38,567 bases of DNA, taken from Verrucomicrobiota bacterium. GTDB taxonomy: Bacteria; Verrucomicrobiota; Verrucomicrobiia; Chthoniobacterales; UBA10450. Position numbers and translations under genes: made by a program. The notes beneath the pieces were generated by a model, which did no database searches, had not been told where the DNA came from, and was given only the letters and a program-made list of their open reading frames with translations. This document shows positions 1 through 38,567 of this stretch, piece after piece; the stretch's first letter is position 1; each line of letters opens with the position of its first letter. The stretch spans positions 1-38,567 of the forward strand of contig QHPU01000067.1 in NCBI GenBank assembly GCA_003219175.1, written 5' to 3'.

Positions 1-43
1 CCGCGTTGAACGCACATTTCATAGTGAAAGGCACGCTTTAACT

Positions 44-91
44 CCAGACCGGCTCGGACCGCGCCCAGCACATGCAAAAGCATGTCCCTCC
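44..91. repeat. Dispersed palindromic repeat, copy A
   Basis: A variant of the window's 18-mer (CCAGACCGGCTCGGACC, 44-60) runs into a perfect hairpin, ACATGC-AAAA-GCATGT (70-85). A related stretch, with the same GACCGCG..CCAG..CATGC..GCAT order, lies at 19708-19743. It lies just beyond the 3' end of the vWA gene at 99. Nothing else is recognisable in bases 1-98. Confidence 0.6.
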
Positions 92-98
92 GAAAACA

Positions 99-1217
99 TC
101 AAGGCGTGTAGCTGATGCCTTTTCTTTGTGCCTGCTGGTGAATCGTCTCGGCGACTTTCTCGTCGAACCCGTCGCCCTTTCCAGCTTCCGCCAACCGCTT
201 ATTCTCCGCCTGAATATAGGCATCACGTTTCTTAGCGAGCTCTTGAACTTCCTTTTGCAAGCTATCGCGTTCCGCGCGCGTCTTGGCGATCCGCCCTTCC
301 ATCTCCTCTTTCGTTAGCTTCTGGAATTCTGCCGGCAGATCCTTCTTATCAATGGATTCGAGTTCCACCTCATTACTAGCGAGCGCATCGAGTAGCTCGC
401 CACGGCCCTGCACGCCTTTCTTCGTCTTCGCATTGTAACTCAGCCGATCGGCCGCGGCGCTAGCCGGCGCGCGTTCCGCGAAAGCTTGTTTCGCAGCTAC
501 TTCGCGCCGCACATCCGCGTCGCCATAGGGAATCAACGTTTCGCCAATCTTTTTGTTCAACTTTGCCAGCTCATCATCCATCGGCGTAGCGATCACAGCC
601 ACACCGCCAGATTGCGCGATTGCGGCGTAACTGCCCTCCGATGACTTTGCGATCTCCTTCCAGATCAAAGTGGTCGCCGCGATACTTCCGCATTGCACTG
701 TATTGATGATCAAGTCTTTCTTCGCCGCGATCCGGCAAAGCTCGGGATATTTTGGTCCATCGGCGTAGTCCATGTGTGGCGGTGCATCGCCGACAAGGAA
801 AATAATCTTCAAGACTTTGCGATCCTGACTCCATGGCATCTTCTCAATCGCTTCCGCCAGCGCCTCGTTCACACTCTCCGGTTCGTCGCCACCGCCCTCC
901 GCTTTGAAATCGCGCAGATGTGAATAAATCGAATCGATGTCGTCGGTAAGCTGGAACGATTTAACGACGTATTCGTCGCCACGGTCGCGATAACCAATCA
1001 AGCCGAGCTTCAATTCCGGGGTCGGTTTCGCGCTGATCATTTCATTAGCGATCGACCAGATTTTCTGTTTCGCGCCCTCGATCAGGCCACCCATCGAGCC
1101 CGTAGTATCGAGAACGAAGCAAACCTCAATGCGTGGCTTTTTCTCGTTAGGCGGTTCTTTCGCTGAAATGCCGGAGCCGGCGAGTAGAAGAGCTAATAGT
1201 AGAGTAGTTATTTTCAT
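99..1217 (-). CDS. Secreted von Willebrand factor A domain protein
   Basis: Predicted 372-aa exported protein. An N-terminal signal peptide (MKITTLLLALLLAGSGISA) is followed at once by a vWA domain with an intact MIDAS start, DTTGSM. The body keeps typical vWA strands (KLGLIGYRDRGDEY, KIIFLVGDAPPH). The last ~100 residues are charged and helical, probably coiled coil. I start at the ATG at 1217 because the signal peptide begins there; an upstream ATG at 1244 would add a charged leader. The VIT-vWA gene ends 36 nt upstream on the same strand, so the two are probably one operon. MIDAS domains bind divalent metal and protein ligands; a periplasmic or surface binding role is inferred. The partner is unknown. 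Confidence 0.85.
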   Translation of the reverse strand: MKITTLLLALLLAGSGISAKEPPNEKKPRIEVCFVLDTTGSMGGLIEGAKQKIWSIANEMISAKPTPELKLGLIGYRDRGDEYVVKSFQLTDDIDSIYSHLRDFKAEGGGDEPESVNEALAEAIEKMPWSQDRKVLKIIFLVGDAPPHMDYADGPKYPELCRIAAKKDLIINTVQCGSIAATTLIWKEIAKSSEGSYAAIAQSGGVAVIATPMDDELAKLNKKIGETLIPYGDADVRREVAAKQAFAERAPASAAADRLSYNAKTKKGVQGRGELLDALASNEVELESIDKKDLPAEFQKLTKEEMEGRIAKTRAERDSLQKEVQELAKKRDAYIQAENKRLAEAGKGDGFDEKVAETIHQQAQRKGISYTP

Positions 1218-1253
1218 ATGGTTTCTTTCTTTGAACGTGATCATTTGATCTTT

Positions 1254-3476
1254 TTATTCGGTGATTTCATAAACGGTGTCGTCGACTGCGAGCAAGACGT
1301 TCTGGCCAAGCGCCATCCACGGCGCGGCCTCAGGATGTTGCTTGAGAAGATCGAAGTAAGCTTCGGAGTTAAATTGAACATGTTGCCGGTTGGTCGCGTT
1401 CTGGACGCTTGCATCAATCCATTGCTTGCCATTTTGAAAAAACGCGCGGCCGTTGACGAATTTTGATTGCCGCGTGTACTGCGTCAGACGGTCCGATTCC
1501 GCCGGCGCCGATGGAACATTGAGAGCGAAGCCGCGCAGCGACTCGGCGGCGCCATACTTGATTGAAGCTCCAGATTGCTCGGCAGACTTGAGTGCGTTTT
1601 GACTTCGCGCGTTCGCCACCGCATCCGCGCCATCCTTCTTCTCCTTGAATCCGTCCCAGGCTTTCGCTACTTCCGCGCGTGCGGTAGCATCCGAACTCAT
1701 ACTTTGCATCGAACGGTCTGCCATCGGCACCCGGCGCCGGTCTTCATCTTCAACGATCAGGTAGGCGGTGTAAGGAGTTACTATGCCGTATCGCCGCGCT
1801 AGGTCGGTGGCTTCGTCACGCAGTTCGGTGGTTTCGCCGTGAATCCGAATTTCATCCAATAAAAAGCCAACGCGGCGCGTCACCCATAGCCGCGCCACAT
1901 AATCGTTAGATGAATCATCGAACTTCACCTCGTAGGTAAAGGTTTGCTCGTGGCCATTGGTTATGCCGGTCAGCTTCGCTTCGACTTCGCCGGACCCGGT
2001 ATATCGACCGGTCAGAACGAGCTGATCGCCTTTGAATAAGTCCGGTAGTTGCGCCGGATACAATTTGCCGGTTCGAACCCCGTCGCTGAACTCCAAGCGC
2101 ACATTCGTCAGCACCGGTTCCTTGATTCGGGTGTAGAAATTCGAGACCTTTACTTCAAGGTCTTCGTTCTCCAGCACGTATTGACTGAAGGCCCGTGTTC
2201 CCTCCGCGATCTGATCAAGGAGTTGCGTGTTTACGTCCGACCCGATCCCGAACGAGAAAATACGTGCGTCGCCACCCTTCTTTACATCCGCCACGATTTC
2301 ATCCGGATTACGCGTCCCAACAGTCGGCAATCCATCAGTCAGGAAAATAATGACAAATGGGCGATCGCTCCTCTCGGTGCGCGCCTTGAACGCGGTTTGC
2401 AAGGCATCAGCAATGGCGGTGCCGCCAATCGGTTTCAGATCAGCAATGAAATTCGACGCGCGCTTTCGATGTTCGGAATCAGCCTCACTCAGTTTGCCGA
2501 AAAGCGATTCCGCCTCGGTCGAAAATCGGACAATCTCGAAGCGATCGTCTGTCTTCAGATTCTCAACGCAGAATTGCAGCGCCTTTTTCGCCTGCTGCAA
2601 TTTGCCGCCCGCCATCGACCCCGAGGTATCGACGACGAAGACGACGTCTTTGGGAGCAGGCTTGGCTTCTTTCGCAACTGTCGGCGCGGCCAGAAGCAGG
2701 AAGTAACCATCTTCTCCGCCAGATTTGTGTGTGATCAGGCTCAGACCGACATCGCGTTTTTCGGAGCTATAAATGAGCTGGAAATCTGTATCCGGTTTCT
2801 CGTCCTTGGATTCGTAACCAATGACCGCGCGATTGGGTCCGTCTCGTTTAATTTCAACCTTGTGGCTAGGAGAATAAATCGAAGCGAGCGGCTGCTCCGT
2901 TTTTACTTCGACCTTCACGCTCAGGCTCCTAATCGGCTGCGCGGAAAACTTCTCCGTGCTCAACGGATAGCTGTAAGTCAGCGTCCCGGCATCGGAGCGC
3001 AACAGTTCGGTGTAGGAAATTTTGATTGGCTTGCGACTGCGTGGTTCGATTGGAAATATGCGGACCTTAAATAGATCCCGTCCCGCGTATTCCAACAGCG
3101 CCGGATCGCGCATCTTGCGTACGATGTCCTCGTAAATCTGGCGCGCCTTGTCCGCGCGCAGCAATTCGGCGTCCACCATTTTGCCGCCGATCTCCATGCT
3201 GAACTTGTCGATGTGGGCGCCTTTCGGGACCGGAAACATGTAAATGCCTTCCAGGCGTTGATCGTTGGGATTGTAAAATTCCTGGTCAATCGAAGTGACC
3301 GCTACCTGGCCATCGATCTTGACGTCGACGTGATGACTGGACACCTCGAGCGGCGCAAAAGGAAAGTGACCAGGAGGGATTAAGAACGGGCGCTCGACGA
3401 CGATGAAACCATCCCCCCGTGCGTGGAAAATCGCCCCGAACAAACAGGCTGCGAAAATCAAAGCCGATCTTTTCAT
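1254..3476 (-). CDS. VIT and von Willebrand factor A domain protein (inter-alpha-trypsin inhibitor heavy chain-like)
   Basis: Predicted 740-aa exported protein. A signal peptide (MKRSALIFAACLFGAIFHARG) is followed by a VIT domain (about residues 30-165; DQEFYNPNDQRLEGIYMFPV is characteristic). Then comes a vWA domain from about residue 275 with the MIDAS motif DTSGSM and later TDGLPTVGT. The C-terminal third holds the usual post-vWA region (DLARRYGIVTPYTAYLIVED) and ends without a sorting signal. The start at 3476 is preferred over 3503 because it opens the signal peptide and has AGGG just upstream. It is divergent from the ECF sigma gene at 3628 and co-directional with the smaller vWA gene. 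In this family the VIT-vWA unit acts in protein-protein contacts; the target here is unknown. Confidence 0.9.
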   Translation of the reverse strand: MKRSALIFAACLFGAIFHARGDGFIVVERPFLIPPGHFPFAPLEVSSHHVDVKIDGQVAVTSIDQEFYNPNDQRLEGIYMFPVPKGAHIDKFSMEIGGKMVDAELLRADKARQIYEDIVRKMRDPALLEYAGRDLFKVRIFPIEPRSRKPIKISYTELLRSDAGTLTYSYPLSTEKFSAQPIRSLSVKVEVKTEQPLASIYSPSHKVEIKRDGPNRAVIGYESKDEKPDTDFQLIYSSEKRDVGLSLITHKSGGEDGYFLLLAAPTVAKEAKPAPKDVVFVVDTSGSMAGGKLQQAKKALQFCVENLKTDDRFEIVRFSTEAESLFGKLSEADSEHRKRASNFIADLKPIGGTAIADALQTAFKARTERSDRPFVIIFLTDGLPTVGTRNPDEIVADVKKGGDARIFSFGIGSDVNTQLLDQIAEGTRAFSQYVLENEDLEVKVSNFYTRIKEPVLTNVRLEFSDGVRTGKLYPAQLPDLFKGDQLVLTGRYTGSGEVEAKLTGITNGHEQTFTYEVKFDDSSNDYVARLWVTRRVGFLLDEIRIHGETTELRDEATDLARRYGIVTPYTAYLIVEDEDRRRVPMADRSMQSMSSDATARAEVAKAWDGFKEKKDGADAVANARSQNALKSAEQSGASIKYGAAESLRGFALNVPSAPAESDRLTQYTRQSKFVNGRAFFQNGKQWIDASVQNATNRQHVQFNSEAYFDLLKQHPEAAPWMALGQNVLLAVDDTVYEITE

Positions 3477-3542
3477 TGCCCTGTTAGTCGGCAACCCCGC
3501 CAAAATGCTCCCAGTTTTTTTACAAGGAGCGGCCGCTTCTAC

Positions 3543-3560
3543 CGCCAGTCCGGCTCGGAC
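3543..3560 (+). repeat. 18-mer dispersed repeat CGCCAGTCCGGCTCGGAC
   Basis: Exact copy of the window-wide 18-mer. Its core GTCCG-GCT-CGGAC is a small perfect hairpin. It lies in the 151-bp divergent region between the VIT-vWA gene and the ECF sigma gene, where both promoters must be. No promoter boxes could be assigned with confidence. Confidence 0.8.
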
Positions 3561-3627
3561 TTGGCACAGGGAATGGTATTAAGGGAATGCAACCTGCCCG
3601 AAACAACGTAGAATCGTTTTCCCCTAA

Positions 3628-4263
3628 ATGAGCGATCATCGAGCCCCGATCTCCGATCCAGGAAAGGTCGATGCGGATTTAATCAAACGCTGTCGCGAGG
3701 GCGCCGCCGACGCCTGGGATGCCTTGTTCGATAAATATTATCCCATTGCGGCGCGCTTCGTATTCCAGTTATCAGCCGACTTCTGCCATGAAGACACGGA
3801 AGAGATTTGCCAGGAGACATTCCTCGCCGCGGTGCGTAACCTCGGCTCATTTCGGGGAAAGAGTTCGTTTCAAACTTGGCTACTCCGCATCGCCGCGAAC
3901 AAGGCGATGGATTTCCGCGGGAAAAGTCGCGCCGAGAAACGCGGCGGTAGCTTCGTCCATTTCTCGCTCGACGGAGCGGACGAAGGCGAACAAATCGATT
4001 TGCCCTCGCGGGGACCCGGCCCCGACGCCTTGCTGGCCAGTGCGGAGACCGGTCGGCTCGTCCGGCAAAGCCTCGATCAACTGGACGATGACTGCCGTGA
4101 AATCATTGAGCTGCGTTATTATGGCGACCTGAGTTACGCCGAGATTGCCGCTGAGCTGCAATTAAATCCCAAGACAGTCAGTTCGCGGCTGAGCAAGTGT
4201 CTCGACCGGCTCAGTGTGATCGCGAAAAAAATCTTTCCACCGGAACATTCATTTGCCGTCTAA
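3628..4263 (+). CDS. ECF-type RNA polymerase sigma factor
   Basis: 211-aa extracytoplasmic-function sigma-70. Region 2 spans about residues 15-95 (CREGAADAWDALFDKYYPIA, EEICQETFLAAVRNLGSFRG, FQTWLLRIAANKAMDFRGK). Region 4 spans about 145-200 (LDQLDDDCREIIELRYYGDL, SYAEIAAELQLNPKTVSSRL), with the helix-turn-helix that reads the -35 element. Region 3 is absent, as expected for ECF sigmas. The next gene starts 12 nt downstream and encodes a one-pass membrane protein, the usual position for an anti-sigma factor. The divergent VIT-vWA operon is a plausible target. The stimulus is unknown. Confidence 0.93.
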   Translation: MSDHRAPISDPGKVDADLIKRCREGAADAWDALFDKYYPIAARFVFQLSADFCHEDTEEICQETFLAAVRNLGSFRGKSSFQTWLLRIAANKAMDFRGKSRAEKRGGSFVHFSLDGADEGEQIDLPSRGPGPDALLASAETGRLVRQSLDQLDDDCREIIELRYYGDLSYAEIAAELQLNPKTVSSRLSKCLDRLSVIAKKIFPPEHSFAV

Positions 4264-4274
4264 CTTAAGAAGTC

Positions 4275-5381
4275 ATGTCTCTCGAACCAAAGAAACCCAT
4301 TGAAGACCTGCTGGAGGCAACCGCCAAAGCGCGGCGGGCACAGTTCGGCGCTGATCCACCGATGCCGAACCCGATGCGGGCCCAGCTGCACCACGAAATT
4401 GCGCGGTTGGGGGAAGGCGATGAGTCGCGACAATCGGGGCATTGGTTTCGAATTTTGTGGCCGCGACTGGCGTTTACGGCCGCTTTCGCTCTAATTCTCG
4501 TTTGCATTTCAACCCTCTGGTGGTGGCGCGAACATCAAACCAGTAGCGGTGGAACGATGAAATTGGCGATGCAGGAACCGGCCAGGGAAACTCCGCCACC
4601 GGAGAAAGTCTTCGAGCAAGGTGCAGTGGCTGGGACGGGTTCCGCGGCGCCAACTTTCGCCGATAGCAACGCCGCTGCGTCAGCACCTGCTGAAGCAGCC
4701 AAAGACGGCGATGCTTTGAGACGTTTTGCCGAGGCTACGATTGCGCCCGGTACTGAACTGAGGAGCGACGGGGTTGTCGCAGGCGCCAAGAAGACGGATC
4801 AGCCATTGTTTGCCGACAAATCGTTAGCCGCGAAAGAAGCCGAGCCCGCGGCGCCAGCAGCTGCCTCGCTCGCACAGGGCCGACAGATGACGAATTTTCG
4901 TCAGCAATTTTCAAAGGACACCGCCAACCAGGAGGTTCGCAGTAAACTCAAACAGACGGCCAATATTTTGAACGAATTTCAAGTGGAAAAAAGCGACTAC
5001 GAAATCCGGCTGGTAGATGCCGACGGTTCCACCTACTCCGGCAAGCTCGAACCTTTGGCGCAGAACGACCCCCGCAGCGTCTACAATCAGAAAAAGAATT
5101 ACAACGCGCCTTCGTCGCGCGCGGCTCAAACCTTGGAGGAGAAAGCGCGGTCGGTTAATGCCGAGTACTACTTCCGTGCCACTGGCTACAACACCAGTCT
5201 CAAGAAGTCGCTCGTATTTGAAGGGAATTACATTGCCCCGTTAGAGGTCGCGCAAAAGAAAGTCGCCAAGGCGAAAACGGAATCCGAGGAACGCGACGAA
5301 GAAGCATCGGCCCGAATCACGGGCGTCGCAAAAGTTCACGGCGAGTCTCCCGTCCAAATCGATGCCGTCGCTGTGCCGTAA
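4275..5381 (+). CDS. Single-pass membrane protein, putative anti-sigma factor
   Basis: 368-aa protein with a cytosolic N-terminus of about 70 residues, one transmembrane helix (about 73-91, AFALILVCISTLWWW) and a long C-terminal part. The segment after the helix is Ala/Pro/Glu-rich to about residue 205. A more ordered domain follows (NFRQQFSKDT to the end), then a charged Lys/Glu tail. AAGAAG upstream of the ATG is a reasonable ribosome site. I see no zinc-binding HxxxCxxC motif, so it is not a classical ZAS anti-sigma factor. The regulator role is inferred from position and topology only. Its 3' end overlaps the convergent MidA-like gene by 46 bp. Confidence 0.7.
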   Translation: MSLEPKKPIEDLLEATAKARRAQFGADPPMPNPMRAQLHHEIARLGEGDESRQSGHWFRILWPRLAFTAAFALILVCISTLWWWREHQTSSGGTMKLAMQEPARETPPPEKVFEQGAVAGTGSAAPTFADSNAAASAPAEAAKDGDALRRFAEATIAPGTELRSDGVVAGAKKTDQPLFADKSLAAKEAEPAAPAAASLAQGRQMTNFRQQFSKDTANQEVRSKLKQTANILNEFQVEKSDYEIRLVDADGSTYSGKLEPLAQNDPRSVYNQKKNYNAPSSRAAQTLEEKARSVNAEYYFRATGYNTSLKKSLVFEGNYIAPLEVAQKKVAKAKTESEERDEEASARITGVAKVHGESPVQIDAVAVP

Positions 5382-6574
5382 TAATTATCCTCATGGAGGG
5401 ACGACCGCTGTATCGTCCCTAACTCTGGGGACGGGACGGCGCCCGTCCCTCCAAGGCCAAGCTCTGTGGCGGCATCGCGTGCGAATTGAAATCCGCTCAG
5501 CTTCTCAGCGAAATTTTTGCCCAAGGCGAGGATTTGAAAATTCCGACCGAGCATTTCTGGATGTAACAACGTCTGGAGGGCGCGCTTTTCTGAAGCGCTG
5601 AATTCTACTTTTGAAAAAAAATTCGAAACGATTCCGGTGAGGAAATGATGTTGATCGGTGAAGCCGATCGGTTTTGCCCCGGAAGATAAGGCCGCCTCGG
5701 CCAGACCCGTCCACTCCACGTGCGCAGAAATATCAGCCAGGCCGATCTGCTCAAAAGACGATGATAGCTTTTTCTGCTTCGCTCTGACCTGAAGCGAGCC
5801 TCGGCTGCGATCAAGAGAGTAGAACTCTGCGCGAACAAAACCGTAGTCGATCGTCAGAATGACGCCGCACGAGAGTTTCGAGGCGATCTCGCCCATCAGT
5901 TTCGGAGCCGCCACGCTCACTTCTGTTTCGAAATCGGCCGGGAAAAATCCCAGCTGATCTAATCGCAACTCAGAACGACTGACATTCGCGGTCGTGAATG
6001 CAAAATTATCACCCGCGACGGTAACGAATTTCTCCTTCCAATCGGTCGCACCGCTCGCCACGCCACCGGACACAATTAGGTGAACCGGCAGGGAATCGAA
6101 CAACTCATTGGAAAAATGAACGCCGACAAACGGCGCCAGCTGATCAATCGATTCCAGAAAGGAAATCTTGCCGCTGAAGTGGCGAAGATTTTTTTGTTGT
6201 CGCTCCCGCCAAATCAGAAACGGCTCTAATATGACGTAGGAAATGGCGGCGAAACATTCGCCAGACGATTGGCGCAACGCGCTCAGCACATCGAGCGCAA
6301 AAACGCCATCGTGCGCGCCTTGCTCCACGATGGCGAAGTCGTCCGGCCGTCCCAGCTTCTCCCAAATCTCGGCAAACTGCGCGGCCAGCAACTTCCCAAA
6401 CAACGGCCCAACACTGACATTAGTAAAAAAATCACCGCGCCGCCCGATGCTCGCTCGCCCGCTGGCGTAATAACCATGCTCAGGATGATAAAGCGCCAAC
6501 TCCATAAAGCGGGCGAACGGAATCGGCCCATGCCGTTCGATCTCGCCGCGAATAAGGAACTCAGGACTTTCCAT
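5336..6574 (-). CDS. SAM-dependent methyltransferase, MidA/NDUFAF7 family
   Basis: 412-aa protein of the COG1565/DUF185 methyltransferase family. In mitochondria the homologue methylates an arginine of complex I subunit NDUFS2; the bacterial substrate is not established. The N-terminus is diagnostic: GPIPFARFMELALYHPEHGY followed by YASGRASIGRRGDFFTNVSV. The SAM-binding region follows (FAIVEQGAHDGVFALDVLSAL), then HFSNELFDSLPVHLI and GVILTIDYGFVRAEFY. The start at 6574 is preferred over 6628, with AAAGGG 11 nt upstream. The last ~30 residues (after about ATELGLGG) are translated through a palindromic dispersed repeat and overlap the convergent gene, so the C-terminus has probably been replaced. 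It is divergent from the PBP gene. Confidence 0.88.
   Translation of the reverse strand: MESPEFLIRGEIERHGPIPFARFMELALYHPEHGYYASGRASIGRRGDFFTNVSVGPLFGKLLAAQFAEIWEKLGRPDDFAIVEQGAHDGVFALDVLSALRQSSGECFAAISYVILEPFLIWRERQQKNLRHFSGKISFLESIDQLAPFVGVHFSNELFDSLPVHLIVSGGVASGATDWKEKFVTVAGDNFAFTTANVSRSELRLDQLGFFPADFETEVSVAAPKLMGEIASKLSCGVILTIDYGFVRAEFYSLDRSRGSLQVRAKQKKLSSSFEQIGLADISAHVEWTGLAEAALSSGAKPIGFTDQHHFLTGIVSNFFSKVEFSASEKRALQTLLHPEMLGRNFQILALGKNFAEKLSGFQFARDAATELGLGGTGAVPSPELGTIQRSSLHEDNYYGTATASIWTGDSP
5395..5452. repeat. Palindromic repeat at a convergent gene end, possible terminator
   Basis: Outer inverted repeat GGAGGGACG (5395-5403) / CGTCCCTCC (5444-5452) encloses a perfect inner hairpin GGGACGG-CGC-CCGTCCC (5433-5449). 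It lies between the convergent stops of the membrane protein (5381) and the region where the methyltransferase gene should end, and it is read through by the latter. There is no T-run, so any terminator role is inference. Confidence 0.7.
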
Positions 6575-6655
6575 GAATTGCTTTGCCCTTTGGATTTCCG
6601 GTGAATTCCGCCTAAGGTTTCCCTCCAAGTCTATTCCAGCTTCTTTCGTCCCCGC

Positions 6656-9253
6656 ATGCCTGTTTCCTTCTTAATTCCAACCTTCCCCTACCGTTCGCAC
6701 CGGCGGTGGTATGCGCGACCACAATTTTATCTGCCGGTGACGCTGATTGTTTTGCTCCTCATTATTTTCGGCACGATCTACTTCGGTCTTGTCTCCTCAC
6801 AGCTAAAACGGGAAGCCACCACTTACGATCTGAGCAAGCTCGAACAAATGGAATCGGCTAGCGTGATCCTGGACCGAAACGGAAAGATTTTCGGCCAGAT
6901 CTATGTCGAGAACCGCGAAACTATTCCCTACGATCAGCTACCGCGCGATCTCGTGAATGCCGTGGTCGCTATGGAAGACAACAAATTCTATCAACACCGC
7001 GGATACGATCTTTCTGGAATTGTCCGGGCCGCCTTCAAAAATTTTGTCGCCGGTCATGTCCGGCAAGGCGCAAGCACGATCACCCAGCAGCTGGCGCGCA
7101 ACAGTTTCGCGCTCAAGGAAAAGACCTATCGGCGGAAACTTCTGGAAATCTATCTCGCGGAACGGATCGAGCAGCATTACGACAAACAGAAAATCATGGA
7201 GTTGTATCTGAACCGAATTTATTTCGGTGGCGGGCTCTATGGCGCGGAAGCAGCGGCGCGCGGTTATTTCGACAAACCGGCACGCGAGATGTCGCTGGTG
7301 GAAAGCGCCACGCTCGCGGGCATCATCCGAAGTCCGAATCGACTTTCGCCCTGGTCTGACCAGGCCGCAGCCCGCGAATCGCGCAACGTTGCGCTGGCCC
7401 GCATGCGCGATCTTGGATTCATCGATCGCCAGCGCTGCGCTGCGGCGCAATCACAAGATGTCGTCATTGGCAATCGACAGAACGCGCAGGGACAAACCTA
7501 CGCGGTCGATTATATCCGGCAGAAGGTGATCGAGGCGGTAGGATGGGATCGCGCGATGAACGAAGGGTTCCGCATTCACACCACCATCGATTCCGATTTG
7601 CAGAAAGCGGCCGAGGAATCACTGCGATCGCATCTCGATCAGGTAGAAAAGCATCCGGATTACCGGCATCAAACTTACGCAGAATACACCGCGAACTTTC
7701 GCAAGTCGCGGCCCGGAGCAAGTCCACCGCCGGCACCCGATTATTTGCAGGGGGCAGTGATTGTGTTGGACAACGCGAATGGCGGCATGCTTGCGCTGGT
7801 GGGAGGTCGCGATTTTGAGCACAACCAATACGATCGCGCACTACAGGCGCGCCGGCCGGCCGGAACCGCGATGACGCCCTTCGTTTTCGCAACCGCATTT
7901 GAGAAGGGAATGTTTCCCGGCTCCGTGGTGGAGGATTCCGCGCTCGATAATCGCGCAGTCATGATCGGCGGCACGACGGGAATTCTCGGCGAATGGGGAC
8001 CCGAAACGGCGGAGAATCGCTACGAAGGGTCGATCACCGCGCGCGAGGCACTTTCGAAATCGAAAAACGGCGCCACCATTCGGCTCGGGATGAATCCGGG
8101 CGTTGAGAGCGTGATCGATCTCTGCCGCAAAGCCGGAGTCAAATCTCCGCTGCGACCGTATCCGGCGACATTTCTCGGGAGCAGTGAAATTACTTTGTCC
8201 GAGCTGGCCCTGGCCTACACCATCTTCCCAAATGGCGGTTGGCGACCAAAGTTGCCGCACGTTTTGGAGCGGATCGAAGAAAAGGACGGCACGGTCTGGC
8301 ACGCGCAACGCGATTACGGCAAACAGAACGTGATAAGACCTGAAACTGCCTACGAGGTGCATTCGTGCCTGGTCGATGCACTCGAACGCGGCACCGGCAG
8401 GGATGCGCGCGCCAACTTTGGTTTGCAGAAAATGGAAGCGGCCGGAAAAACTGGGACCGCTTACGATTTCACGGATGTCCTTTTCGCCGGATACGACAGT
8501 GCGATTACCTGCGCAGTTTGGGCTGGGTTCGATAAGCCGCAGCAGATTTTTCGCGGCGCGTTCGGACGCGACATCGCGTTGCCGGTCTGGGTGGATGTGA
8601 TGAACGCATCGGCCACGCACTATCCAACGAAGGAAATTGCGCAGCCGCGCGGATTGGAGCGAGTGAACATTTGCGCGAAATCCGGTTTGCTCGCCACCGA
8701 TAAATGCATCGAGAAAATCAAAATGGCCGACGGCGAGATGGACGAGAAAACAACTTACCTCGAGCTTGCGACATCCGCGCAAAGACCAACCGAAACATGC
8801 AACGTTCATGGAGAAATGCATGCTTCGCTGACACGCGACTTGCCGGTATCGGAATTTCCACGAGCGGCCCTCGCGGTAGACACCAGCGCCATGAAACCGA
8901 TTATCCCAAAAGAACCGACCCTGCTGGCGGCACGCGACCCATACAATTCAGTGCACGCGCTGGTGAATCCGAAACCCACGCCTTCGCCGGAAGCGGAAAA
9001 AGAAGCGACGTCCGAGGAAATGCCCGATCCGACAAAACCGGTATTGAAAGCGATACCGGTGCAACCGGGCGAAGGAGAGACGGGCGAACCGATTCCTTCG
9101 CCGGCTCCGTCAGAGACAGTAATAAAAGCGATTAAACCGACGGGGTCGCCCGTGGAAATTCGCCGCGCTATTCCCGTTGTTCGACCGACTCCACAAACAT
9201 CGCAGCCCGAAGTTCGCCGAGCCGAGCCAGTGGAGGAAGACGAGAGCAATTAG
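6656..9253 (+). CDS. Class A penicillin-binding protein (PBP1A family) with degenerate transpeptidase motif
   Basis: 865-aa bifunctional-type murein synthase. A cytosolic stub is followed by one TM helix (about 29-47). The GT51 glycosyltransferase domain (about 75-260) is intact: catalytic E107 in VAMEDNKFYQHRGYD, plus GASTITQQLARNSF and KIMELYLNRIYFGGGLYGA. The penicillin-binding domain spans about 360-690. Its SxN motif (S469-K470-N471) and KTGT (598-601) are present. The nucleophile motif, normally GSxxKPF, reads GTAMTPF, with Thr at 404 and 407 replacing both Ser and Lys. Lipid II polymerisation should work; DD-transpeptidation and penicillin binding are doubtful. The last ~140 residues are Pro/Glu-rich and probably disordered. 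Confidence 0.93.
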   Translation: MPVSFLIPTFPYRSHRRWYARPQFYLPVTLIVLLLIIFGTIYFGLVSSQLKREATTYDLSKLEQMESASVILDRNGKIFGQIYVENRETIPYDQLPRDLVNAVVAMEDNKFYQHRGYDLSGIVRAAFKNFVAGHVRQGASTITQQLARNSFALKEKTYRRKLLEIYLAERIEQHYDKQKIMELYLNRIYFGGGLYGAEAAARGYFDKPAREMSLVESATLAGIIRSPNRLSPWSDQAAARESRNVALARMRDLGFIDRQRCAAAQSQDVVIGNRQNAQGQTYAVDYIRQKVIEAVGWDRAMNEGFRIHTTIDSDLQKAAEESLRSHLDQVEKHPDYRHQTYAEYTANFRKSRPGASPPPAPDYLQGAVIVLDNANGGMLALVGGRDFEHNQYDRALQARRPAGTAMTPFVFATAFEKGMFPGSVVEDSALDNRAVMIGGTTGILGEWGPETAENRYEGSITAREALSKSKNGATIRLGMNPGVESVIDLCRKAGVKSPLRPYPATFLGSSEITLSELALAYTIFPNGGWRPKLPHVLERIEEKDGTVWHAQRDYGKQNVIRPETAYEVHSCLVDALERGTGRDARANFGLQKMEAAGKTGTAYDFTDVLFAGYDSAITCAVWAGFDKPQQIFRGAFGRDIALPVWVDVMNASATHYPTKEIAQPRGLERVNICAKSGLLATDKCIEKIKMADGEMDEKTTYLELATSAQRPTETCNVHGEMHASLTRDLPVSEFPRAALAVDTSAMKPIIPKEPTLLAARDPYNSVHALVNPKPTPSPEAEKEATSEEMPDPTKPVLKAIPVQPGEGETGEPIPSPAPSETVIKAIKPTGSPVEIRRAIPVVRPTPQTSQPEVRRAEPVEEDESN

Positions 9254-9456
9254 TGTTAGGTCAGTCACAGGGCTCGAACCGAATAGGGCGGATCGGCCAC
9301 TCCGTCGGGCGATACTAAAGGTTTGCGGCTTCGCCGCCAAATATTAACATCGAGTAAGGGGCTGCTCGATCCACCTTTCAGCTTCGCAAGTTACCGCATC
9401 TTTGTGATTATCGTGGGTTTACTCCCTACAAAATCAGTCACGAGAGAAAATAGTAG
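9254..9456. other. Intergenic region with a small hairpin
   Basis: 203 bp between the PBP gene and the next gene. The only structure I see is GCGGC-TTC-GCCGC (9325-9337), which could be a weak terminator for the PBP gene. It is not followed by a T-run. Confidence 0.35.
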
Positions 9457-10473
9457 ATGACCTCAGTAGACGCGCAGAACTTTCGTCTCGCAGTTTTGAA
9501 CCCCGGCGGACGCGATCACGAGCAGCATTTTGCTGAAAATCGTTCGCCACAGGCCAATGAACATCCGCCGGTCAACTTTCACGCGTATTCGGCGTGTACC
9601 AACGGAGCAGTCTTCCGTGACATCAAGCGCGCAATCGCGAGCAACTGGCCGGTGTTGCTGCTTTTGCGCGGTGATTTCCGCGCGAGTGAGCGAGCGCTCG
9701 CAGAATTGAAAAAATCAAAGCGGAAAACTGCCGTCGCACTGAAAGAAACCGGGGCACACCAGATTGCACAGCAGTTAAGCGATCCGTCGCGTTTCGCTCG
9801 GTTCATTGGAATTGTCTGCCAAGCGGATGGCTGCATCGCGAGCACACCGGAAGCTGCCGAATTGTTTCGTTCATTCCGCGCTGACGGCGTTGACTTCATT
9901 CCCACGCCCTATCCGATTGAGGACGAGAATTGGAACTGGGCGATGGAGCATCGTTCCGGAATATTCGTCGGCACGCGTGAGCTTACCGTTCCCACTCGGA
10001 ATCACTTTGCGGCGCTCCTTGCCGTAAAAAATTTGAGCGATGAAACAAAAGAGCCGGTCACAGTTTTTAATTCCGACCGCCGCCACGGAGCCAAACTCAT
10101 TGCTGAAATCGGCTTCCGTAAAATTCGCGTTCACGAAAAGCGCATGGGATATCGCGCCTATCTGGGCGAGATGGCGCGTCACAAAATTGTCTTCCAGCTC
10201 GATCGCAGCCGCGTCCCGGGACAGGTGGCCGGCGATGCTCTTTTGTGTCGTTCTGTCTGCGTCGGTGGCGATGGCGCGATCGAGCGGATCGCGTTCCCGA
10301 ATACCTGCGGCGAAAAAAGGAGTGACGACGAGTTAATCGAGATCGCACAGCGACTGCTAACGAATGAAGGTCAGCGACAAGAAGTTGCTGATGGGGCGAC
10401 GAAGATTGCCAAGGAAAAACTCTCCTTTCGCGGAGGTAAAGAACATCTCGCGCGCTTTTTCGCAGATTTGTAG
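9457..10473 (+). CDS. Hypothetical protein resembling GT-B glycosyltransferases
   Basis: 338-aa soluble protein with no signal peptide or membrane segment. I do not recognise a named family. The layout resembles a GT-B glycosyltransferase: an N-terminal half with a Rossmann-like strand (NWPVLLLLRGDF), a linker (GVDFIPTPYPIEDENW) and a C-terminal half with GIFVGTRE, MARHKIVFQLDRSRVPGQVA and a terminal DDELIEIAQRLLTNEGQRQE helix. The last segment resembles the end of many GT4/GT1 proteins. The catalytic ExxxxxxxE pattern is not visible, so it may be inactive or act on another substrate. It converges with a genuine GT4 gene at 10533, which fits a cell-surface polysaccharide role. Function is uncertain. 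Confidence 0.7.
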   Translation: MTSVDAQNFRLAVLNPGGRDHEQHFAENRSPQANEHPPVNFHAYSACTNGAVFRDIKRAIASNWPVLLLLRGDFRASERALAELKKSKRKTAVALKETGAHQIAQQLSDPSRFARFIGIVCQADGCIASTPEAAELFRSFRADGVDFIPTPYPIEDENWNWAMEHRSGIFVGTRELTVPTRNHFAALLAVKNLSDETKEPVTVFNSDRRHGAKLIAEIGFRKIRVHEKRMGYRAYLGEMARHKIVFQLDRSRVPGQVAGDALLCRSVCVGGDGAIERIAFPNTCGEKRSDDELIEIAQRLLTNEGQRQEVADGATKIAKEKLSFRGGKEHLARFFADL

Positions 10474-10530
10474 AGGTCGCTGTCCCAGCGGCAGGATCGA
10501 CCTTTGCCGCCGAGGACCGCGACCCCTACA
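10469..10530. repeat. Inverted repeat between convergent genes, possible bidirectional terminator
   Basis: Arms TGTAGAGGTCGC (10469-10480) and GCGACCCCTACA (10519-10530) pair at 11 of 12 positions, with an inner GCGGCA/TGCCGC pairing. The left arm overlaps the stop of the upstream gene, and the right arm ends 3 nt before the stop of the minus-strand GT4 gene. Its position fits a bidirectional terminator. Confidence 0.65.
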
Positions 10531-10532
10531 GA

Positions 10533-11690
10533 TTACGGAATCTCACGCAAATAAATTTCCTCCAACCGACGGGTTTGTTCCGTTTGACTGAAATTATTGG
10601 CGATGCTTTCCGATGCAGCGCGACCCATCGCGGTCAAGCGAGCAGAATCCTTCGTGCAATCAATCAGCGCATCAGCTAACGATTCGTAGTCCCGCTCTTC
10701 GACGAGAATACCGCCTATGTTGTGTTCAACGGCTTCCGGAATTCCGCCGTGTCGCGTCGCGAAAACCGGCAGTCCGGTCGACATCGCTTCCAACATCGAA
10801 TTCGGCACGCCCTCCTGGTTTCCATCGAGACCGGTCTCGCTCGGATGCAGAAAAAGATGCGAAGAATAGAAAAGCTCCCGCAATTTTTCCTGCGAAACGA
10901 AACCGGCGAAATCGACTGACGACGCGATCTGCAGCGCGCGGGCGAGCGATTGCAATTCGCCAAGTTGCGGTCCTTCACCCGCGATGGTGAGTTTCGCGGA
11001 CGGAAATTCCTTTCGAAATTTCGCAAACCCTCGCAGCGCCGTCTTCAACCCCTTCTTCTCGATTAGCCGGCCCGCTTGCAGCAATCGCCACTCACCGTTG
11101 TCGGGCACGCTCCGCTCCCGAAATGGAAATTGATTCAACGGAATTCCAGTGCGTTGAATTTCGATTTTCTCTGGCGCACAACCCAGATCGACTATCGCCT
11201 GGCGCAAGGATTCCGATCGAACTAGAACCCGTCGCACCAGGGATAACATTTCCTCGGTGCCGCGCCGATACGCACGCTTTTGCATGTCGACCAAGACATC
11301 TGCGCCATGAAACGAAACTACTGTCCGCTTTGGCCAATGACGAATTAACGGCCGCAGGAGAACAGCGATGTGTCCAAAATAGATGTGCAATAATTGCGCG
11401 TCGTTTTCAGTAAGCGCGCGCTCAATTTCACGAACTTCAGCGGCAGAAATTTGCCATGGTCGATCAACAATTTGCTTGAACCAGATGCGCCGCAGGAAAT
11501 GCCATGCCGGCTTTTTTACCACTCGAATATCTTGGAACGGAAAACACTCTTCGCTTTCCCGTTTCTGCGCAACTACCACTGGCCGGACCCGCCTGAGCGA
11601 CGTGATCTGCCGGTAGATGTGCAGCATCTCCGGCTTGAGAAACGTCGCGCAATACGACGCAACGACCGGGACGTCGGAAATCCGGCTCAA
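10533..11690 (-). CDS. Glycosyltransferase family 4 protein
   Basis: 385-aa retaining GT-B glycosyltransferase. The C-terminal sugar-nucleotide half is clear: RLLQAGRLIEKKGLKTALRG, KLTIAGEGPQLGELQSLA, VDFAGFVSQEKLRELFYSSH, then the EGVPNSMLEAMSTGLPVFAT block with the E-x7-E type motif and GGIPEAV. The N-terminal half has HIYFGHIAVLLRPL and VVSFHGADVLVD, as in colanic-acid/WcaL-like transferases. The best start is TTG at 11690, whose TTGA overlaps the TGA stop of the upstream small secreted protein, implying translational coupling. It probably acts in surface polysaccharide synthesis; donor and acceptor cannot be told. Confidence 0.9.
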   Translation of the reverse strand: MSRISDVPVVASYCATFLKPEMLHIYRQITSLRRVRPVVVAQKRESEECFPFQDIRVVKKPAWHFLRRIWFKQIVDRPWQISAAEVREIERALTENDAQLLHIYFGHIAVLLRPLIRHWPKRTVVSFHGADVLVDMQKRAYRRGTEEMLSLVRRVLVRSESLRQAIVDLGCAPEKIEIQRTGIPLNQFPFRERSVPDNGEWRLLQAGRLIEKKGLKTALRGFAKFRKEFPSAKLTIAGEGPQLGELQSLARALQIASSVDFAGFVSQEKLRELFYSSHLFLHPSETGLDGNQEGVPNSMLEAMSTGLPVFATRHGGIPEAVEHNIGGILVEERDYESLADALIDCTKDSARLTAMGRAASESIANNFSQTEQTRRLEEIYLREIP

Positions 11691-12013
11691 AAATAAAACT
11701 CGAACAGCTTAATGCCGTTCCATTTTCCCGGATCTTCCGGCTTGCCGTTCCTTTTCCCCGGCTCTTCCGGTTTGAGCGTCACACTTTGTTGCGCCGTCCC
11801 ATAACGCGCGGGCGCGGCCGGGTTCAACATTTGCAGCGGATTGCCGCCTCGAACGGCGCGCGGAACGACTCCGCCGGGCGCGATCGCAGGTAACGGCGGC
11901 GGCGGTTTCGGCGGGCCCGGCACTCTGCGCGTAATAACCGGCGCGTTGTAGGTCTGAGCGAAGGCGGCGCTGGAAATCAACGTCGTCACCACAATTGCGA
12001 ATAACTTTTTCAT
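11687..12013 (-). CDS. Small secreted proline-rich protein
   Basis: 108-aa exported protein of unknown function. A clear signal peptide (MKKLFAIVVTTLISSAAFAQ) is followed by a Pro-rich segment (GPPKPPPPLPAIAPGG). It ends with a short duplicated motif, EEPGKRNGKPEDPGKWNG, and an aromatic C-terminus (KLFEFYF). The aromatic end resembles those of outer-membrane or surface proteins, but it is too short to be a barrel. Its stop overlaps the TTG start of the GT4 gene by 3-4 nt, so the two are co-expressed. A well-placed ribosome site (GGAGGG) precedes the ATG. It is divergent from the KdsD-like gene. Confidence 0.7.
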   Translation of the reverse strand: MKKLFAIVVTTLISSAAFAQTYNAPVITRRVPGPPKPPPPLPAIAPGGVVPRAVRGGNPLQMLNPAAPARYGTAQQSVTLKPEEPGKRNGKPEDPGKWNGIKLFEFYF

Positions 12014-12072
12014 ATTTCCCTCCTAATGGAACTGTCTTGCTCGGTTTGGTGCTCCGGTTCAATTATATTTCG

Positions 12073-13044
12073 ATGGACTATCTTGAAAAGGCCGCACGTG
12101 TGCTGGAAATCGAAATTTTTGAGCTACAGCGTTTGCGCCAGCGCTTGGGTAAGAGTTTTGCCGACGCCATTGAACTCCTCAAGGCGACGGTCGACGCGCG
12201 CGGGAAAATTGTCGTGCTCGGTGTAGGAAAATCCGGTCATATTGGCAGCAAAATCGCTGCGACCCTTACCAGCACCGGTTCGCTCGCGGTCGTACTTGAT
12301 TCGCTCAACGCGTTGCACGGCGACCTCGGAATGGTGGCGGATGGCGACGCCGTTCTGGCGCTAAGCGCGAGCGGCGAGACGGAAGAGCTACTGCGGATTT
12401 TGCCGGCGATCGCGCGATTTCAGGTGAAGATCATCGCGATTTGCGGCGACGCCGATTCGACGCTGGCAAAAAACGCACACGTTTTTCTCGACGTGAACAT
12501 CGAACAGGAGGCGTGTCCGCTGAACCTTGCGCCCACTTCAAGCACGACGGTAATGTTGGCGCTGGGCGACGCGCTCGCGATGGTGTTGCTCGAGGCGCGC
12601 GGATTTCAAAAAGAGGATTTTGCCAAATTTCATCCGGCCGGAATGATCGGCCGCAGTTTGCTGATGCGCGTGCATCAAATCATGCGCCCGCGCCAGGCGT
12701 TGGCGCTGGTAGTGTCCGATACTAGAATTCGCGACGTCTTGAAAACTATGACCGCAGTGCGCGCCGGCGCCGCCGTGATCGCCGATACTGATGGGAAATT
12801 GCTCGGCATTTTTACCCACGGCGATTTCGCCCGGCATTTTCAAAAGGATCCGAAAGTGGGCGAGCGTCTGGTGGCAGATCTAATGACATTGAACCCGGTG
12901 AGCGTGCACAAAGACAAACTTGCGGTCGAGGTTCTCAACCTTCTCGAGAGTCATCGCATCGACGATCTGGTCGTGGTTGACGACAACAACGCTCCCGTCG
13001 GCATTGTTGATTCGCAGGATCTGACGCGATTGAAATTGCTTTAA
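12073..13044 (+). CDS. kdsD: Arabinose-5-phosphate isomerase, KpsF/GutQ/KdsD family
   Basis: 323-aa sugar-phosphate isomerase interconverting ribulose 5-phosphate and arabinose 5-phosphate, the first step to Kdo for LPS. The SIS domain spans about residues 38-175 (VLGVGKSGHIGSKIAATL, GDAVLALSASGETEELLRI, CPLNLAPTSSTTVMLALGDA) and continues to AKFHPAGMIGRSLL. Two CBS domains follow (about 205-260 and 265-323; ending in RIDDLVVVDDNNAPVGIVDS). I use the ATG at 12073 because it opens the family's N-terminal helix; the longer reading from 11995 would overlap the divergent gene. Length is normal. No kdsA/kdsB/kdsC lies in the window. Confidence 0.92.
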   Translation: MDYLEKAARVLEIEIFELQRLRQRLGKSFADAIELLKATVDARGKIVVLGVGKSGHIGSKIAATLTSTGSLAVVLDSLNALHGDLGMVADGDAVLALSASGETEELLRILPAIARFQVKIIAICGDADSTLAKNAHVFLDVNIEQEACPLNLAPTSSTTVMLALGDALAMVLLEARGFQKEDFAKFHPAGMIGRSLLMRVHQIMRPRQALALVVSDTRIRDVLKTMTAVRAGAAVIADTDGKLLGIFTHGDFARHFQKDPKVGERLVADLMTLNPVSVHKDKLAVEVLNLLESHRIDDLVVVDDNNAPVGIVDSQDLTRLKLL

Positions 13045-13050
13045 TAGCTC

Positions 13051-13152
13051 GTCATCCCGAGCGTAGTCGAGGGATCCTGTTGCGAAAGCTTTAAGATAAC
13101 ATATCGGGATCCCTCGAATCCGAGCCGGACCGGCGTTTTCGCTCGAGATGAC
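13051..13152. repeat. Inverted-repeat element carrying an 18-mer copy in one arm
   Basis: Outer arms GTCATCCCGAGCG (13051-13063) and CGCTCGAGATGAC (13140-13152) pair with one mismatch. Inner arms TCGAGGGATCC (13067-13077) / GGATCCCTCGA (13107-13117) pair perfectly. Between the two right-hand arms sits a reverse copy of the window's 18-mer (13119-13135), breaking the symmetry. The 13045-13260 region holds nothing else except a CT-rich low-complexity run (about 13228-13256) before efp. Confidence 0.75.
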
Positions 13153-13260
13153 CGTGTTGGGGCCGGTCACCTCCAGGTTGATTTGCAGCGCAACTAGCGT
13201 AACGTCCGCGCTCCGCATAACGGTTAAACGCTTCAACTCTTCAACTTTTCAACGAACCCA

Positions 13261-13818
13261 ATGGCTGCGGCAAACGATCTCCGAAAAGGAATGGCAATTA
13301 AATATAACGGCAATACTGCCATTGTCTTGGAAGTGCACCATCGTACCCCGGGAAATTTGCGCGCCTTTGTCCAGGCCATCATTCGCTACATCAATACCGG
13401 CAAGAGCGCCGATGTCCGTTTCGGTTCCACCGACAAGGTCGAGTTGGTTGATATTAACCGCTCCACGCTCGAATTCAGCTACAAGGACCACAACGGCTAT
13501 CATTTCATGGACCCAGAGACGTACGAGACCGTGACGTTGCAGCAAAACCTGCTTGGTGATGCCAGGGATTTCCTTGTGGAAAATTTACCGGTGCAAGTTC
13601 TCTATGCCGAAGGCAAAGCCGTGCAGGTGGAACTTCCGGCCTCGGTCAGTTTGAAAGTGGTTGAGTCAGCCGAGGGCGTCCGCGGTGATACCGCCAGCAA
13701 TGTGACAAAACCGGCAAAACTCGAGACCGGCAAGACGATCAACGTCCCTCTCTTCATCAAGGAAGGCGAAACCATCAAGATCGACACCCGCACCGGCGCC
13801 TACATGGGCCGCGCGTAA
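13261..13818 (+). CDS. efp: Elongation factor P
   Basis: 185-aa translation factor that enters the E site and rescues ribosomes stalled at polyproline. All three domains are present: KOW-like (1-65), OB (66-128; SYKDHNGYHFMDPETYETVT) and the C-terminal OB domain (129-185; KGxTA-type VRGDTASNVTKPAKLETG and the signature-like KEGETIKIDTRTGAYMGR). The loop that reaches the peptidyl-transferase centre reads PGNLRAF, with Asn32 where most EF-Ps have a modified Lys or Arg. No epmA/epmB, earP or ymfI-like modification gene is in the window. The start is well supported by length. An inverted-repeat element follows the stop. Confidence 0.96.
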   Translation: MAAANDLRKGMAIKYNGNTAIVLEVHHRTPGNLRAFVQAIIRYINTGKSADVRFGSTDKVELVDINRSTLEFSYKDHNGYHFMDPETYETVTLQQNLLGDARDFLVENLPVQVLYAEGKAVQVELPASVSLKVVESAEGVRGDTASNVTKPAKLETGKTINVPLFIKEGETIKIDTRTGAYMGRA

Positions 13819-13829
13819 GTTTCCCCTCT

Positions 13830-13926
13830 GTCATTCCGAGCAAAGCCGAGGAATGTCTCGCTATTTCTTCAGAAATATCTAGACATGTCTCGGTCCGCGC
13901 CGGACTGGGATATTCGCTGACATGAC
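13830..13926. repeat. Second inverted-repeat element, also interrupted by the 18-mer
   Basis: The left arm begins GTCATTCCGAGCAAAGCCGA (13830). The centre is a perfect hairpin TATTTCT-TC-AGAAATA (13862-13877), flanked by ATGTCTC / AGACAT pairing. The right arm should mirror the left, but after GACATGTCTCG it changes to GTCCGCGCCGGACTGG (13893-13908), a one-mismatch reverse copy of the window's 18-mer, before ending in GACATGAC. It lies between efp and the next gene. Confidence 0.7.
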
Positions 13927-13937
13927 AAAATAATTTC

Positions 13938-14762
13938 ATGCCGCGTCGCAGGTCCATTTCTCAGCGCCACCCTAAAAAGCCCTCACGCGTAAGGATCGTG
14001 CGCAATGTCGCGCCGATGGCGAGGCGCGTCCCGCTCCACCCGATGCCACTGACCGTGCCAACGCGCTGGGTCAAAAACATCATCGCAGTTTTTCTGTTGC
14101 CATGGTGCGCGATTCTGACCCAGACATTTTTCACCGCCTTCGCCCGGGCTACAATTCATCAGCACTTGTGGGCGGGCGCGGAATTTTGGTTCTTCTCGCT
14201 CGGTGTCGTCCTTTGGCTGATCGCGTTCGTTGGTTTGCCGCGGCCGGTCATCCTCTACGTCTTTGGCCACGAGGTGACGCATGTCCTGTGGGTTTGGCTA
14301 ATGGGCGGACGTGTCAGTAAGTTTCGAGTCAGCGGCGACGGCGGCCATATCATCACCAACCGGACAAATTTCCTGATCGCGCTCGCTCCGTATTTTTTTC
14401 CGCTCTACAGCCTGCTCGCGATTCTGGTCTATGGGATCGCCAGCTTGTTCGTGAACGTCGCGCCGTACGGCCAGCTTCTCTACGCCATTCTCGGTATTAC
14501 CTGGGCGTTCCATCTTACCTTCACCTGCTGGATGATTCCAAAAAACCAGACTGATCTGAGCGATCACGGAACGTTTTTTTCGCTCGTTTTCATTTATCTG
14601 ATGAATCTTGTGCTTTTGAGCGGCTTGCTTGTGATTGCATCGCCGCAAATCACCTTTGCCAGTTTCGGTGAAGATGTGGTGCAGAATCTCCGAAGTTTTT
14701 CGCAATGGATCAGTGCATTGCTGAATGCGTATACGCGCGGCCATCAAGCGCCGGTGCAGTAA
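13938..14762 (+). CDS. Multi-pass membrane protein with HExxH motif, M50-like metallopeptidase candidate
   Basis: 274-aa integral membrane protein. After a basic, Arg-rich N-terminus (residues 1-45) it has about five or six hydrophobic segments. The motif GHEVTHVLWVWLMGGRVSKF (about residues 112-131) contains HEVTH followed by GGRV, as in M50-type intramembrane zinc proteases, and GDGGHI follows. A third zinc ligand (usually NxxPxxxxDG) is not evident, so the assignment to M50 is tentative. ATG at 13938 gives the longest frame; internal ATGs (MARRVPL, MPLTVPT) are possible starts nearer the first helix. Substrate unknown. Confidence 0.7.
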   Translation: MPRRRSISQRHPKKPSRVRIVRNVAPMARRVPLHPMPLTVPTRWVKNIIAVFLLPWCAILTQTFFTAFARATIHQHLWAGAEFWFFSLGVVLWLIAFVGLPRPVILYVFGHEVTHVLWVWLMGGRVSKFRVSGDGGHIITNRTNFLIALAPYFFPLYSLLAILVYGIASLFVNVAPYGQLLYAILGITWAFHLTFTCWMIPKNQTDLSDHGTFFSLVFIYLMNLVLLSGLLVIASPQITFASFGEDVVQNLRSFSQWISALLNAYTRGHQAPVQ

Positions 14763-14778
14763 TTGTTGGGTAATCTTC

Positions 14779-14797
14779 CGGCGGTCATAGACCGCCG
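14779..14797. repeat. Perfect hairpin between convergent genes
   Basis: CGGCGGTC-ATA-GACCGCCG forms an 8-bp perfect stem with a 3-nt loop, between the stop of the M50-like gene (14762) and the treY remnant. It also encodes the last few residues of treY (CSGGL). It is probably a dispersed palindromic element and could terminate both genes. Confidence 0.7.
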
Positions 14798-17516
14798 CTA
14801 CAGAAGACCGCGAACGGCAGTTGCGCCATCGCATCGGACAATTTCAGCTGCGAGTTCTCTGGCCGGAGTTCACGATTGGTGAAAACATCGCGAAGAGCAG
14901 GTAAACCAGATGGCAGAATAGCATGCGTATCCTGCCAGCGTTCGCCGACTGGCGGAAACCCAACGCGCGATGATAACCGTGGCACAATTACGACGGTTGC
15001 ACGCTCTTGGTGGCGCCTGACAAAGCCGATCGCGCAGTCGGCGAATGCGCCGCCAAAATTGACCGCCTCATAATTTCCCCCGCGGAACAGCTCCGCATTG
15101 TCGCGCCGCAAATGCAAGAGCCGCTGGGTTAGATGTAACTTAATTCGACCATCGGCCCAGCATCGCATCAGATCGCCCGCGGGCACATGCTCGACCTCTT
15201 TCAACATCTCGCGCCGTCGTGCGTAATCGACCGGGCGCCGATTATCCGGATCGACCAGACTGTCATCCCAAAGTTCGGCGCCCTGATAAACATCCGGCAC
15301 ACCGGGCGCGGTAAATTTGATCGTGATCTGCGCCAGCGAATTGATTGCGCCGAGCCGCGCGATTTCTTCTGCCACCGGCAAAAACAAGGGCAGGAATTTA
15401 TTGCGCGGGCTCGTCTCCAAAATCCTGGCGACGAAATCCACCATGGCGTTATCCCAGTTGTCGTTAGGCTGAATCCAGCTCGTATTCAGTTTTGCTTCCT
15501 TCAACGCCTTCGCCATGTAAGCCTGGATGCGGCTAACAAATTCTGGGCTGACCGATGGCGCCGGCATTCCATCAACATCGACTGGCCAGGCCCCGAGCAG
15601 AGTCTGATACAACAAGTATTCCTCTCCAGCATCAGGCGCCTCTGCGTCGTCGATTTGCTTTTTGAAGCGGCGATTGGCCGTGCGCCACTTTTGTAGCGAC
15701 CGCCCCCACAGCTGCGGAATCTCCGAAATCGCGAGCATACGCGCGCGCACGTCTTCGCTGCGTTTGGTGTCGTGCGTCGAAGTTGCGAGCACACTGTCCG
15801 GCCAATCGCGGTGCCGCTGCTGGTTACGTTTATGAAATGCCTCCACGCTCAGCCCAAAGAAATTTGGCTCGCCCCCTACTTCGTTTAACGCGGCTAGCCG
15901 GTTGTAAATGTAAAAGGCCGTGTCCTCGAGTCCCTTGGCCATGATCGGGCCGGTGAATTGTTGAAACTTGAGCACGAATTCCGCGTGCGCAGCGCGTTGT
16001 TCTTCGTCGAGGTTTTCCGGAAAACGAAAGAGCAAAAGATCACGCAGAAAGTTGAATACCGATTCCTCGATCGCGGGATTGCGCCGTTTTGCCGCCGCCA
16101 CCGCACGCTCGATCACCGCGCCATCCTCCGGACTCACCGGCTTTCCCGGCTCCAGATAAGTGCGATAAACGGGAAAACAGGCAATTGTCTCGCGCACCGC
16201 CCGGGCCAGCGCTTCCAAAGTGTAATCGCGAAACCAGCGATTCTGTTCCGACAACCGATCGACCATGCTGCCAAGGACGTTGACTTCGTTGGCCAGCGAA
16301 ATCCGCATGACCAGCCGCTTTTTTGCATAAACCAAATGGCCGAAGTGCAGGGAATGGCCAATAAAGCGCTTGAAGATTTTCGTGATCGCGCCTTCGGCGT
16401 CGTGATCGACCAGCACGCCCGCGACTTGATTGGCAAAATCGTAGCCGGTGGTGCCGTGGACCGGCCAGTTTTTAGCGGCCGATAAAGTCCGTCAGGATGA
16501 TCGATCCGCAGCCCGGCGATCGCCCCGCTGGCGACCAGTTCAAAAAGAAGTTTGTGCGCAGCGTCGAAAACCTCCGGCAGTTCAACGCGGATGGCTGCGA
16601 GATCGTTGACATCAAAAAAGCGGCGGTAATTGATTTCTTCCGCCGCCACCCGCCAAAACGCGAGCCGATAAGATTGCGCGTTCAATAATTCGTCGAGCCG
16701 ATCGAAACTGCGCGGGTTGCCGACGTGGCCGTTAATCGTCTCAACTGCCTTTTCAATCGCGCGCAGCACCGGTGGCGCTTCTGCACAACGACGTTCCAGG
16801 CGTTTCTTGATAATCTCCTTCTCCCGCGCCCGCTCCTTGATGCGTTCGGGATCGGTCTCGGTCCGACGCGGCAAATATTCGAGCGCGGTAAGGATGCTCT
16901 GGAATTCCGCGTAGAAATCTTCGTCGCGGGACTCGGCCAGATTTTCCAGCGCAAGCTCCAAAATGTAGCGGTAGGTCCCCGGCGCGATTGGAAAAACGTG
17001 ATCGAAATAATTCAGGGAGAATGACCCGGCATCGAAATGTATACGCAACTCGCCACGTTCGAGGACGTGACCGTATTGATCGCCGAGAATCGGAAGCAGG
17101 ACTTTGTCGTGCAGATCGGTCTTGAGCGGGCGCCAATCAATATCGAAATAGGGCGCGTAGAGTGAGCTCGGACCATTTTCGAGCACATCCTGCCACCAGA
17201 CATTATTTTGATCGTTAATCCCCATGTGGTTTGGGACAAAATCGACAATCTGCCCCATCCCGTGGGAACGGAGTTTCGCGATCCAGGCGTCATAATCTTT
17301 GCGCGACCCGATTGCGGCGTTGAGCTGGTTGTGATCGGTGATGTCGTATCCGTGCAGGCTCTCGGCGCCGGCCTGGAAATAGGGCGATGCGTAAGCATGA
17401 CTGATCCCAAGCTGATCAAGATAAGGCACAATTTCGCGCGCCTGCCGGAAGGTGAAGTTCTTGTTGAACTGCAAGCGGTAGGTCGCGATTGGAATTTTTG
17501 GATGCTCGGCTTTCAC
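14785..17516 (-). pseudogene. treY: Malto-oligosyltrehalose synthase, internally deleted and frameshifted
   Basis: TreY turns the reducing end of maltodextrin into a trehalosyl unit. The 5' part (17516 to about 16485) matches the family: IATYRLQFNKNFTFRQAREI, ISHAYASPYFQAGAESLHGY, VDFVPNHMG and GLRIDHPDGLY, the last holding the catalytic Asp. The 3' part, in another frame from about 16470, resumes with KNWPVHGTTGYDFANQVAG and runs to 14785, including STHDTKRSEDVRARM. In intact TreY about 40 residues, including the EKIL block with the general-acid Glu, lie between GLY and WPVHGTTGYDF. Here the two are joined almost directly and out of frame. Start is GTG with a strong GAGGAGAG site. A deletion of roughly 110-130 bp is inferred; an assembly error is the alternative. 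Confidence 0.88.
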
Positions 17517-17854
17517 AATGCTCTCCTCATCCTGAACGGCAACGAAGGATCTTCCGCCGCTCGATCAGGGACTCGCGAGACTATTTTCGCTCGCCTAACA
17601 TCACGTCGTTTGCAATCGCGCGCTTTTTTGTTCGCGCACGAATTGTAGGGCAGGCGTGTCGCCTGCCGATTTGCGAGATGGCAACCGAAGTGGTTGCCCT
17701 AAAAGGAATCACGCGGTCACGACGAAGGGCAAAGCGACGTCTAATGAACCAATGATGAAGATGTCCAGCAGTATTTAATTGTTCGGATTTCGTCGTTCCT
17801 TCCTCATTAACGCCAGTCCGGCTCGGACCATCCGTCATTCGTCATTTCAGCGCA
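17517..17854. repeat. Intergenic region with two hairpins and an 18-mer copy
   Basis: 338 bp between treY and argS. It contains hairpins GGCAGGCG-TGT-CGCCTGCC (17649-17667) and GGCAACC-GAAGT-GGTTGCC (17680-17698). Together they make a dispersed element bounded by TTGTAGGGC and GCCCTAA. An exact 18-mer copy lies at 17811-17828. I see no gene. Confidence 0.7.
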
Positions 17855-19594
17855 TCACATGCGTTCGGGCACCTCGATGCCGAGCAATTTCAGCCCACGT
17901 TGCAGCACCCCTCCGGTCAAATCGCATAGCACCAGTCGCGATGAACGCGCTGGTTCTTCTGCTTTCAAAACCGGACACGCCTCGTAAAAAGCATGAAAGC
18001 TGTTCGCCAGCTCGAATAAATAGTTCGCCAGAATATTCGTCCGAAAATCATTCAGCACCTGCGGGACTATCTCAGCGAACTGGCAGAGGCATTTTGCCAA
18101 ACCCAGTTCCGTCGGCTCCGCCAAAGTCACGGCGCTCTGTTGCCGTGAGCCACCAGCGCGGTCGAAGACTTGCTGTGCCGAGCTTGGATCCGCTTTGCGG
18201 AAAATCGAGCGGATCCTGACGTAAGCGTTCTGCAAGTAAGGCGCAGTGTTTCCATGCAGCGCCAACATTTTATCCCAGGAAAAAACGTAATCGGTCATCC
18301 GGTATTGCGAGAGATCAGCGTACTTGACCGCACCGATGCCGATGATTTTTGCGATCTCCTTTCGTTCCGGCTCACTCAACTCCGGGTTTTTTTCGGCGAT
18401 GATTTTCTCCGCCCGCGTAATCGCTTCCTTCAGCAAATCGTGCAGTGGAACGTTTTCGCCCGAACGCGTCTTCATCAGCTTCCGGTTTTCACCAAGAACG
18501 TTGCCAAACGGAATGTGCCGGAAATCGGCCTTCTCTCCTTCGCGTCGTGCAATCTCGAAAATCTGTTTGAAGTGCAGCGTCTGGGGCGCGCCGACCACGT
18601 ACCAAAGAGTGTCGCGTTTCAGGTCATTGATCCGATAATCAACTGTCGCAATGTCGCTGGTCGCGTAATTGAATCCGCCGTCGCTCTTGCGAATGATCGC
18701 GGGCTTTTCCGCCAGTTCAGGAATATCCCGAAAGAAAACGCAGACCGCGCCTTCGCTGATCTCAGCCAGGCCTTTTTTGAGCAATCGATCAACCACGCCG
18801 GGTAGCCGGTCGTTATAAAAACTCTCGCCGCGGACGATGTCGTAATGAACGTCGAGTAACTTATATGCTTTTGAAAATTCCTGCAGCGAAAGACCGACAC
18901 ATTGTTTCCAGATCGCGAAATTTTCCGGATCGCCGGCCTGCAATTTCACGAGCTCGGCGCGCACGGCCTCCCGCACCGTTTCATCCTTGGTTGCGCGCTC
19001 GTTTGTCTCCTTGTAAATCCGAACCAGCTCGGCAATTGGATCGCGTTTCAGTGACTCCCGATCGAGCAGATTTTTCCAACCCCAGATCACCATCCCGAAC
19101 TGGGTTCCCCAATCGCCAACGTGATTATCCCGAATAACGTCGTGCCCGAGGAACTCTGCGATGCGCGCCAGGGCATCGCCTAAAAAGGTGCTGCGAATGT
19201 GACCAACATGCATCGGCTTAGCCACATTGGGCGAGCCAAAATCGACCACGATTTTTTTTGGTGACGAATCGGTCGCCACACCGAGTCGTTCGTCATGGAG
19301 CAACTCCGCAATTCTCTTCTCAACCGCCTCTCGCTTCAGGGTAAAGTTGATGAAACCGGCGCCCGCGACACTCGGCGGCTCGGAAATTCCTGCGACGTCG
19401 AGTTTGCTGACGATGCGCTCCGCTATCTTGGGCGGATTCTCGCCGCGCTGTTTCGCCAGCACCATCGCGGCGTTGCTTTGGTAATCGCCAAACCGCGGAT
19501 CGGTCGTCGGCGTAACTTCCCCGGCGAACGGCAATCCCGCCGACGAAAGTGCATCCGAAAGCTTCCGCGTAAGTTGCGCCTGAAATGTCTCCAT
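17855..19594 (-). CDS. argS: Arginyl-tRNA synthetase
   Basis: 579-aa class I aminoacyl-tRNA synthetase charging tRNA-Arg. Add1 domain (1-105) is followed by the HIGH-type motif in SPNVAKPMHVGHIRSTFLGD and the typical DNHVGDWGTQFGMVIWGW. The KMSKS position reads LMKTRSGENV, one of the divergent forms usual in ArgRS. The DALR anticodon-binding domain is complete and ends canonically with GLKLLGIEVPERM. Start at 19594 is chosen because it aligns with the family; an ATG at 19630 would add 12 unrelated residues. Full length, no sign of damage. Confidence 0.97.
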   Translation of the reverse strand: METFQAQLTRKLSDALSSAGLPFAGEVTPTTDPRFGDYQSNAAMVLAKQRGENPPKIAERIVSKLDVAGISEPPSVAGAGFINFTLKREAVEKRIAELLHDERLGVATDSSPKKIVVDFGSPNVAKPMHVGHIRSTFLGDALARIAEFLGHDVIRDNHVGDWGTQFGMVIWGWKNLLDRESLKRDPIAELVRIYKETNERATKDETVREAVRAELVKLQAGDPENFAIWKQCVGLSLQEFSKAYKLLDVHYDIVRGESFYNDRLPGVVDRLLKKGLAEISEGAVCVFFRDIPELAEKPAIIRKSDGGFNYATSDIATVDYRINDLKRDTLWYVVGAPQTLHFKQIFEIARREGEKADFRHIPFGNVLGENRKLMKTRSGENVPLHDLLKEAITRAEKIIAEKNPELSEPERKEIAKIIGIGAVKYADLSQYRMTDYVFSWDKMLALHGNTAPYLQNAYVRIRSIFRKADPSSAQQVFDRAGGSRQQSAVTLAEPTELGLAKCLCQFAEIVPQVLNDFRTNILANYLFELANSFHAFYEACPVLKAEEPARSSRLVLCDLTGGVLQRGLKLLGIEVPERM

Positions 19595-19707
19595 CGCGTG
19601 TGATTGTAGGCTGGGAGGAACTACTTCCAAGTCGCTTGGGTCTCAAACCCCAATCACGCGGATGACACGGATTTTCGCGGAGAGACGCGCTTTGATGCCC
19701 ATCGGGC

Positions 19708-19743
19708 TCAGACCGCGTCCAGGACATGCGGAAGCATATCCTC
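19708..19743. repeat. Dispersed palindromic repeat, copy B
   Basis: Related to the element at 51-91: GACCGCG, CCAG, then GGACATGC-GGAA-GCATATCC (19722-19741), a near-perfect hairpin. It lies between ptsN and argS (19595-19759), which otherwise holds a common low-complexity phrase (about 19662-19680) and no gene. Confidence 0.6.
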
Positions 19744-19759
19744 CGCCACGTCCGGTCAG

Positions 19760-20230
19760 TTACGCCGTCGCCTGGGCCCGGGCGCGGAAGATTGACATAA
19801 TCTCGTCGGCGGAAGTGGCGTTGGCGAGTTGATCGCGCACGCTGCGATCGTTCAAGAATTTTGCGATGGAAGCGAGGGTGCGGAGATGGGTCTGAAATTG
19901 ATTTTTGGGAACAATAAAAAGGACAACGAACTTCACGGGCGCGTTATCGAGCGCATCGAACTCGATCCCGTTACTGGAGCGGCCAAAAGCAGCCACTACT
20001 TTGTCTAGTCGGTCCGATGAACAATGCGGAATGGCAATGCCGAAGCCGATGCCGGTGCTCATGGTTTCCTCGCGCTGCTTGAGCGAGGCCAGAATTCCGT
20101 CGCGATCTTCCGGTTTAATTTGACTGCGCACCACCAGTAAATCCATCAGCTCGACGATGGCGTCCCAGCGTTCGGTCGCCTTCATTTCAGGGATAATCTG
20201 ATCAGCAGAGAGAAGTTCAGCCAGCGACAT
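19760..20230 (-). CDS. ptsN: PTS EIIA component, nitrogen-regulatory (PtsN) type
   Basis: 156-aa EIIA of the fructose/mannitol family. It accepts phosphate from an NPr/HPr-type protein on His69 in GFGIAIPHCSSD and usually acts as a regulator (potassium, nitrogen, cell envelope) rather than in sugar uptake. Supporting blocks are AIVELMDLLV, LKQREETMSTGIGFGIAIPH and KFVVLFIVPKNQFQTHLRTL. No EIIB/EIIC gene is near, which favours the regulatory role. ATG at 20230 has a GGGG-rich ribosome site. Symbol is by similarity; a fructose-type stand-alone EIIA is the alternative. Confidence 0.9.
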   Translation of the reverse strand: MSLAELLSADQIIPEMKATERWDAIVELMDLLVVRSQIKPEDRDGILASLKQREETMSTGIGFGIAIPHCSSDRLDKVVAAFGRSSNGIEFDALDNAPVKFVVLFIVPKNQFQTHLRTLASIAKFLNDRSVRDQLANATSADEIMSIFRARAQATA

Positions 20231-20665
20231 GCAGATCCCCAGTGGGGCGAGAAGCTTATCGTGGGGCCTTAGGATGACAAGCGCGATTTGGTGACAAAAA
20301 AGGACAGGGATTTACAGGATCGTGCCGGATTGTAGAGGAGCTGCATCCAAGACGAGGAATTCTATCTCACCTCTGGCAGGGCGTATCCGCTGCGCAGGCG
20401 GTTGATTGCAAGGCATTTCGTTAAACTGACGGATCTCACGGAAGGACGACCTCGCCATCTATATATATGTTTACCTCGACCATCTTTCATTAACATCCTG
20501 CTTCAGCTGGGTGTAAATAGACCGGCGAAGCCAAACCGCGATGCACCTCGCTGAAGCGAGGTGGCAATGAAAAAGGATAGATCACGCTGACGCCAGATAT
20601 ATACTCGCGCGTCCCGGAGTGTACCCCCCCATTCCAATCCTGTTAATCCTGTCAGTCCTGCCTAA
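20231..20665. other. Intergenic region with repeat fragments
   Basis: 435 bp without a convincing gene. It holds AT-rich TATATATAT (20459-20467), a 9-bp perfect hairpin CACCTCGCT-GA-AGCGAGGTG (20544-20563) and a short AATCCTGTTAATCCTGTC repeat (20637-20654) just after the GT2 gene's stop. The AT-rich tract could carry the ptsN promoter, but no boxes can be assigned. Confidence 0.5.
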
Positions 20666-21358
20666 TCAGGGCTCCCGCACCTTGTAATTCAGGCGGCGCG
20701 ACAGCAACCAGCGCACACCGAACATGTCGATCGTGGCGCGGATCGCGCGATTACCCAGGCCGTATTTGCTTCGGCCAAAACGGCGAGGGCGATGATTTAC
20801 TGGGATTTCAACCAACCGATATCCCGCACCTTTCACCAGCGCCGGGATGAAACGGTGCATGCCCTTGAACGGAACCAGCGCCACAATGCAAGCGCGCCGC
20901 ATTGCCTTCAGCGTGCAACCAGTATCGCGCACGCCGTCGCGCGTGAACCGGCTGCGCACGAAATTCGCGATCCGGCTGGTGAGACGCTTGACCACGGTAT
21001 CTTTGCGTTGCGCCCGATACCCGCAAACCAGATCAGCGCCGCGCGAAATTTCCGCGAGCAAGCGCAAGATATCGGCAGGATCATTTTGTAAATCGCCATC
21101 AATCAAGACCGCGATCTCGCTGCGCACCGCCTGCAAACCAGCGAAAATCGCCGCGCTTTGGCCGGCATTTTTTTCAAAACGCAGAACTCGAATCCGCGGA
21201 TCGGGCATGATGCGCGAGACCGTTTCGTCCCATGAACCGTCGTCGACAAAAATGATTTCGAAATCGAGACCAGTGAGCGCGTCAGTCAATTCGCGCTGCA
21301 AAATCGAGACGTTCTCTTCTTCGTTATAGAGCGGAACAACCACCGAGACGTTGCTCAT
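20666..21358 (-). CDS. Glycosyltransferase family 2, polyprenyl-phosphate sugar transferase (DPM1-like)
   Basis: 230-aa GT-A enzyme that probably loads a sugar from a nucleotide donor onto undecaprenyl phosphate at the cytosolic face. Motifs: VVVPLYNEEENV, FEIIFVDDGSWDET, the DxD-type LIDGDLQNDP, and VRDTGCTLKAMRR followed by VNHRPRRFGRSKYGLGNR as in dolichol-phosphate mannose synthases. It lacks the C-terminal TM pair of GtrB/ArnC proteins. The start at 21358 forms an ATGA overlap with the stop of the upstream GT39 gene, so translation is coupled; the ATG at 21385 lies inside that gene and is less likely. Confidence 0.9.
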   Translation of the reverse strand: MSNVSVVVPLYNEEENVSILQRELTDALTGLDFEIIFVDDGSWDETVSRIMPDPRIRVLRFEKNAGQSAAIFAGLQAVRSEIAVLIDGDLQNDPADILRLLAEISRGADLVCGYRAQRKDTVVKRLTSRIANFVRSRFTRDGVRDTGCTLKAMRRACIVALVPFKGMHRFIPALVKGAGYRLVEIPVNHRPRRFGRSKYGLGNRAIRATIDMFGVRWLLSRRLNYKVREP

Positions 21359-22932
21359 AACGGCAGTGTTCGATAATGCAGGCAAACATAAACGTCCCAG
21401 CTGCGAATGACCCTTCCCAAGTGATCGACTTCGATCCGGGCGACGCGCTCTGCCCAGGAAAATCCTCGCTGAATATTATGCGGAACATTTTTCCGGCCGG
21501 CATCCTGAATATAAAGAGCGCTGCGTCCCTGAAACAAATTAACCCCACCTTCTTCGGTATACGTCTGCTCTTCCGGATTGGGCGCGCCGCGCGGGCGCTC
21601 GACAAATTCATCATAACGCGGCCAGAACGAAAATTGATTCACCACGTCCTGCGACTCGACGATATAACAGGGCGGATGGCCTGGATCTTCCCTGCGTTTT
21701 TCATGCAAATAGAACGAAATCTCAGAGGCACGATCGCGTTCGTCCGCGATCAGGAAAAATTTCTCCTCGGTTTCACGTTCGAACTCAACCCGAAAAGTCT
21801 CGAGAGCAAGCGTGGCACTTTTCCAGCCGCGCCATCCATCGGACGGGTCGCGTCGCTTAATTTCAATGCCGACGCTCCGCAGCATATCGCTATCGAGGGC
21901 GAGCATGCTCATCAGTATTCCGAGCCCGAGCGCGCAACCGCCCAGAACTCGCCAGACCGGTTTCGCTTGCAGACGCGGCTGCCAGTAAGCGACTGCCAGT
22001 AAGGCAAAACCGGGGAAAATGAGCGCATCCCAGTTCGGCGCCGCCGCTTTATTGAAGGAAAGCAGCGCATAAAACGCGAAGACGGGCAGCCCGAACCACA
22101 TTAAGAAAAGGCGACGCGGTTGCTGCTGCGCGCGTTTCCAAACCGCAATCACGGCGATGGCGACCCCGAGAAAAAGCAGCGGCGAATAGGGAAGAAAATG
22201 TTCCCCAATAAACTTGAGGAATTCCAGTGGGTGAAAGCCGAGACTTTGAGCCACTCCGCCACGTGATTTCAGATGTCCAATCGTCACCCAGGCATGCTGC
22301 TGGTTCCATCGCAGCGGAGGGACGCAAAACGCCGCGAAAATAAGTAGCATCAGATAAAAACCGGGCCGCCGGAATTCTACCCGCAATTTTGGAATGAGAG
22401 CGAGGATTACGATGATGGAGAGCAGCTGGAATACGTTCGTGTATTTGCAGAGAAACCCGAGACCAATGAGCGCACCGGTCAACGGCCAGGCCCACGAAAA
22501 CTTCGGGCTCGTCTCGACTACGCGCCAGAAAGAAAACATGGCCGCGACCCAAAAGAAGAGTGAGAGCGGATCGATCGTCATTACGAACGATCCAATGTTA
22601 AAAATCGGTGTGGCATTTAACCCGATCACAGCCCAAAGCGCGGTCTGGGCATTGAACATCCGGCGTCCCAAATAAAACAGCAGCAGGCTCGTGCCGGCAC
22701 CGAGCAGCGGGCTAAAAAAGCGGACGCCAAACTCGTTGTCGCCGAAAATCATGGTACTGGCGCGAATGGCAAACGCAACGCCGGGACCTTTGCTGAAGTA
22801 AGCCGGCTCGAGTCGCTGCGACCACATCCAATAATGCGCCTCGTCGAATTCGAGATCGGTCGTGCCCAGCAAGGTCAGGCGCAACGACGTGATCGCGATG
22901 ATAAAAAACCACACCGCACGCTCGATTTTCAT
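21355..22932 (-). CDS. ArnT/PMT-like membrane glycosyltransferase (GT39/GT83 fold)
   Basis: 525-aa polytopic protein (about ten TM segments in the first ~370 residues) of the GT-C class, which uses a polyprenyl-phosphate sugar donor on the periplasmic side. The first external loop has the catalytic Asp in TTDLEFDEAHYWMWSQRLEP, and SKGPGVAFAIR follows, as in ArnT-like enzymes. The C-terminal ~150 residues form a soluble domain (FLIADERDRASEISFYLHEK). The acceptor may be lipid A, a glycan or protein; it cannot be told here. It overlaps both neighbours by ATGA (22929-22932 and 21355-21358), in an operon with a PAP2 phosphatase and the GT2 that probably makes its donor. Confidence 0.9.
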   Translation of the reverse strand: MKIERAVWFFIIAITSLRLTLLGTTDLEFDEAHYWMWSQRLEPAYFSKGPGVAFAIRASTMIFGDNEFGVRFFSPLLGAGTSLLLFYLGRRMFNAQTALWAVIGLNATPIFNIGSFVMTIDPLSLFFWVAAMFSFWRVVETSPKFSWAWPLTGALIGLGFLCKYTNVFQLLSIIVILALIPKLRVEFRRPGFYLMLLIFAAFCVPPLRWNQQHAWVTIGHLKSRGGVAQSLGFHPLEFLKFIGEHFLPYSPLLFLGVAIAVIAVWKRAQQQPRRLFLMWFGLPVFAFYALLSFNKAAAPNWDALIFPGFALLAVAYWQPRLQAKPVWRVLGGCALGLGILMSMLALDSDMLRSVGIEIKRRDPSDGWRGWKSATLALETFRVEFERETEEKFFLIADERDRASEISFYLHEKRREDPGHPPCYIVESQDVVNQFSFWPRYDEFVERPRGAPNPEEQTYTEEGGVNLFQGRSALYIQDAGRKNVPHNIQRGFSWAERVARIEVDHLGRVIRSWDVYVCLHYRTLPL

Positions 22933-23579
22933 GAAGCCGCAGAAGGGATTAGTCGAGGATGACGCGCCACGATTTCAGGCAGCCGACGGGAAATAATTTT
23001 TTGCCACATTAATTCGCATAGGGCGAGAATGAGAAGGGTTTCGCCGGTCGCGAGGAAAATGGTGGCGAAGACGTCGCTCGGCCAATGTGCGCCGAGATAA
23101 ATTCGCGAGTAAGCTACGGCTGCTGCGATAATCCAATAAAGTTTGCCCCAGCGCCGGTAAAAAATCGTGCAACAAAGCGCGATCACGGTGTTGTTATTGG
23201 TGTGGCCGGATGGAAATGAAGCGCCGGAGCGGGCGCGTTCGGCTTCGGTAGAAAGACGGATGATTGGTTTCGTGAAAACGGTCAGAATCTTGGGACGAGT
23301 TCTCTCCAGTTCGATCATGCGCACGGTCTGCAACTGCTTCGGACGGGGTCGCTCGATGGCGTGCTTGAGCGGGTCGACCGCGGCATTGGACAGGGCAAGC
23401 GCGAGGGTGGTGCAAAAGACAAATGCGCGCCCGCGAAAACCGCCGAAGATGAGGAAGGCAATGGCTGCGATGATGAAGAACGGCGTCCAGATATCGGAAT
23501 AACTAATCGCCGGCATGAACAAATCGAAAACGGGATTCGTCCATTGCTCGTTAATTAAATGAAAAATCTTCTCGTCCAT
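22929..23579 (-). CDS. PAP2-family membrane phosphatase
   Basis: 216-aa membrane protein with the three acid-phosphatase motifs: KHAIERPRP (motif 1), SGASFPSGHTNNN (motif 2) and SRIYLGAHWPSDV (motif 3), around about six TM helices. PAP2 enzymes of this size dephosphorylate undecaprenyl pyrophosphate, phosphatidylglycerophosphate or lipid A. First gene of a three-gene operon with ATGA overlaps to GT39 and GT2, which points to recycling of the polyprenyl carrier or lipid A processing. Its first 21 bp overlap the start of the divergent gene at 23559. Confidence 0.92.
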   Translation of the reverse strand: MDEKIFHLINEQWTNPVFDLFMPAISYSDIWTPFFIIAAIAFLIFGGFRGRAFVFCTTLALALSNAAVDPLKHAIERPRPKQLQTVRMIELERTRPKILTVFTKPIIRLSTEAERARSGASFPSGHTNNNTVIALCCTIFYRRWGKLYWIIAAAVAYSRIYLGAHWPSDVFATIFLATGETLLILALCELMWQKIISRRLPEIVARHPRLIPSAAS

Positions 23580-24287
23580 TCAATCGCGCCGGCGCGCTGC
23601 GAAACTAAAAGCGCACGGCGAACGAAACAAGCTACTCTCGTCGCCGCTCTTTTTCTCTCGCTCCATGCGACTTGGGGACAAAATTTTCCCGACGCCGATG
23701 AGCTACTGGCGAACGCGCGCCTGCGTCAATCCCAACAACAGATCGATTTGCAGGGGCAACTGCGGCAGGAGGCAAAGATTGTGCCGTTCCATCTGGTCCA
23801 AAATGGGCCAATCATTCGCTACATTTTCAATAATCCGGATGAAACCTTGCAATTGCGGATCGGAGACAAAGATTCGCGGCTGGTTGAAATTAACCGCTCC
23901 GGCTCGGAAAAAATCACCCGCTTGAATGAGGCGGTCCGCGGCACCGCCATTACATATGAAGACCTGGCGCTAAAATTTCTCTACTGGCCGAACGCTCGCG
24001 TTACCGGCTCCGATTTCATCCGCACTCGTAACTGCTGGAAGGTGCAACTGCAGTCCCCCACTCGCGATCCCCAATACGGCTCGATTCTCTTGTGGGTCGA
24101 CAAGGATAGCGGTGCGCTCATGCGCATGGAGGGATACGATTCCGCAGGAAAATTAATCAAGCGCTTCGAGGTCGTTTCCGCGCAGAAAATCGAAGAACGC
24201 TGGTATCTAAAACAAATGCGCGTGGAAAAGATAGATCCGCAATCCGGGCGAGTCATGGCGCGGACCTATCTGGAAATAAAAAGGTAG
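23559..24287 (+). CDS. LolA-like outer-membrane lipoprotein-sorting protein
   Basis: 242-aa protein with an unusual N-terminus: a basic stretch of about 26 residues, then a hydrophobic signal (TLVAALFLSLHATWGQ). The mature part is predicted all-beta and matches the COG2834 type: LLANARLRQSQQQIDLQGQL, PIIRYIFNNPDETLQLRIG, a WKVQLQSPTRDPQYGSILLW core with a VDKDSGALMRMEGYD turn, ending RTYLEIKR. Members act in periplasmic lipoprotein or lipid transfer. ATG at 23559 is the only start available before the signal, and it lies inside the first codons of the divergent PAP2 gene. An 11-nt match to the dispersed 18-mer (23898-23908) encodes RSGSE. Confidence 0.75.
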   Translation: MKNLLVHSIAPARCETKSARRTKQATLVAALFLSLHATWGQNFPDADELLANARLRQSQQQIDLQGQLRQEAKIVPFHLVQNGPIIRYIFNNPDETLQLRIGDKDSRLVEINRSGSEKITRLNEAVRGTAITYEDLALKFLYWPNARVTGSDFIRTRNCWKVQLQSPTRDPQYGSILLWVDKDSGALMRMEGYDSAGKLIKRFEVVSAQKIEERWYLKQMRVEKIDPQSGRVMARTYLEIKR

Positions 24288-24305
24288 GGGCTTCACCCGA
24301 ACCGA

Positions 24306-24383
24306 TCCGAGCCGGATTGGCGTTTGCGCGCGATTGAGTCAATCGCCCTTACCATCATCTGTCGCTGCCAGTCCGGCTCGGAC
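24306..24383. repeat. Inverted pair of 18-mer repeats
   Basis: A reverse copy (TCCGAGCCGGATTGGCG, 24306-24322) and a forward copy (GCCAGTCCGGCTCGGAC, 24367-24383) face each other across 44 nt and can pair as a long stem. They lie between the LolA-like gene and the cyclophilin gene on the same strand, a position suited to a terminator or mRNA hairpin. Confidence 0.75.
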
Positions 24384-24422
24384 TTGCCTGAAGCCAATCT
24401 TGGGCTAAACAAAACGTCCCCT

Positions 24423-26144
24423 ATGACAAGAAATCTGATGCTGGCGCTTTCCTTTTGCCTGGCGATCGGGACAACGGCTTCAGCACAAAACGTTGCCCCG
24501 ATTGTTGCCGCACCGATCGCGGCATTTACGGAATATGCAGGAGCTCCAGCGCGCTCGATTGATCTAACACCGGTGTTTAGCGATCCTGATGCCTCGACCG
24601 CCGTGCAGCTGAGTGTGTTGCTTCCTTCAAGCACGGGCATTTTCAATATTGCGCTGGACGGACAACACAAACCAAACACCGTCGCAAATTTTCTGAATTA
24701 CGTGAATTCTGGCCGGTATTTCATGACTGACCCGACGACCCACACGCTCGCCTCGAGTTTTGTCCATCGTTCGGTTTCCGGCTTCGTCGTGCAAGGTGGC
24801 GGATTCATCGGCACGGTCGATCCGGCAAATCCGAACAACGCTCGACCGACCGCGGTAACGACTTTCCCAGCTATTCAAAACGAGCCGGGCATTTCGAACA
24901 AGTTAGGCACCATCGCGATGGCAAAGCTCGCGGACAACCCGAATAGCGCGACCAGCCAGTGGTTTATTAATCTGGCGAACAATGGAGGGCCGCCGGCGGA
25001 TCTCGACACGCAAAACGGTGGGTTCACCGTTTTTGGCCACGTCACAGGGAATGGGATGACAACTGTGAACGCGATCGCAGCCCTGCCGACTTACAACCTC
25101 GGTTCCCCTTTCGATTCCTTGCCTCTGCGCAATTACACAAGTCCAAACCCGATCAAAGTCACGAATTTGGTTTCAATTAGTGCGATTACGATAATCTCAC
25201 CGCTTACCTTCACCGCTATCAGCGATAACGAGGCCGTCGCAACGGCGACGATTAGCGGGAAGAGCCTTCTCGTCACCGGACTCCAACCGGGTACAGCCCA
25301 CATCACGGCTAAAGCGACTGATCTCGATGGTGCGTTCGTGAGCCAGACCTTTAACGTCATGGTGACGACAGGCCCGGCCCGGCTCGCCAACATCTCGACC
25401 CGCGCGCAAGTCGGCACCAGCGACGTTCTCATCGGCGGATTTATTGTTAGCGGCAGTGGTTCAAAGCGAATTCTGATTCGGAGCCTTGGCCCATCGCTTA
25501 TCTCCCTTGGGGTGACGAATGCATTGTTGAATCCGACACTTGAGTTGCACGCCCAGGACGGCACGCTCCTTTTCAGCAATGACAACTGGACCACGGCGCC
25601 GAACAAACAGGAAATCAGCGATACCGGGCGCGCCCCGAGTTCTTCCCAGGAACCTGCCATCCTCACCACGCTCGCTCCCGGAAAGTACACCGCCATCGTT
25701 CGCGGCGTTGGCAACACTACCGGTGTCGCTTTAGTAGAAATCTACGATCAGGATAGTGGCCCAGGCCCGCTCCTGGCGAATCTATCAACTCGAGCGGACG
25801 TCGCCACCGGACCCAATGTCATGATCGGCGGAGTAATCGTGACCAGCAACAAGACGTTTGTCGTGCGTGCGTTGGGGCCGACGCTTACTAAATTTGGGCT
25901 GGCAAACGTGCTCCCTGATCCGGCTTTGGAATTGCGCAACGCTCAGGGGGCGCTGGTTGATTCTAACGACAATTGGCAAACCAGTCCGCAGAAAACACAA
26001 ATTCACGCGAGCGGGGTTGCCCCGCCTAATCCAGCTGAGCCCGCTGTCTATGTCTCTCTTCCGGCGGGGAATTTCACTGCGATTGTCCACGGAGTTGGTG
26101 CTACCCCCACTGGAACTGCCTTGGTCGAGGTCTATCCACAATAG
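24423..26144 (+). CDS. Secreted cyclophilin-type peptidyl-prolyl isomerase with two C-terminal repeats
   Basis: 573-aa exported protein. Signal peptide 1-22 (MTRNLMLALSFCLAIGTTAS) is followed by a short Ig-like lead and a cyclophilin domain (about 70-235). Cyclophilin marks: KPNTVANFLNYVNSGRY, FVHRSVSGFVVQGGGF (catalytic Arg), SATSQWFINLANN and GGFTVFGHVTGNGM. After an Ig-like segment come two ~120-residue repeats, 321-450 and 451-573, each starting LANxSTRA and containing GG(F/V)IV, (S/A)LGP(S/T)L, NDNW and a GVALVEIYD-type end. I start at the ATG at 24423, where the signal peptide begins. A periplasmic or surface folding role is inferred; the repeats may anchor or bind. Confidence 0.9.
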   Translation: MTRNLMLALSFCLAIGTTASAQNVAPIVAAPIAAFTEYAGAPARSIDLTPVFSDPDASTAVQLSVLLPSSTGIFNIALDGQHKPNTVANFLNYVNSGRYFMTDPTTHTLASSFVHRSVSGFVVQGGGFIGTVDPANPNNARPTAVTTFPAIQNEPGISNKLGTIAMAKLADNPNSATSQWFINLANNGGPPADLDTQNGGFTVFGHVTGNGMTTVNAIAALPTYNLGSPFDSLPLRNYTSPNPIKVTNLVSISAITIISPLTFTAISDNEAVATATISGKSLLVTGLQPGTAHITAKATDLDGAFVSQTFNVMVTTGPARLANISTRAQVGTSDVLIGGFIVSGSGSKRILIRSLGPSLISLGVTNALLNPTLELHAQDGTLLFSNDNWTTAPNKQEISDTGRAPSSSQEPAILTTLAPGKYTAIVRGVGNTTGVALVEIYDQDSGPGPLLANLSTRADVATGPNVMIGGVIVTSNKTFVVRALGPTLTKFGLANVLPDPALELRNAQGALVDSNDNWQTSPQKTQIHASGVAPPNPAEPAVYVSLPAGNFTAIVHGVGATPTGTALVEVYPQ

Positions 26145-26164
26145 CGCGCTGGCACGGCCGCGCT
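26143..26164. terminator. Hairpin between convergent cyclophilin and tpiA genes
   Basis: AGCGCG (26143-26148) and CGCGCT (26159-26164) pair across a 10-nt loop. It starts in the cyclophilin gene's stop codon and ends 8 nt before the tpiA stop. No T-run, so terminator function is inferred from position. Confidence 0.4.
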
Positions 26165-26171
26165 GCAAAAC

Positions 26172-26954
26172 CTAACTCGGCTCGACGCCGGTATCCTCAT
26201 CCGCGGCCTGCACAATTTGCGCGAAACTCCGCGCGTCCAAACTGGCGCCGCCCACCAGCGCCCCGTCAATGTCAGGCTGCGACATCAGCGCTCGGGCGTT
26301 GTCCACCTTCACGCTGCCGCCATATTGAATTCGAATGCGACCAGCCGTTGTCGCATCCGACAACTTGGCCAGGGTATCGCGAATAAATGCATGCGCCTCC
26401 TGCGCCTGTTGCGGGGTGGCGTTGCGGCCGGTGCCAATCGCCCACACCGGTTCGTAAGCAATCACAATTTCCTGGAAATCTTTTCTTTTAAGGCCAGCCA
26501 GGCTGCCGTGTAACTGCAGCGACAGAATTTTTTCCACACTTCCTCTCTCGCGTTGTTCCAGCGTTTCGCCCACACAAACAATCGGCCGCAACGTTGCTTC
26601 CAGCGCCGCGCGTACCTTGCGATTCACGATCTCGTCCGTTTCGCCAAAGATTTGGCGCCGCTCGCTGTGACCGAGCACGACGTAGCGCACAAACAAATCG
26701 CGCAACATCGGTGCGGAAATTTCGCCGGTGAACGCACCGCTGTGTTCCCAAAACATGTTCTGCGCGCCGACCTTGATGTTCTGCGCTTTTCCCAACGACT
26801 CGGCCACTTTCGCAATGGCAGTGAACGGCGGCACAATCACCACTTCCACCGCCGACATGTCGCCGATCTCCAGCAGCAAATCTTTGACGAACTCGGCCGC
26901 CTCGGCCTGCAGCATGTTCATCTTCCAATTGGCAGCGACGATTTTTTTCCTCAT
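26172..26954 (-). CDS. tpiA: Triosephosphate isomerase
   Basis: 260-aa TIM barrel interconverting dihydroxyacetone phosphate and glyceraldehyde 3-phosphate. Catalytic residues are all present: K11 in AANWKMN, H96 in VVLGHSERR and E168 in IAYEPVWAIGTG. The phosphate loop GGSVKVDNA and GALVGGASLD are normal. I start at 26954 (MRKKIVAANWKMN), as in the family; an ATG at 26984 adds 10 residues translated from a repeat. Last gene of gap-pgk-tpiA. Confidence 0.97.
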   Translation of the reverse strand: MRKKIVAANWKMNMLQAEAAEFVKDLLLEIGDMSAVEVVIVPPFTAIAKVAESLGKAQNIKVGAQNMFWEHSGAFTGEISAPMLRDLFVRYVVLGHSERRQIFGETDEIVNRKVRAALEATLRPIVCVGETLEQRERGSVEKILSLQLHGSLAGLKRKDFQEIVIAYEPVWAIGTGRNATPQQAQEAHAFIRDTLAKLSDATTAGRIRIQYGGSVKVDNARALMSQPDIDGALVGGASLDARSFAQIVQAADEDTGVEPS

Positions 26955-26963
26955 AAAATTTTG

Positions 26964-27010
26964 GACAGGATTAACAGGATTCAAAAAAACTTAATCCTGT
27001 GAATCCTGTC
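26964..27010. repeat. AATCCTGT-type inverted repeat between pgk and tpiA
   Basis: Arms GACAGGATTAACAGGATT (26964-26981) and AATCCTGTGAATCCTGTC (26993-27010) pair at 17 of 18 positions with an 11-nt A-rich loop. It fills the whole pgk-tpiA spacer and its edge touches the pgk stop codon. In the mRNA it would be a strong hairpin that could stabilise or attenuate. Confidence 0.8.
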
Positions 27011-28221
27011 TAGCTTTTCTCGCTCAGCGCTGCCACGCCTGGAAGTTCTTTCCCTTCCAATAGCTCGAGACTCGCGCCACCGCCGGTCGAGATAAAAGTC
27101 ATCTTATCGGCCACGCCGGCTTGTTTAACCGCGGTCACCGAATCGCCGCCACCAATAATCGTTGTTGCGTTCGATTGCGCCAGCGCACGCGCAATCGCAA
27201 ATGTGCCCTTCGCAAAATCGGGAATCTCAAAAACTCCCGGCGGACCGTTCCACAAAATCGTTTTGGCAATGGCGATTTCGCCCGTAAAACGCGCGATTGT
27301 TTCCGGCCCGGCATCGAGATTTTGCCAGCCATCGGGAATTCCGTGCTCCGGCGTCAACGTTCCGGATTCCCGGCTAGGCGCACCCGCCTTGACTTCCTGC
27401 GCAATGATGGCGTCGGCCGGCAAGACCAGCTTTACACCCTTCTCTTTCGCGAGCGCCAGAAGTTCGTTGGCCAGATCGATCTTGTCGGCCTCAACCCGAC
27501 TGGCGCCGATCGGGATTCCCTGCGCCTTGAAAAATGTGTTCGCCATCGCCCCGCAAATCAAAATCGTGTCGGCCTTTTCCATCAACGCCTTCAGTACTCC
27601 AATTTTATCCGACACTTTGGCGCCGCCCATGATGACGACGAACGGTTTGCCTGGCCGATCGAGTTCTTCATGCAAATAACGAAGCTCCTTTTCCATCAGG
27701 AAACCGATCGCCGCCGTGGAAATAAACTTCGTGATCCCGGCGGTGCTGGCATGCGCACGATGCGCCGCACCAAAAGCGTCGTTCACATAAAGATCGCCCA
27801 GCTTCGCCAGCGCCTTCGCAAATTCTGGATCGTTCGCTTCTTCTTCCGGCTGGAAACGCACATTCTCCAGCAAGGCCACGTCGCCTTCTTTCATGTGCGC
27901 AATAATTTCTTCCGGAATCTTGCCGATGGTGTCGTGACTAAAGATGACGGGATGATTGATCAGCGTGTGCAAGTAGTCGCCAATTGGACGAAGCGAATAT
28001 TTTTCGACGGGCTTGCCTTTCGGCCGGCCGAAGTGCGACATCAAAATCGTTTTCGCGCCGTGCTCCCGCAGCCAGTTGATCGTCGGCAACGCCTCGCGGA
28101 TGCGGGTATCATCCGTGATCACAATCTTCCCGTCGCGTTCTTCCACCGGCACATTGAAATCCACCCGCACCAGGACGCGTTTCCCGCGCACCTTGAGGTC
28201 GCGAATGGAGAGCTTTGGCAT
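27010..28221 (-). CDS. pgk: Phosphoglycerate kinase
   Basis: 403-aa glycolytic kinase transferring phosphate from 1,3-bisphosphoglycerate to ADP. N-terminal substrate domain: VLVRVDFNVPVEERDGKIVI, TILMSHFGRPKG, DVALLENVRF. Nucleotide domain: FVVIMGGAKVSDKIGVLKAL, AIAKTILWNGPPGVFEIPDF, and TIIGGGDSVTAV near the end with STGGGASLELLEGKELPGVA. Length is normal. Second gene of gap-pgk-tpiA. Confidence 0.98.
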   Translation of the reverse strand: MPKLSIRDLKVRGKRVLVRVDFNVPVEERDGKIVITDDTRIREALPTINWLREHGAKTILMSHFGRPKGKPVEKYSLRPIGDYLHTLINHPVIFSHDTIGKIPEEIIAHMKEGDVALLENVRFQPEEEANDPEFAKALAKLGDLYVNDAFGAAHRAHASTAGITKFISTAAIGFLMEKELRYLHEELDRPGKPFVVIMGGAKVSDKIGVLKALMEKADTILICGAMANTFFKAQGIPIGASRVEADKIDLANELLALAKEKGVKLVLPADAIIAQEVKAGAPSRESGTLTPEHGIPDGWQNLDAGPETIARFTGEIAIAKTILWNGPPGVFEIPDFAKGTFAIARALAQSNATTIIGGGDSVTAVKQAGVADKMTFISTGGGASLELLEGKELPGVAALSEKS

Positions 28222-28225
28222 AAAA

Positions 28226-28305
28226 CAGGATTAACAAGATTGTGCAGGATTTCTTTCAAACGGGGCGCGGCACATCTTCATCCGGTTAATCCCGATCCTG
28301 TCTAA
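28226..28305. repeat. AATCCTGT-type repeat between gap and pgk
   Basis: ACAGGATTAACAAGATT (28226-28242) and, facing it, GGTTAATCCCGATCCTGTC (28284-28302) form an imperfect inverted repeat across the gap-pgk spacer. It is the same family as the repeat at 26964-27010 and the half copy at 20637-20654. Confidence 0.65.
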
Positions 28306-29307
28306 CTACTTCGCCAGCATTTCCAGCAGTTCGACGCAGCGATTGCTGTAGCCCCACTCGTTGTCGTACCAGCCCACCACCTTTACAAAACGATTGCCAA
28401 GCATGAGCGTGAGTTTGCTGTCGAAAATGCAGGAATGCGGATTGCCTAGGATGTCCGCCGACACCAGCGGTTCGTCGCTGTACTCCAGCACGCCTTTGTA
28501 GCTCTTGTCGGAGGATGCTTCTTTGAACGCCGCGTTAATTGCATCCACCGTCGCATCCTTCTCCAGCACGGCAGTGAAATCCGTCACCGAACCGTCCGGC
28601 GTTGGAACTCGGAACGCGCCGCCGTTTAATTTCCCCTTCAATTCGGGGATCACCTCGCCGATCGCTTTCGCCGCGCCCGTGCTCGAAGGAATAATGCTGA
28701 TCGCGGCTGCGCGGGCTCGCCGCAGATCTTCATGCGGGAAATCGAGAATGCGCTGGTCGTTGGTGTAGCTGTGGATCGTGCTCATAAACCCGTGTTGTAC
28801 TCCAAACTTCTGGAGCAACACCTTCGCCAGCGGGGCGAGGCAATTCGTCGTGCAACTGGCGTTAGAAACTATGGTGTCTTTCGCCGGGTCGTAAATGTCA
28901 TCGTTGATCCCGATGCAAATGGTGGCGTCGGGGTTTTTCGCCGGCGCGCTAATGAGCACCCGTTTCGCGCCCGCCTTACTAATATGCAGTTCGGCCTTGT
29001 CTCGGCTGGTGAAAAACCCGGTCGATTCCAACACCACGTCGACGCCCAAATCTTTCCACGGCAGATTCGCCGGATCGCGTTCCTTTAGAATCCGGATCTT
29101 GTGCCCACGCACAACGATGTTTTGATCATCGTAACTAATCTCGCCCTCGAATTTCCCGTGGACCGAGTCCCATTTTAGTAAATGCGCCAGTGTCCGGGTA
29201 TCGGTCAGATCATTGATCGCGCGGACCCGCTTGACGTCGCTTTGTGACATGGCGCGAAGAACGTTGCGTCCAATGCGCCCGAAGCCGTTAATGCCGTAGT
29301 TTGCCAT
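28306..29307 (-). CDS. gap: Glyceraldehyde-3-phosphate dehydrogenase, type I
   Basis: 333-aa NAD-dependent dehydrogenase. Rossmann start YGINGFGRIGRNVLRA; Asp33 in INDLTD suggests NAD rather than NADP. Catalytic C152 in SNASCTTNCLAP and H179 in STIHSYTNDQ are present, and the C-terminus has VGWYDNEWGYSNRCVELL. First gene of gap-pgk-tpiA, divergent from the SGNH esterase gene. Confidence 0.98.
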   Translation of the reverse strand: MANYGINGFGRIGRNVLRAMSQSDVKRVRAINDLTDTRTLAHLLKWDSVHGKFEGEISYDDQNIVVRGHKIRILKERDPANLPWKDLGVDVVLESTGFFTSRDKAELHISKAGAKRVLISAPAKNPDATICIGINDDIYDPAKDTIVSNASCTTNCLAPLAKVLLQKFGVQHGFMSTIHSYTNDQRILDFPHEDLRRARAAAISIIPSSTGAAKAIGEVIPELKGKLNGGAFRVPTPDGSVTDFTAVLEKDATVDAINAAFKEASSDKSYKGVLEYSDEPLVSADILGNPHSCIFDSKLTLMLGNRFVKVVGWYDNEWGYSNRCVELLEMLAK

Positions 29308-29372
29308 AATAAAACATTTTCAGGGTTAACGATTTCCGAGAATGTCGGAATCGAGTGAGCGCAGAAAGTAGA

Positions 29373-30041
29373 ATGCGGAAACGGCCGAAGCAATGGCTAA
29401 GTGGAGCAGCGATGCTGCTTTCTTTGTGGTGCTGCCAGATTGGCTGCGCCCGTCCCACTGATCCCCCGCAAATGAAAACGATACTCGTGTTTGGCGACAG
29501 CTTGTCGGCCGGTCTCGGGATTAATCCACGCGAAGCCTGGCCGATGTTGTTGCTCGATAAGCTCCGTCCGATCAGTTTCCATTTTCGGGTGACCAATGCC
29601 AGCGCCAGCGGTAGCACCACCGAAGACGGGCTGCACCGTCTCCCGCGGCACCTCCAGCGCCCGATCGATATTTTTGTTCTCGAACTTGGAATTAACGACG
29701 CCTGGCACGGCGTTCCCGTCGAACAGATTCGCGCCAACCTGCAATCGATCATCGCTCAGGTTAAAGCGCGCAATCCGAATGTGACTTTGGTGATTGTGGG
29801 AATGCAGTTTCCGCTGGCGTCGTCCGACGTCGATTACATGACGATGTTCGGGAAAATGTTCGGCGAACTGGCCGAGAAAAATCACGCCGCACTCGTCCCG
29901 TACTTATTAGATGGGGTGGCCGGAAGTCCCGAATTGAATCTGGCCGATCGCATCCATCCCAACGCCGCCGGCCACAAAATCCTCCTCGAAAACGTGTGGC
30001 GCATCCTCGAACCCATCGCCCGCGACGCGGCAGCCAGATAA
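29373..30041 (+). CDS. SGNH/GDSL esterase (TesA/arylesterase type)
   Basis: 222-aa exported hydrolase. A basic, hydrophobic leader (WLSGAAMLLSLWCCQIGCA) ends in a Cys that might be a lipobox, though the motif (Q-I-G-C) is weak. Block I is LVFGDSLSAGLG with nucleophile S43. Block III reads LELGINDAWHG (Gly-x-Asn-Asp). Block V is DRIHPNAAGHKIL with D192 and H195. These are the features of TesA-like periplasmic thioesterase/lysophospholipases. ATG at 29373 is preferred (AGAAAG upstream); GTG at 29355 is an alternative. Confidence 0.9.
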   Translation: MRKRPKQWLSGAAMLLSLWCCQIGCARPTDPPQMKTILVFGDSLSAGLGINPREAWPMLLLDKLRPISFHFRVTNASASGSTTEDGLHRLPRHLQRPIDIFVLELGINDAWHGVPVEQIRANLQSIIAQVKARNPNVTLVIVGMQFPLASSDVDYMTMFGKMFGELAEKNHAALVPYLLDGVAGSPELNLADRIHPNAAGHKILLENVWRILEPIARDAAAR

Positions 30042-30061
30042 CACCGGTGGCGCGCGCCCTG

Positions 30062-30228
30062 GAGGGGCGAGCTCCGCGAGCCCTTGTCCTTTTCTGGGGA
30101 GCGCAGGCTGCTAGCCTGCAAGTCTCGGCAGCTTGCCTAGACAGTGTTTGGATAGCTTTGCTCAGGTGATGGCATCAGATGTTGCAGGCAGGCTGCCGGC
30201 AACTGCAGGCTAGCAGCCTGCGCTCCCC
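30062..30228. repeat. Large inverted-repeat element, copy 1
   Basis: A leader (GGGGCGAGCTCCGCGAGCCC) precedes two perfect 25-bp arms, 30096-30120 and 30204-30228, which begin GGGGAGCGCAGGCTGCTAGC and end in its reverse complement. A second copy is at 34404-34569. No ORF of note lies inside. Most of the 30042-30313 gap is this element. Confidence 0.85.
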
Positions 30229-30313
30229 AATCCGCCAAGCAGGTTGCAAGCAACGCTGAAGACAATTGCGAACACGATCTTGTGCGTAAATTTTCTGTGC
30301 GTAAACTTTATCG

Positions 30314-30607
30314 ATGGTCCAACCGCTCAACCCACATCATCTCGACCCGGCTGACCCGCACAATCTTCAGGACGCCGACAAACCCGTTTTGGAACGAATT
30401 GCCATCGCAACCGAAGGCGAAGATTGCGACGAATGCGTTCGCAAATTGCGAGCACCGCTCATGAAAATTCCGGGCGTGTGCGATGTACGAGTGGATACCA
30501 AACGTGAACGCGTAATCGTCACATTTGACGCCCGAAAAACGCATGCACCCGATCTGCACGACGCCATTTTACAAAGCGGCTACAAGCCCGGCGCGTTTGC
30601 AGATTAG
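30314..30607 (+). CDS. Heavy-metal-associated (HMA) domain protein
   Basis: 97-aa cytosolic protein. After about 25 unstructured residues comes a single HMA ferredoxin-like domain (about 28-93) with the metal-binding pair in GEDCDECVRKL, where the usual GMxCxxC has Glu for Met, then IPGVCDVRVDTKRERVIVTF and AILQSGYKPG. It could be a copper or mercury chaperone, or a degenerate sensor. No metal ATPase is nearby. It converges with the agmatine deiminase gene; repeats lie on both sides. Confidence 0.85.
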   Translation: MVQPLNPHHLDPADPHNLQDADKPVLERIAIATEGEDCDECVRKLRAPLMKIPGVCDVRVDTKRERVIVTFDARKTHAPDLHDAILQSGYKPGAFAD

Positions 30608-30625
30608 GAGATCGCGCGCGTAGCG

Positions 30626-31714
30626 TTAATCCGGCTCGGATCCGCCAGTCCGGCTCGGACATACCGCTGGCTGCTGCTGCGTCAGACAATGAAACGTGCC
30701 CATTCCCCAGATTAATTCTCGGCAATCGATCCCGACCACTTTCCGATTCGGAAATAATTTCTGCAGCGTCTCGCGCGCCCGTTCATCCATCGGATCTGCA
30801 AAGGTCGGCAGTAAAACGCGCGTGTTCGCGATATAGAAATTCGCGTAGCTCGCCGGCAAAACCAAATCTTCGCGCACGATCCGCTTCGGCATCGGCAGCT
30901 CGAAAATTTCCAGCGGTTTCCCATCGATTTTCATGGCGCGCAGCCGTTCCAGATTTTCCTGCAACGCATCGTAGTTCGGACTATCACGATTCTTCTCCAC
31001 TACCGTCGCGACCGCGTGCTCACTCACAAACCGCGCCAGATCATCGATGTGACCATCGGTATCGTCGCCTTCAATCCCGTCGCCGAGCCAGAGAATCTCA
31101 CGCACGCCCAGAAAATCGCGCAACCGTTGTTCGATTTGTTCGCGTGTCAGTTCCGGATTCCGATTTTTATTGAGCAGACACGATTCACTCGTAAGCAAAG
31201 CGCCCGCGCCGTTCACATCAATCGAGCCGCCTTCCAAAATCATGCGCGGATAAAAAACCGGCACCTCCAGGATCTCGCCGACACGTGTAGGCGCCACTTC
31301 ATCGAGATCGCACGGCGGATATTTCCCGCCCCAGGCGTTGTAATCCCAGTCCACGACCGCCAGACGCGGCTGTTTATTTCTCGTTAGGAAAATGGGACCA
31401 TGATCGCGGCACCACGGTTCGTTTGTCGGAATCCGGTGAAATGTGATCTGCGAGTGATCAAGATCACGCAGCACTTCCATCGCCTCTGCTTCGTGCGCGC
31501 CGTTCCAAACATTGATGCAGACCCGTTCCGAGTCCGAGCCGGACCGGCGATTGATCAGCGCCGCAACCAGCGCACGAATCGCCGGCATCACCCGGTCGAA
31601 CGATCCCGGAAAACTGATTCCCTCTCGTCGGGGCCACGACAGCCAGGTCGCTTCATGCCGCTCCCATTCCGCCGGCATCCGATAACCGAGCTCGGCCGGA
31701 GTCTGTTCTGTCAT
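30626..31714 (-). CDS. aguA: Agmatine deiminase / peptidylarginine deiminase-type enzyme
   Basis: 362-aa guanidino-group hydrolase converting agmatine to N-carbamoylputrescine, in polyamine synthesis. N-terminus has MPAEWERHEATWLSWP. Active-site blocks: EPWCRDHGPIF, ILEGGSIDVNG, DTDGHIDDLARF and the nucleophile C343 in GMGTFHCLTQQQPA. Residues 56-61 (RRSGSD) are encoded exactly by one copy of the dispersed 18-mer (31532-31549). The C-terminal 11 residues after PAV are encoded by another copy pair (30629-30660) and probably replace the native end. The core looks functional. Confidence 0.93.
   Translation of the reverse strand: MTEQTPAELGYRMPAEWERHEATWLSWPRREGISFPGSFDRVMPAIRALVAALINRRSGSDSERVCINVWNGAHEAEAMEVLRDLDHSQITFHRIPTNEPWCRDHGPIFLTRNKQPRLAVVDWDYNAWGGKYPPCDLDEVAPTRVGEILEVPVFYPRMILEGGSIDVNGAGALLTSESCLLNKNRNPELTREQIEQRLRDFLGVREILWLGDGIEGDDTDGHIDDLARFVSEHAVATVVEKNRDSPNYDALQENLERLRAMKIDGKPLEIFELPMPKRIVREDLVLPASYANFYIANTRVLLPTFADPMDERARETLQKLFPNRKVVGIDCRELIWGMGTFHCLTQQQPAVCPSRTGGSEPD
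30629..30660 (+). repeat. 18-mer repeat with a partial tandem copy
   Basis: ATCCGGCTCGGAT (30629-30641) followed by an exact CGCCAGTCCGGCTCGGAC (30643-30660). It lies at the convergent end of the HMA and agmatine deiminase genes and encodes the deiminase's C-terminus. Confidence 0.85.
31532..31549 (-). repeat. 18-mer repeat inside the agmatine deiminase gene
   Basis: On the minus strand CGCCGGTCCGGCTCGGAC, one mismatch to the consensus, read in frame as RRSGSD. It is an apparently tolerated in-frame insertion of six codons between AALIN and SERVCINVWN. Confidence 0.75.
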
Positions 31715-31767
31715 GTCGCGATAACAGCATCGATTTGCTCTCCGAGCAATCGCGCTCGCAACATTGA

Positions 31768-31832
31768 TTGTAGGGCAAGCGCTCCCGCTTGCCGGATTTC
31801 AAAACGGCAGGCAGGAATGCCTGCCCTACAAT
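31768..31832. repeat. Double-hairpin repeat element
   Basis: Bounded by TTGTAGGG and CCCTACAATT, with hairpins GGCAAGCG-CTCC-CGCTTGCC (31774-31793) and GGCAGGCA-GGAA-TGCCTGCC (31806-31825). It has the same design as 17643-17701. It lies in the divergent region between aguA and the histidine kinase (31715-31953), which holds no gene. Confidence 0.8.
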
Positions 31833-31953
31833 TCGTCTGTCGTTCCTGGATCTTTCATTCTCGGTAGGCAGGCGGCTAGCCTGTACTCCCGTGTCCGGTG
31901 CGCACTCGCGCTCGCTAATTTCCCCTAATGACGTAAATTTGCCCCGATCTTAA

Positions 31954-34260
31954 ATGGAAAAACCGGGTGAAACCGCCGGCACGGTCTTAGTTGCAGTGTC
32001 GGGCGGCAAGGGGTTGGTTTCAAAGCTAAAGAAGCACGGCATTCACGCCCTCGCTTGCAAGAATCTCGCCGAACTAAGTAGGCGCTTCGATGATTACACC
32101 GACGCCATCATCCTCGCCGAACAAACCTTGCCCCGACCAAATCCTCTTCGCCGGGTTCTGGCGGCGCAACCACCCTGGTCCGATGTCTCGCTGATTCTTC
32201 TCTCAAAGCCGCGCCGCAAAGGAAAGAAGGCGAGCCAGCTTCCGCTTGAGAGCCTTGGCGATGCCAACGTCACCGCCCTGCCGACTCCGTTGCGAATAGT
32301 CGCGCTTTTGTCAGCATTGCAAGCAGCTGCGCGAACACGTCAGCATCAACGCGCAGTCCGTGATTTACTCGTCCAACGCGAAGCCGCGCTTACCAGTATT
32401 AGCGACGCTTTCTCCATTCTTGATCGCGATTGGCGCTACACCTACGTGAACGACCGCGTCCTGGAACTCACCGGAAAGCGGAGAGAAGAACTGATTGGCC
32501 ACGTGATCTGGGAAATTTTTCCCGAAGCGGTCGGAAGCGAATTCTATCAGCGCTGTCATCGCGCCATGGAAACGCAGCTCCCGGATCAATTCGAAGTCTT
32601 TTACCGGCCGTGGGGCCGCTGGGTTGATACTCGCATTTACCCGAGGAGGGATGGCCTCGCCATTTATCGCGCAGATATCAGCGACCGCATGGAGCAACAA
32701 AAACGGTTGCGCGAAAATGAACAACGCCTCTACGTCGCAGAAGAACGCATCCGTCTCGCCCTGGAAGCGGCCGATGTCGGTACATTCGACCATTATCCGA
32801 CTGCTGGCGTGATTCGCTGGTCCGACCGTTGCAATGAATTATTCGGACTGGCCGCCGGCACCAAACCCGGGTACGCCACCTACCTCGAAGCCATTCATCC
32901 GGACGATCGCCACATCATTCACGAAGCCATGCGCGAAGTTTTGAGCCCGGGCAGCAGCGGCCACTATGAAATCCAATATCGAGCCATCCGCATGAATGAT
33001 TCCGGGGAATGCTGGCTCGAGGAAAAGGGGCGCGTCCTTCTCGATGACGCCGGACGTCCGGCGCGATTCCTTGGCACCATTCGCGACATCACCCAACGCA
33101 AACAGGCCGAAGACGCACTCAAAAAAGCGAAACAGGATGCGGAGGACGCGAACCGCGCAAAGGACCAGTTCCTTGCCATGCTGTCGCACGAGTTGCGCAC
33201 CCCACTCACGCCCGTGCTCATGACCATCGCTTCCCTCCAGCGCAGGTTCGACATTCCCGATAATGCCCGTCGCGACCTCGACGTCCTCCGGCGCAATGTC
33301 GAGCTCGAAGCCTTGCTCATCGATGATCTGCTCGATCTCACCCGCATCGCGCACGGCAAACTCGAGTTGCGCAACGATGCCATCGACGTCCACGCTGCTC
33401 TCACTTACGCGCTCGGAGTTTCCGCCAGCGATTTAAACGAGAAACAAATCAATCTTGGGCAGGATTTTGCTGCCAAAGAACATCATTGCTGGGCCGATGC
33501 TGCGCGTTTGCAGCAGGTTTTTTGGAACATCATCAAGAACGCGGTCAAATTTACGCCGGCGCGCGGCGAGCTCCGCATCAGCACACGTAACGACGCCGGT
33601 CATAACATCATCATCGATTTCACCGATACCGGCATCGGCATTACTTCCGAATTGCAGCCGCACATTTTCGAAGCGTTCGAGCAAGGCGGCAAAGGCGTGA
33701 CCAACCGCTACGGCGGGCTCGGTCTCGGCCTCGCCATTTCCAAACGCGTCATCGATTTGCATGGCGGAAAAATTTCCGTGCACAGCGAAGGCCAGGGCAA
33801 GGGGGCAACCTTCACCATCAAACTCAAAGCCATGGAGACATCGTTGCTCGAAGGTCCGACTTACCCGCTCGATTACGACGGCACGGGCATGCCCAGCGCC
33901 GACATTTTGTTGGTCGAAGATCATGAGGACACTGCGCGAGCCTTGCGACGGATGCTCGAAAATGCCGGGTATCAGGTCGGCTACGCATCGACTCTCGCCA
34001 GTGCGCGTGATCTCGCAGCCAAACGCCGCTTTCAATTGGTAATCAGCGATCTCGGTTTACCCGATGGCAGTGGCTTGGATTTGATGAATCAGTTGCGTCA
34101 CTCTGGTCAGGTAAATGGAATCGCGCTTAGCGGATTCGGATCCGAGGGCGACGTCGCCGCCGCCAAAGCCGCCGGGTTCACCGCGCATTTCACCAAGCCG
34201 GTCGATTGGGAGCGACTGCGTTACACCATCCGCCGCCTCCTCAACGGTCGGCGAACATAG
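31954..34260 (+). CDS. PAS-domain hybrid sensor histidine kinase with C-terminal receiver
   Basis: 768-aa soluble sensor. Order: a degenerate receiver-like domain (about 8-125), lacking a phospho-Asp; PAS 1 (about 145-250; SDAFSILDRDWRYTYVNDRV); PAS/PAC 2 (about 265-390; IRWSDRCNELFGLAAG, GTIRDITQRKQAEDAL); HisKA with H412 in FLAMLSHELRTPLTPV; HATPase with N-box NIIKNAVKFTP, G1 DTGIGI and G2 GLGLGLAISKR; and a receiver with D699 in VISDLGLPDGSG and the Lys of HFTKP. No TM segments, so the signal is cytosolic. No response regulator with an output domain is adjacent; the partner is elsewhere. Confidence 0.95.
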   Translation: MEKPGETAGTVLVAVSGGKGLVSKLKKHGIHALACKNLAELSRRFDDYTDAIILAEQTLPRPNPLRRVLAAQPPWSDVSLILLSKPRRKGKKASQLPLESLGDANVTALPTPLRIVALLSALQAAARTRQHQRAVRDLLVQREAALTSISDAFSILDRDWRYTYVNDRVLELTGKRREELIGHVIWEIFPEAVGSEFYQRCHRAMETQLPDQFEVFYRPWGRWVDTRIYPRRDGLAIYRADISDRMEQQKRLRENEQRLYVAEERIRLALEAADVGTFDHYPTAGVIRWSDRCNELFGLAAGTKPGYATYLEAIHPDDRHIIHEAMREVLSPGSSGHYEIQYRAIRMNDSGECWLEEKGRVLLDDAGRPARFLGTIRDITQRKQAEDALKKAKQDAEDANRAKDQFLAMLSHELRTPLTPVLMTIASLQRRFDIPDNARRDLDVLRRNVELEALLIDDLLDLTRIAHGKLELRNDAIDVHAALTYALGVSASDLNEKQINLGQDFAAKEHHCWADAARLQQVFWNIIKNAVKFTPARGELRISTRNDAGHNIIIDFTDTGIGITSELQPHIFEAFEQGGKGVTNRYGGLGLGLAISKRVIDLHGGKISVHSEGQGKGATFTIKLKAMETSLLEGPTYPLDYDGTGMPSADILLVEDHEDTARALRRMLENAGYQVGYASTLASARDLAAKRRFQLVISDLGLPDGSGLDLMNQLRHSGQVNGIALSGFGSEGDVAAAKAAGFTAHFTKPVDWERLRYTIRRLLNGRRT

Positions 34261-34343
34261 GCCTCTCGGCCTGTGCGCCCGCGGACATTCTATCTGCTGT
34301 CGCGTCCCATTCATTCCGGGTAGCGCACGCGTCTCGCGTGTTA

Positions 34344-34361
34344 CGCCAGTCCGGCTCGGAC
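34344..34361 (+). repeat. 18-mer dispersed repeat
   Basis: Exact CGCCAGTCCGGCTCGGAC, placed between two other small palindromes (CACGCG/CGCGTG on the left, GGGC/GCCC on the right). Confidence 0.85.
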
Positions 34362-34403
34362 TTTCGGCCAACGGGCTTCTTGCCCGTTGCTCCGAATCTT
34401 ACG

Positions 34404-34569
34404 AAGGGGCGAGCTCTGCGAGCCCGCGTCTTGTTCGGGGAGCGCGGGCTGCTAGCCCGCAGTTGCCGGCAGCGTGCCGACAACAGTCGATGCGATCACC
34501 TTGAGCGATCTGTCCCAACATAGTCTCGGCAAGCTGCCGAGACTTGCAGGCTAGCAGCCTGCGCTCCCC
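34404..34569. repeat. Large inverted-repeat element, copy 2
   Basis: Same plan as 30062-30228: leader GGGGCGAGCTCTGCGAGCCC, then ~26-bp arms at 34437-34462 and 34544-34569 with a few mismatches. An extra perfect hairpin AGTCTCGGCA-AGC-TGCCGAGACT lies at 34522-34544. A degenerate 18-mer (CGCCAGTCCGG then GACTGG, 34573-34594) follows directly. Confidence 0.85.
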
Positions 34570-35338
34570 AATCGCCAGTCCGGTCGAAGACTGGCCGTGG
34601 AGAGCTCGTACAAAAAAAACGTTCACCGGGTCGATTTCGCGTATCAGGCGGATTATTGAATCCGTCCGGTGGGGCGCGTAACCGACCCAGGAACAAGTCC
34701 GTTCTCGCACAAAAGAAAAACGAACTCAACAAAGATTTCGCACGCCGCGCCAAATTCGCGTCGCTTCGATTTAAAAAAATAATAATTGCAGCGAGGGTGG
34801 GATCGGCCGCTGAAGACGGTTGAGAGCGATTAGTTGAGGGTTGAGGGCCGACTGGATTCTCGATGTTGTAGAGGCGCTCTGCCAAGCGCCTGCATCGATC
34901 CATGATTCACATTAACTCATGCTCCTGCTCCTGCTCATGCTGTAGCGGCTGTCTATTTATCGCGCCGTAGTCTCGGCGAAGGCGAATGACCGCCGGAGAC
35001 CATTCATCCATACACGGATCACTGATCACACTCGTTTCCCTTACTCCATTGCTCCATCACTCCTCTCTTCAACATTGGACGTTGGACGTTTGGTTTGATT
35101 TCTCCCCTTTAACCCTCCAACGCTTTAACTCTTCAACGCTTCAACTCTCAACGCTTTAATGGTTCTCCTTCTTCCCCCTTCTACTCCCATTTCATGAAGA
35201 GGCAGCGGACAGAATGTCCGCGTCTGCGCAGAGCTGCAACGGATGCGAAGCAACGGCCAGGCTTTCAATCTGCGCGCTACCCCTTTGACGCTTCGCTGAT
35301 AACGGATAACTGATAACTCGGCGCCTAATGCCGTCACT

Positions 35339-36184
35339 ATGCCAAAAAAACGTCGGCGCACCTCTCGTAAATCTCCCTCTGTAGCCGCGGTCGCTGGCCG
35401 CGGCTCTGCTGGCGCCGTTCGGACCCGAAAAATCAAGCGCTACGGCTGGATCCCCGACATCCCCGATCAACGCGACTTCCTTTACGCCGCGCCACCCGCC
35501 TTCCTTCGCGCACTCCCGCCCAAGGTCGATCTGCGCGCAAAATGCCCGCGCGTTTACGACCAAGGTCAATTGGGCTCTTGCACCGCCAACGCCATCGGCG
35601 GCGCGATCGAGTTCGACCAGATGAAAGAGCAGCTCCCGCAAATCTTCATTCCTTCACGCCTCTTCATCTACTACAACGAGCGCGTCATCGAAGGCACTGT
35701 CGACTCCGATTCCGGCGCCATGCTCCGTGACGGGATCAAGACGGTGGCCAAACAAGGCGCCTGTCCCGAGCCGATGTGGCCGTACCTTATTAATAAGTTC
35801 AAAACCAAACCGTCAGCTGCTTGTTATACCGAGGCGGCAAAACACACCGCCGTAAGTTATCAGCGGCTGGTTCAATCCCTCTCCCAAATGCAAGGCTGCC
35901 TCGCCTCCGGTTATCCGTTCGTGTTCGGGTTCACGGTCTACGAAAGCTTCGAGACTGACGTTGTCGCGCGCACCGGTCACGCGCCCATGCCGGAATCCGG
36001 CGAAGTCGTCCTTGGCGGACACGCCGTCTGCGCCGTCGGCTACAATATGGCTCGGCGCTGGTTCCTCTGCCGAAACAGCTGGGGATTAAAATGGGGAATG
36101 AAAGGCTACTTCACCATCCCCTTTGCTTACCTGACAGACAGCGACCTCTCCGCAGATTTTTGGACCATCAGAGTCGTGCAATAG
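35339..36184 (+). CDS. Papain-like (C1 family) cysteine protease
   Basis: 281-aa protease. A very basic N-terminus (KKRRRTSRK) of about 35 residues without a clear signal peptide is followed by GWIPDIPDQRDFLY, common before bacterial C1 domains. Catalytic set: oxyanion Q75 and nucleophile C81 in YDQGQLGSCTANAIGGA, H228 in LGGHAVCAVGY, and N246 in FLCRNSWGLKWGMKGYF. Activity is expected; there is no long inhibitory propeptide. Flanked by long repeat-rich spacers. Whether it is secreted is unclear. Confidence 0.93.
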   Translation: MPKKRRRTSRKSPSVAAVAGRGSAGAVRTRKIKRYGWIPDIPDQRDFLYAAPPAFLRALPPKVDLRAKCPRVYDQGQLGSCTANAIGGAIEFDQMKEQLPQIFIPSRLFIYYNERVIEGTVDSDSGAMLRDGIKTVAKQGACPEPMWPYLINKFKTKPSAACYTEAAKHTAVSYQRLVQSLSQMQGCLASGYPFVFGFTVYESFETDVVARTGHAPMPESGEVVLGGHAVCAVGYNMARRWFLCRNSWGLKWGMKGYFTIPFAYLTDSDLSADFWTIRVVQ

Positions 36185-36189
36185 CACGA

Positions 36190-36274
36190 CGGTTGAGGGT
36201 TTGTTGGTTGAGGGTTGAGGGACGCGAAGTCGTTGAACGTTGTCGGCTGAAGCATGAGAGCTTAAAACGTTCGG
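36190..36274. repeat. TTGAGGGTTG low-complexity repeat (left side of the S23-type gene)
   Basis: A run built from GGTTGAGGGTTTGTTGGTTG and GAGGGTTGAGGG at about 36190-36220. An inverted, slightly diverged copy lies at 36635-36660, so the four-helix-bundle gene sits between inverted copies. Confidence 0.6.
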
Positions 36275-36628
36275 ATGTTTAACTTTGAAAAATTGGATGT
36301 TTGGAATGAAGCGATCGCGTCTGCCGACCTGATTTATTCAATAAGCAGGAGCTTTCCCGATGACGAGCGATTCGGACTGACGATGCAAATGCGACGTGCG
36401 GCGGTTTCGATTTCATCGAATCTGGCCGAAGGTAGTTCAACAGTTTCGCGTGCCGATTTCGCTCGATTTGTGGAGATCGCGACCGCGTCGCTGCTTGAAG
36501 TCGTGTCGCAAACGATCATCGGAAAACGACAGGGATTCATCAGCGAAAGCAATTATGCTGCTGTCTACGCGGCAGCGGTAAAACAGAGCAAAATGCGCAG
36601 CGGTCTCCGGAAATCACTAGGCACATAG
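36275..36628 (+). CDS. Four-helix-bundle protein (23S rRNA intervening-sequence / S23 family)
   Basis: 117-aa small helical protein. The family pattern is clear: FEKLDVWNEAIASADLIYSI, FGLTMQMRRAAVSISSNLAE, GSSTVSRADFARFVEIATAS and LLEVVSQTIIGKRQGFIS. First found in rRNA intervening sequences, members are widespread, often near mobile DNA, and the function is unknown. Here it lies outside any rRNA gene, between inverted TTGAGGG repeats. Confidence 0.92.
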   Translation: MFNFEKLDVWNEAIASADLIYSISRSFPDDERFGLTMQMRRAAVSISSNLAEGSSTVSRADFARFVEIATASLLEVVSQTIIGKRQGFISESNYAAVYAAAVKQSKMRSGLRKSLGT

Positions 36629-36634
36629 TCGGCG

Positions 36635-36745
36635 CCCTCAACCCTCAACAAACAACCCCCAACTGCGTTCATTCTCTCAACCCTCAACCAACAACCCTCA
36701 ACTGCCTTTGCCCTCTGTCCCCCGCCGTCTCTCAACCCTCAACCG
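36635..36745. repeat. CAACCCTCAAC repeat cluster
   Basis: Three copies of a C/A-rich unit at 36635-36660, 36675-36705 and 36731-36745. The middle one is identical over about 30 nt to 37338-37367 and similar for another ~14 nt. The two therefore bracket the THEP1 gene as direct repeats. Confidence 0.75.
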
Positions 36746-37266
36746 TTTTGGCCGCTGGTCAAAACTTCCGCCAATTCCGAGAACAGCCTTTCTCGATTAT
36801 CCGGGCGAACTTCAATTAAGGTCACATCATGACGTGACTTGATCGCGTCCGTGAACGGCAGAGGCCGCGCAAAGATCGTGGCCAATAGCGGAGCCTTATT
36901 ATCGAGCGCCTCGTTCACTGTGTCCCGAAAAACTGGCGATCGGATTTCCATCGGACCAATTTCGTCGATCACGACAAACTGTCCCCTTCGCACCGCTTCG
37001 CCCACCGCCCTGACGCCAACCGCTTCCAGCGCGGAAAGATCAAGCCGGTATTTCCCGAGACGCACCGAGCTTTCGATCTCGACATGGGCAAAAATAACTT
37101 CGGCGCCGTCGAGGGTCACGATCTTGAAGCCAACGCGCATGCCGTGGTCGCGAATCTCCTCGGTGTAAAACCCACCGGCCGCTTGTGCGAGATGACTAAC
37201 CAGACGTTTGATTAGGGTTGTCTTCCCGCAGCCCGGCCGACCGGTGAGCAAAATTTTCTGGTTCAC
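36739..37266 (-). CDS. Nucleoside-triphosphatase, THEP1 family
   Basis: 175-aa P-loop NTPase of the NTPase_1 family. Walker A is LLTGRPGCGKTT (residues 6-17) and Walker B is GQFVVIDEIGPMEI; GGFYTEEIRDHGMRVGFKIV is the family's second hallmark. The enzymes hydrolyse nucleoside triphosphates slowly; the physiological role is unsettled. Start is GTG at 37266 with GAAGGG about 9 nt upstream. Its 3' end merges into the CAACCCTCAAC repeat. Confidence 0.93.
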   Translation of the reverse strand: MNQKILLTGRPGCGKTTLIKRLVSHLAQAAGGFYTEEIRDHGMRVGFKIVTLDGAEVIFAHVEIESSVRLGKYRLDLSALEAVGVRAVGEAVRRGQFVVIDEIGPMEIRSPVFRDTVNEALDNKAPLLATIFARPLPFTDAIKSRHDVTLIEVRPDNRERLFSELAEVLTSGQNG

Positions 37267-37336
37267 GTTGATTCGCCCTTCGACATTTCCCTTAGCTCTT
37301 AGCCCTTCCCTCTTCGCTGTTCGCTCTTTGCCAATC

Positions 37337-37367
37337 CCTCAACCCTCAACCAACAACCCTCAACTGC
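37337..37367. repeat. CAACCCTCAAC repeat, right copy
   Basis: Direct repeat of 36675-36705 on the other side of the THEP1 gene. Confidence 0.75.
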
Positions 37368-37664
37368 TTTACCCTCTGGCCAAAATCTCCTTCCCCACCC
37401 GCCAGCGATTAACTACGATTGCGCCAGTGCCAAGTACCTTATCCCGATTCCCACGAATCGACCACAGGCGGCAGCCTGCCCGCGCCGCTTTGACCGTCGT
37501 CCCGAAGCCGGAGAAGAGCCTTCGCGTCGCCGAAAAACCGCCTTCTTTCGCCAGCATCGTCACCCAGCGGCCGCAGAAACTTCTCGATCGGGTCCGCTGG
37601 CATCTGCGCGTTAGACGCTACAGCATCCGAACCGAGCAAGCCTACTTCGATTGGATCCGCCGTT

Positions 37665-37949
37665 TCACCCCGTGAGATTATCTAAGCGGTGACGAAGCAC
37701 TACGTCTATATCCTGCGCTCGTTGAGTGATCAGCGGTTTTATGTTGGACTAACTAACAAGCTTCCGGGCCGCGTAGAGGCTCATAATGCCGGCCTCGTCA
37801 TGTCCACAAGAAAACGAGCGCCCCTCGAATTGATATACTGGGAAGGCTGCCTCAATCGAAGCGACGCTGCACAGCGCGAGAAGTATCTCAAGACCGCGTG
37901 GGGAAAGCGTTATTTGAAGACACGGTTGCGACGCTATCTCACGGGGTGA
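37665..37949 (+). mobile_element. Minimal GIY-YIG element inserted in the integron integrase
   Basis: Insert of 283 bp (37667-37949) right after the TTC codon of WIRRF. Its ends with one or two flanking bases form inverted repeats: TTCACCCCGTGAGAT (37664-37678) and ATCTCACGGGGTGAA (37936-37950), a perfect 15-bp match. The right repeat contains the stop codon of the GIY-YIG gene, and only 22 bp precede that gene's GTG, so the element is essentially one ORF. Excision restores RRF-ILFHNKRHP. No target duplication is visible. Confidence 0.7.
37689..37949 (+). CDS. Small GIY-YIG endonuclease-domain protein
   Basis: 86-aa single-domain GIY-YIG nuclease. GIY and YIG positions read HYVYILRSLSDQRFYVGLTN. 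A conserved Arg (GRVEAHNAG) and the metal-binding Glu in AAQREKYLKTAWGKRYLK are present, so activity is plausible. It belongs to the small UvrC-N-like group common in environmental bacteria, usually called an excinuclease-like protein with no proven role. GTG start at 37689; the C-terminus YLTG and the stop lie in the right inverted repeat. It fills an insert in intI, which suggests a homing-type or transposon-like role here. Confidence 0.9.
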   Translation: MTKHYVYILRSLSDQRFYVGLTNKLPGRVEAHNAGLVMSTRKRAPLELIYWEGCLNRSDAAQREKYLKTAWGKRYLKTRLRRYLTG

Positions 37950-38567
37950 ATCCTTTTCCACAACAAACGTCATCCAGACCAGATGGGCGAAGAAGAAATC
38001 AGCGCCTTCCTCAGCCATCTCGCGATTAATCGCAATGTATCGGCCTCGACCCAGAATCAGGCGTTCAGCGCTCTGCTTTTTCTTTATCAGCAACTGCTCG
38101 ACCGCAAACTCGATTTCATTACCGGCGTTGAGCGCGTTCGCCGCCCCGCTCGGGTTCCCATCGTTTTCAGCAAAGCGGAAGCCCGCGCTGTCCTCGCTAA
38201 TCTCAAAGGCGATTATGCCCTCATGGCTGAGCTGCTTTACGGCAGCGGTCTTCGTGTTTCGGAAGCCGCGCGGCTGCGGGTGAAGGACATCGACTTTGGT
38301 TACAACCGCCTCACAATTCACGAAAGTAAAGGGCAGCAATCGCGCATCACTATTTTACCGGCGAGCCTAAAACGACCTCTCCAAAAGCATCTTACGCGCG
38401 TACGTGAATTGCATCGCCAGGATGTCGCCCGCGGCGGTGGTGCCGTTTATCTGCGTGATCGGAAGTACGTCAATGCAGCGCGCTCCTGGCCATGGCAATA
38501 CGTCTTCCCCGCCGCGAAACTCAGCGCTGACCCGCGCAGCGGCGAGACGCGCCGTCATCACATTTCG

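Follow-up and report, generated by a model that had tools for sequence, protein, structure and literature searches.

The window, by which we mean the whole stretch of 38,567 nucleotides analysed here, ends inside an integron integrase gene that is interrupted by a short inserted unit (Table 1). The integrase frame breaks off after the residues WIRRF and restarts behind the unit as ILFHNKRHPDQMG, remaining open to the contig end, and its right part matches the Pfam families Phage_int_SAM_4 and Phage_integrase. The two arms bounding the unit are complementary at 15 of 15 positions, extend 1-3 bp into host-like sequence, and form the sole inverted repeat of at least 12 nt reported in the segment 37400-38200. 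The first-pass annotation of this DNA had described a 283-bp unit inside the integrase, carrying a GIY-YIG gene and a perfect 15-bp inverted repeat that includes the nuclease stop codon, and its coordinates were confirmed. As the length of the unit is not a multiple of three and its left end places a stop codon three codons into the integrase frame (TTC ACC CCG TGA), the integrase gene is broken.

Table 1. Features of the interrupted integron integrase gene, in window coordinates
Feature	Position	Strand	Basis
5' fragment of the integron integrase, ending in WIRRF	37538..37666	+	tblastn against an intact relative: 67% identity over residues 79-119
Left terminal inverted repeat TTCACCCCGTGAGAT	37664..37678	+	perfect 15-bp inverted repeat; relatives with the same ends
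Inserted 283-bp unit ACCCC...GGGGTGA	37667..37949	+	integrase alignment interrupted between 37666 and 37950; relatives uninterrupted at this codon
GIY-YIG nuclease ORF, 86 aa, GTG start, stop codon within the right end	37689..37949	+	ORF list, Pfam, hallmark residues
Right terminal inverted repeat ATCTCACGGGGTGAA, coding for C-terminal YLTG and the stop	37936..37950	+	inverted-repeat search; codon freezing
3' part of the integron integrase gene, ended by the contig end	37950..38567	+	tblastn residues 120-327, 69% identity; Pfam

With up to two mismatches allowed, the 13-bp motif common to the ends of related units occurs at two places in the window, which are the two ends of the unit; shuffled sequences contained 0.32 matches on average and reached two in 4 of 100 cases. 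The left arm in the window differs from the commonest form of this motif at one base. The genome holds one close copy of the unit, as well as a second integrase-like gene (G000:C13, 54% identity, a 348-aa open frame without a stop). Because of this second gene, and because the contig ends inside the broken one, cassette freezing does not follow, which weakens the earlier suggestion that loss of the integrase would freeze the cassette array. Elsewhere in the window (36188-37390), inverted copies of CTCAACCCTCAAC, a motif with six occurrences in the window and none in shuffles, flank a 23S rRNA intervening-sequence-type gene (PF05635, 36275-36628); this gene and its repeats may represent a second small mobile unit.

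Analysis of the encoded protein with Pfam revealed a match to the GIY-YIG family PF01541 (E-value 1.8e-15, 57.4 bits against a cut-off of 22.6) and no other domain. Motif patterns show that the hallmark Tyr, Tyr, Arg, and Glu residues are kept in 19, 20, 20, and 20 of 20 elements, respectively, and among solved structures only a UPF0213 protein (1ywl) matches in sequence. The nuclease gene is the only ORF of at least 60 aa confined to the unit, in which the ORF list and Pfam gave no DDE, HUH, serine, or tyrosine transposase, and hence not the HUH Y1 enzyme of a REPtron. The hallmark residues, the match to 1ywl, and the lack of any other such ORF make the nuclease the best candidate for the mover, and cutting, joining, and mobilization in trans may all be its work. 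A structured RNA or a group I or group II intron was also considered and rejected, the RNA fold of the unit being ordinary (z = -0.77) and only 22 bp lying outside the ORF.

At six loci (L042, L044, L046, L047, L050, and L051), a complete tRNA gene is directly followed by a more distant GIY-YIG gene (about 35-45% identity). In five of the six, L051 being the exception, a partial repeat of the 3' part of the tRNA comes next, as judged by eye. Another GIY-YIG branch (L036, L038, L039, L040, L041, and L097) is found beside REP-like palindromes such as CCGCGTAAAAGGCTTCGCCTCACGCGG, and in L038 and L097 the nuclease gene lies in an integrase gene missing a middle part.

The unit is present at many other loci and its ends are conserved there, two of the three points on which the first-pass annotation had let its proposal of a mobile unit stand or fall. 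Among 26 loci found by protein similarity alone, with ends scored at up to two mismatches, 19 share these 13-bp ends: ACCCCGTGAGATA precedes the nuclease gene and TATCTCACGGGGT closes it, correctly ordered and spaced, and both ends are exact in 10. A looser recount gives 20 of 26 by adding L023, whose ends belong to flanking palindromes. Paired ends are absent from 7 of the 26 loci. In L018, L021, and L023, nuclease genes lie beside or between short palindromes carrying such ends; in L011 a short palindrome lies downstream of the nuclease gene; L024 and L028 retain one end and L027 neither. The end-bearing loci come from Verrucomicrobiota (records labelled Verrucomicrobia, Opitutales, and others), Bacteroidota (L015, Bacteroidetes), and Patescibacteria (L025).

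Overall, we count 27 different units of full length (271-286 bp; one duplicate contig was dropped, and loci fetched under two names were counted once by hand), all 27 of which encode the same nuclease family. The left flank is mostly TTCA or TTTA and the right flank TAAA or TGAA. The extended ends thus usually follow the pattern TTYA..../....TRAA and read TTYACCCCGTGAGATA...TATCTCACGGGGTRAA, and the TAA or TGA of the right end is the stop codon of the nuclease. Terminal inverted repeats bound the unit at many sites, as is expected of a transposon, and a chance inverted repeat is ruled out by the shared ends, the 27 full-length units, the shuffles, and the codon freezing described below. Two copies per genome were seen in a few genomes only (for example G088, G092, and G029), one close copy being usual. 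The pattern of the full-length unit was found in none of the viral contigs searched, the nuclease had no match in plasmids, and phages yielded one match at 41% identity.

Other nucleases have inverted ends of their own near the same place: at 6 of 20 nuclease loci of the order sample, such arms score at least 14, whereas clear inverted ends are absent at the other 14. These alternative arms, such as CCCCGTTAGAGATA and ACCCTGTTAGAGTT, belong to the GIY-YIG loci L203-L207 and L214, and enzyme-specific ends are expected if enzyme and ends co-evolve.

The right end is kept at the codon level. In the last four codons of the nuclease gene (Y-L-T-G), the commonest codon is used in 0.91 of the sequences, compared with a mean of 0.50 and a maximum of 0.80 elsewhere, in a comparison of 20 elements over 43 other conserved columns where one or two indel-shifted rows slightly lower the codon figures. 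The 20 elements are those of the 27 whose frame fits the motif pattern, leaving out L015, L016, L025, L035, L059, L062, and L083. Judged by this codon usage, the right end is under selection as DNA.

Empty alleles, which the first-pass annotation had named as supporting evidence, were found at the same positions for the integrase, metF, and phosphorylase sites. The metF region is present in 54 of 83 genomes of the same family; in the 30 of 56 metF places fetched, the unit lies directly before the start codon in 3 and is absent in 27. Upstream of the phosphorylase gene (30 of 37 places fetched), it is present in 3 and absent in 25, two loci being unplaceable (L165 and L174). Uninterrupted integrases could be aligned at all five insertion positions in that gene. 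Where comparable, the junctions show a target of 3-4 bases resembling TCA, TTCA, YAAA, or TGAA, and after insertion most copies have TTCA on the left side and TRAA (TAAA or TGAA) on the right, irrespective of which of them the target resembled. No regular target duplication was seen among the copies compared, a direct TGAA repeat being found in L019 and L022 only. This flank pattern differs from ordinary target duplication and may reflect a hairpin intermediate, in which the ends would template each other and yield the mirror flanks TTCA/TRAA.

Alignment of the loci shows that the integrase was entered at five positions (a slash marks the insertion point): WIRRF/I in the window, QNQAF/N in L007 and L016, after LRV in L005 and L008, DG/KG in L060, and LLGH/KDV (position 378) in L033, L035, L068, and L083 and, by eye, in L006, a deleted gene. 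Compared with random positions, these five have a higher mean amino-acid conservation (0.86 vs 0.74, P = 0.017; P = 0.023 for nucleotides). Insertions in YhcG/DUF1016 genes (L019, L020, L022, L177, and L178, with YhcG assigned by Pfam) likewise recur at the same nucleotide, so that recurrent insertion at conserved sites, a mark of homing genes, is seen both there and at integrase position 378. Read-through of the integrase across the element was considered and set aside; the frame is open in L033 and stops in L035, L068, and L083.

Integrase sequence adjoins the nuclease in 6 of the 26 protein-found loci (L005, L006, L007, L008, L011, and L016). In an even draw of 384 class genomes, a close nuclease is present in 8, of which 4 have it inside an integrase and 1 beside an integrase tail, while the remaining 3 comprise two insertions in YhcG/DUF1016 and one in a BRO-N-domain gene that seems DinD-like. 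Finding 4 of 8 in an integrase by even insertion would have a probability of 6e-13, or 4e-10 with fivefold integrase sequence, assuming a 1.2-kb integrase in 4 Mb and with a survival bias for dispensable genes possible. Further targets are the stop codon of a 2-hydroxyacid dehydrogenase gene and the sites upstream of metF and of the phosphorylase gene. Just downstream of the unit in L025 there is a weak match to RNase P RNA (from 3309; 50.6 bits, gathering score 100), and the segment AGGAAAGTCCG beside it resembles the RNase P core; on this resemblance, the unit is likely inserted in rnpB.

Integron cassette or attC recombination was considered as an insertion route, given that L081 adjoins a GTTAGGC-like site and that one Aeromonas integron has a GIY-YIG gene among its cassettes (PMC10609294), and was dropped on inspection. 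In L074 (1250-1700), an intact integrase end is followed by a truncated nuclease, the right end, and the integrase tail once more, an arrangement that resembles the trace of repair after insertion.

The nuclease is co-directional with the interrupted or neighboring gene at 14 of 14 distinct oriented sites (6e-5 if random), three of which depend on weaker gene calls (the short frame of L003/L004, the L015 frame lacking a Pfam match, and rnpB in L025). With 22 bp ahead of the nuclease start codon in the window, and thus little room for a promoter, the unit would rely on the transcription and translation of the host gene, which fits the shared direction, and selection on expression is its simplest cause. 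The interrupted frame of the Bacteroidetes copy (L015, 2089-2808), for which Pfam gave no match, ends in QRNY, a motif of REP-associated transposases.

Palindromes of 32-102 bp that have the same ends and no nuclease were found in four genomes (G104, G105, G106, and G087), and one 43.8-kb viral contig contains four mini-elements of 32-40 bp (L093, L094, and L113), three of which match the exact pattern. Non-autonomous palindromes sharing the ends of a nuclease-bearing unit, as in REPtrons, are therefore present. G106 has 15 exact end motifs. When the interiors of 17 mini-elements were compared, only two L018 copies were alike, and none of the 17 resembles the nuclease gene, and deleted nuclease genes were rejected as their source; G106 palindromes of 35-37 bp, which are outside this set, include several that are alike by eye. 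The five loci L190-L194 of G104 have palindromes of 62-102 bp with near-identical ends and unrelated interiors, three being flanked by TAT/ATA instead of TTCA/TGAA. An exact end pair about 100 bp apart lies at 626-728 of G259:C83, in a class genome lacking a close nuclease at E 1e-22. At L018 (2764-3351), a nuclease gene lies between two near-identical 98-bp palindromes, directly after an HNH/AP2 homing-type gene.

The end motif occurs in 20 of 384 class genomes and 15 of 118 order genomes, compared with 8 and 2 for a reversed control motif, which had no match in a set of 12 genomes. In the order sample, the nuclease is found at E 1e-8 in 10 of the 15 genomes with the motif vs 37 of the 103 without (P = 0.045); for the exact motif, the figures are 4 of 15 genomes with the nuclease at E 1e-20 vs 11 of the 103 others (P = 0.10). 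Three genomes (G579, G572, and G517) have 3-6 motifs each and no nuclease match. The co-occurrence in the order sample is weak, and the imperfect link may stem in part from other end types. For the class genomes, the co-occurrence (6 of 8 nuclease-positive genomes vs 14 of 376) was not counted as support, the element itself containing the motif.

In a tree of 30 elements, the window copy joins L003 and L004 (100/96), apart from the other integrase copies. As the 3' end of a different reading frame is where L003 and L004 are found, this grouping points to movement between targets. Copies at metF, at the dehydrogenase stop codon, and in YhcG cluster largely by site, and the integrase copies are scattered. 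The 12 integrase rows (L081 included) require 5 label changes, at least 2 of them forced by well-supported branches, compared with a mean of 9.6 after shuffling, and 2 of 500 shuffles gave a value as low as 5. L025, a long branch, was left out of this tree, the second one built. From the grouping by site and the spread of the integrase copies, some same-site copies were probably inherited or homed, and the integrase, on the evidence of the tree, was entered more than once. Copies at the same position in several species may be inherited.

Taken together, sequence comparison gives solid support to a discrete unit with conserved ends, relatives in unrelated sites, and empty alleles, and the unit is very likely a mobile element. 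The conserved ends elsewhere and the empty alleles make a self-contained mobile unit that disrupted the integrase, as originally proposed, the best reading. We lean towards a minimal transposon that is autonomous; its nuclease is predicted to cleave the ends of the unit and short TGAA/TTCA-like targets. The nuclease would mobilize the unit itself, acting, like TnpA-REP, on ends folded as a hairpin. As hydrolytic nucleases, GIY-YIG enzymes are not known to ligate, so host repair would presumably seal the junctions.

Several of these results would also be compatible with a free-standing homing endonuclease gene, whose product would cut conserved sites in the integron integrase and a few further genes and which would be copied in from a homologous donor by repair; the inverted ends would then have no role of their own or act as a signal for termination or translation. 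GIY-YIG is a classic homing domain, the copy number is low, the insertions in the integrase (position 378) and in YhcG/DUF1016 recur at the same nucleotide, and conservation at the five integrase positions exceeds that at random ones (P about 0.02). However, homing does not need terminal inverted repeats, yet these are kept at the synonymous level and on nuclease-less palindromes; close relatives are found in different genes, and the unit is too small for an intron or intein. We therefore regard homing as unlikely, while giving it some weight.

It is improbable that the ends form a palindromic repeat family moved by another enzyme, such as a REP-type HUH transposase, or by host functions, with the GIY-YIG gene as a passenger. 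Such a family would account for the repeat-rich genomes without a detected nuclease (G579, G572, and G517), for the genomes that have the nuclease and lack the exact motif, for the unrelated interiors of the mini-elements, and for the L018 nuclease between two 98-bp minis, but one nuclease family occurs in all 27 full-length units, some relatives have ends of their own, the right end is fused to nuclease codons, and an unsystematic look noticed no other enzyme common to the loci. UPF0213/YhbQ-type GIY-YIG proteins are common stand-alone genes, the only structure match is the UPF0213 protein 1ywl, and the assembly is of draft quality. It was therefore also weighed whether a repair-type nuclease gene is fixed here beside an inverted repeat that arose by chance or resembles a terminator, or whether the assembly is at fault. 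Because the ends recur in independent assemblies and in different phyla, empty alleles exist, and the integrase is hit at five positions, we consider such an explanation highly implausible.

The transposon that we favor shares with classical IS elements and MITEs the terminal inverted repeats around one gene, the insertion into genes, and the miniature forms. Unlike IS elements, it has no DDE, HUH, serine, or tyrosine transposase, and even small IS elements are more than twice as long; a regular target duplication was not seen among the copies compared. With GIY-YIG homing genes (I-TevI, Seg type) it has in common the catalytic domain, the entry into conserved protein genes, and recurrent insertion at one position; it differs in its conserved terminal inverted repeats, nuclease-less derivatives, and varied target genes, and in having no intron, intein, or second Pfam domain in the window protein. 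Rickettsia palindromic elements are short palindromes inserted into protein and RNA genes, as are the present palindromes, and we know of no nuclease partner for them. REPtrons (TnpA-REP with REP/REPIN palindromes; PMC8266576) likewise combine a small nuclease gene with cognate palindromes, non-autonomous palindromes, and co-evolution of enzyme and repeats. In contrast to REPtrons, the enzyme here is GIY-YIG and not HUH, the palindrome consists of the unit's own ends and C-terminal codons, and the copy number is usually low.

GIY-YIG genes in conserved genes of CPR bacteria are also known from rRNA-gene insertions, in which GIY-YIG is a minority beside LAGLIDADG and which were judged to lie outside spread by homing (PMC11270868); the term 'inverted repeat' is absent from the main text of that article. 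Their non-homing appearance agrees with a transposon-like reading of the present unit. Among the matches listed from the open-access literature (titles and abstract openings), no description of a prokaryotic GIY-YIG element with inverted ends was found.

IS elements, REPtrons, and introns each have a defining feature that the unit lacks, and its fit to homing genes is poor. That it stands for a whole new class of mobile DNA is a tentative proposal that we hold to be nearly evenly balanced: autonomous transposons of less than 300 bp, with a single-domain GIY-YIG transposase of about 86 residues, a right repeat formed by C-terminal codons, enzyme-matched and diversifying ends, hairpins moved in trans, and a preference for the integron integrase. 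No smaller autonomous transposable element would then be known. Should this hold, DNA transposition would require no more than a nuclease of fewer than 90 residues; this would set a new lower size limit for autonomous elements and add a catalytic class to prokaryotic transposition. The palindromic repeats of uncultured bacteria would gain a candidate mover, and genes named putative endonuclease or excinuclease would become mobile-element candidates. For the integrons of these bacteria, it would represent a recurrent route by which their integrases are switched off.
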